Below are positions 1 to 64,000 of a stretch of 64,000 nucleotides of DNA, piece by piece (positions within the stretch are counted from its first letter, which is position 1; each line of letters begins with the position of its first letter). Where the stretch lies: NCBI RefSeq assembly GCF_003340495.1, contig NZ_QASA01000001.1:2232001-2296000 (forward strand), written 5' to 3'. This stretch comes from Adhaeribacter pallidiroseus. Lineage in GTDB: Bacteria > Bacteroidota > Bacteroidia > Cytophagales > Hymenobacteraceae. A program made the position numbers and the translations under genes. Below the pieces are notes generated by a model. That model was not told where the DNA came from, made no database searches, and saw only the letters and a program-made list of their open reading frames with translations.

Positions 1-2
1 TA

Positions 3-206
3 GATGAACTGTGGCACGAACCTTTAAAGGCTTGGTTTCCGGAAGGCAAAGATGATCCGAATATTTCGCTAATTAAAGTTACCATTGATCAGGCCGAGTA
101 TTGGGATGCTCCTTCTAGCACTTTGGTTCATTTATACGGCATGGTAAAAGCTACTTTAACCGGCGAACCAGCTCATCCGGGCGAAAATAAAAAGATCAGT
201 TTGTAA
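3..206 (+). CDS. Pyridoxamine 5'-phosphate oxidase-family (general stress) protein, 3' end
   Basis: The gene enters from the left edge; only the last 67 codons are present, ending in TAA at 204-206. The fragment reads DELWHEPLKAWFPEGKDDPN, continues through IKVTIDQAEYWDAP and ends GENKKISL. A W-x-P-x-x-x-AWFPxGxDDP block followed by a QAEYWD block is characteristic of the small FMN-binding split-barrel proteins of the COG3871 general stress group. The family binds flavin in the cytosol; the physiological substrate is generally not known. The N-terminal flavin-contact residues lie outside the window, so activity cannot be judged. A strong hairpin terminator follows directly. Confidence 0.8.
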   Translation, partial: DELWHEPLKAWFPEGKDDPNISLIKVTIDQAEYWDAPSSTLVHLYGMVKATLTGEPAHPGENKKISL

Positions 207-221
207 GTTTACCTATTATCG

Positions 222-249
222 AAAGGGGCGTACAACGCCCCTTTTCTTG
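222..249 (+). terminator. Intrinsic terminator of the split-barrel stress protein
   Basis: Arms aaaggggcg (222-230) and cgcccctttt (236-245) pair over nine bases around a five-base loop (tacaa) and run into a T-rich tail. It lies 15 bases after the stop codon of the gene entering from the left. Confidence 0.85.
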
Positions 250-350
250 TAATTAAGTAAAAGGACAAATTAAAATAGGCATTCTTATGACAAAAATGCC
301 AAGTGAAATGATTGATTATTAATTATGTATAACTTGTTTCGTCTTGATAC

Positions 351-1115
351 GTGTGTCTTGTTACTTGTGTCCATTTACTGAAGTTTATTATCACCTTGCT
401 CCCCTCTTACTCGCCTACGCCACTTACTACTTTAACTTTATTTGGTTTAATGCCCAAACGCGTTCGCTGGGGCCTAGCCCAAATGGGCACTTCACCACGC
501 CAGTTGAAATTAGTACCGGGTATGCAATTTTTTAAATTATTGGGCAGCGGCCAAGGTCAGGTATTTTCTATAAAGCCTGATTTTAATCGTTATGGCTTAT
601 TTGCTACCTGGCACTCCAAAGCAGCTGCCGATGATTTTTTTCAAAAATCGGAATTAATGCAGCTCTACCGCGAAAATTGCCAGGAAATCTGGACGGTGAA
701 TCTGTTGCCGTACAAAGCACACGGTTTATGGGACGGCCTAAATCCTTTTACTACTTTAATTCCGGAACCTAACCCGCAACAACCTATTGCGGTTTTAACC
801 CGGGCTGCCATTAACTGGCGATCTTTGCCTGCTTTCTGGAAAAACGGTACACTCACCAGCCAAGCTTTAGAGAAGGCTTCAGGAGTATTGGCCGCCATTG
901 GTTTAGGCGAATTGCCTTTTGTGCGCCAGGCCACTTTTAGTATTTGGGAAAACCAGGCAGCCATGCAAACTTATGCTTACCAGAATCAGGCACATCGCTC
1001 CGTTATGCAGCGAACCCGCGCTGAAAAATGGTACAAGGAAGAGTTATTTGCCCGTTTTGCGGTGCTTTCCGCCGAAGGCACCTGGAACGGTATTAATCCC
1101 TTATCAAGAATATAA
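351..1115 (+). CDS. Spheroidene monooxygenase-like (CrtA family) protein
   Basis: The conserved part, from about residue 26 (LTTLTLFGL, then RVRWGLAQMG) to the C-terminus, matches the layout of CrtA-type proteins: a WGLAQMG-like block, PGxxFxKLLGSGxGxxFS, FATWxxxxAAxxFF, then WxGxxPF blocks. CrtA proper hydroxylates or oxidises acyclic carotenoids. Bacteroidota homologues have no proven role and no other carotenoid gene lies nearby. The start is unsettled. GTG at 351 opens the frame, TTG at 396 is possible, and the first in-frame ATG at 450 would cut into the conserved block. Length with the GTG start is 254 residues. No signal peptide is convincing. It is a single-gene unit between two terminators. 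Confidence 0.7.
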   Translation: MCLVTCVHLLKFIITLLPSYSPTPLTTLTLFGLMPKRVRWGLAQMGTSPRQLKLVPGMQFFKLLGSGQGQVFSIKPDFNRYGLFATWHSKAAADDFFQKSELMQLYRENCQEIWTVNLLPYKAHGLWDGLNPFTTLIPEPNPQQPIAVLTRAAINWRSLPAFWKNGTLTSQALEKASGVLAAIGLGELPFVRQATFSIWENQAAMQTYAYQNQAHRSVMQRTRAEKWYKEELFARFAVLSAEGTWNGINPLSRI

Positions 1116-1174
1116 ACGGTAAGCACTTTTACTTATAATTCTATTAACGCTAGGTACTAAATGGAATATGCTAC

Positions 1175-1218
1175 AAACAAAAAAAGGTGAACTTACGGGT
1201 TCACCTTTTTTTGTTTCA
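1175..1218. terminator. Bidirectional terminator between crtA-like and SH3-like genes
   Basis: An A-rich left arm ending in ggtgaac (to about 1191) pairs with gttcacc followed by a T-run (from about 1199), with loop ttacgg. The A-run on one side and T-run on the other let it stop transcription from both convergent genes. Confidence 0.85.
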
Positions 1219-1233
1219 TTACGCTCTGCGTTC

Positions 1234-1533
1234 TTAGCGTTTCGCGATGGCTCTGGGTTCTGGTTTATCTTTTAAGTAAGTTAATTCAGAATGTAAAACA
1301 TAACCAACTTTATCGTTCACCTTCACCATTGTCCAATGAGTATTCCATTTGCGAATAAGTTCTACGCGGTCTTCGGTAGTAATCGTGTAAATGACGGGGG
1401 TAGATGTACCTGCTTGTTGAAACATTTTTACATTTTCGTTTTTAACCTGTACTACCATTACGGGCTTATTATCATGAGCCATAACGAAACCTAACTGAAT
1501 AAATAATACGAGAGAAAGAAGGAGCTTTTTCAT
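1234..1533 (-). CDS. Small secreted SH3-like domain protein
   Basis: About 99 residues from the ATG at 1533, which begins MKKLLLSLVLFIQLGFVMA, a clean signal peptide with likely cleavage after VMA. An in-frame ATG 42 bases upstream would add a lysine-rich leader before the signal and is less likely. The mature part (VQVKNENVKMFQQAGTS, RVELIRKWNTHWTMVKVNDK, VGYVLHSELTYL) has the spacing of a bacterial SH3b domain: a first strand, a W-x-K-V turn and a GYV strand. Such domains usually bind cell-wall or protein ligands in the periplasm. The specific role is unknown. Confidence 0.7.
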   Translation of the reverse strand: MKKLLLSLVLFIQLGFVMAHDNKPVMVVQVKNENVKMFQQAGTSTPVIYTITTEDRVELIRKWNTHWTMVKVNDKVGYVLHSELTYLKDKPEPRAIAKR

Positions 1534-1939
1534 AGTTTTAGTTTTTAAGTATTTTGATTTTTTTAATTTTTCCATTGCTAACCAGCTTTTGTTAACTGAT
1601 TTCCTTTAATAGGTTTGCAACGGCTATGCCAAAACAAGAAAAAAGGTCATAACAGCTCAAAATCGCTGTTTTTGCGGGTTTGCTATTATACAACTGTTCG
1701 AAATCGGACGAACGCTGCAATTTTACTGTTCGGTAGCAGCACAGTTAGCAACGACTTACCTAAAAATTAAAACCGCTTGCTGAAGTTACAAACCGGTTTT
1801 TTGCTGTAACAGCTGGTTATTTAAAATAAATTTAAAAATATTTTTTGCGGGCAATTGAGCACTATGGATGTTTTACCACTAAAAACAGAAAGGCCGCTCT
1901 TTGCAGGAACGGCCTTTCTGTTTTTAGTAGTTGTGGCAC
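1534..1939. other. Intergenic stretch with a terminator only
   Basis: About 400 bases between two minus-strand genes. It holds the strong hairpin at 1878-1928 and AT-rich sequence that must include the promoter of the SH3-like gene. No reading frame with coding character was seen. Confidence 0.6.
1878..1928 (-). terminator. Intrinsic terminator of the 1940-2614 gene
   Basis: A perfect stem of about 18 bp: ctaaaaacagaaaggccg on the left (1879-1896) pairs with its complement at 1910-1927. The A-run of the left arm becomes the U-rich tail on the minus strand. The loop is about 13 bases. Confidence 0.9.
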
Positions 1940-2614
1940 TTATTGGCTGATACTGTTATAATGGCTGACAATTAATACCAAATCCCGGGCATTGTCATAA
2001 TCCAGTTTGTTAGCGGAGATAAAAGCTTTCATTTCTTTATTTTGCTTTCCAAAAATTTCTTCTAGATCGCGTTTAGGCTTCCGGAGTGCCACAATGGTGT
2101 TGTCGGGCGTATGCAGGTAAAACAGTTCCTGCACTTGTTCCACAAAACGAGTAGCATTGCCATACCCGTACGGATCATAATATCGTCCGTAGCCGGCGTA
2201 CATAGGCCCGGAGTTCATATTCCGGCGGACAATGGTTTCGCGTTTTACCAAACTAAATCTACCATCATTCAGTTGTTCAAAAAAAGAAGGAGCTTTGTAG
2301 TCGCTGTAATCGTTGCCCCGGTTCCACATATATGGCTTAAACGTTTGGGAAAACCGGCCATCCGAAACCGTAAAACTGGCCACATTCACCGGTGCAAAAG
2401 CTTGTATCGAACCATCCGGCGAAGTAATCCGGACTATATCTTCGGTGCGGTGGTAGGTTAATGGCCCCAGGAGCGTATCACCCGAAGTTAAAATCAGGCG
2501 ACCTTTTGGCCATTCCTGAATATCTACCCGCTGCGCATTCGCGGCAACAGTAATCAAACTCAGACCGAGAAATAAATAAACAAATTTTATGGATTTAGAT
2601 AGCTCTTTCATCAT
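1940..2614 (-). CDS. Secreted hypothetical protein
   Basis: 224 residues (the ATG at 2611 is an equally good start). The N-terminus carries a signal peptide (IKFVYLFLGLSLITVAANAQ) with cleavage after NAQ, as is common in Bacteroidota exported proteins. The mature protein starts with a beta-rich segment (GRLILTSGDTLLGPLTYH) followed by a Tyr/Gly-rich patch (YAGYGRYYDPYGYG) and a charged C-terminus. The ILTSGDTLxG pattern is often seen in uncharacterised periplasmic Bacteroidota proteins. I do not recognise a named family. It is a single-gene unit with its own terminator. Confidence 0.65.
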   Translation of the reverse strand: MMKELSKSIKFVYLFLGLSLITVAANAQRVDIQEWPKGRLILTSGDTLLGPLTYHRTEDIVRITSPDGSIQAFAPVNVASFTVSDGRFSQTFKPYMWNRGNDYSDYKAPSFFEQLNDGRFSLVKRETIVRRNMNSGPMYAGYGRYYDPYGYGNATRFVEQVQELFYLHTPDNTIVALRKPKRDLEEIFGKQNKEMKAFISANKLDYDNARDLVLIVSHYNSISQ

Positions 2615-2843
2615 GGCACACGTGCTTTAAAACCAATTATAATACTCTATTATAACGTTTTTAGAGCAAATTATGACATAGAAAGTGAAGTATTTTTACC
2701 TCACTTTAGTAATTCAGATTAATTTAAAATCATTCTTATTTATTAAACCAAATGCTTGTAAAAAACTTGAATTTAAAACTAAAAAAAGCCTACTATAAAG
2801 CTGTTTTTACTGCTTTCATTCGCATCGGAGCCTGTTTTACTTC

Positions 2844-3401
2844 TTATTTAATGGCGTATTCTTTTAATGTTTTTATACCTACAATGCCTTGGTTAAAAGT
2901 GTAAGTAATTTGTTGCGGATAATCCGGAACATTCCTCGGATCTATTGTTCTAATTTTTTCTACTCCTGCGTACGCATCATTTTTTAAAATTAAGCCCACA
3001 TAACTAAGCTCCATCCTTTTTTTGTATATAACAATATCGTAGGTGCCGGTTATGGAGTGCGTTTCCTGGTAAATAGCTACAGGCAAAAAGTAATTCAGAA
3101 GTAATAAGATTGAAATAAAAGCAGGCACAATAAACGCAAACCGAAGAATTAAGTCTTGTTCAAAGCGTAGGTTTAAAGCTTGCAAATACTTTTGAATAAA
3201 TGGAGTAAAGGTTAATAAACCACCCGTAATCCATAAACCTGCTATTTGCAAGTTGCTTAATACAACAGAAGACCAGATATACCAATAAGTAAGTAAGGTG
3301 GCAAATATGCCGATTACTAAAACCCAAGCGATCACTTCTTTTGCCAACCAGTTGATACGGGCGGACTGATGTTTTGGTAAGGAGTTGGTATTGGTTGCCA
3401 A
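2844..3401 (-). CDS. Hypothetical inner-membrane protein
   Basis: 185 residues with three or four hydrophobic segments: about 22-45 (VIAWVLVIGIFATLLTYWYI), about 50-68 (LSNLQIAGLWITGGLLTF) and 85-110 (LILRFAFIVPAFISILLLL). A soluble C-terminal domain of about 75 residues (SITGTYDIVIYKKRMELSY, then GVEKIRTIDPRNVPDY) probably sits at the membrane face. No family is recognised. It lies downstream of nothing obvious and reads away from the divergent region at 2.6-2.8 kb. Confidence 0.6.
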   Translation of the reverse strand: MATNTNSLPKHQSARINWLAKEVIAWVLVIGIFATLLTYWYIWSSVVLSNLQIAGLWITGGLLTFTPFIQKYLQALNLRFEQDLILRFAFIVPAFISILLLLNYFLPVAIYQETHSITGTYDIVIYKKRMELSYVGLILKNDAYAGVEKIRTIDPRNVPDYPQQITYTFNQGIVGIKTLKEYAIK

Positions 3402-3507
3402 TGGAATAAAATAATAGTATTAAATAATAATTGCTAATGGGTGTTGTTAATCACCAATATATAAAACAAATTATATTAAATAATATTATTTTACTATATT
3501 TTATTTA

Positions 3508-5841
3508 TTAAATATCTGCTGGCAAGCTATCATTCAGCTTTTCGAGTAATTGATCCGTTGAAAGTGAATCTGACTTGGGGGCAGAATAGCGGGGCGTTGG
3601 GCAATAATAATCTTTCCGGATTTTAACCGTGGCTTTAGGGAACCGGCCCATTTTATAAGCCAGATCTTTGGCTTTGTATAGTTTCTCCATAAATAACCCG
3701 AATATGGGTAAAGCGGTTTTGGAGCCTTCGCCGGTAGAAGACGTGCGGAAATGAATGCTGCGGTCTTCACCGCCTACCCAAACGCCCGAAACTAAATCTT
3801 TGGTAATGCCCATGTACCAGCCATCAGAGTAATTAGAGGTAGTGCCGGTTTTACCGCCAATTTCGTTGCCGTTCTTCCACAGATCGTATTCCCATAAGGC
3901 TTGGGAGGTACCGCCGGGTTCTTCCATACCGCCTTTTAGCATGTGTACCATTAAAAACGCTGTTTCTTCACTAATTACTTTTTTCTGCCGGGGGCTAAAT
4001 TGCTGAATAACGTTGCCGTTACGGTCTTCGATGCGGGTAACAAACATGGGATCGCTCCGGAAACCATTGTTCACAAAGGTTCCATAAGCACTTACCATAT
4101 CGTACACCGATACATCACCACCCGAACCTAGGCCAATGGAGGGTACCGATTGCAAGGGCGTAGAAATACCTAAGCGATGCGCATATTGGGCCACCCGGTC
4201 CCAGCCTACTTGCTCGGTAAGCTGCGCCGTGACGGAGTTTACCGAACGCGCCATAGCTTGTCTTAAAGTCATATTAATGCCCGTATACGAACGGGTTACG
4301 TTATCGGGCTGCCACTCCATGGGCTTGCCGTTTTCCACGTATTTAATGGTTATGCGTTCGTCGCGAATGCGGTCGCAGGGAGAGTAGCCATTATCCAGAG
4401 CCGTTAAGTAAACAAACGGTTTAAAGGTAGAACCCGCTTGCCGTTTGGCTTGCCGGACGTGATCGTATTTAAAATATTTGAAATTAATACCGCCGACCCA
4501 GGCTTTAATCTGACCGTTGAAAGGGTCCATGGTCATCATGCCCGCGTGCAGAAACCGTTTGTAATGGCGCAACGAATCTAGGGGGCTTAGGGTCGTATCT
4601 TTTTCGCCTTGCCAGGTAAAAACGGTCATTTTCCGGGGCGTGTTCATCAGCTCATTAATTTTTGTCTGATCGTTGCCGTATAGCCGTTTTAATTTTTGAT
4701 AATATTCCGTGCGATGCGCAATGGTTTCGATGAAGTTCGGGATCTCCTGATCTTTTTCATCTACCCAAGGGTTTTTACCTTTCCAGTGGCGATTAAATTT
4801 TTTCTGCAAATCGCGCATTTTTTCTTCTACTGCTGCCTCGGCCAAGGCTTGCATCCGCGAATCAATGGTTGTGTAGATTTTTAAGCCGCTGGCGTAAATA
4901 TCATATTTATTGTAGCCGGCTTTTTTGTTTTCTTCGGCACACCATTTTTTCACAAAGTCGTTTACGGCGCCTCTAAAATAAGTAGCCGGACCTTCGTAAT
5001 GCTTTTCTACTTTATACTTAAGGGTAATCGGTAAGCCTTTTAAAGAATCAGCGGCAGCTGGGCTAACAATCTGGTACTTGGCCATTTTGTCAATTACAAA
5101 ATTGCGCTTGGCTAAAGCATTTTTAGGGTTAAACTTAGGGCTGTAGCGCGAAGGAGCATTTACCAAACCTACCATCATGGCTGCTTCTTCCGGCTTGAGG
5201 CTATCCGGCGATGTGCTGAAGAAAGTTTTGGAGGCTACTTTAATACCGTAAGAGTTGGAACCAAAATCTACGGTATTCAGGTACATAGTCACGATTTCTT
5301 CTTTGGTATAATTGCGTTCCAGCTGCACCGCCAAGGTCCATTCTTTCGTTTTGCTGATCAGGGTGTTTAACAAGGGAATGTGCCCCAAAGCCCCGCGGGA
5401 ATCATCGGTACGGGTTTTATACAGGTTTTTGGCTAATTGCTGGGTAATGGTACTGCCGCCGCGTTTCTCCCCCCGTAAGGTAAAATAAAATATAGAGCCC
5501 AAGGCTTGGGGATCTATGCCGGAGTGCTGGTAAAAACGCACATCTTCGGTAGCAATTAAAGTTTTAATTAAAATGGGCGAAATTTTAGAATAAGAAACGG
5601 GGCTGCGGTTTTCCGTAAAATATTTGCCTATTAACAAACCGTCGGCGGTATAAAGCTCCGAGGCTATTTCACTACTCGGGTTTTCTAATTTTTCTAAACC
5701 GGGCGAGGAACCAAATAAATACAGGAAATTCACCGACACAAAAACCACGTAAATAAGCAGCAATGCGATACTTACCAGAAAACCCCGCCAAAGAAAATGA
5801 ACACTTTTTTGGTAAACAGATTTATATTGCTTTTCAGCCAT
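3508..5841 (-). CDS. Penicillin-binding protein 1A, bifunctional transglycosylase/transpeptidase
   Basis: 777 residues, normal for class A PBPs. A short cytoplasmic tail and one membrane helix (about 17-43) precede the GT51 glycosyltransferase domain, with catalytic Glu99 in ATEDVRFYQHSGID, RGGSTITQQLAKNLY (127-141) and ERNYTKEEIVTMYLN. The transpeptidase domain has the acyl-serine motif STFK (Ser471, Lys474), SVN (533-535) and KTGT (664-667). It polymerises and cross-links peptidoglycan in the periplasm. All catalytic motifs are intact. It appears to be transcribed alone; a TATATTTAC box near the 5' end is only a partial match to the local promoter type. Confidence 0.95.
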   Translation of the reverse strand: MAEKQYKSVYQKSVHFLWRGFLVSIALLLIYVVFVSVNFLYLFGSSPGLEKLENPSSEIASELYTADGLLIGKYFTENRSPVSYSKISPILIKTLIATEDVRFYQHSGIDPQALGSIFYFTLRGEKRGGSTITQQLAKNLYKTRTDDSRGALGHIPLLNTLISKTKEWTLAVQLERNYTKEEIVTMYLNTVDFGSNSYGIKVASKTFFSTSPDSLKPEEAAMMVGLVNAPSRYSPKFNPKNALAKRNFVIDKMAKYQIVSPAAADSLKGLPITLKYKVEKHYEGPATYFRGAVNDFVKKWCAEENKKAGYNKYDIYASGLKIYTTIDSRMQALAEAAVEEKMRDLQKKFNRHWKGKNPWVDEKDQEIPNFIETIAHRTEYYQKLKRLYGNDQTKINELMNTPRKMTVFTWQGEKDTTLSPLDSLRHYKRFLHAGMMTMDPFNGQIKAWVGGINFKYFKYDHVRQAKRQAGSTFKPFVYLTALDNGYSPCDRIRDERITIKYVENGKPMEWQPDNVTRSYTGINMTLRQAMARSVNSVTAQLTEQVGWDRVAQYAHRLGISTPLQSVPSIGLGSGGDVSVYDMVSAYGTFVNNGFRSDPMFVTRIEDRNGNVIQQFSPRQKKVISEETAFLMVHMLKGGMEEPGGTSQALWEYDLWKNGNEIGGKTGTTSNYSDGWYMGITKDLVSGVWVGGEDRSIHFRTSSTGEGSKTALPIFGLFMEKLYKAKDLAYKMGRFPKATVKIRKDYYCPTPRYSAPKSDSLSTDQLLEKLNDSLPADI

Positions 5842-6516
5842 TCTATAAAGTCAAAATCTACAATAAAGAACAGTTTATACCCATTCCCCGAAAACCGGAC
5901 GTAAATATACTTTATCCTGTTTACATAAACGGATTCGCGTTAGAAAAAATGCCATAGCTGTAAATGTTTGCTCTGTTAACGAATAGGAGTAAATTTTTAA
6001 GCTTTTTACCAAGCGTTTTTAAAAATGGATATAAATAATGAGACCGGAAGGAGTAAAATTTAAAAAAACACGGAGTCTATACCTGACCAATTGGGGAAAG
6101 AAGAATTCTTAAAAAGGTTGGAGTAAGTTGAAGAGGGTGGAATTATAGAAAGCTAAAATCAGCTTACATCTTTTTTGAGCAGGGTAAATTACCTGTGAGT
6201 TTTTATTAGTTATCATTTAGGAGGAAGTAAGTCATAGATCATACGGAAACCCAGACAGTGTAAATACCGGCACTTACTTATTCCTACAATTAATAATACC
6301 TGATCTGAAAAGGTAGATGCGCTATAAAACGTTGTTAACAAACTTACCTTTAGCCGAAAAAATTTAAAAAATCAGCCTGGTTTAACTAAAAGGCAGTTGC
6401 ATAAACGGTATAAATATTTATTAAATTAAGAAGCCGCTGTAAAGAAAAGCCCTCTGAATAATTAAGTCCAGAGGGCTGAGCAATTCATGTGCTAGCCAAA
6501 ATTATTTTTGGAAGGG
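5842..6516. other. Non-coding stretch upstream of pbp1A and downstream of the cytochrome gene
   Basis: About 675 bases. It holds the pbp1A promoter region and, at the far end, the terminator of the 6517-8772 gene. No frame with coding character extends beyond about 25 codons. A short minus-strand stretch near 6220-6285 reads somewhat like the end of a formylglycine-generating-enzyme-type domain (LHCLGFRMIYDL), but this is too short to call. Confidence 0.5.
6448..6477 (-). terminator. Intrinsic terminator of the cytochrome c dehydrogenase gene
   Basis: Arms agccctctg (6448-6456) and cagagggct (6469-6477) form a perfect 9-bp stem. On the minus strand it is followed by a T-rich run (tttcttt). 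Confidence 0.85.
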
Positions 6517-8772
6517 CTATTTAGCCGAAGCTTCCAGGTCGTCGAGGGTCCAGTATTTTTGCCGGTTGGTAGTTTGTGACCTGATTTCTTTTACTTCTTC
6601 GGGTTTTACAATAGGCGCTTTGTTGTACATATCGTTCCGGACATAACTTAAAACGGCGGCAATCCATTCATCCTCGTTATGCCCCATCGCCGGCATTACA
6701 TCCGGATAAGTTTTACCTTCTACCGGGCCGGATAAACCATGCAGTAAAATTCGGATAATGTTTGCTTTTTCCCCGTTAACGCGCTTTGATCGGGAAAGCG
6801 GGGGAGCGACCATATCGTTACTGCCCAAAGCAATACCTTTACCGTCTTGGCCATGGCAAGAAGCGCAAACCTGCTGAAAAATAACGGCGCCTTTGGTCAG
6901 CAAATTTCGGTCGTAAGAACTTAACTTCCGGTTTTCTTCTTTTCTCCGGGCAAGAGCTTCTTCGGTTTTTACCCGGCTTTTTTCTGATTCCGCCAACATG
7001 GGTACGTTGGGATTGCGCGCAATCAGCGCTTGCACCATTTGGCGTCCTTGCTCATTTTTCAGCGTCCGCAGCGACAAGGCCAGTTGAATTTTAACCTCGG
7101 CGTTCGGGTCATTCATTAAAGAATTTAATTGTTGAATAACTTCCGGATCGTTCTTTTTTAAAAATATCTCACTAATCCATACCGCTGTTTTTCTTACCTG
7201 CGCATTGTTGTCTTTTAATGCCTGTAACAAGGTGTTTTTATCAATGGCTTCCAGGCCTTCTAACGTCCATAGCGCATGAATTTTACCTAAATGGCTGGGT
7301 TCTTTCCGCCAAAACAAAAGTTTATCTAACCAGGAGGGTTTTGCCGTGGCTAAATTTTTTAAAGCGGGTACTACCGACAAATCACCGCGCACAATTAATA
7401 GCTTTTGGGCATTATCGCGCCACCATCCGTTGGGGTGGCTAAGGTAGGTTACTAAAGTGGCCGCATTTTCATTCAGCAAGTTGGGTTTATTCGGATCGGG
7501 TTTAAAATCATCGTGCACAATCCGGTAAATACGACCTCGTCCTTTGTTTTTGTCCATTCCTTTAGCTAGAATTTGGGGCCGAATGTAGCTGCCTTCTTTG
7601 GTCCACTCGCTTTCCTGAATAATGCCGTGGTACATATCCACCACGTACAACAAACCATCCGGGCCGGTTGCGGTATTTACCGGTCGAAAATTCATATCGG
7701 AAGAAGCTAAAAACTCGCTTTGTTCATAGGCATTTTGCAAGGAAATTTTGCCATTCTGGTTGATAACTTTGGCCCGGCGAATTAAACGGCCCACCGGCTC
7801 GGGTGTAAAAAAATCTCCCTGCAAATCCTGGGGCAAGCGGTCGCCGCGGAATATGGTTTGTCCGCCACTGGAGGTAAAGTGGTTGAGTGTATTATCTTCG
7901 GGGCGCATTCTTTTCCGGCCGCCTTGGGCATCTACCGTTCCAATAATGGGCCAGGTGGCTAAGAAAGCTTCGTTGTATTGCTCCTTAAAATCCAGGCGGC
8001 CGTAGGCTGGATTTTGCTGAAAAGAAACGGCCGGGCGTTCGGCGCCTCCTGCCGAGAAAAACAAACGGCCGTAATTATCCTGGGCTACGCCCCATTGTCC
8101 ACCCGGATCTTCCACCAAAGAATCGGCCGCGATTATGCCGTTTTTGTACCGGAAACGAATAGGATCCCGGGACACGTAAATGTAATTATCCAGGTTCCAG
8201 ATTAAGCCGCTTTTCTGGTGCTCCAGATTTCGGGTATCTACCAGGTTGTTTTCGTAAACGCGTATTTTTTCGTCCGCTACCCCATCTTGGTTGGTGTCGC
8301 GGTAACTCCACAAATGGTTAGTGTTGGTTTCGTTTACAATTAGCCGATCATCGAGGGGCAAAATCATGCGGGGCAATACCAGATTATCAATGTATACGGT
8401 GGCTTTATCCATTTTGCCATCGTGGTTGGTATCTTCCAGGAGTTTAATCCGGCTGATGGGCTTGTATTTATCGGTACCGTACACATCCAACATGTAAGTA
8501 TTCATTTCGGCTACAAACAACCGGCCGTTTCCATCCCAGGCAATAGCTACCGGTTCCTGGATCATGGGTTCGCTGGCCACCAGTTCCAGATGATAACCGG
8601 GTGGAAGCTGCACTTTTTTTAAACTTTCTTCCGGTGACAAAGGCGCAGAAGGCGGGTCTTTGTCTACTACTTTTCGGACGGGTGCAATGGTTGAAGTGGC
8701 TGGTTCGGGCGTTTTACAAGTAAAAACGAACGCTAATACAACAACACTGAGACTCCAGGATTTTATTTTCAT
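6517..8772 (-). CDS. PVC-type dehydrogenase with HEAT repeats and cytochrome c domain
   Basis: 751 residues. An N-terminal export signal ends at a cysteine (VVLAFVFTCK, Cys19), so it is probably a lipoprotein, though the lipobox is not ideal. Residues about 50-420 form a glucose/sorbosone-dehydrogenase-like beta-propeller (LPPGYHLELVASEPMIQEPV, GRLFVAEMNTYM, VVDMYHGIIQ). About 430-590 are HEAT-like repeats, and the C-terminus is a class I cytochrome c with heme motif CASCH (Cys636, Cys639, His640) and a likely Met ligand in MPAMGH. This architecture is common in Planctomycetes and Bacteroidota and is presumed to oxidise sugars or sugar-derived alcohols in the periplasm, passing electrons to the heme. 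The substrate is unknown. It is a single-gene unit. Confidence 0.85.
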   Translation of the reverse strand: MKIKSWSLSVVVLAFVFTCKTPEPATSTIAPVRKVVDKDPPSAPLSPEESLKKVQLPPGYHLELVASEPMIQEPVAIAWDGNGRLFVAEMNTYMLDVYGTDKYKPISRIKLLEDTNHDGKMDKATVYIDNLVLPRMILPLDDRLIVNETNTNHLWSYRDTNQDGVADEKIRVYENNLVDTRNLEHQKSGLIWNLDNYIYVSRDPIRFRYKNGIIAADSLVEDPGGQWGVAQDNYGRLFFSAGGAERPAVSFQQNPAYGRLDFKEQYNEAFLATWPIIGTVDAQGGRKRMRPEDNTLNHFTSSGGQTIFRGDRLPQDLQGDFFTPEPVGRLIRRAKVINQNGKISLQNAYEQSEFLASSDMNFRPVNTATGPDGLLYVVDMYHGIIQESEWTKEGSYIRPQILAKGMDKNKGRGRIYRIVHDDFKPDPNKPNLLNENAATLVTYLSHPNGWWRDNAQKLLIVRGDLSVVPALKNLATAKPSWLDKLLFWRKEPSHLGKIHALWTLEGLEAIDKNTLLQALKDNNAQVRKTAVWISEIFLKKNDPEVIQQLNSLMNDPNAEVKIQLALSLRTLKNEQGRQMVQALIARNPNVPMLAESEKSRVKTEEALARRKEENRKLSSYDRNLLTKGAVIFQQVCASCHGQDGKGIALGSNDMVAPPLSRSKRVNGEKANIIRILLHGLSGPVEGKTYPDVMPAMGHNEDEWIAAVLSYVRNDMYNKAPIVKPEEVKEIRSQTTNRQKYWTLDDLEASAK

Positions 8773-9439
8773 GAGAATTCAGAATATTACCAAACTCTAA
8801 AATACTAAGCTTTTGGTTGTTGAAAGTAATTTTTTTAAATTGTTTAACTACTTTGCGCCTACACGCCAGTTATGCTTCCGGAAGTTACCGGCGTAATAAA
8901 TTTTAAAAGTTGCCCCTGTCCAATTAGCGGCACATTCAAGTATAATTCTGCTAACCAAAAGAATGGGTGGAACTAATCTTTTTTAAGGTCAGATATTTTA
9001 AAAATTAGCAACAGCCCGAATCTTTTTTAAAATAATTTACATCTACAAGGCCAGAGAAACCTTCGCCCCAATTAAGGATTTTACTTTTAGTTAAGTTCAC
9101 GTACTCAGCCGAACTGATAATGGGCAAACAATCAAAGAGTTTATTTTAGAAATGCGCCGCCATAATCTTTTGGGGTAGCTAATGAACCTATGCTTCCATC
9201 GAAGGGATCTTTACCGCAGGGCCTTATTAAACCGAAAAGAATACCACTTTATAAGGGCATTTACCTTTGCCGGGTTGTGAAATCTTAATCTAGCGGCGAA
9301 AATTTAAAAAAGTAACCATTTAAATAAATCGGATTGATTTTAAATTCTAAAGGTTGTTAAAAATATACACATACAATGCCCTGCCACTAATTTGGCTTAT
9401 AAAAGAAGCGGAGCCGTCTTCAAATTTAAAAAAAGTTGA
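8773..9439. other. Gap holding a decayed gene
   Basis: About 670 bases between two minus-strand genes. Apart from the remnant at 9005-9260, which is listed separately, it contains AT-rich sequence and the upstream region of the cytochrome gene. No clear terminator was found after the 9440-11137 gene. Confidence 0.5.
9005..9260 (-). pseudogene. Decayed gene fragment, family not recognised
   Basis: Two open minus-strand stretches join across a frameshift. The first reads from ATG at 9260 (MPL), meets TAA at 9251-9249, then continues SGILFGLIRPCGKDPFDGSI and on through TPKDYGGAFLK to TAA at 9143-9141. The second begins one frame away near 9145 (NKLFDCLPIISSAEYVNL) and runs open through ILNWGEGFSGLVDVNYF to TAA at 9007-9005. 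The residue composition is protein-like throughout, yet one nonsense codon and one frameshift interrupt it. I infer a C-terminal remnant of a lost gene of at least 85 residues. Confidence 0.45.
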
Positions 9440-11137
9440 TTAAAACGTATAGCCTAGTTTATGGATGAGCAATTGCCAATCTAAGCCTTTGCGGTAGGCG
9501 ACTTCAGAATATCCGGACTGAGCACCTACCAACTCATCCAATCTTTGCAGATAAGTTTGTACGTTATTTTGTAAAGTTTTATCCTGCAGCCAGGCGCCAC
9601 TTGCCCGGCGTATGGTATGCCTAAAAATACGGTACACCTTGGGGTCGGCCAAGTCCTCGTTCTCGGAACGGGGCCATTCCTGCGGATTAATGTTGAAATA
9701 CCAAATGGCTTCAATGGCTTTTTTTACGGAGGAGCCCCCCGGACTGGTGTAATTCCATAAATCTACTCCCGCGTTTTCGGCCAATACACAGAGCCGAAGC
9801 AGTAAATCCAGATTTTTCTGGCAATAGGTGGCTGGTTTAGCTCGCTTCATTTCTTTGGGCATTGTTCCCGCCGGAACCGGATACTCTTTTTCCTCTCCAG
9901 TTTTATCTTTTACTTTAAAAATGCCGTTCTCGGGTAGTATTTGCTCCGAAATTAATCCCAACTCCGTTTTACTATCTTTTAGGATGGCGTTTATTTCTTG
10001 CACCGCCCAAGCATTTTCACCAATAAACTGGGCATAACTTATCACCTGTAACTCGTACGCACAGCGAATATTGTTTTTAACGGTTTTAATTTCTTTCATC
10101 ATTTGGTAATGATAAAAAGCTGCGCTGCCCTTAGGCGGCACTGTTTCGTAATGAGTGGTTAACCATTGCCAAAACTGACGAAACCATTCTTTCATGCCGG
10201 CGTCTACTTCCGGAGCAGCGATTAAGGCTGGTGATTCTTGCAATAATTGGTAACCATTTAATAACTCGGGTAATAATTCTGCATCAACAAAACCAATGCA
10301 TCGGCCGTTGCCTTTATTAGCCCCCATAATAATCTGAGCGTATCTTAAATGCGGATTCATGCGGGTGATTGGATCGAGAAAAAAGGCGCGGAGTAAAGCA
10401 ATGGCTTGAGCCGCATAAGCATCCTTCTTGGTAAAATAATATGCTAACCCTAAAAACTGAATATCGTGGCAGATGTCGTGCAGCAAAGAATGGTCCGGAA
10501 TAGCCGTAGCTTCCGGATTGGGTTTTCCGTCATGCACGATATACGGTAATCCATCCGCTGAATTTAAATCAGGCCACCAATAAGTGGCGAGGCTTACATA
10601 ATCATTCGGGGAATCGGTAGCTACCATGGGTTTCGTTATGGTCGAGCCATTTTCATCCAAGTAATTAAAAGTAGCCGGTTTAGGTGCTATTCCGTAGGGC
10701 GTTTTTTGCAATAAATTGCCATTTGCAATGATGGTTTCCAATCTTTCGACGGCTTTTTTTAAAAAATACTGGTTGGAGTGTCCCGATATTACTGCTTTAT
10801 ACAGATTTGCCTTGGTACTTAAAGACGAAAAAGACCAAGATAATGGGGGCTGACCATTCAGAAGAGTTCCCATGGAATTATCGGGGCCTGGTGCAACGGG
10901 CGGTGGTACCCGAGGATCATTATCAATATCTACCTGTAACAATAGTAAATCAAGGTCTGCTTCATATTCGGTTTGTAAATAAAAATCTTCATTCGGCGTT
11001 TCCGATTCTAAGTCGCAATAAGTGGAATTACTTGCTTGAGAATTACGGAGTTCCTCTGCGTTATTATCTATAGCGGGTAAATCTTGCGCGATCTGATCAG
11101 CGGAAATCATTTTAGGAGTAAAAGTACCTTTTCCCAT
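9440..11137 (-). CDS. Alginate-lyase-fold protein with altered active-site motif
   Basis: 565 residues. From about residue 130 on it has the landmarks of the alginate lyase (PF05426) alpha-barrel family: VSLATYWWPD, GLPYIVHDGKPNPE, MNPHLRYAQIIMG, GRCIGFVDAELLPELL, WFRQFWQWL and AGVDLWNY. Known members cut alginate-type uronic acid polymers in the periplasm. Two things are odd. First, the N-terminus is about 115 residues of acidic, Pro-rich sequence with no signal peptide. Second, the catalytic NNH motif reads NNIRC (Asn355, Asn356, Ile357), so the usual His is replaced. It may bind rather than cleave polysaccharide, or act on something else. It stands alone. Confidence 0.65.
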   Translation of the reverse strand: MGKGTFTPKMISADQIAQDLPAIDNNAEELRNSQASNSTYCDLESETPNEDFYLQTEYEADLDLLLLQVDIDNDPRVPPPVAPGPDNSMGTLLNGQPPLSWSFSSLSTKANLYKAVISGHSNQYFLKKAVERLETIIANGNLLQKTPYGIAPKPATFNYLDENGSTITKPMVATDSPNDYVSLATYWWPDLNSADGLPYIVHDGKPNPEATAIPDHSLLHDICHDIQFLGLAYYFTKKDAYAAQAIALLRAFFLDPITRMNPHLRYAQIIMGANKGNGRCIGFVDAELLPELLNGYQLLQESPALIAAPEVDAGMKEWFRQFWQWLTTHYETVPPKGSAAFYHYQMMKEIKTVKNNIRCAYELQVISYAQFIGENAWAVQEINAILKDSKTELGLISEQILPENGIFKVKDKTGEEKEYPVPAGTMPKEMKRAKPATYCQKNLDLLLRLCVLAENAGVDLWNYTSPGGSSVKKAIEAIWYFNINPQEWPRSENEDLADPKVYRIFRHTIRRASGAWLQDKTLQNNVQTYLQRLDELVGAQSGYSEVAYRKGLDWQLLIHKLGYTF

Positions 11138-11563
11138 ATTGAACTAGTAAAAAGCGTTTGTTTTTATACAAGGTTAGCCTGATGGATTTACGTGCTTGTT
11201 ATAGTGGTGTACAGCGTAGCCGTTTTAAATTCGTTTTTTAATTTGTATTAGATTTTCCCAACGAAATAGATTGGCTATTAACTGTTCGGCAACTAAAAAA
11301 TAAATATAATTTTAAATTCTTGGTATATCATTAACCGTAAAGATTAAAATTATACAACCGAATGCTGATTTACTTCTAAATAGGTGTTTGTCTTGATCCG
11401 GGTAATTGTTTAGCTATAATTTAGAGCATTTTAGTTCTTTCATAAATTTCCGGCAATGTTTCGGCGGTAAATATAAATCCTCCGCAAAAAAAATTAATTT
11501 TGCGTTTATTCTTTATTTGTACTTGATTTTTTTACGCGCGAAATACCCAAAGAAAGCACCCCC
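11138..11563. other. Divergent promoter region of the lyase-like gene and leuS
   Basis: About 425 AT-rich bases between divergent genes. One good -7 box for leuS is listed separately. No coding frame and no RNA gene was seen. Confidence 0.55.
11495..11502 (+). promoter_or_regulatory. Probable -7 box of the leuS promoter
   Basis: TAATTTTG fits the Bacteroidota -7 consensus TAnnTTTG. A clear -33 TTTG element was not found at the usual distance, so this rests on one box. It would give a leader of about 58 bases. Confidence 0.4.
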
Positions 11564-14332
11564 ATGTCGGAATACAACTTTAACCAGATAGAAAAAAAGT
11601 GGCAACAATACTGGAAACAACACCAAACTTTTAAAGTTACCATTGATGCAAACCGGCCAAAATACTATGTTCTGGATATGTTTCCGTATCCGTCCGGTGC
11701 CGGATTACACGTAGGGCATCCTTTAGGCTATATTGCTTCGGATATTGTAACCCGTTACAAGCGGATTAAAGGCTTTAACGTTTTGCACCCCATGGGTTTT
11801 GATGCTTTTGGCTTACCCGCGGAGCAGTACGCTATTCAAACGGGCCAGCACCCGGCAGTTACCACTGAGCAAAACATAAACCGCTATAAAGAACAATTAG
11901 CAAACCTGGGTTTTTCTTTCGACTGGAGCCGCGAAGTACGTACCTCCGACCCGCAGTATTATAAATGGACGCAATGGATTTTTTTAAAATTGTTTGATTC
12001 GTGGTACAACCAGGCCACCGATAAAGCCGAACCTATTCGCACCTTAATTCAAAAATTTGAAAGTTCCGGTACCGCCAACGTAAAAGCGGCGGGCCACGAA
12101 GAAGACAACAGCCAGTTCAGCGCCGCAGAATGGCATCACTCCAGCGAAAAAGAACAACAAGCTATTTTATTAAAGTACCGTTTGGCATTTTTGTCCGATG
12201 CTACCGTAAACTGGTGCCCGGCTCTGGGAACCGTACTCGCCAACGATGAAGTAAAAGACGGGGTTTCGGAACGGGGTGGGTATCCGGTCATTCGCCAGAA
12301 GATGAAGCAATGGAGTTTACGCATTTCCGCCTACGCCGAGCGTTTATTAAACGACCTCGAACAAATAGACTGGACCGAACCCATTAAAGAAATGCAGCGC
12401 AACTGGATTGGTAAATCCATTGGCGCTGAGTTAAATTTTAAAATTAAAGGTTCGGAGCAACAGCTTAAGGTTTTTACCACCCGCCCGGATACTATTTACG
12501 GAGTTTCTTTTCTGGTTATTGCTCCGGAGCACGAATGGGTACCCGAATTAACTTCTCCGGAACAAAAAGAAGCCGTAGAAGAATACGTAAATACGGCTAA
12601 AAACCGCTCGGAACGTGACCGCATGAGTGATGTAAAACACATAAGTGGGGTTTTTACCGGTTCTTATGTGATCAATCCTATCAGTGGCGACGAAATCCCT
12701 TTATGGATTGCTGATTACGTTTTAGCCGGCTATGGTACCGGGGTGGTTATGGCCGTTCCCGCCAGCGATAGTCGCGATTTTAACTTTGCCAAACATTTTA
12801 ACCTTCCTATCCTACCCGTAATAGAAGGTTCAACTCCCGATGAAGTATACGAAGCCAAAGAAGGAATTATGATGAATTCCGGCTTCTTAAATGGTTTGCC
12901 GGTAAAAGAAGCTATTAAAGCCGCGGTGGCTAAATTTGCAGAATTGGGGGTTGGCCGGGGTAAGGTACAATACCGCATTCACGACGCGGTGTTTGGCCGG
13001 CAGCGGTACTGGGGCGAGCCTATTCCGATTTACTATAAAGACGATGTAGCTTACCCTTTGCCGGAAAGTGAATTGCCGTTAATCTTACCCGAAATCGATG
13101 CCTTTCTACCAACCGAAACCGGTGAGCCTCCCTTAGGTCGCGCCAAAGATTGGAAATACCAGGCCGAATATCACTACGAGTTGACTACTATGCCCGGCTG
13201 GGCCGGTTCCAGTTGGTACTATTTACGGTACATGGCGCCGGATAATGGAAAGCAGTTTGTGAGTTCGGAAGCTGAGAAATACTGGGGTAGTGTTGATCTT
13301 TACATCGGTGGTTCGGAGCACGCTACCGGTCACTTATTGTACGCGCGATTCTGGTACAAATTTTTGAAAGACCTGGGTTTGGTATCCAGTGAAGAACCTT
13401 TTAAAAAGCTGATTAACCAGGGTATGATCCAGGGTCGGTCCAACTTTGTCTACCGGGTAAGCAATACCCATCAGTTTGTTTCTTATAATTTGCGCCACCA
13501 GTACGATGTTACCCCTTTGCACGTCGACGTTAATATTGTAGAAAATGATGTTTTAGACATAGAAGCATTTAAAAAGTGGCGATCTGATTTAGCTGATTCT
13601 GAATTTATTTTGGAAAACGGTAAATACATCTGCGGCTGGGAAGTAGAGAAAATGTCGAAGCGGTGGTACAACGTAGTTAATCCGGATGACATCATACATA
13701 AAGTAGGAACGGATACTTTGCGGATGTACGAAATGTTTTTAGGGCCTCTCGAGCAATTTAAACCCTGGAATACCAATGGCATTGATGGGGTGCACAAGTT
13801 CTTAAAACGTTTCTGGAAGTTATTTTTCGATGCAAATAACCAGTTCTATGTTTCTAACGAGGAGCCAACGGCCACCGAATTAAAAACCTTGCACAAAACC
13901 ATTAAAAAAGTGGAAGAAGACATTGAACGCTTTTCGTTTAATACTTCGGTAAGCACCTTCATGATTTGCGTAAATGAGTTAACGGCTTTAAAATGTACTA
14001 AAAAAGCAATTCTGGAGCCTTTAACCATTGCATTATCGCCCTACGCCCCGCATATTACCGAAGAGCTCTGGCACCTGTTAGGTCATGCGGATAGCATTTC
14101 TTACGCCCGTTTCCCGGCTTGGCAGGAAAAGTATCTTACCGAAAGTTCTTTTGAATACCCTATTTCGGTAAACGGCAAAATGCGAGGTAAACTAACTTTC
14201 CCAACCGACATGGCGAAAGAGTTAATTGAACAAGAAGTAATTGGTTCTGGATTAATTGATAAATATCTGGAAGGGAAAGCACCCAAAAAAATAATTGTAG
14301 TACCTAATAAAATTGTGAATGTGGTAGTGTAA
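11564..14332 (+). CDS. leuS: Leucyl-tRNA synthetase
   Basis: 922 residues, normal length for the enlarged Bacteroidota LeuRS. It charges tRNA-Leu in the cytosol. The class I signatures are in place: HVGH at residues 49-52 ([12 protein letters not shown]) and KMSKR at about 696-700 ([17 protein letters not shown]). The CP1 editing domain contains the conserved TTRPDTIYG-like stretch ([13 protein letters not shown]), and the [12 protein letters not shown] block before the second signature is typical. The ATG at 11564 gives [14 protein letters not shown], the expected family N-terminus. A strong terminator follows immediately. Confidence 0.98.
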
Positions 14333-14345
14333 AATGAAAGGTAGT

Positions 14346-14388
14346 CATAAAAAAAGCGGCTTCGAAGTTACCGGAGTCGCTTTTTTTA
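14346..14388. terminator. Bidirectional terminator between leuS and the histidine kinase
   Basis: Arms aaaaaaagcg (14349-14358) and cgcttttttt (14378-14387) pair, with weaker pairing inside. The A-run and T-run flanks allow use from both convergent genes. Confidence 0.85.
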
Positions 14389-14422
14389 GGCTTGCATATA
14401 ATCTACTAAAAGCAAAAATTTT

Positions 14423-16132
14423 TTAATCACCAATTACATTAGCCGGTGAACAGTATTTTACAATCCGGTTGAACAGTTCATCCGGATTAAATGGTTTACT
14501 CACGTAATCGTTCATACCTACTTGAAAAGCCCGGTCTTGGATGTCCAGCATGGCCGAAGCGGTTAACGCTATGATAGGTATTTTTTGAAATTTTTCATCG
14601 GGTAATTGCCGAATAGCTAAGGTGGTATCGTATCCATCTTGTTCCGGCATTTGCAGATCCATTAAGATTAAATCATAATCGTTACTTGTAACCAAATCAA
14701 AAGCAATCAATCCATTTTCCGCAATATCGTAATCTATTTCCCATTGATCCAGGAATTGCTTCACCAGAAAAATATTAATTTGATTATCTTCTGCGATTAA
14801 TAAACGAGTGCCTTTTAGACTACGGGATACCGGAATTTCCAAAGCCGTATTAGCAGAAATTTGGCGGATACTATTATCAAAGGCTAAGTCAAAATAAAAG
14901 GTGGTACCTTTATTTATTTGACTTTCTACAAAGATCTCGCTGCCTTGTAATCTTAATAAATGTTTAATAATAGTTAAACCTAAACCAGAGCCACCGTACT
15001 CGCGGGTAGTATCGGATTTAGCCTGCGTAAAGCTTTCGAATATAATATCCAACTTATCCGCCTGAATACCAATACCGGTATCGGTGACTCTAAAATTAAT
15101 AATGGTCTGTGTTTGATTACTTTTAACAACCTCGGCCGAAACTACGACACTTCCTTCTTTAGTAAATTTTACCGCATTACTAATCAAGTTGGTTAATATC
15201 TGGCTTAAGCGTACCGGATCACCCTTTATAGCAGCCGGTAGATCCTGATCTAACAACAGCTTTAATCGTAATCCTTTTTCGTCTGCTTTTTGCTGGAAGG
15301 CATTGCAAATACTACCGATCAGTTTTTTCGGATTAAAATCAATTTTCTCAAACTCAATCTTACCGGCTTCTATTTTGCTAAAATCTAAAATATCATTTAT
15401 CAGGGTTAATAGATTATCTGCCGAAAACCGAAGTACTTTGAGGTATTCTTCTTGGTCAGCCCGGGGTTCATTATTCAACAACAAATGCGTAAAACCAATA
15501 ACGGCATTCATGGGCGTACGAATCTCGTGACTCATTGTTGATAGGAATTGGCTCTTGGCTTCGTTAGCTGCTTCAGCTTTATTTTTAGCTTCAATTAACT
15601 CTTGCTCCGTTTGTTTTTGCCTAGTAATATCCTTGGCTATAATTAATATGCCGTCGGTGGTTTTTAGGTTATTTTTTAAAAAAGAAAAAGAGCAGGAAGC
15701 TGGAAGTTTAGATTTGGCTTTCGTAGTAAATATTAATTCTTCATTCAGGCATTTTCCCTCACTTTTAAATCGATCCAGTACCCGCAAAAACGAAGGATTA
15801 TCAGACAAATTAACGAAAATAGAAAGCGGTTGACCCCGGAGCTCCGCTTCCTTAAAACCTAGTAATTCTTCAAATGCAGCATTAACATTCCGGATTGTGA
15901 AATCTGTGTTTAGAATCAAAAGCATATCCACTACTCCTTGGTAAATGCTTTGCATAAAATCCCTGGACACCGTCGAGTTCTTAAGCTCTTCTCCGAGCAT
16001 ATTTACGCCGGCAATAATGGCATCAAGCTCATCACCTGTATCGGAGGCATCCATTTTGTAATCAAAATTACCATTGGCTACTTCCGCGATTAGAGTAGTT
16101 ATTTCCTCGATTCTATCGTTCAGAATATTCAC
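14423..16132 (-). CDS. Soluble hybrid histidine kinase (HAMP-PAS-HisKA-HATPase-REC)
   Basis: 569 residues without a membrane segment. Order of domains: a HAMP-like helix pair (about 1-55), PAS (about 57-172), HisKA with phospho-acceptor His202 in STMSHEIRTPMN, HATPase_c with N-box Asn319 and G-boxes (DTGIGI, GGSGLGL), then a receiver domain with acidic AEDN (447-450) and phospho-acceptor Asp492 in ILMDLQMPEQDG. The output is presumably phosphotransfer to an Hpt protein or response regulator encoded elsewhere. It lies 34 bases downstream of the synthase/GNAT fusion gene on the same strand, so the two are probably co-transcribed. This placement suggests the kinase responds to, or is controlled by, the product of that enzyme. 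Confidence 0.85.
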   Translation of the reverse strand: MNILNDRIEEITTLIAEVANGNFDYKMDASDTGDELDAIIAGVNMLGEELKNSTVSRDFMQSIYQGVVDMLLILNTDFTIRNVNAAFEELLGFKEAELRGQPLSIFVNLSDNPSFLRVLDRFKSEGKCLNEELIFTTKAKSKLPASCSFSFLKNNLKTTDGILIIAKDITRQKQTEQELIEAKNKAEAANEAKSQFLSTMSHEIRTPMNAVIGFTHLLLNNEPRADQEEYLKVLRFSADNLLTLINDILDFSKIEAGKIEFEKIDFNPKKLIGSICNAFQQKADEKGLRLKLLLDQDLPAAIKGDPVRLSQILTNLISNAVKFTKEGSVVVSAEVVKSNQTQTIINFRVTDTGIGIQADKLDIIFESFTQAKSDTTREYGGSGLGLTIIKHLLRLQGSEIFVESQINKGTTFYFDLAFDNSIRQISANTALEIPVSRSLKGTRLLIAEDNQINIFLVKQFLDQWEIDYDIAENGLIAFDLVTSNDYDLILMDLQMPEQDGYDTTLAIRQLPDEKFQKIPIIALTASAMLDIQDRAFQVGMNDYVSKPFNPDELFNRIVKYCSPANVIGD

Positions 16133-16166
16133 GTATTTATTTTAACTTTTTAATTTTAAAAGGTTG

Positions 16167-18608
16167 TTATTCATTTTCTACGGCAATAGTGGCTTCTATC
16201 AACTCCATCGCATAATTATCTTTGGCTTGATAATAACCTACTTTCGGGTAAAGAGTAGCTCCCACCCTTTTCTTTTCGATAGTTGCCGAGATGCCAAAAT
16301 TTACTTTGGTGCACTGCAAAGCACTGGCCCGCCGGATTACCTGGTATAATGTTTGGCGGTAAACACCAAATTCCATTAAGTAATTGTAATCCATACCAAT
16401 TAACATGGGGCTATATACTTTAGCAGAATTAACGTGGCAAAAACAAACCGATACGGGCATTTGCGGCCCGGAAAATTCTTCTTTAATGTACAAAACCACA
16501 AACTCCCAATCTTTACTTTCGTTCATCAGATGAAAAAGCTTGTCTGGGAAAAGAAAGTTGTTTATAGCAAAATTGTTGTCTTTTACATTTTTGAACAAGC
16601 CAATGGCATGTTCTAGTTCCTCCGGTGTGAGACGCTGCTTAAATTTAACATCATAGTAATGTTCATTTCTTTTTATTTTTTGCACAAAGTGCCTTCTGTT
16701 TTTACGGGAAAGACTTTCCACGTATTCGGCCTCGGTAGTCCAGTTTAAATTTTCTACAACGCAGGATTCCGGCATGTCTACTTTCACGAATCCCAGATCC
16801 ACCATAAACTCATCCATGGCTGTGTCGTCGGCATCAAAGTCTCGTAAAATTATATTGCTGGCATTTTCTTTTTCCTGCACCCGGTATAGTTCTTCCGTTA
16901 TTATTTTAAAAGCCTCTTTCCAGTGGGTATTCTTCTTGTTTATAAAAATGTGACTGCCTTCGGTAAACAAGCTGCCCATTATCAGGCCGGTAGAAGTTAA
17001 ATAATATGGATTGTATTCGCGTTCTTTTTCAATAACTCTCGACACCGAGGACTGCGAAAACATATCTTCTTTATGCAAGCCCACCACAAAGAAAGTCATT
17101 AAAATTACTTCACCTTGGGCGTCTTCTACTATATAATATTTAAATTTCCAATTATTTTCCTGCTCTTCATTATCCCGGAAGGCTTTTTCTAAAAATTGTA
17201 CGCCATTCCAATCAAACATAGCATTATCACCCAAGTGTTTATTCCATAGATTAACATCAATGTTTTCTATGGTATGGTAACGCTTTACTACCAGCTGGTT
17301 AGGATCTACGATTTTGGGGGTTGCCACTACGTTAGTAGTAATGGGAGCCATCTTGAATGCTTTCCGGATTTTTTCATCCGTTTGGTTTGTTTCTATTAAT
17401 GCTTTCTTAAAATGAAAGTTTAGTTTATCTACTAAAACTCGAATGTGCTCTAGTGAGTTATTTAAAGAAATGGTAATACGAACACCAATATTCTTAGCTG
17501 GAACCGCAGGAAAAGTGGCCAGATTTACGTAAATGCCGTCGTTAATTAATTCCTGAACCAAATGATTACCCATATCCATGGAGCCGGTACCAATAAAAAA
17601 GATGGGACTATTACTTTCGTGCACCAAGGGCAAGTCGGTTTGTTTTAGTAAATGATTGAAGTAAGCAATTTTCTGCTGTAATTCTTTTTGATACTCGTAA
17701 ATCTCGTCGCTTAAATGGATGCGCGCTGATGCGATTGCTGCACCTAAAGTTGCGGGTTCAATCTGCACGGAAAAGGTAAGCGGACCACCAAAATTGTTTA
17801 CTTTGTTGTACCATTCTTCATTCGGGAAAAGCGATAAGCCGCCACAAGCTCCAAAGGCTTTCCCTAAATTAGCCGTGAGTATCATTTTACGGTATAAGCC
17901 TTCGGGCATTTGGCTCATCACATAGCCAGTACCATGTGTGCCAGCCCAACTCATGCCATGTGCATCATCTACGTAAAGGTAAAGTTGTTCGTATTTTTCA
18001 GCTAAAGCAATTAATTCTTTAATGGGAGCAAAGTCGCCGTACATGGAGTAAACCCCGTCAGCCATATACCAGATTTTATCATATTTGTTTCTTTGCTTTT
18101 TTATCCGGTCTTCCAGCATTTCCAGATTATTATGCCGGATCATCTCTACTGTTACTCCTTGGCTAAGCAACTTTTTAACCGCCTCCTGCACACTGGCGTG
18201 TACCTGGTGATCCAAGATGATTAAATCGTTGGCCCGGATAATACTAGGTATAGTGGTTAAATGCGAGAGCGTGCAATTTTTAGAAATAACAACCGGGGCA
18301 TTGTACATCGTGCGAATCATGGTTTCTAACTCGTTGTACAAGGGGTTGGAAATGTATGTACGCGACATGGGGAACTGCGTTCCGTAACGGTTAATGGCGT
18401 CGATCGAACCTTGTTTTAATTTTGGATGATGTTCCAGCCCCAAGTAGCCGCAAGTGCCAAAATGTAGAACCTGTTGCCCATTTAAAGTCAGCGTTTCCCC
18501 ATTTAAAGTTTGATCCTGCGCGTGTAAATGAATAATACCTTTCTTTTTAGATACCGATAAAACGGAATCTACGGTATCTAAGATGTTATTATGTCTAATT
18601 TTTGCCAT
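16167..18608 (-). CDS. Alpha-oxoamine synthase (CqsA/SPT-like) fused to a GNAT-type acyltransferase domain
   Basis: 813 residues in two parts. Residues 1 to about 410 are a fold-type I PLP enzyme of the alpha-oxoamine synthase family (serine palmitoyltransferase, KBL, BioF, CqsA). Visible landmarks are FGTCGYLGLEHHP, DDAHG (214-218), the PLP lysine Lys250 in LGKAFGACGG and a C-terminal VRITISLNNS block. These enzymes condense an amino acid or SAM with an acyl thioester, with loss of CO2. Residues about 440-813 resemble the Acetyltransf_6/FemAB-type GNAT group (SRKNRRHFVQKIKRNEHYYD, FGISATIEKKRVGATLYP). Substrates are unknown: possibilities are a sphingoid or sulfonolipid base that is then N-acylated, or an autoinducer-like ketone. 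It heads an operon with a hybrid kinase and diverges from a STAS-like gene. Confidence 0.8.
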   Translation of the reverse strand: MAKIRHNNILDTVDSVLSVSKKKGIIHLHAQDQTLNGETLTLNGQQVLHFGTCGYLGLEHHPKLKQGSIDAINRYGTQFPMSRTYISNPLYNELETMIRTMYNAPVVISKNCTLSHLTTIPSIIRANDLIILDHQVHASVQEAVKKLLSQGVTVEMIRHNNLEMLEDRIKKQRNKYDKIWYMADGVYSMYGDFAPIKELIALAEKYEQLYLYVDDAHGMSWAGTHGTGYVMSQMPEGLYRKMILTANLGKAFGACGGLSLFPNEEWYNKVNNFGGPLTFSVQIEPATLGAAIASARIHLSDEIYEYQKELQQKIAYFNHLLKQTDLPLVHESNSPIFFIGTGSMDMGNHLVQELINDGIYVNLATFPAVPAKNIGVRITISLNNSLEHIRVLVDKLNFHFKKALIETNQTDEKIRKAFKMAPITTNVVATPKIVDPNQLVVKRYHTIENIDVNLWNKHLGDNAMFDWNGVQFLEKAFRDNEEQENNWKFKYYIVEDAQGEVILMTFFVVGLHKEDMFSQSSVSRVIEKEREYNPYYLTSTGLIMGSLFTEGSHIFINKKNTHWKEAFKIITEELYRVQEKENASNIILRDFDADDTAMDEFMVDLGFVKVDMPESCVVENLNWTTEAEYVESLSRKNRRHFVQKIKRNEHYYDVKFKQRLTPEELEHAIGLFKNVKDNNFAINNFLFPDKLFHLMNESKDWEFVVLYIKEEFSGPQMPVSVCFCHVNSAKVYSPMLIGMDYNYLMEFGVYRQTLYQVIRRASALQCTKVNFGISATIEKKRVGATLYPKVGYYQAKDNYAMELIEATIAVENE

Positions 18609-18674
18609 ATAATTTTCCTATAATTGTACTCTAAAGTTTGACAACGCCAATATTGCACTTTATATTCAAAAAAA

Positions 18675-19079
18675 ATGGAACATTTCCAAGAAGGTGATAG
18701 AACAAGGCTGACAGAAACTAAATATGTCAACATGTTCATTAAAGACGGAATATTTCAATGCTACTTTAAAGCAATGGAAGTAATGGATATAGCAGTTGCT
18801 ATACGCACGGTAAAGGATCGTTTGAATTTTTTTGAGAACCAAGCCTATCCCTGTTTGTTTGATATAACGGAGGTAAGGCAAACTACCAAAGAAGCGCGCG
18901 ACTTTATGGCTAACGAAGGCAATAATTTAGTATTAGCCAGTGCCATGATTGTAACAAATCCAATGCTTAAAATGATGGCAAATTTTTATGTAATGGTAAA
19001 TCGGCCTAAAAACCCAACCAAATTGTTTACGGATCGGGAAAGTGCTTTAGAATGGCTTAACCAATTTAAACAAATTTAA
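18675..19079 (+). CDS. STAS/SpoIIAA-like small protein (DUF7793-like)
   Basis: 134 residues, no signal peptide. The pattern of an N-terminal beta strand pair (YVNMFIKDGIFQCYF), a PCLFDITEVRQTTKEARDFM segment and a C-terminal helix after FTDRESALEWL matches the STAS/SpoIIAA-like proteins found in Bacteroidota (DUF7793-type, named from memory). Such proteins are usually small cytosolic regulators. It is divergent from the synthase/GNAT gene with only 66 bases between the start codons, so the two share a control region. A TAAAGTTTG sequence at about 18631-18639 is close to the local -7 box (one extra base). Confidence 0.6.
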   Translation: MEHFQEGDRTRLTETKYVNMFIKDGIFQCYFKAMEVMDIAVAIRTVKDRLNFFENQAYPCLFDITEVRQTTKEARDFMANEGNNLVLASAMIVTNPMLKMMANFYVMVNRPKNPTKLFTDRESALEWLNQFKQI

Positions 19080-19280
19080 AAAATGCATTTTTTAAGGTGG
19101 TTTTAAAAGGCAGCTAAAAATAACTACGCACGTTAGCTAAATCACTAAAATTATTTTGTCCTATTTTCTGTAAATACCACTTGAGGTTTATTTTTAAAAA
19201 AATACTATCTGCAACTTTTAGGAATTGGATATTAGCTAGAAAGAGCCAAAACTCAGGTAAATGGCACTTAGTAAAAATAA

Positions 19281-19311
19281 AACCCGGCTAGTTCAGAACT
19301 ACTAACCGGGC
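19281..19311 (-). terminator. Intrinsic terminator of the DUF6728/MmcQ pair
   Basis: cccgg arms with an inner tagtt/aacta stem and small internal bulge; the minus strand continues into a T-rich tail (ttttattttt). It lies 30 bases past the MmcQ-like stop codon. Confidence 0.75.
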
Positions 19312-19341
19312 TAATAAAATATCAATTTAAATTCAAGTTTA

Positions 19342-19701
19342 TTATTGACTTGGCACGTTTAAAGTTAATCTTTGCGAACGGGGTAGATTATTAAGAACTA
19401 ATGTATAAGAATGATCAATCCATTCTTGCAGGATCGTGTTTGAAAGATTACCTTTAATAGCAACGGTATTCCAGTGTTTCTTATTCATGTGATATCCAGG
19501 TTGTACTTCCTCAAAATTTTCCCTGAGTTCTAAGGCTTTTACCGGATCGCATTTTAAATTAATGCTGCTAAATTCTATTATATCCGCCAGAGCAAAAATT
19601 TTTCCACCGACTTTAAAAACCAGGGTATTGTCGCCAAAAGGAGTCTCTTCAGTAACACCAGGCTTCGAAAGACAATGATCCCGAAAATCTTCGATGTTCA
19701 T
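19342..19701 (-). CDS. MmcQ/YjbR family protein
   Basis: 119 residues, the usual size. The family signature is clear: FRDHCLSKPGVTEETPFGDN at the N-terminus, VFKVGGKIFALADI, INLKCDPVKALELRE and the PGYHMNKKHWNTVAI block. The fold (CyaY-like) is known from E. coli YjbR, proposed to bind DNA without firm proof. Its ATG overlaps the stop codon of the small gene upstream (TAATG), which suggests translational coupling. Confidence 0.9.
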   Translation of the reverse strand: MNIEDFRDHCLSKPGVTEETPFGDNTLVFKVGGKIFALADIIEFSSINLKCDPVKALELRENFEEVQPGYHMNKKHWNTVAIKGNLSNTILQEWIDHSYTLVLNNLPRSQRLTLNVPSQ

Positions 19702-19865
19702 TAAAACAAGTATTTGAAAGCCATATAAATTAATCCGGCTAAAAACATGCTCATGGATAATTTATTAATAAAGTGCATGGTGCGCAGATTAAAATTAGTT
19801 TTTCGGCTAGAATCTTTTTTACGGAAGAAGTAAGTAGCTACTTCAGATAAATTAAATAATCCCAT
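19701..19865 (-). CDS. Small membrane protein, DUF6728-like
   Basis: 54 residues, from ATG at 19865: MGLFNLSEVATYFFRKKD, then NFNLRTMHFINKLSMSMFLA and a C-terminal hydrophobic segment ending in IYMAFKYLF. The FFRKKD-x-x-R-x-x-NFNLRTMH pattern with a single C-terminal membrane helix matches the small Bacteroidota proteins I know as DUF6728. The function is unknown. The TAA stop shares its last base with the start codon of the MmcQ/YjbR gene (TAATG), so the two form an operon with coupled translation. This gene is easily missed because of its size. Confidence 0.75.
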   Translation of the reverse strand: MGLFNLSEVATYFFRKKDSSRKTNFNLRTMHFINKLSMSMFLAGLIYMAFKYLF

Positions 19866-20233
19866 GTTTAAGCTATTTCAGGTTTATAACGTTCTGTATA
19901 TACAACAAAATATAGGTTAAAAGAATTTAGTTTATGTATTTTTTCACCAGATCATTTTCTGCTCATTCATCTTTGCAGCCCCATGGCTAACCTTTTGATG
20001 AAAGAAGGCATTTGCATCTTGGAAAACATATCAGCTTTCATACTTATAAATTAACCCGAGATAATAGCAACTCCTTGATAGAGCCGGAAGAAGCAAATTT
20101 TTTAAATTTTAGATAAACCAATTGGCTTCTAGATTTAGAACCAGTTTATTAAATAAAAGTTTAGTTTCTTTACACCAAAATTGATACTGTTATAATAATG
20201 TAAATGGAAGATTTTTCCCTTGCAGCTTATCAT
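19866..20233. other. Intergenic stretch without a firm gene
   Basis: About 370 AT-rich bases between ispG and the DUF6728-like gene, both on the minus strand. A 24-codon minus-strand frame at 19967-20041 (MKADMFSKMQMPSFIKRLAM, then GLQR) is Met/Lys-rich but has no supporting context. No hairpin terminator for ispG is evident. Confidence 0.5.
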
Positions 20234-22216
20234 TTAGTTAGTTACTTCTAAGAGAACTTGGGCAGGCTCCACCCAGCGGTTATCTTCTTTTATTAATTCA
20301 ATTAACTCATTTACGGCTGCATCTTCAGGTACTGATTTTTTAATAACCGACTGGCCACGGTATAAAGCAATTTTACCTTTTCCTACTCCCACGTAACCAT
20401 AATCTGCATCCGCCATCTCGCCGGGACCGTTTACAATGCAACCCATAATACCAATTTTTACTCCTTTTAAATGGTCGGTGCGTTTCCGGATCAAAGCAGT
20501 AGTTTCCTGTAAATCAAACAAAGTACGTCCGCAACTTGGGCAAGAAATGTATTCAGTTTTACTCATGCGGGTTCGCGCTGCTTGCAAAATACCGAATGAA
20601 AGCCGATTTAACTGATCGATTTCCTGCATCCATTCCGGTTTTGATTTATCAGGTAAACTTTCTGTTCTTAGTAAAATTCCATCACCTAATCCATCAATTA
20701 ATAATCCGCCCACATCCGTAGAGGCATATAATTGCGTTTGTTCCACCGTTTGATCCGGAAAACTTCTTTTAATAACTACCGGTGTAAGTACTTCTTGGTT
20801 CATTAGCCGGAAAAAAACTTTCCGCAACTCAGCCATGGCATGAGCATTATGAGTTTCAGCAATTAATACTACCGACAGGTCTGATCTTATTTGATTTAGG
20901 AATGACTCTGTTAAATTGTTAATTGTAACTTGCACGAAATTAACTTCCGGATGCTTTTCGACACCAGGCAGAAAATCCTTTCCTTGAAACAAAGGGTATC
21001 GTTCTAAACGATTTACAGCAGTTAACCAGGCCGAGTAATCTACTATTTCTTTTAAACCATTGGGTAGCATAAACGGAATCGGATTAGTACCGGTATAGAG
21101 ATAATCGGCGCCTAAATCGTTCATGTTAAATTTATCCAACAACATAGAGTATAAATGCCCGACGCATTTTAAATCCGCGTATTGAATACTAGTCAGGCGG
21201 CTTAAATCAGCAATTACTCGGGGTACGTTTTGTCCGCCAATATTGGTAACTTCTAATGCAACGCGACGAGTATACTGAAAAGGATTGATGGGAACCTGAC
21301 AAATAGGTTTTATAGGTGCGTGTCCGGACCGATGCGTATACCGATCAATTAACAACCGGGCTACTGGTGCTTCAAACTCAGGTGCTTCCGTTAAAGATAC
21401 ACGCACAGTATCGCCAATGCCATCTTCCAGTAAGGTACCAATACCTACCGCTGATTTTATGCGGCCGTCCTCTCCTTCTCCAGCCTCGGTAACGCCTAAA
21501 TGAAAAGGATATGGCTGCAAACCTTCTTCTTCTAACTTTTGCGCTAAAAGCCGGTAGGCCTGCACCATCACCTGGGTATTGCTGGCCTTCATGGATAGCA
21601 CAATATCATAGTAATGTAAATCTTCACAGATCCGCAAAAATTCCAACGCACTTTCTACCATGCCCAGCGGGGTATCGCCATACCGGCTTAAAATCCGGTC
21701 GGATAAAGAACCATGATTGGTGCCGATGCGCATGGCTGTACCGTATTCTTTGCAGATTTTCACCAACGGAATAAACCGTTCCCGAATACGATCGAGTTCC
21801 GCCTGGTAAGTAGCATCGGTATAATCAATTAATTCAAATTTCTTTTTATCGGCGTAATTTCCGGGGTTAATCCTTACTTTTTCTACTATACGAGCGGCTA
21901 GTTCCGCGGCGTTAGGTGTAAAATGAATATCCGCGATTAAGGGAACTTGGTAACCCCGCCGACGAAGTTCCGCTTTTATATTTTTTAAATTTTCGGCCTC
22001 CTTAACGCTTGGTGCCGTAATACGTACGTATTCGCAGCCAGCTTCTACCATCCGGATGGTTTGCTCTACCGAACCTAAAGTATCCATAGTATCTACGGTG
22101 GTCATGGATTGTACCCGAATAGGATTATTACCTCCTAAAGGCAATTCGCCGATATATACTTCCCGGGTTTGGCGGCGTAAGTATTCGGTTAGGCTGCGGC
22201 AATACGTTTGATTCAT
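20234..22216 (-). CDS. ispG: 4-hydroxy-3-methylbut-2-enyl diphosphate synthase (IspG/GcpE), long form
   Basis: 660 residues. It converts methylerythritol cyclodiphosphate to HMBPP in the MEP isoprenoid pathway. The length reflects the extra central domain found in Bacteroidota, Chlamydia and plant enzymes; the common bacterial form is about 370 residues. The TIM-barrel part begins with VQSMTTVDTMDT and contains MRIGTNHGSL. The [4Fe-4S] domain at the C-terminus holds CPSCGRTLFDLQ and GIMGCIVNGPGEMADAD, giving the three cluster cysteines. The start at 22216 gives MNQTYCRSLTEYLRRQTREV, as expected for the family. Confidence 0.97.
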   Translation of the reverse strand: MNQTYCRSLTEYLRRQTREVYIGELPLGGNNPIRVQSMTTVDTMDTLGSVEQTIRMVEAGCEYVRITAPSVKEAENLKNIKAELRRRGYQVPLIADIHFTPNAAELAARIVEKVRINPGNYADKKKFELIDYTDATYQAELDRIRERFIPLVKICKEYGTAMRIGTNHGSLSDRILSRYGDTPLGMVESALEFLRICEDLHYYDIVLSMKASNTQVMVQAYRLLAQKLEEEGLQPYPFHLGVTEAGEGEDGRIKSAVGIGTLLEDGIGDTVRVSLTEAPEFEAPVARLLIDRYTHRSGHAPIKPICQVPINPFQYTRRVALEVTNIGGQNVPRVIADLSRLTSIQYADLKCVGHLYSMLLDKFNMNDLGADYLYTGTNPIPFMLPNGLKEIVDYSAWLTAVNRLERYPLFQGKDFLPGVEKHPEVNFVQVTINNLTESFLNQIRSDLSVVLIAETHNAHAMAELRKVFFRLMNQEVLTPVVIKRSFPDQTVEQTQLYASTDVGGLLIDGLGDGILLRTESLPDKSKPEWMQEIDQLNRLSFGILQAARTRMSKTEYISCPSCGRTLFDLQETTALIRKRTDHLKGVKIGIMGCIVNGPGEMADADYGYVGVGKGKIALYRGQSVIKKSVPEDAAVNELIELIKEDNRWVEPAQVLLEVTN

Positions 22217-22404
22217 GATAAACGTTTGTATTTACACGTATAACAATTTACCAGGCAGGTTGGTGTCCGGTTTAGTAAAATTACTAGGTAATGATGGAAT
22301 AAGCACTACTAGTAAATTGTTTTCCAATTAAAACTAATAATAAAGACCATTTCTGCCATAAATTGTTTTAAAGATTGGCAATGGCAAAATAAAAATGTTA
22401 TTTT

Positions 22405-22890
22405 ATGTTTAACTCCGTATTTACTACTAATACAATGACCACACATGAACCACCATATAATTGGCGAGGTAAGATTTTCCAGCAAGCAGAGGCTTTAGGT
22501 ATGAAAAGCCAGCAAGTGTTGGATGTAATTTCGTTAACTCGGAGCGCCATTAAAGAAGAATTACAAGCCGAATTAGAAAATGGTCGTTATAAATTGGTTG
22601 TTCAGTTTATATTAAACCAATCGGTGCGGCACGGTAAAAATTTATTTTTTGATAAAGTTATTCAGAAAGTAGCTAGTCGTTTAATTTTGCGTTTAGGTTT
22701 ACCGGGCGGCTTAGCCGTTAGCATTGCTACTTTATTGGTTCCTATGTTAATAAAAGGTGTAAGTAAAAAAGTACTTAAAAATAATACCGTTCAGGAATGG
22801 TTAACGCAAATGAGTAATCGCCACCATTTACCGGATTGGGTAAATTTTAAAAATTATTTTAATGATAAAAATGGCGCGGAAGCTGCCTGA
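22405..22890 (+). CDS. Hypothetical protein
   Basis: 161 residues from ATG 22405; a second ATG at 22435 (MTTHEPPYNWRGKIFQQAEA) is an equally plausible start. Helical, basic protein with a hydrophobic stretch at about 105-125 (LRLGLPGGLAVSIATLLVPM) that could be one membrane helix. The C-terminal part is charged (WLTQMSNRHHLPDW). No family recognised. It is convergent with glnN and shares a long terminator with it. Confidence 0.6.
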   Translation: MFNSVFTTNTMTTHEPPYNWRGKIFQQAEALGMKSQQVLDVISLTRSAIKEELQAELENGRYKLVVQFILNQSVRHGKNLFFDKVIQKVASRLILRLGLPGGLAVSIATLLVPMLIKGVSKKVLKNNTVQEWLTQMSNRHHLPDWVNFKNYFNDKNGAEAA

Positions 22891-22902
22891 TGCTTAGAGC
22901 AG

Positions 22903-22960
22903 AATTTACTATAAACAAGAAAGGCGCTGAACTCAGCGCCTTTCTTGTTTATAGTAAATT
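22903..22960. terminator. Bidirectional terminator with a perfect 28-bp stem
   Basis: Left arm 22903-22930 and right arm 22933-22960 are exact reverse complements over 28 bases with a two-base centre. The core is aaaggcgctga / tcagcgccttt. It lies between convergent genes (22405-22890 and glnN) and overlaps the last bases before the glnN stop region. Confidence 0.9.
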
Positions 22961-22968
22961 ATTTAAAA

Positions 22969-25161
22969 TTAATGTTTGAATAACATTTCGCGGTATTTTA
23001 CCAATGGCCAGTCTTCATCATCCACCATTAATTCTAATTTATCTACGCTGTAGCGGATAACATCAAAATAAGCGCGAACCACATCGCAATAGTTAATGGC
23101 GCGTTCGCGGACATCATCTATTTTATTGGCTACTTTGCGGGCTTCAATCATTTCGTCCACGTTTCTTTTAATAATGTTCACGTGTTTCGAAATAAATTTG
23201 ATAGATTCAATGGTTTCTTCAGTGTACTCTCCTTGGTCCAGACCCAGGTCGCGTAAACCTTTAATGTTGTGTATTAATTTATTTTGATAAGCAATGGCAG
23301 TAGGAATAACGTGATTGTTCGCTAAGTCGCCTAGTACCCGGGCTTCAATCTGGATTTTCTTAGTGTATTCTTCCAGTAAAATCTCATGACGGGCGTGTAA
23401 TTCTACTTTCGAGAAAATGCCATTGCGAATAAATAAATCTTCGGAAGTAGAGCTAACCAAGAAATCTAAGGCTTGCGGCGTAGTACGAACGTTGGCTAAA
23501 CCACGAGCCGCGGCTTCGTCTTCCCACTCTTGCGAATAGCCGTTGCCTTCGAAACGGATCGCTTTAGAAGCTTTGATATATTCGCGAATTATTTCCACGA
23601 TGGCTACTTCTTTTTTCTTGCCTTTATCAATTAACGCGTCCACTTTTTGCTTAAAGTCAATTAATTGATCAGCTACTATGGCGTTCAGGATGGTCATGGC
23701 CGAAGAACTGTTGGCCGAAGAACCAACGGCCCGGAATTCAAATTTATTACCAGTGAAGGCAAATGGTGAGGTACGGTTACGATCGGTGTTATCGAGTAAA
23801 ATTTCGGGTATCTTATCAATCCCTAGCTTCAAATAAAGGTTATCGCCTTTATCAATAGAAATTTGAGAATTGTTTTCTAATTCATTTAACACGGCATCGA
23901 GCTGTGAACCAATAAAGACCGACATAATGGCCGGTGGTGCTTCGTTGGCGCCTAAGCGGTGGTCGTTATTAGCCGAAGCAATGGAAGAGCGTAATAAATT
24001 GGCGTGTTTGTAAACCGCCATAATAGTAGAAGCAAAAAAGGCCAAGAACTGGAGGTTTTCTTTTGGTCGTTTACCGGGGCTTAATAAATTAACGCCGGTA
24101 TCGGTAGAAATAGCCCAGTTGTTGTGTTTGCCGCTACCATTTACCCCTTTAAATGGTTTTTCGTGCAATAAAGCTTTAAAGTTATGCCGCTCGGCTACCT
24201 TGCTCATTAAATCCATCAACAATTGGTTATGGTCTACAGCCAAGTTAGCGTCTTCAAAGGTAGGGGCACATTCAAATTGGTTAGGAGCAACCTCGTTATG
24301 GCGGGTACGCAACGGAATACCTAATTTTAAAGCTTCCTGTTCAAAATCCACCATAAAGGCGTGTACCCGCGGCGGGATAGAACCAAAATAATGATCCTCT
24401 AACTGCTGCCCTTTGGCCGGAGCATGACCAAACAAAGTACGACCCGTCATTACTAAATCCGGACGAGCTTCGTAAAGTGCTTTATCTACTAAAAAGTATT
24501 CTTGCTCTATACCTAAGGTAGCCGTTACCCGGGTCACGTCTTTATCAAAATACTGGCATACCTCTACCGCGGCACGGTCGAGGAAAGATAAAGTTTTGAG
24601 TAAAGGCGTTTTATAATCCAGGGCTTCGCCGGTATAAGCTACGAAAACCGTAGGAATACAAAGCGTTTTAGCGCCATAAGTTTCCATAATAAATGCCGGG
24701 GAAGTAGGATCCCAAGCGGTATAACCCCGCGCTTCGAAGGTATTCCGGATACCCCCGTTCGGGAAAGAAGATGCATCGGGCTCTTGCTGCACTAAAGCCG
24801 AACCTTTAAAGTTTTCGATAGCCTGTCCATCGTTATTTAAATCGAAGAAAGAATCGTGTTTCTCGGCAGTAGCTCCCGTTAACGGCTGAAACCAATGGGT
24901 GTAGTGAGTAGCTCCTTTGGCCAAAGCCCAGGTTTTCATAGCGGCGGCTACGGCATCGGCTACGGCCCGGTCTACTTTGGTGCCGTGTTTAATGGAAGTT
25001 ACTAATTTTTTAAAATATTCACCCGACATGGTAGTCCGCATGGCTTCCATGCCAAAAACGTTTTTGCCGAAGAATTCAGAAATTTTTTGGTTGGATAAAG
25101 TTACATCTACTGGTTTGCGGTGATCAACCAGTTCAAGCGCTTTAAAACGAAGTACGGCCAT
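22969..25161 (-). CDS. glnN: Glutamine synthetase type III
   Basis: 730 residues, the size of GSIII, about 1.6 times the common GSI. It makes glutamine from glutamate, ammonia and ATP. Landmarks are the metal and substrate motifs ATLGIEQEYFLVDK, RHNEVAPNQFECAP, GVNGSGKHNNWAIST (nucleotide/glutamate region) and NRTSPFAFTGNKFEFRAVGS. GSIII is typical of Bacteroidota and some cyanobacteria. A strong two-box promoter lies just upstream, and no other nitrogen genes are adjacent. Confidence 0.97.
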   Translation of the reverse strand: MAVLRFKALELVDHRKPVDVTLSNQKISEFFGKNVFGMEAMRTTMSGEYFKKLVTSIKHGTKVDRAVADAVAAAMKTWALAKGATHYTHWFQPLTGATAEKHDSFFDLNNDGQAIENFKGSALVQQEPDASSFPNGGIRNTFEARGYTAWDPTSPAFIMETYGAKTLCIPTVFVAYTGEALDYKTPLLKTLSFLDRAAVEVCQYFDKDVTRVTATLGIEQEYFLVDKALYEARPDLVMTGRTLFGHAPAKGQQLEDHYFGSIPPRVHAFMVDFEQEALKLGIPLRTRHNEVAPNQFECAPTFEDANLAVDHNQLLMDLMSKVAERHNFKALLHEKPFKGVNGSGKHNNWAISTDTGVNLLSPGKRPKENLQFLAFFASTIMAVYKHANLLRSSIASANNDHRLGANEAPPAIMSVFIGSQLDAVLNELENNSQISIDKGDNLYLKLGIDKIPEILLDNTDRNRTSPFAFTGNKFEFRAVGSSANSSSAMTILNAIVADQLIDFKQKVDALIDKGKKKEVAIVEIIREYIKASKAIRFEGNGYSQEWEDEAAARGLANVRTTPQALDFLVSSTSEDLFIRNGIFSKVELHARHEILLEEYTKKIQIEARVLGDLANNHVIPTAIAYQNKLIHNIKGLRDLGLDQGEYTEETIESIKFISKHVNIIKRNVDEMIEARKVANKIDDVRERAINYCDVVRAYFDVIRYSVDKLELMVDDEDWPLVKYREMLFKH

Positions 25162-25188
25162 AGTTTGATTAAAGGTTTATGATACGGT

Positions 25189-25219
25189 CAAAGGTAATAA
25201 TTAATCTTTTTCATCAAAA
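25189..25219 (-). promoter_or_regulatory. Bacteroidota-type promoter of glnN
   Basis: On the minus strand a -33 TTTTG (25219-25215) and a -7 TACCTTTG (25196-25189) are separated by 18 bases, matching the TTTG-N17-23-TAnnTTTG pattern of the primary sigma factor of this phylum. The start codon is 28 bases further on. Confidence 0.7.
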
Positions 25220-25396
25220 TGCTAAGATTGAAATTTTAAACATTTTTTTTAAAAATGATTAAAATATTATAACACTATCCTTTATTTAGGAGTGTATTTT
25301 TTTAAAAATCATTCTTTTTAAAAAGAAAAGGATAATTTAAAAAGCTTTTTTAAAATAGGGTTTAATCCAGCTTTTCTAGCAATTTTAAAATAAATA

Positions 25397-25404
25397 TATC
25401 TTTG
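25397..25404 (+). promoter_or_regulatory. -7 box touching the start of the LTA-synthase-like gene
   Basis: TATCTTTG fits TAnnTTTG. Only four bases separate it from the GTG start at 25409, so the transcript would begin at or beside the start codon. No clear -33 element is seen. Confidence 0.45.
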
Positions 25405-25408
25405 CTCC

Positions 25409-27265
25409 GTGAAGCAAGCTTATATCCGACCATTTATTTATTTGTTGTTCTGGCTTTTTGTAAGCTTTATCAGTAAGGTATTGTTTTTAAGTTACCAATA
25501 CCCGCAAACGGCTACACTGCCCTGGTCCGAAATCGCGAAAGTATTTTTATACGGTTTGCGCATGGATGCTTCTTTTGCGGCTTATCTGTGCATTCTTCCT
25601 TTTTTTTGCTTTTTACTGGAGACTTTTGAATTAAGTATTAGGTTAACCCAACTAATTAGTTTTTACACCTATGTTGTAGTTATAATTGTTGCTGGTCTAA
25701 CCATTGCGGATCTGGAACTATACCGGGCCTGGGGCTTTCGACTGGATGCTACGCCGCTGCAATACCTGAATACGCCCCGCGAGATGTTTGCGTCGGTAGC
25801 AGCTACTCCTATTTTTTTGCTACTTGGGTTATATTTATTGCTGGTAGTCGCCTGGTGCACTATTTATACCCGGGTAGTTCAGCCATTCTTGCGGCCCCAA
25901 ACGCCGGATTTAACATCGCGCAGCAGTAAGATAATAACTGCTTGGTGCTTGCTGGTGCTTATTATTCCCATGCGTGGGGGCTTGCAACACATTCCGATTA
26001 ACCAGAGCGATGTTTATTTTTCATCGCGTTTATTTGCCAACCACGCGGCCGTGAATTTACCCTGGAATGTGCTCTATACTTTAAATAAACGCAACCTGGC
26101 AGCTACTAAAAATCCGTATGAATATTTACCCGCTAAAACGGCTCACCAATTAGTTGATTCTTTATACGCTCTCTCACCGGCAACTGCGACAGCAAGCCCG
26201 CAAATTTTAAAAAATACACGACCGAACGTTTTATTTATCATTCTGGAAAGCTACACGGGGAAGTTGGTAGGTTGTTTAGGGGGAGAACCCGGAGTTACGC
26301 CAAACATTGACTCCATTGCCCAACAAGGCTTGCTTTTTAAAAATATATACGCGGGTGGCGACCGGAGCGAAAAAGGCTTGGTAGCTTTATTAAGTGGTTA
26401 CCCGGTACAAACTACTACGTCTATTATTAAATTGCCCCGCAAAACTGAACACTTACCCCATTTAAACAAACTGCTTAAAATTAAAGGGTACACTACCAGT
26501 TATTACTACGGCGGGGAATTAGCATTTGCCAATATCAAATCTTACTTGCTGAACGCTGGCTACGATAAACTGGTAAGTAAATTTGATTTTAATTCTTCTA
26601 ACTACAATTCTAAATGGGGCGTGCACGACCATGTTCTTTTAGAAAAATGGCTATCGGATTTAAAAGAAGAAAAACAGCCATTTTTCTCCACGCTCTTTAC
26701 GCTCAGCAGCCACGAACCGTACGACATTCCCATCCCGGCCAAGTTTCCGGGCACCGACGAAGCTACACTTTTTAAAAATTCCATGTTTTACACCGATCAA
26801 GCAATCGGGCAATTTATTAGAACAGCAAAAAAGCAAGCCTGGTGGTCCAATACTTTAATTATAATGGCCGCCGACCACGGCCACCGCTTTCCCGGCGATG
26901 ATCCCAATTATAAATCCAGTAAATTCCGGATTCCGTTTTTGCTTAGCGGCGGTGCTTTAAAACAAGCTTACTCCCCAGTAACTATAATTGGGTCGCAAAC
27001 AGACATTGTTCCTACTATTCTGCATCAGTTGAACCTTCCGGCAGAATCCTTTAAGTGGGGCAAAGATTTATTAAATCCAGCCGCTAAACCATTTGCTTTT
27101 TACGTTTTTAACGATGGTTTTGGCTTTGTTACTCCTGATGGGGTGGTTACTTACGATAATATTGCCAAAAAAGTAATTACGCAAGATAAAACCGTAACCA
27201 CCCAGCAGATAGATACCGGTAAAGCCTACCTGCAGCTTTCTTTTGACGATTATTTACGAAAATAA
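25409..27265 (+). CDS. LTA-synthase-family membrane sulfatase/phosphoglycerol transferase
   Basis: 618 residues. Five membrane helices occupy about residues 8-185, followed by a periplasmic sulfatase-fold domain. That domain holds VLFIILESYTGKLVG (metal-binding Glu), GGDRSEKGLVALLSGYP where the nucleophile would be the Ser in DRSEKG (Thr in Gram-positive LtaS), NSKWGVHDHVL and IIMAADHGHRFPGDDP. The group transfers phosphoglycerol or phosphoethanolamine-like units to envelope lipids or glycans. Bacteroidota do not make classical LTA, so the acceptor here is unknown. The GTG start is supported by an adjacent promoter box. It is followed by a repeat-rich spacer and mtaB. Confidence 0.88.
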   Translation: MKQAYIRPFIYLLFWLFVSFISKVLFLSYQYPQTATLPWSEIAKVFLYGLRMDASFAAYLCILPFFCFLLETFELSIRLTQLISFYTYVVVIIVAGLTIADLELYRAWGFRLDATPLQYLNTPREMFASVAATPIFLLLGLYLLLVVAWCTIYTRVVQPFLRPQTPDLTSRSSKIITAWCLLVLIIPMRGGLQHIPINQSDVYFSSRLFANHAAVNLPWNVLYTLNKRNLAATKNPYEYLPAKTAHQLVDSLYALSPATATASPQILKNTRPNVLFIILESYTGKLVGCLGGEPGVTPNIDSIAQQGLLFKNIYAGGDRSEKGLVALLSGYPVQTTTSIIKLPRKTEHLPHLNKLLKIKGYTTSYYYGGELAFANIKSYLLNAGYDKLVSKFDFNSSNYNSKWGVHDHVLLEKWLSDLKEEKQPFFSTLFTLSSHEPYDIPIPAKFPGTDEATLFKNSMFYTDQAIGQFIRTAKKQAWWSNTLIIMAADHGHRFPGDDPNYKSSKFRIPFLLSGGALKQAYSPVTIIGSQTDIVPTILHQLNLPAESFKWGKDLLNPAAKPFAFYVFNDGFGFVTPDGVVTYDNIAKKVITQDKTVTTQQIDTGKAYLQLSFDDYLRK

Positions 27266-27270
27266 TTTTT

Positions 27271-27516
27271 AGTCCATAGTCGGTAGTCCATGGTCCATAG
27301 TCCACCGTTCGAGGTTGTTAGTTAGAAGGATTATCGATCATCTGATTTTTGTAATTTATTCTTCATCGCATTTACGATTCTGCTTAGTCTCCATTCTAAA
27401 TTTTTAAAAAAACTTAGAATGGATTATCAGCCGTTGCCTATGAATTATGGACTATAGACCATGGATATGGACTAAAAGCTAAATTTCTGTGGTCCATGGG
27501 CTATGGTCTGTTGTCC
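27271..27516. repeat. Word-like inverted and direct repeats (gtccatagtcca type)
   Basis: Three clusters of the same words sit between two co-directional genes. 27271-27305 has gtccatagt/gtccatggtccatagtcc units. 27446-27474 has tatggactatagaccatgg and atatggact, largely the reverse complement of the first cluster. 27490-27516 has ggtccatgggctatggtc. The opposed copies could form an RNA hairpin around about 140 bases of ordinary sequence. Confidence 0.65.
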
Positions 27517-27524
27517 AAAAAGCG

Positions 27525-27532
27525 TATCTTTG
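27525..27532 (+). promoter_or_regulatory. -7 box of the mtaB promoter
   Basis: TATCTTTG ends seven bases before the ATG at 27540. Transcription would start about three or four bases ahead of the start codon, giving an almost leaderless message. Confidence 0.5.
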
Positions 27533-27539
27533 CGGCGCA

Positions 27540-28865
27540 ATGAAAAAGGTGGCATTTTATACGTTGGGTTGTAAACTGAATTTTTCGGAAACTTCTTCTA
27601 TTTCCCGGATTTTTCAGGAGCGTGGTTTTGAGAAAGTAAATTTTGAAGACCAGGCCGATATATATGTAATTAATACTTGTTCCGTTACCGACAACGCGGA
27701 TAAAAAATGCCGCAAAGTAGTAAAGGAAGCTTTAAAGCATTCGCCGGATGCATTTATTACTATTGTGGGTTGCTATGCCCAGTTAAAACCCCAGGAAATT
27801 GCGACTATTCCGGGGGTTGATGCCGTATTGGGCGCGGCCGAAAAATTTCAGTTAGTGGATATTCTGGAAGATTTCGTAAAACAAGGCAAACCGCAGGTAC
27901 ATGCCAGCCCAATTAGCGAAGCGAATACTTTTCATCAAGCTTATTCTTACGGCGACCGGACCCGTACTTTTTTAAAAGTGCAGGATGGTTGCGATTATTC
28001 TTGCTCTTTCTGTACCATCCCGCTGGCTCGGGGCAAAAGCCGCAGCCAAACGATTGAAGCCGCATTTACTTCGGCAAAAGAAATTGGGCAATCCGGTGTG
28101 AAAGAAATTGTGCTTACCGGGGTAAACCTAGGTGATTTCGGTATTATACCGGGGCAAGGCCGCCAGGAAACTTTCTTTCATTTAATTCAACGATTGGATC
28201 AAGAGGTAACCAACATTGAACGTTTCCGGATTTCGTCTATTGAGCCTAATTTATTAACTAACGAGATCATCCGGTTTGTAGCCCAATCGCAGCGATTTGT
28301 GCCGCATTTCCATATTCCGCTGCAATCTGGTTCCAATAAAATTTTAAAATTAATGCGCCGCCGCTATCAACGCGAATTGTATGCCGACCGCATCAGCACC
28401 ATCAAAAACCTAATGCCGCATTGTTGTATTGGGGTAGATGTAATTGTGGGCTTTCCGGGCGAAACGGAAGACGATTTCCGGGACACCTTTAACTTTTTAA
28501 ACGAACTGAATATAAGTTACCTGCACGTTTTCCCGTATTCGGAGCGGCAAAATACCAAAGCTGTAGAAATGAATGGCAGCGTACCTATAGGGGAAAGAAA
28601 CCGTCGGACTACCATGCTACGCAGTTTGTCGGAAAAGAAAAAACGCTTTTTCTACGAGCAGCATGTAGGTTACGAAACCACCGTATTATTTGAAGCAGAT
28701 ATTACCGAAGGTTTTATGGAAGGATTTACAGATAACTACATCCGGGTACAAGCCAAGTACGATCCTGTTCTGGTGAACGAATTAAAAAAAGTCCGGTTAA
28801 CTAATTTAAACGCTGCTGGGTTGATGGAAGCAGAGGAAGTACACGCCCAATTTTGGCAGCATTAA
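27540..28865 (+). CDS. mtaB: tRNA (t6A37) methylthiotransferase MtaB
   Basis: 441 residues from ATG 27540. An in-frame GTG 51 bases upstream lies inside the repeat and ahead of the promoter box, and was rejected. The N-terminal UPF0004 domain begins VAFYTLGCKLNFSETSSI and carries three cluster cysteines (TLGCKLN, INTCSVTD, VGCYAQ). The radical-SAM motif is CDYSCSFCTIP, and a C-terminal TRAM-like segment follows. MtaB adds the methylthio group to t6A at position 37 of ANN-decoding tRNAs. The TLGCKLN form (not YGCQMN as in MiaB) supports MtaB. Confidence 0.95.
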   Translation: MKKVAFYTLGCKLNFSETSSISRIFQERGFEKVNFEDQADIYVINTCSVTDNADKKCRKVVKEALKHSPDAFITIVGCYAQLKPQEIATIPGVDAVLGAAEKFQLVDILEDFVKQGKPQVHASPISEANTFHQAYSYGDRTRTFLKVQDGCDYSCSFCTIPLARGKSRSQTIEAAFTSAKEIGQSGVKEIVLTGVNLGDFGIIPGQGRQETFFHLIQRLDQEVTNIERFRISSIEPNLLTNEIIRFVAQSQRFVPHFHIPLQSGSNKILKLMRRRYQRELYADRISTIKNLMPHCCIGVDVIVGFPGETEDDFRDTFNFLNELNISYLHVFPYSERQNTKAVEMNGSVPIGERNRRTTMLRSLSEKKKRFFYEQHVGYETTVLFEADITEGFMEGFTDNYIRVQAKYDPVLVNELKKVRLTNLNAAGLMEAEEVHAQFWQH

Positions 28866-29032
28866 TTCAATGTTCGTTATTTGAAATTTTGATGCTCGAC
28901 CTATTAATCGCTATAAATAATTTGTTCGTATAAATTTAGTGCTTAACCACTTCCGGATAATTATTGTAGCTTTTTATTTATAATAGTGTAGAGTATCTAA
29001 TTAGTCAACAATTGAAATTTCAAATATCGAAA

Positions 29033-29683
29033 TTAAGGTAATGCCGAAACGGGAGCCTGCAAAGAGTTTTGTTGCTTAACGGATTCTTTGTTAAACCAAT
29101 ACCGTAATCCAAAGGACAAGCTAATCAAACTGGGATAACCGGGAACAAAGGTGGTGGAAAAATCCATTTTGTCGGTAAGCTGGTAATTATACTCTAGTTC
29201 GCCGGCGTAGGGTATAAACTTATACTGCCAAGCCGAGTGCGGCGTGCCGTCAAAAAAACCAGAATCCTGGTAACCGGGTAGCCGGTACCAGTTACGCCGG
29301 TAAATAAAAGTTGGTCCTAAGCCCCCGCTTACGGAATGTTGCTTGTTCTGAAAAATTATTGCCCGTACACCCATGTGGGTAAAACCACCCAGGAGAGCGG
29401 CGCAGTCAGTATACAGCGCCTGTATTGCCTTAAAAGAATACTTCTGGGGTTTCCAAAATTTTTCGTAGGATAACATGCCTCCCAGGTTAAATACCAGATA
29501 GCCTTTTTTATCAGGGTTTAAAGGCATTAAAGGGGCATTCGGATCACCTTTGGGATGCACACTTAAACCAAAGTATTTGAAATTAAGATTACTCTGCGCC
29601 CACCCATAATGGGCATTAACAACAAGTATAAGTCCTAGAATAAAGCTTATTTGCCTAGCCAGCTGGTTACAAGTACTTTTCAT
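29033..29683 (-). CDS. Exported outer-membrane-type hypothetical protein
   Basis: 216 residues. The signal peptide (ISFILGLILVVNAHYGWAQS) is probably cleaved after WAQ. The mature part alternates polar and aromatic residues (GPTFIYRRNWYRLPGY, LSFGLRYWFNKES) and looks like an eight-stranded outer-membrane barrel with several loop motifs. It resembles unnamed Bacteroidota proteins. It is convergent with mtaB. A partial inverted repeat (atttgaaatttt / aaatttcaaat) lies in the 167-base gap between them. Confidence 0.6.
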   Translation of the reverse strand: MKSTCNQLARQISFILGLILVVNAHYGWAQSNLNFKYFGLSVHPKGDPNAPLMPLNPDKKGYLVFNLGGMLSYEKFWKPQKYSFKAIQALYTDCAALLGGFTHMGVRAIIFQNKQHSVSGGLGPTFIYRRNWYRLPGYQDSGFFDGTPHSAWQYKFIPYAGELEYNYQLTDKMDFSTTFVPGYPSLISLSFGLRYWFNKESVKQQNSLQAPVSALP

Positions 29684-30048
29684 TTTAAAAATTTAAGAAG
29701 TAGATTTGTTAGTTAGTGGGCAATGCTGGTTTGGTGGGCAACCTAATTGTTCGTTTCGGTAGTAAACGGACCATTTAGGAGCGGCTTATTTTAAAAAAAT
29801 CACCTACTTTCCGTTTCATACCTATTCTATAACTTTGGTTTTACCGGAAAGTTTTAAAATCATATATCCATCGGCCGATTTATTAAATAAGTAGTTGGTC
29901 GTTTTTAGTTGTTCGTTGTTAGATCGTTAATAAATTAATAATCAAGTACTTAAACTCAGGTTTTTATCAACTTAATTTTGTACTGTTACTTAAAAGGAAA
30001 ATGCAGGAAAATAGTTGTTAGCCGAACATTTAACGAAGATGGATTAAC
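29684..30048. other. Intergenic stretch without a gene
   Basis: About 365 bases between two minus-strand genes. It contains word-like gttgttcgttgtt sequence at about 29900-29930 and AT-rich DNA. No coding frame, RNA gene or convincing terminator was seen. Confidence 0.5.
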
Positions 30049-31599
30049 CTAAATACATCGGGTTGAATCAGCATTTAGATGAATTTTACTCACCTTACCC
30101 GCGTCTAAGTATACATAATTAGTAATAAAATCAGGTACTTCCTGGGCATAATGTGATACTAAAATAAGAGTAGTATCAGGAGTGCAGTAATTTTCTAAAA
30201 GGCGGATGGCTTGCGCGATATATTCCGGACTCAAACCTTGAAATGGTTCGTCCCAGATTAACAATTCCGCATTTTTAAGTACCGACCGAATAAGCAAAAC
30301 CAGGCGCTGTTCGCCGGCCGACATTTGCAAAAAAGGTTTAACTAATAAATCCGGCCGGTCAAAAAACGCAAAATGATCTTGGATGTGCGTTTCTCGTTCT
30401 TTCGTTAATTTTTTGGGTCGGGTGAGCGTATCCGTATAGCCGGTGGCGGCCACTTCGTGGCCGGTTAAAGCTTGCCGGAAATACAAATGCAATTCCGGCG
30501 ATACAAATCCGATGCGCTTTTTTATATCCCAGATGCTTTCACCGGAACCTTTGCGCTTATCAAATAAGTAAATTTTATTCGCAAAGGCCTGCGGATTATC
30601 GGCGTAAATCAAGGAAAGTAAAGTGGTTTTCCCCGAACCATTGGGCCCGATCAAAGCCCACTTCTCCCCTTTTTTAACGATCCAGTTAATAGCTTCCAGA
30701 ATCACTTTATTTTGATACCGAACCCAGACGTTTTCCATGTGTACGGCCACTTCAAAATCTTTCCCTGTTTTTTCCGGCAAAAGAATAGCCGGTCTGGGAG
30801 AGCTGACTGAATTACCTTCTTTAACTCGAGTGTTAGGCAAAAATTTAAAAAAATCTTCCCGCGAGAAGCATTCTTTTATTTTAAACTGATCGAGCCAGAG
30901 TACTTGAGTAATACTTTCCGGAATTTCGAGTTGATTGGTCGCCAGAAGTATTTGCGTCCCCTGTTGGGTTAAGCTATCTATAATTTGCTTTAGTTGCGTT
31001 CGGGATTTTTCGTCTAAACCGGTGAACGGATTATCCAGTATTAACAATTTAGGTTTTTGCAGTAAAGCCCGCGCAATTTGCAACTTTCGGGTTTGCCCAT
31101 TGGAGAGTTTAATTAAAACTTCCGGTAATAAATCTTGTAGTTGTAATAGGTTTATTATTTCGTTTATTTCATCGGCAGTACAAGTAGTAGCTGCCTTAGC
31201 AAGTACCTCTTGTACGGTGGGTATAGCAATTTCACTTTCCAGGCTTTGGTAACGTTGCTGGTAAAAAGCCCGTTCGTAATTAAAAAAAGAGTTTTGTTGC
31301 TGAAAAGTTACCAGCGCCGAATGCGTCCGGAAAGAGGAACGATCCACCCGGTTAAATGTTAAATTTTCGTTATTCCGGATTTCTAATGCATAAGTACCTG
31401 ATCGTAAAACGAGTTGTCCCGCCAGGGCGGCCAGGAAAGTGGTTTTGCCCGCTCCTACTTCACCGAAAATAGCCCACTGTTCGTTTGGTTTTAATTGCCA
31501 GTTCAGGTCAGAAAAAACAACTTGATTTTGGCGGGTAAAAGTAGCGTGGTGTAAGTGAATTGCCAGAGTACCAACCGTTGTTTTTTTTAATTTTTTCAT
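30049..31599 (-). CDS. Tandem ABC ATPase, ModF/PhrA-like
   Basis: 516 residues made of two ABC nucleotide-binding domains and no membrane segment. The first domain has Walker A GEVGAGKTTF, signature LSNGQTRKLQIARALL and Walker B LLILDNPFTGLD. The second has GPNGSGKTTLLSLIYADNPQ, the diagnostic KRKGSGESIWDIKKRIGFV stretch, MSAGEQRLVLLIRSVL and LLIWDEPFQGL. This pattern is that of E. coli ModF (formerly PhrA), encoded beside molybdate transport genes there but of uncertain function. No transporter or molybdate gene is nearby here. It is probably cytosolic. The gene stands alone. Confidence 0.85.
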   Translation of the reverse strand: MKKLKKTTVGTLAIHLHHATFTRQNQVVFSDLNWQLKPNEQWAIFGEVGAGKTTFLAALAGQLVLRSGTYALEIRNNENLTFNRVDRSSFRTHSALVTFQQQNSFFNYERAFYQQRYQSLESEIAIPTVQEVLAKAATTCTADEINEIINLLQLQDLLPEVLIKLSNGQTRKLQIARALLQKPKLLILDNPFTGLDEKSRTQLKQIIDSLTQQGTQILLATNQLEIPESITQVLWLDQFKIKECFSREDFFKFLPNTRVKEGNSVSSPRPAILLPEKTGKDFEVAVHMENVWVRYQNKVILEAINWIVKKGEKWALIGPNGSGKTTLLSLIYADNPQAFANKIYLFDKRKGSGESIWDIKKRIGFVSPELHLYFRQALTGHEVAATGYTDTLTRPKKLTKERETHIQDHFAFFDRPDLLVKPFLQMSAGEQRLVLLIRSVLKNAELLIWDEPFQGLSPEYIAQAIRLLENYCTPDTTLILVSHYAQEVPDFITNYVYLDAGKVSKIHLNADSTRCI

Positions 31600-31812
31600 G
31601 CTAATGCGTCAACAAAACCTAACCGGAAATAAACGCCAGCTAGCAGAATTACCGGTAGCAGGCGTTTATACTAAAACTTTCCGGTTTAAAGATGCAATAG
31701 AAAAAAGAATTAAGCTAAAAGGCTTTAAGGGCAATGGGAAAATTGTTTGTATAATTTAATTGGTAAATTTTTCGTGCTAGAAAAAACCAAGCAGCAAAAT
31801 TTTCCGGAATAA

Positions 31813-32676
31813 TCACTTTCGTTTATAGAAGTTTAAGTTTACCGTAGTAGCAAGTCCTTTTTCACTTAAAGTAAAAATACCGGAGTTATCGGCGGCAAAG
31901 GTTACGGCTTCGCCTTGTGGTTCTATGTTGTAAGGAAGGTTCGTAAAATCTTTTTGCAGAGCTTCCAGTATGGATTCGTTCCCGGAACGTTTGTAATAAT
32001 ACAAGCTGGCGTACGATTTTAACAACATCTCTTGTCCATCTGGCGACACAGCGGCACTGACAATGCCCGTGTATTTTGTACTTCCTACTAAGATGGCTTG
32101 GTTTACAGCCGTGTAATTATACGGGTAGGTAATTTGATAGAGCTTGCCCGGGTTATCGCGTTTGGTAATAATATAAATGTTTTTAGTTTGTGGATCTACG
32201 ATAAAAGCTTCCGCATCGTGCGAACCGTCGGGGTACTGGAACCGAATGGTTTTTACATCTCTAACGGTGTCGGTGGCCAACGTTGGTTCGGCAAATTGGT
32301 AAAAAGAATATTCCGGATATTTACTGTCGTTGTCGCCGATATCACCAATAAAAAGATCAGTACCCGAAAGAGCCATATCTTCCCAGTCGCGGTTAACCGT
32401 TCCTTTTACAGTTATTTTGGTGATAACCTTACCCGTATGTTCCACGAATTGAATTTGATTGGGACGGCCGCTATCTTCCTGCACCCACAATTTACCCGGA
32501 TTTACTTTGCTATCGGCTATACCGGAAACTTCTTCAATGATAGGTTTAAGGCTGTTTTCGGTAGGAGTGTTTTCAAAGCCTTCCGTTTTATTTATGGGAG
32601 ATAAAATGTTTTTATCACAGGCCGGGAAAACCAATAAGCCCAAAATTAAAAAAGAGAGAGAACTAAATTTCACCAT
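31813..32676 (-). CDS. Lipoprotein, beta-propeller-like
   Basis: 287 residues from ATG 32676, which opens MVKFSSLSFLILGLLVFPAC, a lipoprotein signal with lipidated Cys20. An in-frame start 33 bases upstream would spoil the signal. The mature protein has repeated beta-hairpin units (EVSGIADSKVNPGKLWVQED, DWEDMALSGTDLFIGDIGDN, HDAEAFIVDPQTKNIYIIT, GIVSAAVSPDGQEMLLKSYA), like a six-bladed propeller. Similar proteins with WEDMAL and GDIGDN are widespread in Bacteroidota and actinobacteria with no assigned activity. Located in the periplasm or outer membrane. Confidence 0.7.
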   Translation of the reverse strand: MVKFSSLSFLILGLLVFPACDKNILSPINKTEGFENTPTENSLKPIIEEVSGIADSKVNPGKLWVQEDSGRPNQIQFVEHTGKVITKITVKGTVNRDWEDMALSGTDLFIGDIGDNDSKYPEYSFYQFAEPTLATDTVRDVKTIRFQYPDGSHDAEAFIVDPQTKNIYIITKRDNPGKLYQITYPYNYTAVNQAILVGSTKYTGIVSAAVSPDGQEMLLKSYASLYYYKRSGNESILEALQKDFTNLPYNIEPQGEAVTFAADNSGIFTLSEKGLATTVNLNFYKRK

Positions 32677-33069
32677 AAAAGAGGCTTTGTTACTATATGA
32701 AACAATCAAATTAAAAATTATTTAAAATTGAGTGACTTAAAGTCTGTTTCCCTAAGATTAATAATCAAGTTGGCCCCTCTTACAGTTTGCTACATTTTGC
32801 CAGAAGAGTCTACTTACAAATATATCTAATATTTTATATATTTATATTAGATCCTAATTATAACCTTATATTCCGTGGCTTTTTGATTTGTTTATCTATA
32901 TTTAACCAATTACAACTAAAACATTTTCTTCCATGAAGTCAGATTATACTATTATTTTTAAAAATACAATAGCTTTTAAGCACCTATTACACCATTACAC
33001 CAGTAACGAATAATAACTAACCAACGATAACTTCATAACTTCTAATTTAAGCCTCTATAATAATCGCCT
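32677..33069. other. Divergent upstream region of the lipoprotein gene and glgP
   Basis: About 390 very AT-rich bases. They should contain promoters for both divergent genes, but no full two-box match was found. A cagtaacgaataataactaa word near 33000 resembles the dispersed repeats elsewhere in the window. No coding frame seen. Confidence 0.5.
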
Positions 33070-34722
33070 ATGACTTTTTCTGAACTACAACCTGCCCTAA
33101 CGTACAATAAGGCCTACCAGACCCGGGTTGCCTATTTTTCGATGGAATTTGCTATTCATCAACCATTAAAAATATATTCCGGTGGTTTGGGTTTTTTAGC
33201 GGGTTCGCACATGCGCAGCGCCCATGAACTCCAGCAAAACTTAATTGGCATTGGCATTCTTTGGAAATTTGGCTATTACGACCAGATCCGGAAAGCCGAC
33301 CAATCGATGAATGTTCTTTTTCAGGAAAAGCTGTATTATTTCGTAAAAGATACCGGGTTGCGGTTTCAAATAGATATTAACAATTCGCCGGTTACCGTGG
33401 CGGCGTATTACCTAGCTCCGGAAGTTTTTGATACGGTACCTATGTTTTTCTTATCCACGGATTTACCCGAAAATGATTATTTGGCGCGTACTACTTCGTA
33501 TTACCTCTATAACGCCGACACGGCCGGTAAAGTAGGGGCCAGTATATTATTGGGAGTAGGCGGAGCCAAACTTTTGGATTTGCTGGAATACAACCCCGAT
33601 ATTTATCATTTTAACGAAGCCCATCCGCTACCGGCGGCTTTTTATTTGTACAGTAAATTTAAAAATTTAGCGGAAGTTCAGAAACGGGTCGTATTTACCA
33701 CCCACACTCCCGAAGAAGCGGGCAACGAAAAAACAGATATTAACCTGTTGAATAAAATGAGTTATTTCTGTGGCACGCCGCTAGAAGAAGTACGGCAGAT
33801 TACGGGCGAGTGGGGCGAAATCTTTAATCATACGTTAGTAGCCCTCCGGATGGCGAAAATAGCGAACGGCGTATCCAAAATGCACGGCGAAGTGGCCCGC
33901 CAAATGTGGAACGCTTACCCGGACATTTGTCCGATTTTGCACGTAACCAACGCGCAAAATTATAATTATTGGGCCGATTCCCGTTTATACCAAGCCTTAA
34001 AAGCCAACGACGATGAAGCTTTGCTCAAACGAAAAAGACGCTTAAAAAAGCATTTGTTCGAAGAAGTAGCCAACCAGGTAGGCGATATTTACAAAGAAAA
34101 AGTATTAACCATTGTTTGGGCCCGCCGGTTTGCCGGTTACAAACGCGCCGATTTGCTTTTGCGCGATGTAGCCCGTTTTGAAAGATTGGTTACCAATACG
34201 CAATATCCGGTGCAAATTATATGGGCCGGTAAACCTTACCCGATGGACTATGGCGCCATTGGCACGTTCGACCGGTTGGTACAAGAATCTAAAAAGTTTC
34301 CGAACTGCGCCGTAATGGTGGGCCACGAACTCAAATTATCAAAGCTACTAAAAGGCGGAGCCGATGTCTGGTTAAACAATCCGCGTATCCGGAAAGAAGC
34401 TTCGGGTACCAGCGGCATGACCGCCGCCATGAACGGCGCTTTAAACTTCTCCATTCAGGACGGCTGGATTCCGGAATTTGCCCGCCACGAACATAATTGT
34501 TTTGTGGCCCCGGTAGCCGAAGGCAACCTGACGGAGTTTGAAATGGATGAGTTTGACCACAGCAACATGATGGACCTGTTGGAAAATGTAATATTACCCA
34601 TGTACTACGATCAACCGGAAAAGTGGCTCCAAATGGTTAAAAACAGTATGACCGAAATTATTCCGGTATTTGAATCCGGTAGAATGGCCGATGAATACTA
34701 CCAAAAAATCTACAATGCTTAA
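33070..34722 (+). CDS. glgP: Alpha-glucan phosphorylase-family protein (GT35, short form)
   Basis: 550 residues, the short phosphorylase type. Motifs: YFSMEFAIHQPLKIYSGGLG near the N-terminus, HFNEAHPLPAAFYLY, FTTHTPEEAGNEK, WARRFAGYKRADLLL and KEASGTSGMTAAMNGALNF. The family cleaves alpha-1,4-glucans with phosphate using PLP held by a lysine in GTxxMK. Here that position is Thr451 (GTSGMT), so the classic PLP anchor seems absent. The protein may act differently, for example as a glycosyl transferase, or the Thr form may be a clade feature. It is monocistronic with a clear terminator. Confidence 0.8.
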   Translation: MTFSELQPALTYNKAYQTRVAYFSMEFAIHQPLKIYSGGLGFLAGSHMRSAHELQQNLIGIGILWKFGYYDQIRKADQSMNVLFQEKLYYFVKDTGLRFQIDINNSPVTVAAYYLAPEVFDTVPMFFLSTDLPENDYLARTTSYYLYNADTAGKVGASILLGVGGAKLLDLLEYNPDIYHFNEAHPLPAAFYLYSKFKNLAEVQKRVVFTTHTPEEAGNEKTDINLLNKMSYFCGTPLEEVRQITGEWGEIFNHTLVALRMAKIANGVSKMHGEVARQMWNAYPDICPILHVTNAQNYNYWADSRLYQALKANDDEALLKRKRRLKKHLFEEVANQVGDIYKEKVLTIVWARRFAGYKRADLLLRDVARFERLVTNTQYPVQIIWAGKPYPMDYGAIGTFDRLVQESKKFPNCAVMVGHELKLSKLLKGGADVWLNNPRIRKEASGTSGMTAAMNGALNFSIQDGWIPEFARHEHNCFVAPVAEGNLTEFEMDEFDHSNMMDLLENVILPMYYDQPEKWLQMVKNSMTEIIPVFESGRMADEYYQKIYNA

Positions 34723-34751
34723 AACACGCTAATCCGAAAATTTAAAAATTT

Positions 34752-34784
34752 AAAAAACCAGGCATAAACAACCTGGTTTTTTTT
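34752..34784 (+). terminator. Intrinsic terminator of glgP
   Basis: Arms aaaaaaccagg (34752-34762) and cctggtttttt (34772-34782) with a nine-base loop. The A-run on the left could also serve the convergent NmrA-like gene. Confidence 0.9.
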
Positions 34785-34868
34785 AAATTTTATTGTTTCT
34801 GCACCTCGCAATTAATCGTTCTCGCAAAAAACTAACTTGTTTTGGGTTGAAATAAGGTCCGGTAGTCG

Positions 34869-35714
34869 CTAATAAAATGGAGCCAAGGAACGTGGCTCCT
34901 GGCCGGTAATTTGTTGCACGTTGTTACTAATTTGGGGTGGCTTCTGAAAACGCGGCAGAAAGTGTAACAGCATCATAATAAAAATATACGCAATAGCTAA
35001 GCCTTCCTTTTTCTTCCGGAAGTAAAAAGACCATAAAGCAGGAGAATGATAAGTAATTTTCCGGTTTAATACTTCGGAAAAAACTTGCGCAATCTGGTTA
35101 AAAGTAACGTTTTCGGGGGTGGTTAATTCATAAGCCCGGTTGGCGTGCGGCGCATTGTTTTGTAATATTTTGGCCGATACCGCACCAATACCCCGGACAT
35201 CGATTAAATTAAATAAGCCATTATCCGCAGGCAAATACAATTTTTGGCGATAGCGTAAATCCGGCAGTAAAACGGTGGTAAAGTTTTGCATGAAATAGCT
35301 CGGCCGCAAAAAAGTGTAGAGTATCCCGCTGGCTATAATTAATTTTTCAATTTTGTGATGCGGAATAAAGTTTGATTTTTCAGCGCCCTGCACCGATAAA
35401 TAAACCAGATGCTGGACCTGGTGGCGTTTTGCTTCCTTTAGTAACTGCTCAAAATAATTTACTTCATTTGGTAAGCCGGGTGGTAATAACAAAAACACGC
35501 TATCTGCTTGTGAAATGGCAGGAGCATATGTTTTTGGATTTATCAAATCAAACGGAACGGTTGTGAGAGGTAATCCCGCGGGGAATATAGAAGGTGCAGG
35601 CTCTTGACGCACTCCCGCCAATATTTCTACTCCGGGCTGCAAGCAGTCTTGCAAAGCCTGCAAAGTAGCTAAACCCACGTTTCCGGTGGCTCCTGTTACC
35701 AGTGTGGCCGCCAT
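34869..35714 (-). CDS. NmrA-family NAD(P)-binding protein
   Basis: 281 residues. The Rossmann dinucleotide motif TLVTGATGNVGLATLQAL starts at residue 4. VFLLLPPG and HLVYLSVQGAEKSNFIPHHK follow the order of NmrA/SDR_a5-type proteins, and the C-terminus resembles NmrA-like redox sensors (ENVTFNQIAQVFSEVLNRKI). Such proteins bind NAD(P) and act as isomerases, quinone reductases or sensors; the role is not predictable here. The catalytic YxxxK of classical SDRs is not evident, as usual in this group. It reads away from a dead TonB-dependent receptor. Confidence 0.85.
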   Translation of the reverse strand: MAATLVTGATGNVGLATLQALQDCLQPGVEILAGVRQEPAPSIFPAGLPLTTVPFDLINPKTYAPAISQADSVFLLLPPGLPNEVNYFEQLLKEAKRHQVQHLVYLSVQGAEKSNFIPHHKIEKLIIASGILYTFLRPSYFMQNFTTVLLPDLRYRQKLYLPADNGLFNLIDVRGIGAVSAKILQNNAPHANRAYELTTPENVTFNQIAQVFSEVLNRKITYHSPALWSFYFRKKKEGLAIAYIFIMMLLHFLPRFQKPPQISNNVQQITGQEPRSLAPFY

Positions 35715-35741
35715 TATATTTTTAGAAGCCCACCGGGCTGC

Positions 35742-36172
35742 TCACTTGGTTGTATAACGCAAAGCCAGAATAAAGTTACGGCCCGGTGCATTCACACCGG
35801 AGGCAAAAGTACGGTAATTCAGGTCCAGTATTGTTTGACCCCAGCTTGCAAAGTCCAGGATTTACGCCATTAATAGGTTTTTTTAAATTCCAGGTTTGCC
35901 AGCCGGGCGAACCGCCGGCAAGGGCATAAGATGAATAATCTTCGCCGGACGGGCTATAATTCCGGAGTTGTTTGGGACTATTCATCATCCAGTAAGTCTA
36001 TGCTTGCCAGTTATTTTTGGTTGATGGTAAATTGACCTAGCCAAATACCGGAGCAATATTTAGCGGTACTTGATTAATTTTATCTTTGCCCCGGGTTTGC
36101 GAGGTATTTACCCGGGCTGTTACCGCAGGTAAAAACTTATACATGGCCACGGCAAAGTAGTACCGTAAAGGG
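35742..36172 (-). pseudogene. C-terminal remnant of a TonB-dependent receptor
   Basis: Minus-strand translation gives recognisable receptor barrel sequence with several lesions. It reads LRYYFAVAMYKFLPAVTARV, then QVPLNIAPVFG followed by a TAG, VNLPSTKNNWQA followed by another TAG, TYWMMNSPKQLRNYSPSGED, GGSPGWQTWNLK, and after a frameshift ILDLNYRTFASGVNAPGRNF with the proper receptor end ALRYTTK at 35742. The NYSPSGED, PGWQTWNL and LNYRTFASGVNAPGRNF blocks are typical of the last barrel strands. The missing 5' end (over 1.5 kb) is gone. The original substrate cannot be inferred. Confidence 0.85.
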
Positions 36173-36257
36173 CAGAAAAAATAAGCTTTCCTTAATAAAA
36201 TTTAAAATAAGTATAAACAACCGGGACAATCGCCGTAACTATTAAAAAATTGATTTC

Positions 36258-36824
36258 ATGAGTTCAAATAAGGATTTTAATATTAATACCACTGAGGCCA
36301 CCGGTATGGCGCAAATTGTAGAACGTAATATTCATGCGTTACTCAATCGGCGCCAGCAAGAAGCTGCCAATCGGACCTGGCAGGATAAACTGGCGGATGC
36401 GGTAACTAAGTTTGCCGGCAGCATGCTATTCGTTATCATTCATTTAATTTTATTTGGCACCTGGATTCTTTGGAATTCCAACCTGTTTCCGGTAAAACAG
36501 TTTGATCCTTCTTTAGTGATTTTGGCCATGGTTGCTTCCGTAGAGGCTATTTTTCTCTCTACCTTCGTGCTTATTAGTCAGAACCGAATGGCTCTTATAG
36601 CCGACAAAAGAGCCGATCTAGATTTACAGGTAAGCTTATTAGCAGAGCACGAAATTACTCGCTTAGTTACTTTGGTGGCCCAAATAGCTAAGAAAATGGA
36701 TATTCAGGAATCAGAAAATCCGGAGATTCCGGAATTAGAACAAGATGTGCGACCCGAAAAGGTTCTGGATACTATTGAAAAAATAGAAGACAAGTTTAAT
36801 GCTACTGGTAAATCAATGGTTTAA
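36258..36824 (+). CDS. DUF1003 membrane protein
   Basis: 188 residues. The family core is present: WQDKLADAVTKFAGSMLFVI, two membrane helices (about 53-75 and 86-108), the FDPSLVILAMVASVEAIFLS segment and SQNRMALIADKRADLDLQVS, followed by a charged C-terminal helix. DUF1003 proteins sit in the inner membrane and have no established role. A single gene of normal length. Confidence 0.9.
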   Translation: MSSNKDFNINTTEATGMAQIVERNIHALLNRRQQEAANRTWQDKLADAVTKFAGSMLFVIIHLILFGTWILWNSNLFPVKQFDPSLVILAMVASVEAIFLSTFVLISQNRMALIADKRADLDLQVSLLAEHEITRLVTLVAQIAKKMDIQESENPEIPELEQDVRPEKVLDTIEKIEDKFNATGKSMV

Positions 36825-36921
36825 AAATTAAGGTTCTTTCAAAAGAATTAGAAATTATGAATTAGAAATGAACACACCTTAACTTCAAATTTATAATTCC
36901 TAATTTAAAAAAAGCACTTAT

Positions 36922-38160
36922 TTATTCGTACCGCAGTGATTCAATAGGGTCGAGCTTAGAAGCCCGGAAGGCCGGGTAATAACCAGAAATTAGGCCAACG
37001 GCCACGCAAACCAATAATCCTACAATTACCCACAACCAAGGCACAATAAAAGCCCCTTCGCCAATTAAAGAGGCTACTGCGTTACCCATTAATACGCCGA
37101 ATAATACCCCGGCCATTCCGCCTAAAAAGCAAATAACAATTGCTTCAATCAAAAATTGCTGCCGGATTTGGCGCGCTGTGGCTCCCAAGGCTTTGCGCAC
37201 GCCTATCTCCCGGGTACGTTCGGTTACCGACACCATCATAATATTCATGAGACCAATAGAAGCTCCCAGCAAAGTTATGAATCCAACTAAGCCACCGCCC
37301 ACTTTTAAGTATCCCGTAATCTCGTTCATGGATTTTAGCATGGAATCGCTCCGGTTGATTTCGAAAGAATCTTCCTGGCCCAACGGATCGCGGCGTACTT
37401 TCCGCATAATTCCGGTTGACTCGGCCATGGCATAAAACAAGTTTTCCTTTTTTAAAATCATGGTTTTAATTTCGTAGGTAAGTGCCTTTTGCCGAGGCAT
37501 TTGGTTCCCGGTAATTAAAGGAATAATTACTAACCTATCGGCTCCGCCACCCCCCATGTCGTTGCCGCTTTTTTCTAACTCACCTACTACCTTAAACCGG
37601 CGGCCTAGCATAAAGATAGAATTACCCACCGGGCTTTTACCCTTAAAAAGTTTATCTCCTATTTCACTGCCCACAATGGCCACATTGGCGCCATTTTCTA
37701 ATTCACTCGTCGAAAAAGGCCGGCCTACTGCCACGTTATAATTTTCGTTTATCAAATAGTTTTCGTCGCCGGCTTGTACATTTATGTTCGGGTTGGTTTT
37801 AACATTACCATTTTTTACGATGGTGGCGCCTGAAATAAAAGCCGACAAACTTACCCGGGCGTTTTCGCCCGAAATATCTTTGTATTGCCGGGCTTGCAAA
37901 AAGGTTATAGGAGGGTAAACTTTACCTTGTCGGCCATTTTGCGAGTATCGGTTTGTATAGCCTTTGCTGACAATATCGTAAGAATTAGCGCCCAAAGAGG
38001 AAAAAGTTTGGTCAATGGAATACTTAATAGAATCTACGGCGGTTAAAATGCCAACTAAAGACATGATACCAATAGAAACAATCAGTGCGGTTAACACCGT
38101 ACGCAGCAGATTACTCTGGATCGAGCGTAAACCTTCTTTAATATTTTCGATTAAATTCAT
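36922..38160 (-). CDS. MacB-like ABC transporter permease
   Basis: 412 residues. Architecture is MacB_PCD plus FtsX: one N-terminal helix (NLLRTVLTALIVSIGIMSLV), a periplasmic domain of about 230 residues, then three helices. SVTERTREIGVRKALGATAR, the cytoplasmic coupling motif, lies between the second and third. The C-terminus GYYPAFRASKLDPIESLRYE is typical. Such permeases work with a LolD/MacB-type ATPase and often an adaptor, exporting peptides, lipoproteins or drugs, or acting mechanically. No ATPase gene is adjacent, so the partner must be encoded elsewhere. A word-like attagaaattatgaattag repeat lies just downstream. Confidence 0.92.
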   Translation of the reverse strand: MNLIENIKEGLRSIQSNLLRTVLTALIVSIGIMSLVGILTAVDSIKYSIDQTFSSLGANSYDIVSKGYTNRYSQNGRQGKVYPPITFLQARQYKDISGENARVSLSAFISGATIVKNGNVKTNPNINVQAGDENYLINENYNVAVGRPFSTSELENGANVAIVGSEIGDKLFKGKSPVGNSIFMLGRRFKVVGELEKSGNDMGGGGADRLVIIPLITGNQMPRQKALTYEIKTMILKKENLFYAMAESTGIMRKVRRDPLGQEDSFEINRSDSMLKSMNEITGYLKVGGGLVGFITLLGASIGLMNIMMVSVTERTREIGVRKALGATARQIRQQFLIEAIVICFLGGMAGVLFGVLMGNAVASLIGEGAFIVPWLWVIVGLLVCVAVGLISGYYPAFRASKLDPIESLRYE

Positions 38161-38314
38161 GTGTTTTTAAAAAAAAAAGCAACCCGCTCTTAAAAAGAAA
38201 TCGTTAAAATAACTTTAAGCTGAATTGTCTAAATTTAAGAGCAATTTTTGAAATCCTGCACGTTTATAACGTAAAAATGTGTATGTTACCTTACATAATA
38301 AATTCTGGAAGCAC

Positions 38315-39580
38315 ATGACTGGTAAGATTATAAGCACTTTTGTGCTACTATTACTAATTACTTTTAAAGGATTAGCCTCCCAGGTGCTCATCCCGATGGA
38401 TGAAACGCAAAAAGACCATTTAAAGTCTTATGGCTTAGCTTACTGGGTGCTCCAAAACCAGGTAGAAGTAGATTGGCTACTAAATTACAAAGGCGGTTCT
38501 TTTTCGTTTCCGCACAGCCCAAAGCTTGAAAACGAAATGGTGGTGCGGGGCATTAGTTACCAGGTTATTTCGGATGCCCAATATAATCAAGTACTGGCCT
38601 TAATTGCCTCGCCGGAATCCAACATGGACGTTATGAAACTAGAAAAAGTCCCGAAAGTGGCGGTGTATTCTCCTAAAACTAAGCAACCCTGGGACGATGC
38701 TGTTACGTTGGTACTTACTTACGCCGAAATTCCTTATGACATTATCTACGACGAAGAAGTAATGGAAGGCGTTTTACCGAAGTATGATTGGCTACATTTA
38801 CACCACGAAGATTTTACCGGCCAATACGGTAAGTTTTACATGTCGTATAAAAGCTACCCTTGGTACATTGCCCAGCAACAGGAATCCGAAGCTACTGCCA
38901 AAAAAAATGGCTTTAATAAAGTTACCCAACTGAAATTAGCGGTAGCCAATAAAATTAAAGAATTTTGCGCCGGCGGCGGTTTTATGTTCGCGATGTGTTC
39001 CGCTACGGACACGTATGATATAGCCTTGGCCGCTTCCGGAGTAGATATTGTGGAAGCCATGTTTGATGGGGATGCTGCGGACCCGAACGCCCAACAAAAA
39101 CTGGATTACAGCAAAACTTTTGCTTTCAAAGATTTTACAATCAGCCGTAATCCCTATGATCCCGAGTTCTCCAACATTGACAACCAACAGCACGAACGGG
39201 GCTTAATGGAAAGTAACGATTTTTTTCAATTATTTACTTTTTCGGCTAAATGGGATCCCATTCCGACCATGCTCACGCAAAACCACGAGAAAACCGTGAA
39301 AGGCTTTATGGGCCAAACAACCGCCTTTAAAAAGAAACTAGTGAAAACAGATGTAATTGTGATGGGAGAAACAAAAGCCGCCAACGAAGTGCGCTACATG
39401 CACGGCACCTTAGGCAAAGGCACCTGGACTTTTTACGGAGGCCACGATCCCGAAGATTATCAGCACCACGTAGGCGAAGAACCTACGGATTTAGCCTTGC
39501 ATCCCAATTCGCCGGGATACCGCTTAATTCTTAATAATATACTTTTCCCAGCCGCCAAAAAGAAAAAATTAAAGACTTAG
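38315..39580 (+). CDS. Secreted glutamine-amidotransferase-like protein
   Basis: 421 residues from ATG 38315 (MTGKIISTFVLLLLITFKGL, a signal peptide ending near LAS). A GTG 36 bases upstream would bury the signal. The mature part includes VPKVAVYSPKTKQPWDDAV, HLHHEDFTGQYGKFYMSYK and CAGGGFMFAMCSATDTYDIA. In the last of these a Cys sits where class I amidotransferase-like folds place a nucleophile elbow, and a Gly/His-rich end follows (GTWTFYGGHDPEDYQHH). Homologues in Bacteroidota are often labelled asparagine synthetase B, which is not supported by any AsnB domain here. Function unknown; the likely location is the periplasm. Confidence 0.6.
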   Translation: MTGKIISTFVLLLLITFKGLASQVLIPMDETQKDHLKSYGLAYWVLQNQVEVDWLLNYKGGSFSFPHSPKLENEMVVRGISYQVISDAQYNQVLALIASPESNMDVMKLEKVPKVAVYSPKTKQPWDDAVTLVLTYAEIPYDIIYDEEVMEGVLPKYDWLHLHHEDFTGQYGKFYMSYKSYPWYIAQQQESEATAKKNGFNKVTQLKLAVANKIKEFCAGGGFMFAMCSATDTYDIALAASGVDIVEAMFDGDAADPNAQQKLDYSKTFAFKDFTISRNPYDPEFSNIDNQQHERGLMESNDFFQLFTFSAKWDPIPTMLTQNHEKTVKGFMGQTTAFKKKLVKTDVIVMGETKAANEVRYMHGTLGKGTWTFYGGHDPEDYQHHVGEEPTDLALHPNSPGYRLILNNILFPAAKKKKLKT

Positions 39581-39608
39581 GCAGTATTATTTTTAAATTC
39601 ATTGCATT

Positions 39609-39637
39609 AAAAGCCGGCTTGTCCGGCTTTTCTTTTT
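39609..39637 (+). terminator. Intrinsic terminator of the amidotransferase-like gene
   Basis: Arms aaaagccgg and ccggctttt around a short loop, followed by ctttttgg. Confidence 0.85.
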
Positions 39638-39790
39638 GGTATAAACTTAATAGTGGATTATTCCTCTTTACTCGTTTATTATATGTAAAATCCCATATTA
39701 GTTTAAAGCAAAATTGTAAATTTTAAAGTTTTTATAGCTATATATGTAAATTCAAAAATGTACATGTGTCTTTAAATTAATTCTGCTACC

Positions 39791-40561
39791 ATGAAAATTC
39801 AAAGTACACAAACCTTCGTCTTTTTATCACTGATTTGGTTAATTTCTGCTTGTTCCCTCATCAGTCATCACTCTGGCTACGATGCTAATCCCGTGTATGC
39901 ACCGTTTCACGAAAAAGCTAATGAGTTAAAATTAAGCGCTGGCTATGGACGCGTGTTAGGAATACAGGGAAATGCTTCTTATTCGCTTTCCAACCGCATA
40001 GCCGTAATGGCAGGAGGTGTATATAATCATCAAACTATTGGCACAATCGGCATTTTGGATGAAATCTACTTTAAAATAAAAAGCCATTATGCCGAAGGTG
40101 GTATAGGTTATTATTTTCCGGTTGAAGGAAAAGCCATTACCCAAGTTGAAATATTTGCTGGTTTAGGATCCGGCATCATAAATAAAAAAACAGATTTTGA
40201 TAAAAATTTTTCAGGGAGTTACCAGGAATGGAACAGTAGTTTTCAAAAAACTTTTATTTTAATTACGGCTAAAAAACCAACCACCGATAATCTGGACATA
40301 GGCTTTGCTAATCGCTTGTCTTTGATTCATTTTGATAAATTACAGTATAGTTCTTATAACGATTCGGCCCGCAATACTAATTTAAATTCTTTAGTAACGG
40401 AACCAGTTTTGATTGTAAACTATGGCAAACGCCTAAAATTTACTTCTCAGGTTGGTGTCGCTATTCCATTAACAACACCTTTTAAAACTACCTCTGGCAC
40501 CAGGTATGCAAATGCAAGCGGCATTTTTCAAATCGGAGTAAAGTATGACTTAATAAAGTAG
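39791..40561 (+). CDS. Outer-membrane lipoprotein/barrel-like hypothetical
   Basis: 256 residues. The N-terminus (MKIQSTQTFVFLSLIWLISA followed by Cys21) is a lipoprotein signal. The rest alternates like an outer-membrane beta-barrel (AGYGRVLGIQGNASYSLSNR, AEGGIGYYFPV, QVEIFAGLGSG, QIGVKYDLIK at the C-terminus). Unnamed family common in Bacteroidota. A short word-like repeat (ccagtaacgaacc) lies downstream. Confidence 0.6.
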   Translation: MKIQSTQTFVFLSLIWLISACSLISHHSGYDANPVYAPFHEKANELKLSAGYGRVLGIQGNASYSLSNRIAVMAGGVYNHQTIGTIGILDEIYFKIKSHYAEGGIGYYFPVEGKAITQVEIFAGLGSGIINKKTDFDKNFSGSYQEWNSSFQKTFILITAKKPTTDNLDIGFANRLSLIHFDKLQYSSYNDSARNTNLNSLVTEPVLIVNYGKRLKFTSQVGVAIPLTTPFKTTSGTRYANASGIFQIGVKYDLIK

Positions 40562-40598
40562 TTTTTTAAATTTCCAGTAACGAACCACCAATAACTTT

Positions 40599-41210
40599 TT
40601 AATGCATCCGGTCCGGCCGGTGTTCCAGGTTGCGGATGATATCGGCTTCAATTTTTAATAATTCCTGAAGCCGGGCGTCTACTATTTCGGCGGGCATGTA
40701 CTCTTTGGCTAATTTCACAAAACTCACGTAATGTCCGGCTTCAGAAGCCATTAATTCATAATAAAATTTTTGCAAGCCTTCGTCCGGAATATTTTTCCAG
40801 AGCAGTTTAAAACGTTCGCAGCTGCGGGCTTCTATTAAGGCATTTACCAGCAAGTGGTCCATTAACTGGCGCTCGCGCTTATCGCCTTTGCGAATGTGCT
40901 TGCTTAATTCCACTACGTATTCATCCGGACGATTACGGCCTAAAGCATAACCTCTTTTTTTTAGCTCTTCGAGTACCCGCTCAAAATGTCCCCATTCTTC
41001 GGCCACTAAGGCCGTCATTTCGTCTACAAGCTTAGTCTTGTCGGGGTATTTTACAATTAAAGAAATACCCGATGTTGCGGCTTTTTGTTCGCAGTAGGCG
41101 TGATCCACTAATATTTCTTCAATGTTTTTTTCGGCAATATTCACCCAGCGCGGGTCTGTAGGCAGTTTTAATTTTAAAATAGTTTTGCCCGGATTCGTCA
41201 TTTCTTCCAT
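40599..41210 (-). CDS. miaE: tRNA-(ms2io6A)-hydroxylase
   Basis: 203 residues from ATG 41210 (MEEMTNPGKTILKLKLPTDP). An ATG 24 bases upstream starts inside the repeat at 41221-41250 and was rejected. MiaE is a ferritin-like di-iron monooxygenase that hydroxylates the isopentenyl group of ms2i6A37 in tRNA. The expected ligands lie in DHAYCEQKAA, EEWGHFERVLEELKKRG, EARSCERFKLLW and ASEAGHYVSFVKLA. The window also encodes miaB, which makes the ms2 group, so two enzymes of the same modification are present. Confidence 0.92.
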   Translation of the reverse strand: MEEMTNPGKTILKLKLPTDPRWVNIAEKNIEEILVDHAYCEQKAATSGISLIVKYPDKTKLVDEMTALVAEEWGHFERVLEELKKRGYALGRNRPDEYVVELSKHIRKGDKRERQLMDHLLVNALIEARSCERFKLLWKNIPDEGLQKFYYELMASEAGHYVSFVKLAKEYMPAEIVDARLQELLKIEADIIRNLEHRPDRMH

Positions 41211-41220
41211 GTGTGTTGTG

Positions 41221-41358
41221 GTTGCGGGTTGCAAGTTACAGGTTGCAGATTTTTAAACAATTATGGTCGTTTAATCTTGTGTTTGGGTATATAGCCTGTA
41301 GCTTACAATATAAACCTTGTAGTTTAACTTGTAATCTGCAACTGGTAACCTGTAACCA
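41221..41358. repeat. Word-like repeat pair (gttgcaagttacaggtt type), copy 1
   Basis: Left part 41221-41250 contains gcgggttgcaagttacaggt followed by tgcagat. Right part 41327-41358 contains aacttgtaatctgcaactgg followed by taacctgtaacc, the reverse complement of the same words in another order. It lies between two minus-strand genes. Copy 2 is at 51891-52022. Confidence 0.75.
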
Positions 41359-41360
41359 GG

Positions 41361-43289
41361 TTAATCGAAAAACATCCAGCGCAGGCCAAAAGTTAAATTA
41401 CGGGGCTGGCCTAGATAAATGGGAGTAGTAAAATACCCATCTGCCGGAAAGCCTTGGTTCACGTGGGCCATTTTTACGAAAATATTAAATGATTTAATAT
41501 CAGCTGTTATGAATGCGTCTATTAAAGGGTACGAAGGAATTAAGAAACGATTTTGCACATTCTGCACATCTTGTAAGTAAAATTGCTGAGTGACCGGCAT
41601 GTAATTATCGGCGTAGAAATCATCCTGCATGTACATCTCCGCCCCTACTTGCCCGTACAATGCTTTTTTAAATAAATGCCCCTGGAAATAGACCTTCGTA
41701 TTTACCATCCATTTAGGTACCCGGATCACCTCGGCTTTGCTGTTATCGGCGTAAACAAAATTATTCTCCCAATGAAAAGTTTTTAACGCTAAATGATGCT
41801 TTACTGATAAAGTATATAATTGTAGCTGGTTAGAAGTTTGGACCGGAACCGCATTTTCATTAAAATAAGTATAGTTTTGAATGTTGGTCCTGGCCAGTTC
41901 GGCATCTAACGAATTATGGAACAAGGTCCCATTTACCCGCACCGCTGAACGGTCGGCTACCGTATTTTGAAACGTGTTTGTGTTTATATGATCCCATTTA
42001 AAATGATTTGATAGTACCCGCTGTTGGGTTAAGGTGGGCGAATACGACGTACGCGATTGCGAAACGGTTAAAAACTTTAGTCGTAAGGCGGCTTCTAAGC
42101 GATAATCTTTAAATAATTGGTATTCCCCGTCAACGGTAACATTAAAAACATCCCGGAATAAAAATTCCCCGTGTCCGCCTAAAAAATATTGTTTAAAGTT
42201 ACGTTTATAGCCCAACCTAATCGTATCATTTACCTGCTTATAATTTACCTGGAACAGATTATTGGCATAGCTCCCATTTCGTTGTTTAAAATACCCTCGA
42301 AAATAATGTAATTTGCTGTCGCTCATAACACCTATCGAATTCTCTAAATACCGAAAATTGCTGCCATCACTGGTTCTTACCGTGTCGTAATTCACAACAG
42401 GATAAAATATTAAAGAATCGCCTATATAAGATAACCCAGTATCTTTAAACCGGTTGAATTGCGAGCGATAGTCTAAAGTATGGTATACCTTAAAATAATC
42501 TTTGGCAATTTGGTAAACCTGGCTTATATGTAGGTTTTTACGATATTCCCGGTTAGTAGCGGTAGTTAATATTACTTGTACATTATCTATTTGGTACAAG
42601 CTATCAATACTTCCCTCATCCGCAGTATTCCTCTGGATGCCACCAGATTCCAAAATAGCTTGTTCGGCATAATTAAGATTCGCAAAAAGATGGTAGCGGT
42701 TTTCTTTGGTTTGCAAGTGAGTAAATAAAGTTATGCCGGTACGTTCTACCTGGCGGGTGCCCCGGGTGGCACTGGTACCATAAAATTTTTCGCTGGAGAT
42801 CCGTTCGTAAGTAAAACCCACACTGGCATTTTCATTTATATTCCGGCTGAATGTTCCGTCGAAGATTTGCTGCCCATTTCCTCCTTGCACGTAACTCAAC
42901 CGGGAATAAGGTGATTTAGAGTCGAAATACGTCTGATTGGCCGGATTGTAATTATAACGATCGAAGATAGAACGACCATAACGAGCCCCAATTTGGGTGG
43001 GGAGCGTAAAATACAACCTCTTAGAAGGTGTAGCTAAAATGCCTAAATCCTGGTAAAAAGTAGTATCGTTGTACCAGTTCCGGATTTGTTGCAAGTTGTT
43101 TAAAGTAGTATCTACTTGTTGTAACTCGTACTTACCCCGGAAGATATCGTTTTCTTGCAAAACCCGGGTAGTTTTAGGACTGTATAAATTAACCGTGGAA
43201 TCATTTAAAATTTGAGCCTGGGCATTATAAAAGCCAGAAAGGCAGAATATAACCAATACTAAAAGGGACAGAATGTACTTCACGCTCAA
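41361..43289 (-). CDS. Putative porin (Porin_10-type)
   Basis: 642 residues. The signal peptide (ILSLLVLVIFCLSGFYNAQA) is cleaved near AQA. The N-terminal motif TLNNLQQIRNWYNDTTFYQD followed by LGILATPSKRLYF and GARYGRSIFDRYNYNP is the pattern of the Porin_10 (PF14121) family in Bacteroidota. About 20 beta strands follow, and the last residues LTFGLRWMFFD give an aromatic-ended barrel closure signal. It is expected in the outer membrane; transport specificity is unknown. It begins two bases after the lpxK stop, so the two are co-transcribed. Confidence 0.88.
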   Translation of the reverse strand: MSVKYILSLLVLVIFCLSGFYNAQAQILNDSTVNLYSPKTTRVLQENDIFRGKYELQQVDTTLNNLQQIRNWYNDTTFYQDLGILATPSKRLYFTLPTQIGARYGRSIFDRYNYNPANQTYFDSKSPYSRLSYVQGGNGQQIFDGTFSRNINENASVGFTYERISSEKFYGTSATRGTRQVERTGITLFTHLQTKENRYHLFANLNYAEQAILESGGIQRNTADEGSIDSLYQIDNVQVILTTATNREYRKNLHISQVYQIAKDYFKVYHTLDYRSQFNRFKDTGLSYIGDSLIFYPVVNYDTVRTSDGSNFRYLENSIGVMSDSKLHYFRGYFKQRNGSYANNLFQVNYKQVNDTIRLGYKRNFKQYFLGGHGEFLFRDVFNVTVDGEYQLFKDYRLEAALRLKFLTVSQSRTSYSPTLTQQRVLSNHFKWDHINTNTFQNTVADRSAVRVNGTLFHNSLDAELARTNIQNYTYFNENAVPVQTSNQLQLYTLSVKHHLALKTFHWENNFVYADNSKAEVIRVPKWMVNTKVYFQGHLFKKALYGQVGAEMYMQDDFYADNYMPVTQQFYLQDVQNVQNRFLIPSYPLIDAFITADIKSFNIFVKMAHVNQGFPADGYFTTPIYLGQPRNLTFGLRWMFFD

Positions 43290-43291
43290 AA

Positions 43292-44353
43292 TTAATTATT
43301 TTCCGGTTTACTCTTGCTAGCTACGTGGTTTAAAATAAAGGCATCAAAATCCTGCTGATCCTTAACAAAAGCAACTCGAATTGGCAAATAAAACAAAGGT
43401 GCTGTTTTCCAAAATGGTTTTAATTTTGGTGCCATTAATTTAACAGCATCTTTTCGGGTAGTAATTATAACTACTGAGTTATTATGGGAGTAACGCTGCC
43501 AATCCGCAAAAATTTTCGCAACTTCCGATTCAGTATAAGCATGATGATCCGGAAACGCATAATGATGCAAAAGATCGTAAGCTTGTTGTTGTAAATAATT
43601 TAGCAAAGGCTTAGCGTTGGCAATGGCCGTTATTAATAATACCTTCTTGCTTACAGACGAACTTTGAAAACAAGGCACTAGCTTACCGTACTCGTAAAAA
43701 GTAAAAAAAACTGGTATAGGTTTATTGGCGCGGGAAACCACCTGTTTTTTAATTTTTAATGTTTGTTCCTGGCTAATCGTACCCGGGCATTTGGTAACAA
43801 TAATAGCATCGGCGCGATTAGCTCCTACTGCAAATTCCCGTAACCGCCCGGCAGGCAAAACTAAATCCTGGTAAAATAAACGGGAATAATCCGTTAACAG
43901 AATATTTAAAGAGGGGGTTACTCTCCGATGCTGGTAAGCGTCATCCAAAATAATGGCTTCCAAATCCGGAAATTGCGCAAGTAGCCGCGTGATCCCTATT
44001 GCCCGATTTCCCGCTACTGCCACCCGCACGGCCGGGTAATCCAAGTAATACTGAAATGGTTCGTCGCCTAAAGATTCTACCGTGGCTGAAGCATTCGCTA
44101 ATAAGTAACCTGTGGATTTTCGTTTATAGCCGCGACTAAGAGTAGCCACTTTTTTATAATGCAGTAAACGCAACAGGTATTCTACGTGCGGTGTTTTACC
44201 TGTGCCTCCCACCGTTAAGTTGCCGATACTGATAACGGGTACTTTAAAATGAGCCGATGTAAATAATTTTTGATCATACAATTTATTCCGCACCAACATA
44301 GTACCGCCGTAGAGCAGCGAAAACGGATACAATAAAAAAGAGATAACATTCAT
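43292..44353 (-). CDS. lpxK: Tetraacyldisaccharide 4'-kinase
   Basis: 353 residues from ATG 44353 (MNVISFLLYPFSLLYGGTML). An ATG 21 bases upstream is possible but the family usually starts here. LpxK phosphorylates the lipid A disaccharide at the 4' position at the inner membrane. The Walker A-like loop is ISIGNLTVGGTGKTPHVEYL, with LSRGYKRKSTGYL, LGDEPFQY and DDAYQHRRV (catalytic Asp region) as expected. It is divergent from the Nif3-like gene, an arrangement often seen in Cytophagales (from memory), and abuts the porin gene. Confidence 0.95.
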   Translation of the reverse strand: MNVISFLLYPFSLLYGGTMLVRNKLYDQKLFTSAHFKVPVISIGNLTVGGTGKTPHVEYLLRLLHYKKVATLSRGYKRKSTGYLLANASATVESLGDEPFQYYLDYPAVRVAVAGNRAIGITRLLAQFPDLEAIILDDAYQHRRVTPSLNILLTDYSRLFYQDLVLPAGRLREFAVGANRADAIIVTKCPGTISQEQTLKIKKQVVSRANKPIPVFFTFYEYGKLVPCFQSSSVSKKVLLITAIANAKPLLNYLQQQAYDLLHHYAFPDHHAYTESEVAKIFADWQRYSHNNSVVIITTRKDAVKLMAPKLKPFWKTAPLFYLPIRVAFVKDQQDFDAFILNHVASKSKPENN

Positions 44354-44399
44354 GCCCCTCATTGATTCAAACAAAATTAAACTATTTTTAAGCTCTCGT

Positions 44400-44407
44400 T
44401 AAATTTG
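44400..44407 (+). promoter_or_regulatory. -7 box of the Nif3-like gene
   Basis: TAAATTTG matches TAnnTTTG, 23 bases before the ATG at 44431. The -33 position holds only a T-run. Confidence 0.45.
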
Positions 44408-44430
44408 GCTCCACAAATTAGGTTTATAAA

Positions 44431-45528
44431 ATGTTTAAAATAAAAGATTTAATTTATTTGTTAGAGCAAGTGGCTCCTCCGGCTTACCAGGAATCGTACG
44501 ATAATGTGGGTTTACAAACGGGAAATGTACAAGATACCATTACCGGAGTATTGTTAACTTTAGATTGCACCGAAGCCGTTATAAACGAAGCTATACAAAA
44601 TAATTGCAACCTGATCATTGCCCATCATCCCGTAATATTTAAACCGCTTAAAAAATTAACGGGTCAGAATGCCGTTGAAAAAATTATTATAAAAGCGGTG
44701 CAAAATAATCTGGCCATTTACGCCTGTCATACCAATCTGGATAGCGTAATAAACGGGGTAAACAGCAAAATATGCCAAAAGTTAGGTTTAATAAATACGC
44801 GTATTCTGGCGCCTAAAGCCGGGATCTTACGCAAACTAGTTACATTTATTCCGGTCAGTAACACTTCCCAAGTTTTGCAGGCTTTACATCAAGCCGGGGC
44901 GGGCCACATGGGAGATTACGAAAACTGTTCTTTTCAGGTAACTGGTCAAGGCAGCTTTAAACCCATTAATAACGCCAATCCCGCTATTGGAGAAATTAAC
45001 AAGCAAGAATTTGTGGAAGAAAACCGGGTAGAAGTAATTTTTCCGGCTTATCTCGAAAGCAAATTAACAAAAGCCTTGTTCCAAGCGCATCCTTACGAAG
45101 AAGTAGCGTACGACATTATCTCTTTAAACAATTATAACCAGCAAGTAGGGGCCGGTATGATCGGCGATTTACCCGATTCTCTCTCCGAGTCTGACTTTAT
45201 AACCTATTTAAAAGAGAAAATGGGGCTGCAGATGGTAAAGCATACCGCCTTCCAAAATAAAAATTTAAAAAAAGTGGCTGTTTGCGGCGGCACGGGAAGT
45301 TTTTTAATGAAAGATGCTTTGCATCAACAAGCGGATGTATTTATAACCGCGGATTTAAAATACCACGAATATTTTGCGGCTGAAGACAAAATGATGTTGG
45401 CCGACATTGGCCACTACGAGAGCGAAGTTTATACAAAGGAATTATTTTATGAAATTATTAAAAATAAATTCACTAATTTTGCAGTCTTATTATCAAAAGT
45501 AAATACCAATCCTGTCAGATATAGTTAA
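44431..45528 (+). CDS. Nif3-like dinuclear metal-centre protein
   Basis: 365 residues, the long form with an inserted CutA1-like middle domain. Metal ligands are visible in IIAHHPVIFK (His-His), CHTNLDSVINGVN and the C-terminal TADLKYHEYFAAEDKMMLAD plus IGHYESE. The family (YbgI/YqfO/GTP cyclohydrolase I type 2 homologue) forms hexameric rings of unclear function. It is seven bases upstream of the zinc-ribbon gene and co-transcribed with it. Confidence 0.93.
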   Translation: MFKIKDLIYLLEQVAPPAYQESYDNVGLQTGNVQDTITGVLLTLDCTEAVINEAIQNNCNLIIAHHPVIFKPLKKLTGQNAVEKIIIKAVQNNLAIYACHTNLDSVINGVNSKICQKLGLINTRILAPKAGILRKLVTFIPVSNTSQVLQALHQAGAGHMGDYENCSFQVTGQGSFKPINNANPAIGEINKQEFVEENRVEVIFPAYLESKLTKALFQAHPYEEVAYDIISLNNYNQQVGAGMIGDLPDSLSESDFITYLKEKMGLQMVKHTAFQNKNLKKVAVCGGTGSFLMKDALHQQADVFITADLKYHEYFAAEDKMMLADIGHYESEVYTKELFYEIIKNKFTNFAVLLSKVNTNPVRYS

Positions 45529-45535
45529 TCACTAC

Positions 45536-46270
45536 ATGGAAAGTACCGTAGCTAGTAAATTAGAAGCCCTCATGAAGCTTCAGCAAATTGATTCCCAATT
45601 AGACGAAATCAGACGTGTTCGGGGAGATTTACCGGAAGAAGTTAGGGACTTGGAAGATGAAATAGCCGGTTACGAAGTTCGGGTAAATAAATTTGACGAA
45701 GAGATTGAAGGTTTAAATCAAACGATTGCCGCCCGCAAGCAAGCCATTAAAGATTCCGAAGGTTTAATTCGCAAGTACGAAGACCAACAATCAAACGTCC
45801 GCAACAATCGGGAATACGACGCCATTACCAAAGAAATTGAATTACAAAAGCTGGAAATTCAGATTTCGGAGAAAAAAATTAAAGAGGCTTATTACCAAAT
45901 AGATCAAAAACACCACGATATAGCCGGAACCAAGCAAAAACTGGAAGAACGTAGCAAAGACTTAAATTCGAAAACCGGCGAGTTAAACGTAATTGTTTCG
46001 GAAAGTGAAGAAGAAGAACGCCTGTTATTAGCTGACCGAGAAAAAGCGGTAAAAAATATTGAAGAACGGTTATTTAATGCGTATAGCCGGATCCGGCAAA
46101 ATGTACGCAATGGCTTAGCCGTAGTTACCGTAAAGCGCGATGCCTGCGGAGGTTGCTTTAATACTGTTCCGCCACAACGGCAATCGGATATCGCTTCGCA
46201 CAAAAAAATTATTGTTTGTGAACATTGCGGACGTATTTTCGCCGATGTAGAACAAAAAGCAGTTATTTAA
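45536..46270 (+). CDS. Coiled-coil protein with C4 zinc ribbon
   Basis: 244 residues. The first 180 form a long coiled coil (LEALMKLQQIDSQLDEIRRV onward, with heptad Leu/Glu/Lys pattern). The C-terminal domain is a four-Cys zinc ribbon: CGGC at RDACGGCFNTVPPQ and CEHC at VCEHCGRIFADVE. This is the PF02591-type protein that usually follows nif3-like genes; the function is unknown, with RNA- or protein-binding suggested by the ribbon. The operon ends in a strong terminator. Confidence 0.9.
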   Translation: MESTVASKLEALMKLQQIDSQLDEIRRVRGDLPEEVRDLEDEIAGYEVRVNKFDEEIEGLNQTIAARKQAIKDSEGLIRKYEDQQSNVRNNREYDAITKEIELQKLEIQISEKKIKEAYYQIDQKHHDIAGTKQKLEERSKDLNSKTGELNVIVSESEEEERLLLADREKAVKNIEERLFNAYSRIRQNVRNGLAVVTVKRDACGGCFNTVPPQRQSDIASHKKIIVCEHCGRIFADVEQKAVI

Positions 46271-46291
46271 GTAAATTTTTTTTAAAATTTT

Positions 46292-46329
46292 TAACAAAAA
46301 AGGATGGCCTAGGGTCATCCTTTTTTGTT
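46292..46329 (+). terminator. Intrinsic terminator after the zinc-ribbon gene
   Basis: Perfect 14-bp arms aacaaaaaaggatg (46293-46306) and catccttttttgtt (46316-46329) with a nine-base loop and T-run. Confidence 0.9.
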
Positions 46330-46373
46330 TTATACCTACTGCTAAATTCAAGAAAGAAATTAAAGTTAAGCTA

Positions 46374-46381
46374 TATTTTTG
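46374..46381 (+). promoter_or_regulatory. -7 box directly before pabB
   Basis: TATTTTTG matches TAnnTTTG and ends only three bases before the ATG at 46385, so the message probably begins at the start codon. Confidence 0.5.
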
Positions 46382-46384
46382 CGC

Positions 46385-47668
46385 ATGTACCACTTAGAAA
46401 TTTCACATAAGAATTTACCGGATTCTTTGGCCAATTTTAAAAAAAAAGCTTTAGCCTGGGCAAATTCTTATAAACAGGTTGCTTATTATGAGCCTAATGA
46501 GATTGCTTTTCCGCACCACGGATTTAAAAATTTTTTGGCGGTTAGCAATACTTTTTTGCCGATTGACACAAACATAGCTTTACAAGCTCTGCAAACTGAA
46601 ATTTACCAGCAAAAGCAAATTCTTTGTTGTATTTTAAACTACAATTTAAAAAATCAAATCGAGGATCTTACCAACCCTAACCCCGACTTTATACAATTTC
46701 CGACTATTCATTATTTCTACCCGGAAGTACAGCTCTGCTTTCAATCAGAAAAAGTTATCATATACTCTGTTTCCGATAATTGCTTAGGTTTATACCGAGC
46801 AATTACGAAACAAGACATTACGGGCAATGTGCAGCTTAATGCCATGGCGTTTAAATCCCGGATTTCAAAAAAAGAATATATAAATCAGGTAAATCAGGTA
46901 AAACAAAGAATTTGGGAAGGAGATGTGTACGAACTTAATTTTTGCCAGGAGTTTTATGCATCGGTTTCGGACTTTAACCCCATTACCGCCTTCTTCCATT
47001 TAAATAAACTTTCGCCCATGCCCTTTGCTGGCTTTTATAAAGTGCAGGATCGTTATTTACTATGTGCTTCGCCAGAGCGTTTTTTAAAAAAAGATCAGAA
47101 CACACTCATTTCTCAACCCATAAAAGGTACCATCCGGCGCGGTAACACCGAACCAGAAGATGCGCAGCTCAAACACGAATTAGCCACCAACGAAAAGGAA
47201 ATTGCCGAAAACATGATGATTATGGATTTGGTGCGAAACGATCTGGCCCGGTGTTCGGTTAAGGGTTCCGTAAAAGTCGAAGAAATGTTTGCCATCTACA
47301 GCTTTAGGCAAGTTCACCAGATGATTACAACCATTCAATCCCAAGTGTCCGACAGAACTTCTTTTTCCGATATGATTCGGAGTACCTTTCCAATGGGAAG
47401 CATGACGGGAGCGCCTAAATTGGCGGCCTTGCGCTTAATTGATCAATACGAAGCATTTGCCCGTGGCTTATACTCCGGAAGTTTAGGTTACATTTTACCT
47501 AACGGGGATTTTGATTTTAATGTAGTTATCCGAAGTATTCAGTATAACAGTATAGCGGGTTATTTATCTTTTGCGGTAGGGAGTGCCATTACTTACGATT
47601 CGGACCCGGAAAAGGAGTTTGAAGAATGTTTGTTAAAATCTAAAGCCATTCTTGAAATACTACAATAA
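46385..47668 (+). CDS. pabB: Aminodeoxychorismate synthase component I
   Basis: 427 residues from ATG 46385; an in-frame TTG six bases earlier lies inside the promoter box and was rejected. This chorismate-binding enzyme aminates chorismate to ADC for folate synthesis with a PabA glutaminase encoded elsewhere. QPIKGTIRRG carries the lysine (PIKGT) that marks PabB rather than TrpE (PIAGT). NLIxD-type MIMDLVRNDLARC, YSFRQVHQMITT and FPMGSMTGAPKLAALRLI complete the active site. It is transcribed alone between a terminator and its own promoter. Confidence 0.9.
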   Translation: MYHLEISHKNLPDSLANFKKKALAWANSYKQVAYYEPNEIAFPHHGFKNFLAVSNTFLPIDTNIALQALQTEIYQQKQILCCILNYNLKNQIEDLTNPNPDFIQFPTIHYFYPEVQLCFQSEKVIIYSVSDNCLGLYRAITKQDITGNVQLNAMAFKSRISKKEYINQVNQVKQRIWEGDVYELNFCQEFYASVSDFNPITAFFHLNKLSPMPFAGFYKVQDRYLLCASPERFLKKDQNTLISQPIKGTIRRGNTEPEDAQLKHELATNEKEIAENMMIMDLVRNDLARCSVKGSVKVEEMFAIYSFRQVHQMITTIQSQVSDRTSFSDMIRSTFPMGSMTGAPKLAALRLIDQYEAFARGLYSGSLGYILPNGDFDFNVVIRSIQYNSIAGYLSFAVGSAITYDSDPEKEFEECLLKSKAILEILQ

Positions 47669-47734
47669 AACTTAGGTTTACTATAGTAGAACGGCATAAT
47701 ATTGGTAAATGGTCGAGCGAACCAAAATTTGATC

Positions 47735-48376
47735 ATGAAAAAAATTCTACCCATTTTATTTTTAAGCAGTTCCCTATTTGTAAGCGGTTGTGCTTCATCG
47801 TTTAAGAGTATCAATCCAGAAAAAATTTCTTATTCGTACACGAGCAAAGAATCTGAGGTGCAGTATTCGTATGCGTATGATGTACTAGCTATGCAGGGTA
47901 ACCGGAAATACGTTAAAAAGGAACGGAAGCATGGCTTGCGGGTAGTTGCCGTTAAAATTGTAAATACCACTGAGCAAACCTTGCGGTTAAATGACAATTT
48001 AAAATTAATGGTGGGCAACAATCAAACAGTGCCGGTAGCCCCCACCATTGCCGCCAGAGAACTAAAACAAGGCGTGCCTATTTACTTACTTTACCTACTT
48101 TTAAATTTTACCGTTGGGGGCACTCAAACCACTACGAACGGCGTAACCACTACCACTGGAGGCAATTACATACCTAGTGGGCCATTTATTGCCGGTGGAA
48201 ACATGATTGTAGCAGCAACCGCAAATAAGAATTTAAAATCAGAATTGCTACGATATAATTTAACAGATAAGGACATTGCTCCTGGCCAAACTGTATACGG
48301 TTTAGTCACTATTCATTCTTTAACAGCTGATCCAATTCGTTTTGAATTAAACACTACTCAGTTAAGCAGTAAATAG
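47735..48376 (+). CDS. Lipoprotein, hypothetical
   Basis: 213 residues from ATG 47735 (MKKILPILFLSSSLFVSG then Cys19), a standard lipoprotein signal. An in-frame GTG/ATG further up adds a hydrophilic leader and was rejected. The mature protein has a Tyr-rich start (ISYSYTSKESEVQYSYAY), a Thr/Gly-rich hydrophobic patch (GGTQTTTNGVTTTTGGNYIP) and a beta-rich C-terminus (GQTVYGLVTIHSL). No family recognised. Followed by a strong terminator. Confidence 0.65.
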   Translation: MKKILPILFLSSSLFVSGCASSFKSINPEKISYSYTSKESEVQYSYAYDVLAMQGNRKYVKKERKHGLRVVAVKIVNTTEQTLRLNDNLKLMVGNNQTVPVAPTIAARELKQGVPIYLLYLLLNFTVGGTQTTTNGVTTTTGGNYIPSGPFIAGGNMIVAATANKNLKSELLRYNLTDKDIAPGQTVYGLVTIHSLTADPIRFELNTTQLSSK

Positions 48377-48493
48377 ATTATATCAGCTTCATTATCATCA
48401 ACAATCAGCGTAATTTTACTTTAACAATTAAGTGGTATTTAATGAGGATCACCATTAATTAGTTTAGATTAAACTTTAAAATAATATTTCTCC

Positions 48494-48526
48494 AAACGCC
48501 AGGTAAATAATTTACCTGGCGTTTTC
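48494..48526 (+). terminator. Intrinsic terminator of the 47735 lipoprotein gene
   Basis: Perfect 14-bp arms aaacgccaggtaaa (48494-48507) and tttacctggcgttt (48511-48524) with a three-base loop. It lies about 120 bases past the stop codon. Confidence 0.85.
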
Positions 48527-48598
48527 GTTTAAACATAAGTATTAATTCCAGAGTTAATATAAGTATAACTGCCATTCTGTCATTTAAAATAAAATTTG

Positions 48599-48606
48599 TA
48601 AATTTG
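48599..48606 (+). promoter_or_regulatory. -7 box of the miaB operon
   Basis: TAAATTTG matches TAnnTTTG, 19 bases before the ATG of miaB. It would drive the run miaB to secG. Confidence 0.45.
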
Positions 48607-48625
48607 CCTCTTCAAAAATTAGAAC

Positions 48626-50056
48626 ATGAATAACTTAGTGGTAGATCTGGATTTTATCGATAATCGAACAGCCGAACAAGCGGCTTGTGAAACCAAGATC
48701 AGCGCAGAAACGAATACCGGGCGTTCCCGGAAACTATATATTGAGAGTTACGGCTGCCAGATGAATTTCTCGGACAGTGAGATTGTAACATCTATATTAT
48801 TTAAAGAAGGTTTTGATACTACTGCCGATATTAATAAAGCAGATGTTGTATTCTTAAATACCTGTTCTATTCGGGAAAAAGCGGAACAAACCGTCCGCCA
48901 TCGGTTAGTGCATATAAATGGTTTACGGAAACGCCGGCCTGGATTAATCATCGGGGTATTAGGCTGTATGGCCGAACGCTTAAAGAAAAATTTTCTGGAA
49001 GAAGAAAAAATAGTGGATTTGGTTGTGGGTCCGGATGCCTATCGGGATTTGCCTAATTTATTAAATGAAGTAGATAATGGCCAAAAAGCCGTAAACGTGC
49101 TTTTATCCCGCGAGGAAACGTACGCCGACATTAATCCCATCCGGTTAAATTCCAACGGTGTTTCGGCCTTTGTATCCATTATGCGCGGCTGTAATAACAT
49201 GTGTTCCTTTTGCGTGGTACCATTTACTCGTGGTCGGGAACGCAGCCGCGATCCTTTTTCCATAATTCGGGAAGTACAAGACTTAGTTGCCAAAGGCTTT
49301 AAAGAAGTAACTTTACTGGGCCAAAACGTAGATTCGTACCATTATACTTCCGAAGACAACCTGGTTCAAGTAAATTTTGCCAGTTTACTGGAAAAAGTAG
49401 CGCAGGTTAGCTCAGATTTGCGGGTACGTTTTTCTACCTCGCACCCCAAAGACATTACCGATGAAGTATTGTACACTATAAAAAAATACGACAACATTTG
49501 TAATTACATTCATTTACCAGTACAAAGCGGTAATTCCCGGATTCTGGATTTAATGAACCGTACCTACGACCGCGATTGGTACCTGAACCGCGTAGATGCC
49601 ATCCGCAGGATTTTAGGCGAAGACTGCGGTATTTCGTCAGATATGATTACCGGCTTTTGCTCTGAAACCGAAGAAGAACACCAGGATACGCTTTCTTTAA
49701 TGGATTACGTGCAATACGATTACTCCTATATGTTCTATTACTCGGAACGTCCGGGAACTTTAGCCGCCCGTAAATTAACCGACGATGTGCCTCTCGAAAC
49801 AAAAAAACGGAGGTTAGCCGAGGTAATCGAAAAACAAAGACAACTTTCACTGCAACGCAACCAAATGGCGCTAAACCAGGTGCATCGAGTTTTAGTAGAA
49901 GGTTTTTCTAAAAAATCAAATGAACATTTAAGTGGTCGCAACGATCAAAACAAGGTAGTGGTATTTCCTAAATTGCACTTTAAAAAAGGCGACTACGTGG
50001 ATGTTTTAATTACGGATTGTTCGGTGGGTACTTTAATGGGAGAACCCCTAATTTAG
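48626..50056 (+). CDS. miaB: tRNA-2-methylthio-N6-dimethylallyladenosine synthase
   Basis: 476 residues. MiaB adds the methylthio group to i6A37 of tRNA. The UPF0004 domain holds [26 protein letters not shown] and VLGCMAERL. The radical-SAM motif is [15 protein letters not shown] and a TRAM domain ends the protein ([16 protein letters not shown]). All six cluster cysteines are present. It opens a run of co-directional genes; the next gene starts close to its stop codon. Confidence 0.97.
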
Positions 50057-50118
50057 ATTGTTTAACTGATAAACGAAACATCAGGCATGAACAATTTTTA
50101 AAATTAATTAATAGGATA

Positions 50119-51381
50119 TTGAATCAATCAGAAATACAAAGTATAAAGCAACGGTTTGGCATAATTGGCAATTCGCCTTTGCTGAATTACGCTATCCAGG
50201 TAGCGGCTCAGGTTGCCCCTACCGATATGACGGTGCTCATCACCGGCGAAAGTGGAAGCGGAAAAGAATCTTTTTCGAAAATTATACATTCTTTAAGTCC
50301 CCGTAAACACGGTCAGTTTATTGCCATTAACTGCGGCGCAATTCCCGAAGGAACTATCGATTCCGAATTATTTGGCCACGAAAAAGGCTCCTTCACCGGG
50401 GCGCAAGAAGCACGCAAAGGTTACTTTGAAGTTACAAGTGGGGGTACTATTTTTTTAGATGAAATTGGCGAAATGCCTTTAGGCACCCAAGCCCGCCTGT
50501 TACGGGTACTCGAAAACGGCGAATTTATAAAAGTAGGTTCTTCTAAAGTACAAAAAACGGATGTACGGGTAGTAACGGCTACTAACGTTAACTTATTAAA
50601 TGCTGTCCGGGATGGTGCTTTTCGTGAAGATTTATATTACCGGTTAAATACGGTACCTATTACGGTACCACCGCTCCGCGAACGGGGTGAGGATGTATAC
50701 TTGCTATTCCGGAAGTTTGCTTCTGATTTTGCCGAGAAATACCACGTTAAACCGGTTACACTAACCCCAGATGCGGTATTGGAATTGCAGCGTTTCCGCT
50801 TCCCGGGCAATATCCGGCAATTAAAAAACATTGCCGAGCAGATTTCAGTGCTGGAATATGATCGCGAAATTGACGGAAACAAATTACGGCATTACTTACC
50901 AAAGGAAGAAGTAAGTACTTTACCAATGCTTTTACCGGGCAACCGGGCCGCCGACCAAAACTTTTCGGAACGTGACCTGCTCTACAAAGTATTATTTGAC
51001 ATGAAAAAAGACGTAACCGATTTAAAAAAACTGGTTTACGAATTTATAAGCCCGCAGTCAAATAATGCTAATATTCTGCAAGAGCACAGCCATTTATTCG
51101 AAAACCTGGATACCGTTGATCGGCGATCTTATCCCGCTCCGGAACCAGCAGATAACCGGCTTCTACCGGTAAACGACCACACGGATGATTACGAAAAAGT
51201 AGAAGACATACCGCACGAAACCGAAGAAGAAACTTTGTCTCTAGAGAGTAAAGAGAAAGAAATGATTTTGAAGGCGCTCAAAAAACATAATAATAAGCGG
51301 AAGTATGCGGCCCATGATTTAGGTATATCGGAACGCACACTTTATCGCAAACTGAAACAGTACGACATTGAAGAATTATAA
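50119..51381 (+). CDS. Sigma-54-interaction AAA+ regulator with Fis-type HTH
   Basis: 421 residues from a TTG at 50119 (then NQSEIQSIKQRFGIIGNSPL), preceded by a purine-rich aggata. The frame stays open further up into miaB, but homologues known to me begin near IQSIKQRFGI. Walker A is GESGSGKE, followed by INCGAIPEG, FGHEKGSFTGAQEARKGYFE and IFLDEIGEMP; Arg-finger region FREDLYYRLN. The sigma-54 contact loop reads GSFTGA instead of GAFTGA, a variation seen in active members. The C-terminal Fis-like HTH is KRKYAAHDLGISERTLYRKL. No receiver domain, so regulation is by level or by partner. It activates genes unknown here. Confidence 0.88.
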   Translation: MNQSEIQSIKQRFGIIGNSPLLNYAIQVAAQVAPTDMTVLITGESGSGKESFSKIIHSLSPRKHGQFIAINCGAIPEGTIDSELFGHEKGSFTGAQEARKGYFEVTSGGTIFLDEIGEMPLGTQARLLRVLENGEFIKVGSSKVQKTDVRVVTATNVNLLNAVRDGAFREDLYYRLNTVPITVPPLRERGEDVYLLFRKFASDFAEKYHVKPVTLTPDAVLELQRFRFPGNIRQLKNIAEQISVLEYDREIDGNKLRHYLPKEEVSTLPMLLPGNRAADQNFSERDLLYKVLFDMKKDVTDLKKLVYEFISPQSNNANILQEHSHLFENLDTVDRRSYPAPEPADNRLLPVNDHTDDYEKVEDIPHETEEETLSLESKEKEMILKALKKHNNKRKYAAHDLGISERTLYRKLKQYDIEEL

Positions 51382-51889
51382 TTTAATTATTTCGAGTTTA
51401 TTTTTCTGGATGGTAATGGCTTTATCCGGTTGTGGCGTTTACTCTTTTACGGGTACTAACATCGATCCTTCCATTAAAACCATGAGTGTGCTTAATTTCG
51501 AAAATAATTCCGGACAAGGCCCATCTAATCTCACACAATTAGTAAGCGAAGAATTCCGGGATTATTTTCAAAGGAACACTAATTTAAAATTAATACCACA
51601 GAACGGTGATTTGCAATTTGAAGGACAAATTTTATCTTTTAATTTTAGTCCGGCGGCTTTGCAAAAACAAGGGGAAACGGATGTAGCCTCTGTTAACCGA
51701 CTTACTATCAGTTTGCAGGTGCGCTATAAAAATAACAAAGATTCTAAACAAGATTTTGAACAATCTTTTTCCGCTTTCCGCGATTTTCCCCAAAATCAGA
51801 ATATTTCGCAAATTGATGATGCCTCTATCCGGCGCATCACCGAGCAATTAGTAATGGACGTTTTTAATAAATCATTGGCTAATTGGTAA
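51368..51889 (+). CDS. lptE: LptE-like LPS-assembly lipoprotein
   Basis: 173 residues from TTG 51368, which overlaps the end of the regulator gene by 14 bases. This start gives the full signal (KNYNLIISSLFFWMVMALSG then Cys22); the first ATG would leave too short a signal. The mature part has the Bacteroidota LptE pattern: CGVYSFTGTNIDPSIKTMSV, NNSGQGPSNLTQLVSEEFRD, LQFEGQILSFNF and ASIRRITEQLVMDVFNKSLA. LptE plugs the LptD outer-membrane translocon. Overlap with the upstream gene supports translational coupling. Confidence 0.82.
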   Translation: MKNYNLIISSLFFWMVMALSGCGVYSFTGTNIDPSIKTMSVLNFENNSGQGPSNLTQLVSEEFRDYFQRNTNLKLIPQNGDLQFEGQILSFNFSPAALQKQGETDVASVNRLTISLQVRYKNNKDSKQDFEQSFSAFRDFPQNQNISQIDDASIRRITEQLVMDVFNKSLANW

Positions 51890-51890
51890 A

Positions 51891-52022
51891 AGGGTTGCAA
51901 GTTACAGGTTACCAGTTGAAAGTTTATGGAATAACTACTAATTAAACTTTCTTACCTTTTAACCTTTAATTTCTAACTTCTACTTTTCTAACCTGTAACT
52001 TGCAACTGGTAACCTGCAACCC
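51891..52022. repeat. Word-like repeat pair (gttgcaagttacaggtt type), copy 2
   Basis: Left part 51891-51925 reads ggttgcaagttacaggttac followed by cagttgaaag. Right part 51990-52022 reads aacctgtaacttgcaactgg followed by taacctgcaaccc, its reverse complement with the units permuted. It lies between lptE and the TPR-like gene, both on the plus strand. The same words occur at 41221-41358. Confidence 0.75.
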
Positions 52023-52026
52023 ACCT

Positions 52027-53472
52027 ATGAACAAATCAGCTTTACTCCACATGGTGCGCAACGTGTCTGCTCTTTCGGAACAGAATGTGGAAGAACTAGA
52101 AAAGCTGGTCCAGAATTTTCCTTATTGCCAAACGGCACATCTACTTATTGCGAAAGCCGCCTACGATAAAGGCAATATGCTGTCGAACCAAAAGTTACGG
52201 AAAGCCGCCGCTTATGCCACCAACCGGCAATTACTCAAAAAGCTAATTTACACAACAGATGCAGCAGTACCATTAACGGTAGTTGAAGAGTTCAAAAATC
52301 AGTTTCAAGCTCAAGCAGTTGCTGGCAAATATGCGAATGATGGCTCTGAAGCAGCACTACTATCTCCTGTAAACCAGGACGAGGAAGCAATTTCTAGTTC
52401 CATCAATGCTGAAAATTCAAATTTAGACTCAGAAACCACCGCGGAGGATTTAAAACCGATAGTTGGTAAAAGTGTAGAATTTATTGCGTCATCCAATTCG
52501 CCTCAAACTATAGAACCAGAATTAGAACCAAATGAAGATGAAACGAATGAGCCAGATAGTACAGCGATAACTCCTTTCACCGAAACAGAAAAAGATAATA
52601 CAGAACCAGTTGAATTAGCTGAAATTGATGAACCTGAATATAATTTAATTGAACCACAAACTGCCAATCCGGAGGAAGAAATAAGATTCTTACCTAATTT
52701 AGAGCCTGCTTATACTTTAACCTTGTCTGAACTGGAAGAAATGCTGCAGGTTGAAAAATGGACAAGCTCTGTTGATGCTTCCGAACCTGTAATTTCAGAA
52801 TCCCAGGAGGAGGACATACCTGTTATTGAAGTAGAAATACCAAAATCTACTGCGCCTACCGAAATAATCCGGTACGAATTAGAAGTGCCGGAAGAGATGG
52901 AAGAAACTGCTTTCGACCAGACATTAGCCAATTTCGATTCGTATTTATTTAAACCTGAAAAAGACGAATTTTTTAATAGTGAATTAATACCTGCTACCAC
53001 GGAAGAATTTATTCGGGAAGTGTATCTGTCCAATCAGTTAGGGTACTGGATGGGATCTAGCCGTTTAGGCGAATTACTGCAAGTAAAAGATGAGCTCACC
53101 CAACACACACCTCTGCAATTTTACCCGGATTTAATCTTAGAATATAGCAAACAAAATTACCTCACTCCGACCGATCCGCCCAAAACTACCCCGGCCAACC
53201 GGCAGTTTGAAATTATTGATCAGTTTTTAAAAGCAAATCCAAAATTAAAAGCATTTTCAAACGAAAAAATGCGCGCCGAGCCGCTCGATGATTTAGCCTT
53301 TAAGAGCACTAAAAATACAAAAAATTTGGCTTCGGAGAACTTGGCAAATATTATGGTGCAACAAGGAAAAATTAAAAAAGCCATTAAAATTTATGAGCAC
53401 CTGATAGTGAAAATACCGGAAAAAAGAGCTTACTTTGCAGCTCAAATTGAAAAACTAAGAAATCAGATATAG
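52027..53472 (+). CDS. TPR-like hypothetical protein of the lptE-secG cluster
   Basis: 481 residues from ATG 52027 (MNKSALLHMVRNVSALSEQN). An in-frame start 27 bases upstream lies in the repeat and was rejected. The N-terminal 80 residues are helical (FPYCQTAHLLIAKAAYDKGN), typical of TPR-like repeats. About 100-330 is acidic and low in complexity (many Glu, Pro, Thr). The C-terminus returns to a TPR-like helix pair (ENLANIMVQQGKIKKAIKIY). Unknown function; co-occurrence with lptE and secG in Bacteroidota suggests an envelope or assembly role, which is inference only. Confidence 0.7.
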   Translation: MNKSALLHMVRNVSALSEQNVEELEKLVQNFPYCQTAHLLIAKAAYDKGNMLSNQKLRKAAAYATNRQLLKKLIYTTDAAVPLTVVEEFKNQFQAQAVAGKYANDGSEAALLSPVNQDEEAISSSINAENSNLDSETTAEDLKPIVGKSVEFIASSNSPQTIEPELEPNEDETNEPDSTAITPFTETEKDNTEPVELAEIDEPEYNLIEPQTANPEEEIRFLPNLEPAYTLTLSELEEMLQVEKWTSSVDASEPVISESQEEDIPVIEVEIPKSTAPTEIIRYELEVPEEMEETAFDQTLANFDSYLFKPEKDEFFNSELIPATTEEFIREVYLSNQLGYWMGSSRLGELLQVKDELTQHTPLQFYPDLILEYSKQNYLTPTDPPKTTPANRQFEIIDQFLKANPKLKAFSNEKMRAEPLDDLAFKSTKNTKNLASENLANIMVQQGKIKKAIKIYEHLIVKIPEKRAYFAAQIEKLRNQI

Positions 53473-53475
53473 TAT

Positions 53476-53907
53476 ATGTACATTGCCTTACTTTGCTTAA
53501 TAATTTTTGTTTGCGTGCTGTTGATATTGGTAGTTTTATCTCAGAATTCAAAAGGTGGTGGCTTATCCAGCCAATTTGGCGCGGGTTCCAGCCAGTTGAT
53601 GGGTGTTAAAAGAACCGGCGATTTACTTGAAAAATTAACCTGGGGCTTAGCAATTGGCTTGGTGCTGCTTACTTTAACGTCACATATTATTTTAGATACT
53701 ACGGGCAATGCCGTACAATCCAGAAGCATTAACATCGAAAAGGCCCAACAAGACAGACCAGCTGCTACGGCACCGGCCATTCCACCGGTTGGTAATGGAA
53801 CTACGCCTCCGGCTGGTTCTAACAACGCGGCTCCGGCTGGTACGGCTACCCCGGCACAACAACCGGCTGTAAGCACTCCCGGTGTTACACTTGATTCTAC
53901 CAAATAA
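53476..53907 (+). CDS. secG: Preprotein translocase subunit SecG
   Basis: 143 residues, of which the first 75 are SecG proper: helix one IALLCLIIFVCVLLILVVLS, the NSKGGGLSSQFGAGSSQLMG loop and helix two LTWGLAIGLVLLTLTSHIIL. SecG is the small inner-membrane partner of SecYE. The remaining 65 residues are Ala/Pro/Gly/Thr-rich and probably disordered in the periplasm, a tail common in this phylum. It starts three bases after the preceding gene ends, closing the operon before a terminator. Confidence 0.93.
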   Translation: MYIALLCLIIFVCVLLILVVLSQNSKGGGLSSQFGAGSSQLMGVKRTGDLLEKLTWGLAIGLVLLTLTSHIILDTTGNAVQSRSINIEKAQQDRPAATAPAIPPVGNGTTPPAGSNNAAPAGTATPAQQPAVSTPGVTLDSTK

Positions 53908-54211
53908 TAAATAGATCAGTTATTATTCTCTACCGGTATTGCCCGCCGCAATACCGGTATTTTTTTGCTACTTTTTACAGTAACTTAAGTCAGTTTTTTA
54001 AATTTTATGTCAGCTTTACTTACCAACTGACAGCGCCAGCCTGACAATTGTGGCAGAAGCGAGCTAAAATAAACTGAAAATTTGACGATTAAGAATCAAA
54101 AAACACCTTGGCACAGGAAATGTAGCAGTGCTTCACGCGAGTAAAGCTAAAGGCTTTGTTTCAGATGAACTTAATAAAACATTCATATCTACTTTAAACT
54201 ATAGAAAACCT
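53908..54211. other. Intergenic stretch upstream of groES
   Basis: About 300 bases holding the secG terminator and the upstream region of groES. No exact CIRCE element and no full two-box promoter were found. Confidence 0.5.
53931..53967 (+). terminator. Intrinsic terminator of the miaB-secG run
   Basis: Perfect 12-bp arms taccggtattgc (53931-53942) and gcaataccggta (53948-53959), five-base loop and T-run. Confidence 0.92.
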
Positions 54212-54502
54212 ATGGCAATTAACATTAAACCATTAGCAGACAGAGTAATTGTTGCTCCGGCAGCAGCAGAAGAAAAAACCAAATCAGGTATTATTATTCC
54301 GGACACTGCCAAAGAAAAACCGCAACGCGGCGAGATAGTGGCAGTAGGCGAAGGTAAAGTATCGGAGCAGGGTGTTCTGGTAAAACCACAATTGCAAGTA
54401 GGCGACCAAGTACTTTATGGGAAATATGCTGGAACCGAAATTACAGTGGATGGCCAGGATTACCTGATTATGCGTGAATCTGATATTTTTGCGGTAGTTT
54501 AA
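54212..54502 (+). CDS. groES: Co-chaperonin GroES
   Basis: 96 residues from ATG 54212 ([20 protein letters not shown]). The mobile loop is [20 protein letters not shown] and the roof-hairpin region [10 protein letters not shown]. It caps GroEL during folding. An upstream in-frame TTG/GTG extension is not needed. It lies 67 bases before groEL. Confidence 0.97.
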
Positions 54503-54557
54503 GTTAACCGTACTTTTATCTGTAATTTATTATAAGAACTATTTTTAAATTTTTTAA

Positions 54558-56210
<1,653 letters not shown>

Positions 56211-56228
56211 TCTAATCGCTTTTTTCCC

Positions 56229-56270
56229 TAAATAAGAAAGCCTCCGAAAATTCGGAGGCTTTCTTATTTA
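56229..56270 (+). terminator. Intrinsic terminator of groES-groEL
   Basis: Perfect 20-bp arms (56229-56248 and 56251-56270) around two bases; core gaaagcctccgaa / ttcggaggctttc. Confidence 0.9.
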
Positions 56271-56364
56271 TAATCCGCTTGTGGCCTATTTACTAAAATA
56301 ACTTTTGTAAGCATTTTGGTAAATAATTTCAAATTTTTAAAAATGACTATCAGTACTTTCCTTT

Positions 56365-56645
56365 TCAAACAACCCTTACGAATAATAAAAACGCTAGTTC
56401 TTTGATTTCGATTTTAATATTATGCGGAGCAGTCTCATCTCCTCCAAAATAAGGAAATAATTTATACTTATCAGAAGTACCCGAACAACCGCGCGACATT
56501 TCCATCTGTTGCCCGTTTAACTTAAAAATGTACGTGTTATCAGTAGCTTCCAGTTCAACTCGTAGGCTTTGTTTAAGTCAACAGACGTAATAAACGTTTC
56601 CCTTCTTTGTTGATTTGCATAAGTATAAGCCAGAATTTCTATCTG
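56365..56645 (-). pseudogene. Frameshifted C-terminal gene remnant next to the IS630 element
   Basis: The minus strand reads QIEILAYTYANQQRRETFIT, then SVDLNKAYELNWKLLIT. After a frame change it continues VELEATDNTYIFKLNGQQME, then MSRGCSGTSDKYKLFPYFGG and DETAPHNIKIEIKEL, stopping at 56365. The GCSGTSDKYxLxPYFGGDExAPH pattern is protein-like and resembles the last strands of Bacteroidota secreted beta-sandwich proteins, but I cannot name the family. The 5' part is missing. The IS left end is about 70 bases away. Confidence 0.75.
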
Positions 56646-56764
56646 ATAATTTAAAACTTGAACAAGGTTAAACAGGTCTCAGTTCTTTAACAAACAATCC
56701 GTTTTGTTATAGTTATACCAGATAGTAATAAGAACTTTCCATATTTTAGAAATGTTTGGTTTGC

Positions 56765-57256
56765 ATGGGAAGAGTAAAGAAAATAGAGATCCAGGAGAGT
56801 GCGTCAGCGTTGCTGGAGTTGATGCAGCAGGAAAAGCGGGCTTTGGTGCAAGCGCGTTTGCAGGCCTTGTATTTATATAAAAGCGGGCAAGCGTCGGATT
56901 ATGCCACTATCAGCCAGCAGGTGGGCTATGAGCGACACACCATTGGCAAATGGTTTAGCCAGTATGAACAAAAAGGTTTAGCCGCTTGCCAGGCTTTGGA
57001 GATGGGGAAGCACTCCGGTTCGCGCATCAGCGGGCCAGCCTTGGCAGAACTTACAGAAAAGCTTAACAGTACGACGGATTACTTTACTTCTTACAAGCAG
57101 ATTCACCAGTGGCTGCAAGAAGCACATGGTATTCTGCTAAGCTATGAACACGTGCACCGCTTTGTACGCTACTACTTGGGAGCCAAGCTCAAAGTAGTCC
57201 GCAAAAGTAACCTGAAGAAAGATGTGGCTTACGAAGAGAAGTATAAAAAAAAGTAA
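56765..57256 (+). CDS. IS630 transposase, N-terminal frame (DNA-binding part)
   Basis: 163 residues from ATG 56765 (MGRVKKIEIQESASALLELM). It contains a helix-turn-helix (KSGQASDYATISQQVGYERH followed by TIGKWFSQYEQKG) and a second winged-helix-like region (TDYFTSYKQIHQWLQEAHGI). It binds the IS ends. The frame ends YKKK at TAA 57254-57256, just after a run of eight A residues. On its own it may be a regulator of transposition; a -1 shift extends it into the catalytic frame. Confidence 0.88.
   Translation: MGRVKKIEIQESASALLELMQQEKRALVQARLQALYLYKSGQASDYATISQQVGYERHTIGKWFSQYEQKGLAACQALEMGKHSGSRISGPALAELTEKLNSTTDYFTSYKQIHQWLQEAHGILLSYEHVHRFVRYYLGAKLKVVRKSNLKKDVAYEEKYKKK
57247..57253 (+). promoter_or_regulatory. 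Programmed -1 frameshift site (A AAA AAG)
   Basis: The heptamer a-aaa-aag is in the correct phase for the first transposase frame (codons tat aaa aaa aag taa). A -1 slip reads aaa gta aac gtg and enters the frame of the catalytic part with no stop between. The next codon in the zero frame after the heptamer is TAA. Confidence 0.75.
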
Positions 57257-57258
57257 AC

Positions 57259-57861
57259 GTGCTCTTATCTTTTCTGCTCCAACGCTACTATGGGCCTTTA
57301 GCCCGAGCCGGGAAAGTGAATAGCTGGAAAGTGTACTTTCAGGATGAGAGCCGGTTTGGTTTGATGACCGTCTTGCGCCGGGCCATTACCCGAGCCGGAG
57401 TGAAGCCAGTGGGCGCTTACCAGCACCGTTTTATTTACCGCTACTGTTATGGGTTAGTAGAGCCCCTCTCGGGGGATAAGTTTTTTGTCACCGCGCCGCA
57501 AGTCAACACCCTGTTTTTTGAGTATCTGCTCCAGGAGTTTTCCCGCCACGAGCCATCCGTATACAAAATCATTTTCTTGGATAAAGCCGGCTACCATCGG
57601 GCCAAACACTTGCAAGTGCCCGAGAATATCCGCCTGGTGTACCTGCCCTCTTCCAACCCGGAACTCAACCCTATCGAAAGGTTCTGGCGGGATATGAAAG
57701 ATAAAGTTGCTTTTCGCAACTTTCCGGATGAATCAGCGCTGGAAACCTGGATCAACACCACCATTAACAACTACTCCAAAGAACACATTGCTTCGCTAAC
57801 TGGCTACGAGTATATTCTCCAGGCCGTCTCGCACGCTAAAAATGCTATGGAAGTATCTTAA
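57259..57861 (+). CDS. IS630 transposase, C-terminal frame (DDE catalytic part)
   Basis: About 200 residues, opening at GTG 57259 if translated alone, more likely reached by -1 frameshift. The DDE residues are visible: Asp in VYFQDESRFGL, second Asp in IIFLDKAGYHRAKH and the final Glu in YLPSSNPELNPIERFWRDMK. This is the standard IS630/Tc1 layout. Fused length with the first frame would be about 365 residues, normal for the family. No lesion seen, so the copy may be active. Confidence 0.9.
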   Translation: MLLSFLLQRYYGPLARAGKVNSWKVYFQDESRFGLMTVLRRAITRAGVKPVGAYQHRFIYRYCYGLVEPLSGDKFFVTAPQVNTLFFEYLLQEFSRHEPSVYKIIFLDKAGYHRAKHLQVPENIRLVYLPSSNPELNPIERFWRDMKDKVAFRNFPDESALETWINTTINNYSKEHIASLTGYEYILQAVSHAKNAMEVS

Positions 57862-57942
57862 TACTATTCGGTATTATATATATGCAATATAATCCTTGTG
57901 TTATTCCATTTTTAAATTTTTAACTAGTATCCATCCACTTAA

Positions 57943-57981
57943 AACAAGAAAGCCGGCTGATTTTTACTCCAACCGGCTTTT
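57943..57981 (-). terminator. Intrinsic terminator of the POT transporter gene
   Basis: Arms aagccgg (57950-57956) and ccggctt (57973-57979); the minus strand continues into tttcttgtttt. Confidence 0.8.
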
Positions 57982-58003
57982 CAGCTTTAAAAAGTTTGTA
58001 GCA

Positions 58004-59506
58004 TCAGGCCGGAGCGTTCATCATTTTCACGAGCTTGCGGTTTACTAAAAATAAAATTAAAGAAGCAACGGCGCCTGCAAACACGAAAACCATAAAGAAG
58101 CTATATAAATCTGTGATTTCGTAACCAAATAATTGGGGCGCGGGTTTACCAGCTTCCGGATACAAACTGCTCATAAAACCGGCCAGGTAGTTTGCCGCAG
58201 CGTTAGCCAAAAACCAAACGGCCATTAATAAAGAGCTAAACTTTAAAGGCGCTAGTTTATTTACCAGGGATAAGCCAATCGGAGATAAACACAACTCGCC
58301 AATGGAGTGCAGAAAGTACAAACCTACCAAGAAAAACATACTAACTTTTACGCCCGGTTGTAAATCATTCACCCCAAAACACATTACCAAATAGCCTAAG
58401 GCTAACAAAGCTAAACCAATGGCCATTTTCATCGGTGAAGGCGGTTCCTGCCCTCTTTTACCTAAGGCAGTCCACAGCAAAGCCATTAATGGGGCGCAGG
58501 TAACAATAAAAAAAGCATTTAAATTTTGAAAAATACTAGCCGGTAAGGTATAATTAAAAATGGTCCGGTCCATTTGCTCATCGGCGAAGAAAGTAAGCGA
58601 GGCGGGCGCCTGCTCAAAGGCGGCCCAGAAAAATACCACAAAAAATGCTACCGTAAAAATAACGTATACCCGTTGCCGGTCGCCGGCGGTTAACGACTTA
58701 TCTAATAAAATTAAGGCGGCAATGCCTAAAGCCGAAAGAATTAATAAAGGCATTATTACGGGCAAAGTGGTAGTATCTAACCATAGAAAGCCTAAGGCTA
58801 AAGCCAGCATTACCGGCAAAATGGCAAAAACACCTTTTACGCCCGGCGAAGAAATCGGGGTATTCCCTACTTGCTCTCCTTCCGGGGTATGCAGGTATTT
58901 ATTTTTTCCCCATTGAAAAAGCCCAGTCCCTAAAACCATGGCAATGCCGCAAGCTAAAAAAGCCCAACGGAAATCTTCTGGTCGGCCAGTATCCCCAATT
59001 AGGCTAGTTATAGTATTGCCAATAAAAGAACCCAGATTAATTCCCATGTAAAAAATAGTGTAAGCGGCATCGCGCCGTTTATCAGTGGAGGTATAAAGTG
59101 TACCCACCATGGAGGATATATTAGGTTTAAAAAAACCGTTCCCGATAATCATACCGCCCAAACCTAAATAAAGTAAGCCCTGCCCCAGCGGCGTACCATA
59201 GGCACTACCAGCCGCAAATAAAATAAACTGCCCCACGGCCATTAAAATACCACCTACTAGTATGGAGCGGCGATTGCCCCAGTATCTATCCGAAATATAG
59301 CCCCCAATGAGCGGCGTTAAGTATATCAAACTGGTATAACCCCCGTAAAACTTAGAAGCAAAAGCTTTGTCCATCAGCATCGCTTTTGTTAGAAAAAGCA
59401 CCAGCACCGCCCGCATGCCGTAATAGCTAAATCGCTCCCACATCTCCGTAGCGAAAAGCAGATATAAACCTTTTGGGTGCCCTTCGGCTTTTAAAGTTTG
59501 TTCCAT
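58004..59506 (-). CDS. Proton-dependent oligopeptide transporter (POT/PTR2 family)
   Basis: 500 residues with 12-14 membrane helices. The proton-coupling ExxERFxYYG motif is EMWERFSYYGMRAVLVLF. PTR signatures are present as GGYISDRYWGNRRSILVGG and FYMGINLGSFIGNTITS. It imports di- and tripeptides with protons across the inner membrane. The start MEQTLKAEGHPKGLYLLFAT is the usual one. Length is normal. It stands alone, near the IS element, and has an intact frame. Confidence 0.94.
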   Translation of the reverse strand: MEQTLKAEGHPKGLYLLFATEMWERFSYYGMRAVLVLFLTKAMLMDKAFASKFYGGYTSLIYLTPLIGGYISDRYWGNRRSILVGGILMAVGQFILFAAGSAYGTPLGQGLLYLGLGGMIIGNGFFKPNISSMVGTLYTSTDKRRDAAYTIFYMGINLGSFIGNTITSLIGDTGRPEDFRWAFLACGIAMVLGTGLFQWGKNKYLHTPEGEQVGNTPISSPGVKGVFAILPVMLALALGFLWLDTTTLPVIMPLLILSALGIAALILLDKSLTAGDRQRVYVIFTVAFFVVFFWAAFEQAPASLTFFADEQMDRTIFNYTLPASIFQNLNAFFIVTCAPLMALLWTALGKRGQEPPSPMKMAIGLALLALGYLVMCFGVNDLQPGVKVSMFFLVGLYFLHSIGELCLSPIGLSLVNKLAPLKFSSLLMAVWFLANAAANYLAGFMSSLYPEAGKPAPQLFGYEITDLYSFFMVFVFAGAVASLILFLVNRKLVKMMNAPA

Positions 59507-59726
59507 GTAATAATTTTAAAAAAATTTAAAAAATATCCGATTTTGAAGAAAGTAAATCTACAATCTACCGTTCATTTCTACAACTTTATTAAATTTCTAA
59601 TAAACCGAAAAGAGTACTTTTAAAAGAATGGTAGAAGTTAGGTGCAATCCCCAATTTTAACCGTCCTTTTTTACCTGGAGACTGGCGGTAAATAGATCAA
59701 CTTTTAAATAAATTTAAAAAATTAGT

Positions 59727-60443
59727 ATGCATCTCTTTTTCACACCCGATTTAAATTCCGAGACCTACACTTTAAACGAAGACGAATCGAAACACAGCAT
59801 TCGGGTTTTACGATTAAGCCAAGGCGACACTATAAACCTGGTTGATGGGAAAGGTGGGCTTTACACAGCGGTAATCACCGATGCTAATCCTAAAAAATGT
59901 GCTTTACAAATTGTAAATCATGTACCAAATTTCGGTAAGCGACCGTTTTACGTACACATTGCGGTAGCTCCCACTAAAAACCTGGACCGGATGGAGTGGT
60001 TCGTGGAAAAAGCCGTTGAAATAGGAATTGACGAGATTTCGTTTTTATGCTGCGATCACTCCGAACGAAAAAATTTAAATACCGAACGTTTACAAAAAAT
60101 CGCCATCAGCGCTATGAAGCAGTCTATCAAAGCGTATTTACCAAAGCTTAACGAACTGCAACCTTTTGCTTCTTTCGTAAACCAGTGCGATGCTTCAGCT
60201 ACATTTATCGCTCATTTAGAAGATCACAACCGAAAATCCCTGGTTCAAGCAACTGTTAGCCAAAAAAATTGTATATTGATAGGACCGGAAGGCGATTTTT
60301 CAGGTCGGGAAATTGAAATGGCGTATAAACAAGGCATTAAGCCAGTAACTTTAGGTCCATCGCGGTTGCGTACCGAAACGGCCGCTTTAGTTGCTTGCCA
60401 TACTGCCAACTTATTACATGAGATTCAGGTAGCATTACCTTAG
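59727..60443 (+). CDS. rsmE: 16S rRNA (uracil1498-N3)-methyltransferase
   Basis: 238 residues. An N-terminal PUA-like domain (MHLFFTPDLNSETYTLNEDE, SKHSIRVLRLSQGD) precedes the SPOUT methyltransferase domain with the SAM-binding knot ILIGPEGDFSGREIEMAYKQ and TLGPSRLRTETAALVA. It methylates U1498 of 16S rRNA. It is followed 10 bases later by the DUF4159 gene. Confidence 0.96.
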   Translation: MHLFFTPDLNSETYTLNEDESKHSIRVLRLSQGDTINLVDGKGGLYTAVITDANPKKCALQIVNHVPNFGKRPFYVHIAVAPTKNLDRMEWFVEKAVEIGIDEISFLCCDHSERKNLNTERLQKIAISAMKQSIKAYLPKLNELQPFASFVNQCDASATFIAHLEDHNRKSLVQATVSQKNCILIGPEGDFSGREIEMAYKQGIKPVTLGPSRLRTETAALVACHTANLLHEIQVALP

Positions 60444-60453
60444 TATATATCGT

Positions 60454-61116
60454 ATGAAAAATTTTCTTTGCTCCATTCTTTTGCTTATTGTTTGCTTCGG
60501 GAGCGTGCAAGCCCAACAAGCCAGCTTTAAATTGGCTAAATTAAAATACAACGGTGGTGGCGATTGGTACGCCAATAAAACTTCTTTGGGCAATTTAATC
60601 CGATTTTGTAACCAAAACCTGCGTATGAATATTTCGCCGGAGGAAGCGGTAGTAGAAGTAGGCAGCCCGGAATTATATTCGTACCCGTTTGTGCACATGA
60701 CCGGCCACGGCAACGTGGTATTTTCAGAGTCGGAAGCGGAAAATTTAAGAAAATATTTAACCGGCGGGGGCTTTCTGCACATTGATGATAATTACGGCCT
60801 CGATAAATTTATCCGAACCGAGATGAAGAAAGTATTTCCGGAATTGGAGTTTGTGGAATTACCTTTTAACCACCCGGTGTATCACCAAAAATTTGAATTT
60901 AACAAAGGTTTACCTAAAGTACACGAACACGATAATAAGCCTCCGCAAGGTTTTGGTTTAATTTACCAGGGCCGTTTGGTTTGCTTTTATTCTTACGAAT
61001 GCGACTTAGGCAATGGCTGGGAAGATCAGGAAGTATACAACGACCCGGAAGAAAAAAGACAATTAGCTTTACAAATGGGCGCCAATTTACTATCCTATGC
61101 TCTCACCCAGTTTTAA
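60454..61116 (+). CDS. DUF4159 exported protein
   Basis: 220 residues. Signal peptide FLCSILLLIVCFGSVQAQ, cleaved near VQA. The family core is a ThuA/GATase-like fold with KLKYNGGGDWYANKTSLGNL, YPFVHMTGHGNVVFSESEAE, LRKYLTGGGFLHIDDNYGLD and FVELPFNHPVYHQKFEFNKG. Members are periplasmic with unknown activity and often sit beside rsmE in Bacteroidota (from memory). Ten bases after rsmE, so co-transcribed. Confidence 0.9.
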   Translation: MKNFLCSILLLIVCFGSVQAQQASFKLAKLKYNGGGDWYANKTSLGNLIRFCNQNLRMNISPEEAVVEVGSPELYSYPFVHMTGHGNVVFSESEAENLRKYLTGGGFLHIDDNYGLDKFIRTEMKKVFPELEFVELPFNHPVYHQKFEFNKGLPKVHEHDNKPPQGFGLIYQGRLVCFYSYECDLGNGWEDQEVYNDPEEKRQLALQMGANLLSYALTQF

Positions 61117-61126
61117 ATTTAAAAAA

Positions 61127-61624
61127 TCAGTAATCTACGCGCCGGTTCAGTATCTCGGAAAGAATAAAAGCGGCCCGCATATTCTTAGGATCTTGTAACA
61201 ACTTACCATAATTAACTGCTAGTGGAGCAGGAGCAGTTACCCTGGGTTTAGTTTGGCGGGCCAACTCAATGGCCGATGGTTTACGGATTAATTCTTTTGT
61301 AGGTGCTGCCCTTGTTTCTAAAGAACGGGCTTTCATTTCGGTATTCTCTAAACTTCTAGGTTCTCGCCTTACCTTTTCAGCTGAACCTTTACTTTCTAAG
61401 AAAATGGGTGTAGTGCTTTTCTTTGCCCGGTCGCCGGAGGCCTGCATTTCTTTTAAAATATCCTGGTACGAAGTAGCCGGCGGGGTTGGTACCGGGTAAT
61501 TCTTTGGATTAGCAGGCCGGTTAGCAGCCGAAGGGTTAGAAGATGAAAAAGCTTTGAGCCACATGCGCACTACCAAAACAATGACGGCCAGTAAAACATA
61601 AAAAATCCACTTAAATTCTTCCAT
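61127..61624 (-). CDS. Membrane-anchored hypothetical protein
   Basis: 165 residues: one N-terminal membrane helix (KWIFYVLLAVIVLVVRMWLK) followed by about 140 polar residues rich in Pro, Ala, Ser and Lys, probably disordered, and a short helical end (LLQDPKNMRAAFILSEILNR). Not a recognised family. Convergent with the DUF4159 gene and divergent from smc. Confidence 0.65.
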   Translation of the reverse strand: MEEFKWIFYVLLAVIVLVVRMWLKAFSSSNPSAANRPANPKNYPVPTPPATSYQDILKEMQASGDRAKKSTTPIFLESKGSAEKVRREPRSLENTEMKARSLETRAAPTKELIRKPSAIELARQTKPRVTAPAPLAVNYGKLLQDPKNMRAAFILSEILNRRVDY

Positions 61625-61775
61625 TCTTCAAGTTACTACTTTTAAAATTATTTTTTTAAATCTTTCTTTAAAGAGCTGCTCTCGCATTACTTTAGCCTGT
61701 TTCCATTAATTTACGAGTAGGGCAAAGCAAAGGCTTGTATAAGCTTCAGCGTTTTTAATACAAGGGAATTAATCG

Positions 61776-61783
61776 TATTTTTG
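61776..61783 (+). promoter_or_regulatory. -7 box of smc
   Basis: TATTTTTG matches TAnnTTTG and lies 30 bases before the ATG at 61814. A T-run about 19 bases upstream could serve as a weak -33 element. Confidence 0.45.
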
Positions 61784-61813
61784 TTATAAGAGAAAGAATC
61801 TATTTACAGTTGA

Positions 61814-64000
61814 ATGCAAGTATCAAAATTAGAAATTAAAGGTTTTAAAAGCTTCGGCGACAAAGTATCTATTAATTTTAATGAAGGAATTACCGGTATT
61901 GTGGGACCCAATGGTTGCGGTAAATCTAACATTGTGGACGCCATCCGGTGGGTTTTGGGCGAACAAAAAACCCGGAATCTGCGCTCCGACAAAATGGAAA
62001 ATGTTATTTTTAACGGCTCTAAAAACCGTAAGCCCCAGCAACTCGCCGAGGTTTCGCTAACCTTCGACAATAACAAAAACATTTTACCCACCGAATACTC
62101 CCAGGTAACCGTAACCCGTCGCTACTTCCGGACCGGCGACAGCGAATACCTGCTCAACAACGTTACCTGTCGACTGAAAGACATTACCGATTTATTTTTA
62201 GATACGGGCATTGGTTCCGATTCGTACGCCATTATTGAATTAAAAATGGTAGACGAGATTTTGAACGATAAAGATAATTCCCGCCGTACCTTATTCGAAG
62301 AGGCTGCCGGTATTTCAAAATTTAAAGTCCGGAAAAAGCAAACCTTGAAAAAGCTCGAAGAAACCGACGCCGACCTGGAACGGGTAGAAGACGTACTTTT
62401 TGAAATTAGTAAAAATTTAAAATCCCTGGAAAGGCAGGCCAAATTATACGAGCGCTACATCCGGTTAAAAGAAGAATACAAAACCTACAGCGTAGAATAC
62501 GCCCGCCGGAATATTGCGCAATACCTGCAATCGCTGGAACGGTTAGATAAAGAATTAGCCAAAGAAGCCAACCAAAAGCAGAATATTGCCCGGGAAACCG
62601 AAGAACTGGAACTAGCCTTATTTGAGCAGAAAACCATTTTAAATTTAATTCAGGAACAGTTAGCCGGCGAGCAGCGCAATTTAAGCAACCAAACGGCCCA
62701 AATCCGGCAACTGGAAAATGATTTAAAGTTAAAATCCGAACGGATTAACTACTTGAAAGAAAGGCTGCGCACCTTACGGCAACAAATTAATCTGGATACT
62801 ATCGCCTTGGAGCAAACCCAGGAAAGCATTGCGCAATTACAACAGGAAGGTGAAGCCCTGCACCTCGAGTTTACCGCTTCGGAACAACAAGTAGGTTATA
62901 GCCGGCAGGAGCTTGAACAAGCCAACCAGCATAAAACGGTTATTCAAAATACGGCCCAGAATACCGCCAACCAGCAACGGGTAAAACAAAACTTGGTTTT
63001 TCAGCTCCGCAAGGATATGGAAATTACCCAGATGCAAATGGTAAACTTAACGAAGGAAATAGACCGGATTGCACTGGCCCAACAAAATGACCAACTGAGC
63101 GGCGATAAATACCGGACCGAGTTAGCCGATTTAGAAGAAAGTTTGGAGCGGAAAAACCAGGAGCTAGAACAACTTACGACGCAGGAAAACGAACTGAACG
63201 CATCTATCGCGCAAACTGAAGGCGAAATGGCGGAACTGCGCACAGTTTTACAAGATATCAACCGGCAAATAGATGCTAAAAAAAACCAGTACACGCTTAC
63301 TAAATCATTAGTAGAAAACCTGGAAGGATTTCCGGAAGCGATTAAGTTTTTGTATAAATTTAAAAATTGGCAAAAGCCGGCCCCGCTCCTCTCCGATCTG
63401 ATCGTTTGCGACCAGAAATACAAAGCTTTAATCGAAAGCTACCTGGAACCCTATATGAATTTTTTTGTGGTGGATACTGTAGAAGATGCTTTAGAAGCTA
63501 TTCAGCTACTAAATAACCAGAACAAAGGCCGGGCAAATTTTATTATTCTATCGGAGATTGAAGATTTAGAAGCCGAACCCACCGCCTCTACTTCTAAATA
63601 CAAAGCGGCCTATGAAGTAGTTTCGGCCGCCGAAAAGTACCACAACCTGGTACGCTACATCTTACAAGAAGTATATATTGTAGCGGACCAAGCGCCCGAT
63701 TATTACAGCCAAGACAACCGCACCTTTATTTTAAAGGATGGGTCTATTATTAAAAAGCCCTTGAGCATTTCGGGTGGTTCCGTGGGATTATTCGATGGGA
63801 GCCGCATTGGCCGTAAACAAAATTTAGAAAATCTGACGGCGGAGCTGCAAGAGTTAACCCATAAAGCCGAGTTTATTAAAGTTAAATTGAATACCCAGCA
63901 ACAGGTTTTGTTGAACTACCGGAATGCCACGCAACAAGTAGCTATTAAGCAGCTTGAAAAAAACGTTACAGCGGTACAACAAGAGTTGATAGCGGTGCGC
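61814..64000 (+). CDS. smc: Chromosome segregation ATPase SMC, N-terminal 729 residues
   Basis: The frame is open from ATG 61814 to the right edge (729 codons of an expected 1170-1190). The N-terminal head carries MQVSKLEIKGFKSFGDKVSI and Walker A VGPNGCGKSNIVDAIRWVLG. TGIGSDSYAIIEL, a Q-loop-side segment, is also present. A coiled coil covers about 165-500. The hinge domain follows (EGFPEAIKFLYKFKNWQKPA to ISGGSVGLFDGSRIGRKQNL, about 505-670), and the return coiled coil begins before the edge. SMC with ScpA/ScpB compacts and segregates the chromosome. Signature and Walker B are beyond the window. Confidence 0.97.
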   Translation, partial: MQVSKLEIKGFKSFGDKVSINFNEGITGIVGPNGCGKSNIVDAIRWVLGEQKTRNLRSDKMENVIFNGSKNRKPQQLAEVSLTFDNNKNILPTEYSQVTVTRRYFRTGDSEYLLNNVTCRLKDITDLFLDTGIGSDSYAIIELKMVDEILNDKDNSRRTLFEEAAGISKFKVRKKQTLKKLEETDADLERVEDVLFEISKNLKSLERQAKLYERYIRLKEEYKTYSVEYARRNIAQYLQSLERLDKELAKEANQKQNIARETEELELALFEQKTILNLIQEQLAGEQRNLSNQTAQIRQLENDLKLKSERINYLKERLRTLRQQINLDTIALEQTQESIAQLQQEGEALHLEFTASEQQVGYSRQELEQANQHKTVIQNTAQNTANQQRVKQNLVFQLRKDMEITQMQMVNLTKEIDRIALAQQNDQLSGDKYRTELADLEESLERKNQELEQLTTQENELNASIAQTEGEMAELRTVLQDINRQIDAKKNQYTLTKSLVENLEGFPEAIKFLYKFKNWQKPAPLLSDLIVCDQKYKALIESYLEPYMNFFVVDTVEDALEAIQLLNNQNKGRANFIILSEIEDLEAEPTASTSKYKAAYEVVSAAEKYHNLVRYILQEVYIVADQAPDYYSQDNRTFILKDGSIIKKPLSISGGSVGLFDGSRIGRKQNLENLTAELQELTHKAEFIKVKLNTQQQVLLNYRNATQQVAIKQLEKNVTAVQQELIAVR

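Follow-up and report, generated by a model that had tools for sequence, protein, structure and literature searches.

Analysis of a 64,000-nucleotide window of the Adhaeribacter pallidiroseus genome (contig NZ_QASA01000001.1, positions 2,232,001 to 2,296,000) identified an enzyme in which an alpha-oxoamine synthase (AOS) half is fused to a tandem GNAT half, its gene flanked by those of a soluble hybrid histidine kinase and a DUF7793 protein. The enzyme, DUF7793 and the HAMP-PAS sensor very likely form a conserved functional unit, and this conserved trio suggests an unrecognised internal chemical signalling system in many Bacteroidota. The features of the locus, with the evidence for each, are:

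16167..18608, minus strand: AOS-tandem GNAT fusion enzyme, 813 aa (ORF, domain searches and predicted structure)
17388..18608, minus strand: AOS half, residues 1-407 (NCBIfam, Foldseek, residue alignment)
16170..17303, minus strand: tandem GNAT/FemX-like half, residues 436-813 (half folded alone, Foldseek)
16278..16706, minus strand: Pfam Acetyltransf_6 match in the GNAT half, residues 635-777 (30.8 bits, over the cut-off of 22)
14423..16132, minus strand: soluble hybrid histidine kinase, 569 aa, GTG start (ORF, Pfam, hydropathy)
15623..16123, minus strand: kinase sensor input, soluble HAMP-like (residues 4-51) and PAS (residues 69-170) (Pfam, profile)
14462..15559, minus strand: kinase output, HisKA, HATPase_c and receiver domain, residues 192-557 (Pfam)
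18675..19079, plus strand: DUF7793 (SpoIIAA/STAS-like) protein, 134 aa (Pfam)
18609..18674, strand not applicable: divergent intergenic region, 66 bases (ORF starts)

The ORF listing placed the three genes where the initial annotation had put them, with the kinase gene starting 34 bases past the end of the synthase gene on the same strand and the divergent starts 66 bases apart. Among relatives, this divergent gap had a median of 93 bases over 71 pairs, counted before dereplication and from the initially called ORF starts. The proposed fusion of an AOS, carrying its PLP lysine at position 250, to a GNAT half was borne out alike by Pfam, NCBIfam, Foldseek and the residue alignment. The same holds for the description of the kinase as HAMP-PAS-HisKA-HATPase-REC lacking a membrane helix: Pfam reported PAS_9 as well as HisKA, HATPase_c and Response_reg, the latter three over their cut-offs as expected for a hybrid two-component kinase, HAMP scored 24.9 bits, just below its cut-off of 25, and a 19-residue hydropathy scan predicted no membrane span. 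The neighbour that had been called STAS-like proved to be a DUF7793 protein (138 bits, cut-off 26); the SpoIIAA-like family PF11964 (cut-off 25) gave 15.1 bits in the window protein and 25.7 in the relative L055. The DUF7793 profile matched one solved chain, 3bl4, named uncharacterised, and we found no paper on DUF7793 in the open-licence literature. A passage of PMC2954212 likens a SpoIIAA-like protein, with its nonpolar cavity, to CRAL-TRIO lipid carriers. DUF7793 is probably a SpoIIAA-fold protein.

Conservation of the neighbourhood was assessed in loci from named contigs (30 loci, 27 fused) and from samples of relatives, order and class genomes. After 16 of the 129 synthase records had been dropped for at least 95% AOS identity to a kept one, 113 loci remained, 74 with the fused enzyme and 39 with an unfused one. 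DUF7793 was encoded within three genes in 67 of the 74 fused loci (66 by neighbour listing, plus L054 by tblastn, where an opposite-strand ORF hid the gene), and a HAMP-PAS sensor-like protein, defined by a profile match to the input, in 64. Synthase, kinase or sensor and DUF7793 genes, which the initial annotation had seen in one genome, thus remain neighbours well outside the circle of close relatives; the fused loci span the source order and other families of the class, and their gene order differs. Position mattered for both partners: in the fused loci, DUF7793 accounted for 80/415 near genes (at most three away) compared to 3/436 far genes (at least five away), and sensor-like proteins for 69/415 compared to 4/436. 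Neither partner was near the enzyme in five fused loci (L071, L072, L151, L169, and L177), and contig ends cut some of the loci missing one partner.

In the class sample, the fused enzyme was found in 32 of 396 genomes (one copy interrupted), and DUF7793 in all 32 of these, compared to 3 of the 32 genomes with only the unfused enzyme and 140 of the 332 without either form; this cross-count was made by hand, with genomes taken to be the same from equal sample size and matching handles. Among 59 relatives, the eight genomes with the fused enzyme were exactly those with a best DUF7793 match of E 3.4e-36 or better, the best match in the other 51 being E 3.1e-31. One genome, G051, carried DUF7793 copies away from the enzymes. 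Within the source genus, four of eight genomes had the fused enzyme, and its distribution is therefore patchy. A phylum-wide sample, with an unspecified share of other classes, gave 9/345 matches, all from the same class. In six of eight further, hand-picked regions, DUF7793 lay near a HAMP-PAS protein, at a distance of five ORFs in L264, with no intact synthase nearby; an AOS fragment is present in L265.

The HAMP-like and PAS input was common to the partners across fused loci, and the output varied. For the 64 nearest partners, with classes assigned by Pfam on representative proteins, the output was HisKA plus receiver in 16, HisKA in 12, HisKA_3 in 13, AraC in 10 and none recognised in 13. 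Two of these 13 were cut by a contig end, one was a fragment (L161) adjoining a kinase encoded by another ORF, and the remaining 10 were whole proteins of 215 to 299 aa; the two whole ones scanned by Pfam showed PAS or HAMP only, below cut-offs. A profile built from the kinase input alone (E up to 0.01, before dereplication and with contig-cut partners included) recovered 11/11 AraC-type and 15/17 outputless partners compared to 9/709 other ORFs. The AraC type occurred in loci whose titles name Flavobacterium, Salegentibacter, Euzebyella, and, in one case, Cytophaga sp. FL35, as well as in other genomes. With spans counted by a simple hydropathy threshold, 65 of the 69 sensor-like proteins beside the fused enzyme were predicted to be span-free.

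Other neighbours formed 39 clusters present in at least three loci, of which only some were identified by Pfam. An RteC-family gene followed the enzyme in eight loci and a MauE-type gene lay beyond the AraC partner in 10 (both called by BLAST cluster, with one member each checked in Pfam). Further identified clusters encoded a large PKD-domain protein and an ABC transporter subunit, and in the source genus the enzyme neighbours leucyl-tRNA synthetase. A thiolase was found within five genes of five unfused and two fused loci, a thioesterase directly adjoined the enzyme in 5/39 unfused loci, and a cluster of eight loci (5/74 fused), of which the two scanned members were short-chain dehydrogenases, had no fixed place. 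Among the identified clusters, no lipid-pathway gene recurred at a constant position next to the fused enzyme; such a position was seen solely for members of the AraC-type group, RteC and MauE being examples. According to a passage of PMC11334938, however, the genes for sphingolipids do not form clusters in Bacteroidota, and the missing nearby lipid genes are therefore weak evidence.

To place the AOS half, we compared it with NCBIfam models, which covered residues about 8 to 400 and all remained under their cut-offs, including those for CqsA, SPT, KBL, BioF, and ALAS. The highest match was to PRK07505 (NF005697; 293 bits, cut-off 342). The SPT model NF047600 gave 149 bits (cut-off 640), compared to 707 bits for the SPT L014, and the CqsA-type model NF005526 gave 86 bits (cut-off 428), compared to 610 bits for Vibrio CqsA. 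Pfam PF00155 (Aminotran_1_2) was unreported for the window protein, yet reported for the relative L072. Structurally, the best 50 Foldseek matches of the whole predicted enzyme (mean pLDDT 86.6) were all AOS structures.

The residues that mark the AOS superfamily, i.e., the PLP lysine (K250), the stacking histidine (H137), the DxH motif (D214/H217), and the substrate arginine (R377), were all present in the window enzyme and, in the alignment, in 74/74 fused and 39/39 unfused enzymes. The usual catalytic Asn is replaced by Cys53 in the window enzyme and was absent from all 113 aligned rows of the fused and unfused clade; this column held C in 53, T in 16, Y in three, L in one, and a gap in one of the fused enzymes, and C in 39/39 unfused ones. 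By contrast, the Asn was retained in the SPT, KBL, BioF, ALAS, SulA-like, and CqsA rows having the column, the KBL row from the same genome being a gap. An excerpt of PMC9304779 describes Asn53 of SulA as activating the amino-acid carboxylate together with the Arg; given that role and the loss of the Asn, this enzyme clade is likely, judged from the alignment, to use a different amine substrate from the Asn-bearing AOS enzymes. The same excerpt gives Lys281 (SulA numbering) as a mark of SulA. Residue 281 of the window enzyme is Val, and this Lys was present in the protein L003 from the source genome and in 0/113 rows of the fused and unfused clade.

In a maximum-likelihood tree of 69 rows, with one CqsA row (Vibrio) and no LqsA row, fused and unfused enzymes formed one clade (support 100/98), with the PRK07505-type rows as its sister (together 100/95). 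SPT, KBL, BioF, ALAS, the SulA-like gene, and Vibrio CqsA sat in the other AOS clade (99/92), in which CqsA (length 4.1) and a few others had long branches; L005, a protein of the same genome, fell outside both. Support for the fused group was moderate (86/78), and it contained one unfused row, L179. On this phylogeny, the AOS half is a separate clade, sister to the uncharacterised PRK07505, and it is not nested within serine palmitoyltransferases, a question that the initial annotation had left to tree building. On both neighbourhood and phylogeny, the results thus run counter to the outcomes that the initial annotation had named as refuting its signalling reading. A gene elsewhere in the source genome encodes an enzyme of the SulA/CFAT type (L003, matching 28eh with 601 bits), and the fusion enzyme is therefore probably not its sulfonolipid synthase. 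SPT and SulA membership were accordingly rejected on the sub-cut-off SPT score, the tree clade, Val281, and the separate L003, and CqsA/LqsA membership on the NF005526 score, the tree placement, and a comparison with the Vibrio kinase described below.

As the Foldseek matches listed for the whole enzyme were all AOS structures, the GNAT half was folded alone. It gave a predicted tandem GNAT fold (mean pLDDT 89.7), for which FemX was the closest among the matches listed (1xe4, E 7.6e-11), with FemA, MprF/L-PGS, and N-myristoyltransferase also among them; over the best 50 matches, identity was 8 to 13% and TM (query) 0.34 to 0.60. Searched by sequence, this half returned two weak alanyl-tRNA synthetase matches in the PDB (E about 0.05), which we disbelieved. 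A Roseomonas plasmid AOS was considered as the source of a bCerS neighbour and rejected, as its listed neighbours include an ACP and no acyltransferase; with no ORF that fitted the profile, it is absent from the tree.

The unfused sister enzymes had partners of another kind. A kinase was encoded within three genes of 21/39 unfused loci, with at least two predicted spans in 20, and kinases made up 23/215 near genes compared to 1/186 far genes; 22 of these 23 had at least two predicted spans, and the N-terminal 230 residues were alike in many of them. No kinase or receiver was found within three genes in 17/39 loci, five of which lay within 0.9 kb of a contig end. DUF7793 was near the unfused enzyme in 2/39 loci; as the unfused relatives pair with multi-span kinases, for the most part with no DUF7793 nearby, the link to a sensor is not tied to DUF7793 alone. 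Sensors thus shift from membrane-spanning to soluble in the loci whose enzyme has the GNAT half. When the membrane kinase region from Vibrio was compared, as a single sequence, with the kinases of unfused relatives, nothing scored below E 0.14.

The domain content, the conserved AOS residues, the conserved neighbourhood, the differing outputs, and the lack of predicted spans are shown here, whereas the reaction, the product, the ligand, its binder, and a signalling role are inferred. In the AOS half, an acyl thioester would be condensed with an amino acid, or with an amine donor like it, into a lipid-like aminoketone, and the GNAT half, on the same polypeptide, may then modify the amine so formed, N-acylation being the simplest case. 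The product, which would be hydrophobic, would remain in or on the cell and be read by cytoplasmic proteins, with DUF7793 as a possible carrier or receptor; the HAMP-PAS sensor could read the product as well and pass its state to whichever output the lineage has attached. The span-free sensors match a soluble sensor that reads an internal ligand, although this is not proof. We give a signalling cassette of this kind, with a lipid-like aminoketone that is produced, perhaps N-acylated, and then detected within the cell, a little less than an even chance. Counted against it are the five fused loci devoid of both partners, the 10 whole outputless partners, the 17 unfused loci with neither kinase nor receiver, and the recurring acyl-CoA enzymes. 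The fuller version, an intracellular lipid-messenger system with an N-acylated aminoketone, DUF7793, and interchangeable phosphorelay or AraC outputs, in which the unfused branch supplies membrane kinases and so constitutes another CqsA/CqsS-like system of independent origin, is doubtful as a whole. No such pair of synthase and sensor in Bacteroidota was found among the matches listed from the open-licence literature, one listing covering 15 of 4,149 matches, which is weak evidence of absence.

The main alternative, which we regard as quite possible if short of probable, is that DUF7793 and the HAMP-PAS protein respond to some other stimulus (membrane state, redox, or energy) by switching the synthase on or off, whose product would be a membrane lipid or metabolite rather than the signal. 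Since DUF7793/HAMP-PAS pairs occur where no intact synthase is nearby, the sensor may detect something else, and the pair may be a general switch, either reading the product or controlling the enzyme. The AraC-type partners and the divergent promoter fit such local control too, as do the acyl-CoA enzymes that recur beside some unfused relatives. On the other hand, in the identified clusters the fused enzyme has no lipid-pathway gene as a neighbour at a constant position, and the unfused relatives pair with multi-span kinases, mostly in the absence of DUF7793.

Bacterial ceramide synthase is a GNAT-type protein, and an AOS with a GNAT half is chemically suited to making an N-acylated long-chain base. 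The locus could thus serve sphingolipid or sulfonolipid synthesis, with an N-acyltransferase resembling ceramide synthase joined to an enzyme resembling SPT or SulA and with a kinase alongside by accident, and the unclustered sphingolipid genes described in the excerpt of PMC11334938 would suit this. The SPT score far under its cut-off, the position outside the SPT/KBL/SulA-like clade, Val in place of the SulA Lys, the separate L003, and the conserved linkage to a kinase make it improbable. Stronger still is the case against a Bacteroidota quorum-sensing system that uses alpha-hydroxyketones and genuinely belongs to the CqsA/LqsA family, the kinship raised in the initial annotation: the fold, the adjacent kinase, and the gene logic are alike, but the NF005526 score, Vibrio CqsA on its long branch in the other clade, the Asn kept in CqsA and replaced here, the soluble sensors, and the empty Vibrio kinase search leave it very improbable. 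The chemistry of the products may nevertheless be alike. Hybrid kinases are common in Bacteroidota, and a metabolic enzyme could come to lie beside one by chance; the positional enrichment over 74 loci, in several families and with differing gene order, rules this out for practical purposes. If the signalling cassette is real, an uncharacterised enzyme clade, DUF7793, and many orphan soluble sensors gain one common ligand to seek, and the differing outputs on one input, together with the change from membrane-span to soluble sensors with the GNAT half, make the idea directly testable.

Several known proteins resemble parts of this system. PRK07505 (NF005697), the sister clade, likewise has Cys at the Asn position in 6/7 clade rows, and its scanned members over the cut-off (L271, L272) are 413 aa long and lack the GNAT half. 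SulA/CFAT and SPT have the AOS fold and most catalytic residues in common with the window enzyme, from a separate clade. The tandem GNATs of FemX, MprF/L-PGS, and N-myristoyltransferase share the fold of the C-terminal half at 8 to 13% identity, and the SpoIIAA-like (PF11964), CRAL-TRIO-like proteins have the probable DUF7793 fold, with the window protein reaching 15 bits only. The nearest counterparts in gene arrangement are CqsA/CqsS and LqsA/LqsS, in which a PLP-dependent AOS-fold synthase is likewise encoded beside a histidine kinase, as in Vibrio sp. THAF64, where the CqsA synthase gene adjoins a histidine kinase gene; autoinducer synthase and sensor genes are, according to a passage of PMC3376566, usually adjacent. 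Unlike CqsA and LqsA, the window enzyme belongs to the other AOS clade, has the Asn replaced, and is fused to a GNAT half, and in contrast to CqsS and LqsS, its system includes a DUF7793 partner and soluble HAMP-PAS sensors. The unfused loci, with no sequence kinship to CqsA/CqsS, have a gene layout like theirs.

At eight loci where the fused enzyme, an α-oxoamine synthase (AOS) joined to tandem GNAT domains, has an AraC-type partner (L051, L052, L062, L130, L131, L133, L134, and L155), an RteC-family gene lay immediately 3' of the fused gene, and the gene for a MauE-type protein was found on the far side of the partner. Decayed copies were also observed: the fused gene was interrupted in genome G242 (L155), and an AOS fragment of 169 aa adjoined DUF7793 and an AraC partner at L265 (G265:C15). 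At five further loci (L262, L263, L264, L268, and L269), genes for DUF7793 and HAMP-PAS proteins lay close to one another, and the 14 kb examined (8.8 kb for L262) contained no synthase gene. A relative of DUF7793 with a solved structure, 3bl4, is named as uncharacterised.

Other AOS-type genes were located in the source genome and, for the sister clade PRK07505, on plasmids:

L005:1450-2544, highly divergent AOS-like protein of 364 aa, source genome
L271:3160-5212, PRK07505-type AOS gene immediately following a response-regulator gene, Rhizobiaceae plasmid
L286:3108-5200, PRK07505-type AOS gene immediately following a response-regulator gene, Rhizobiaceae plasmid

The L005 protein fell under the cut-off of every NCBIfam model listed for it. 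A Ti-type traA was present in the vicinity of the L271 gene. The annotated PRK07505-type copies L272, L278, and L279 had no response-regulator neighbour.

AOS enzymes without the fusion (L182-L188 and L231-L254) belonged to the same clade as the fused enzyme. Thioesterase and thiolase genes, assigned by a Pfam check on one member of each, were situated immediately upstream of the AOS gene at five unfused loci (L182, L183, L238, L253, and L254). Receiver genes and kinases with several predicted membrane spans were encoded close to many of the unfused loci, and unfused AOS with multi-span kinases may possibly represent a second arrangement in Bacteroidota resembling the CqsA/CqsS synthase/kinase pair of Vibrio.
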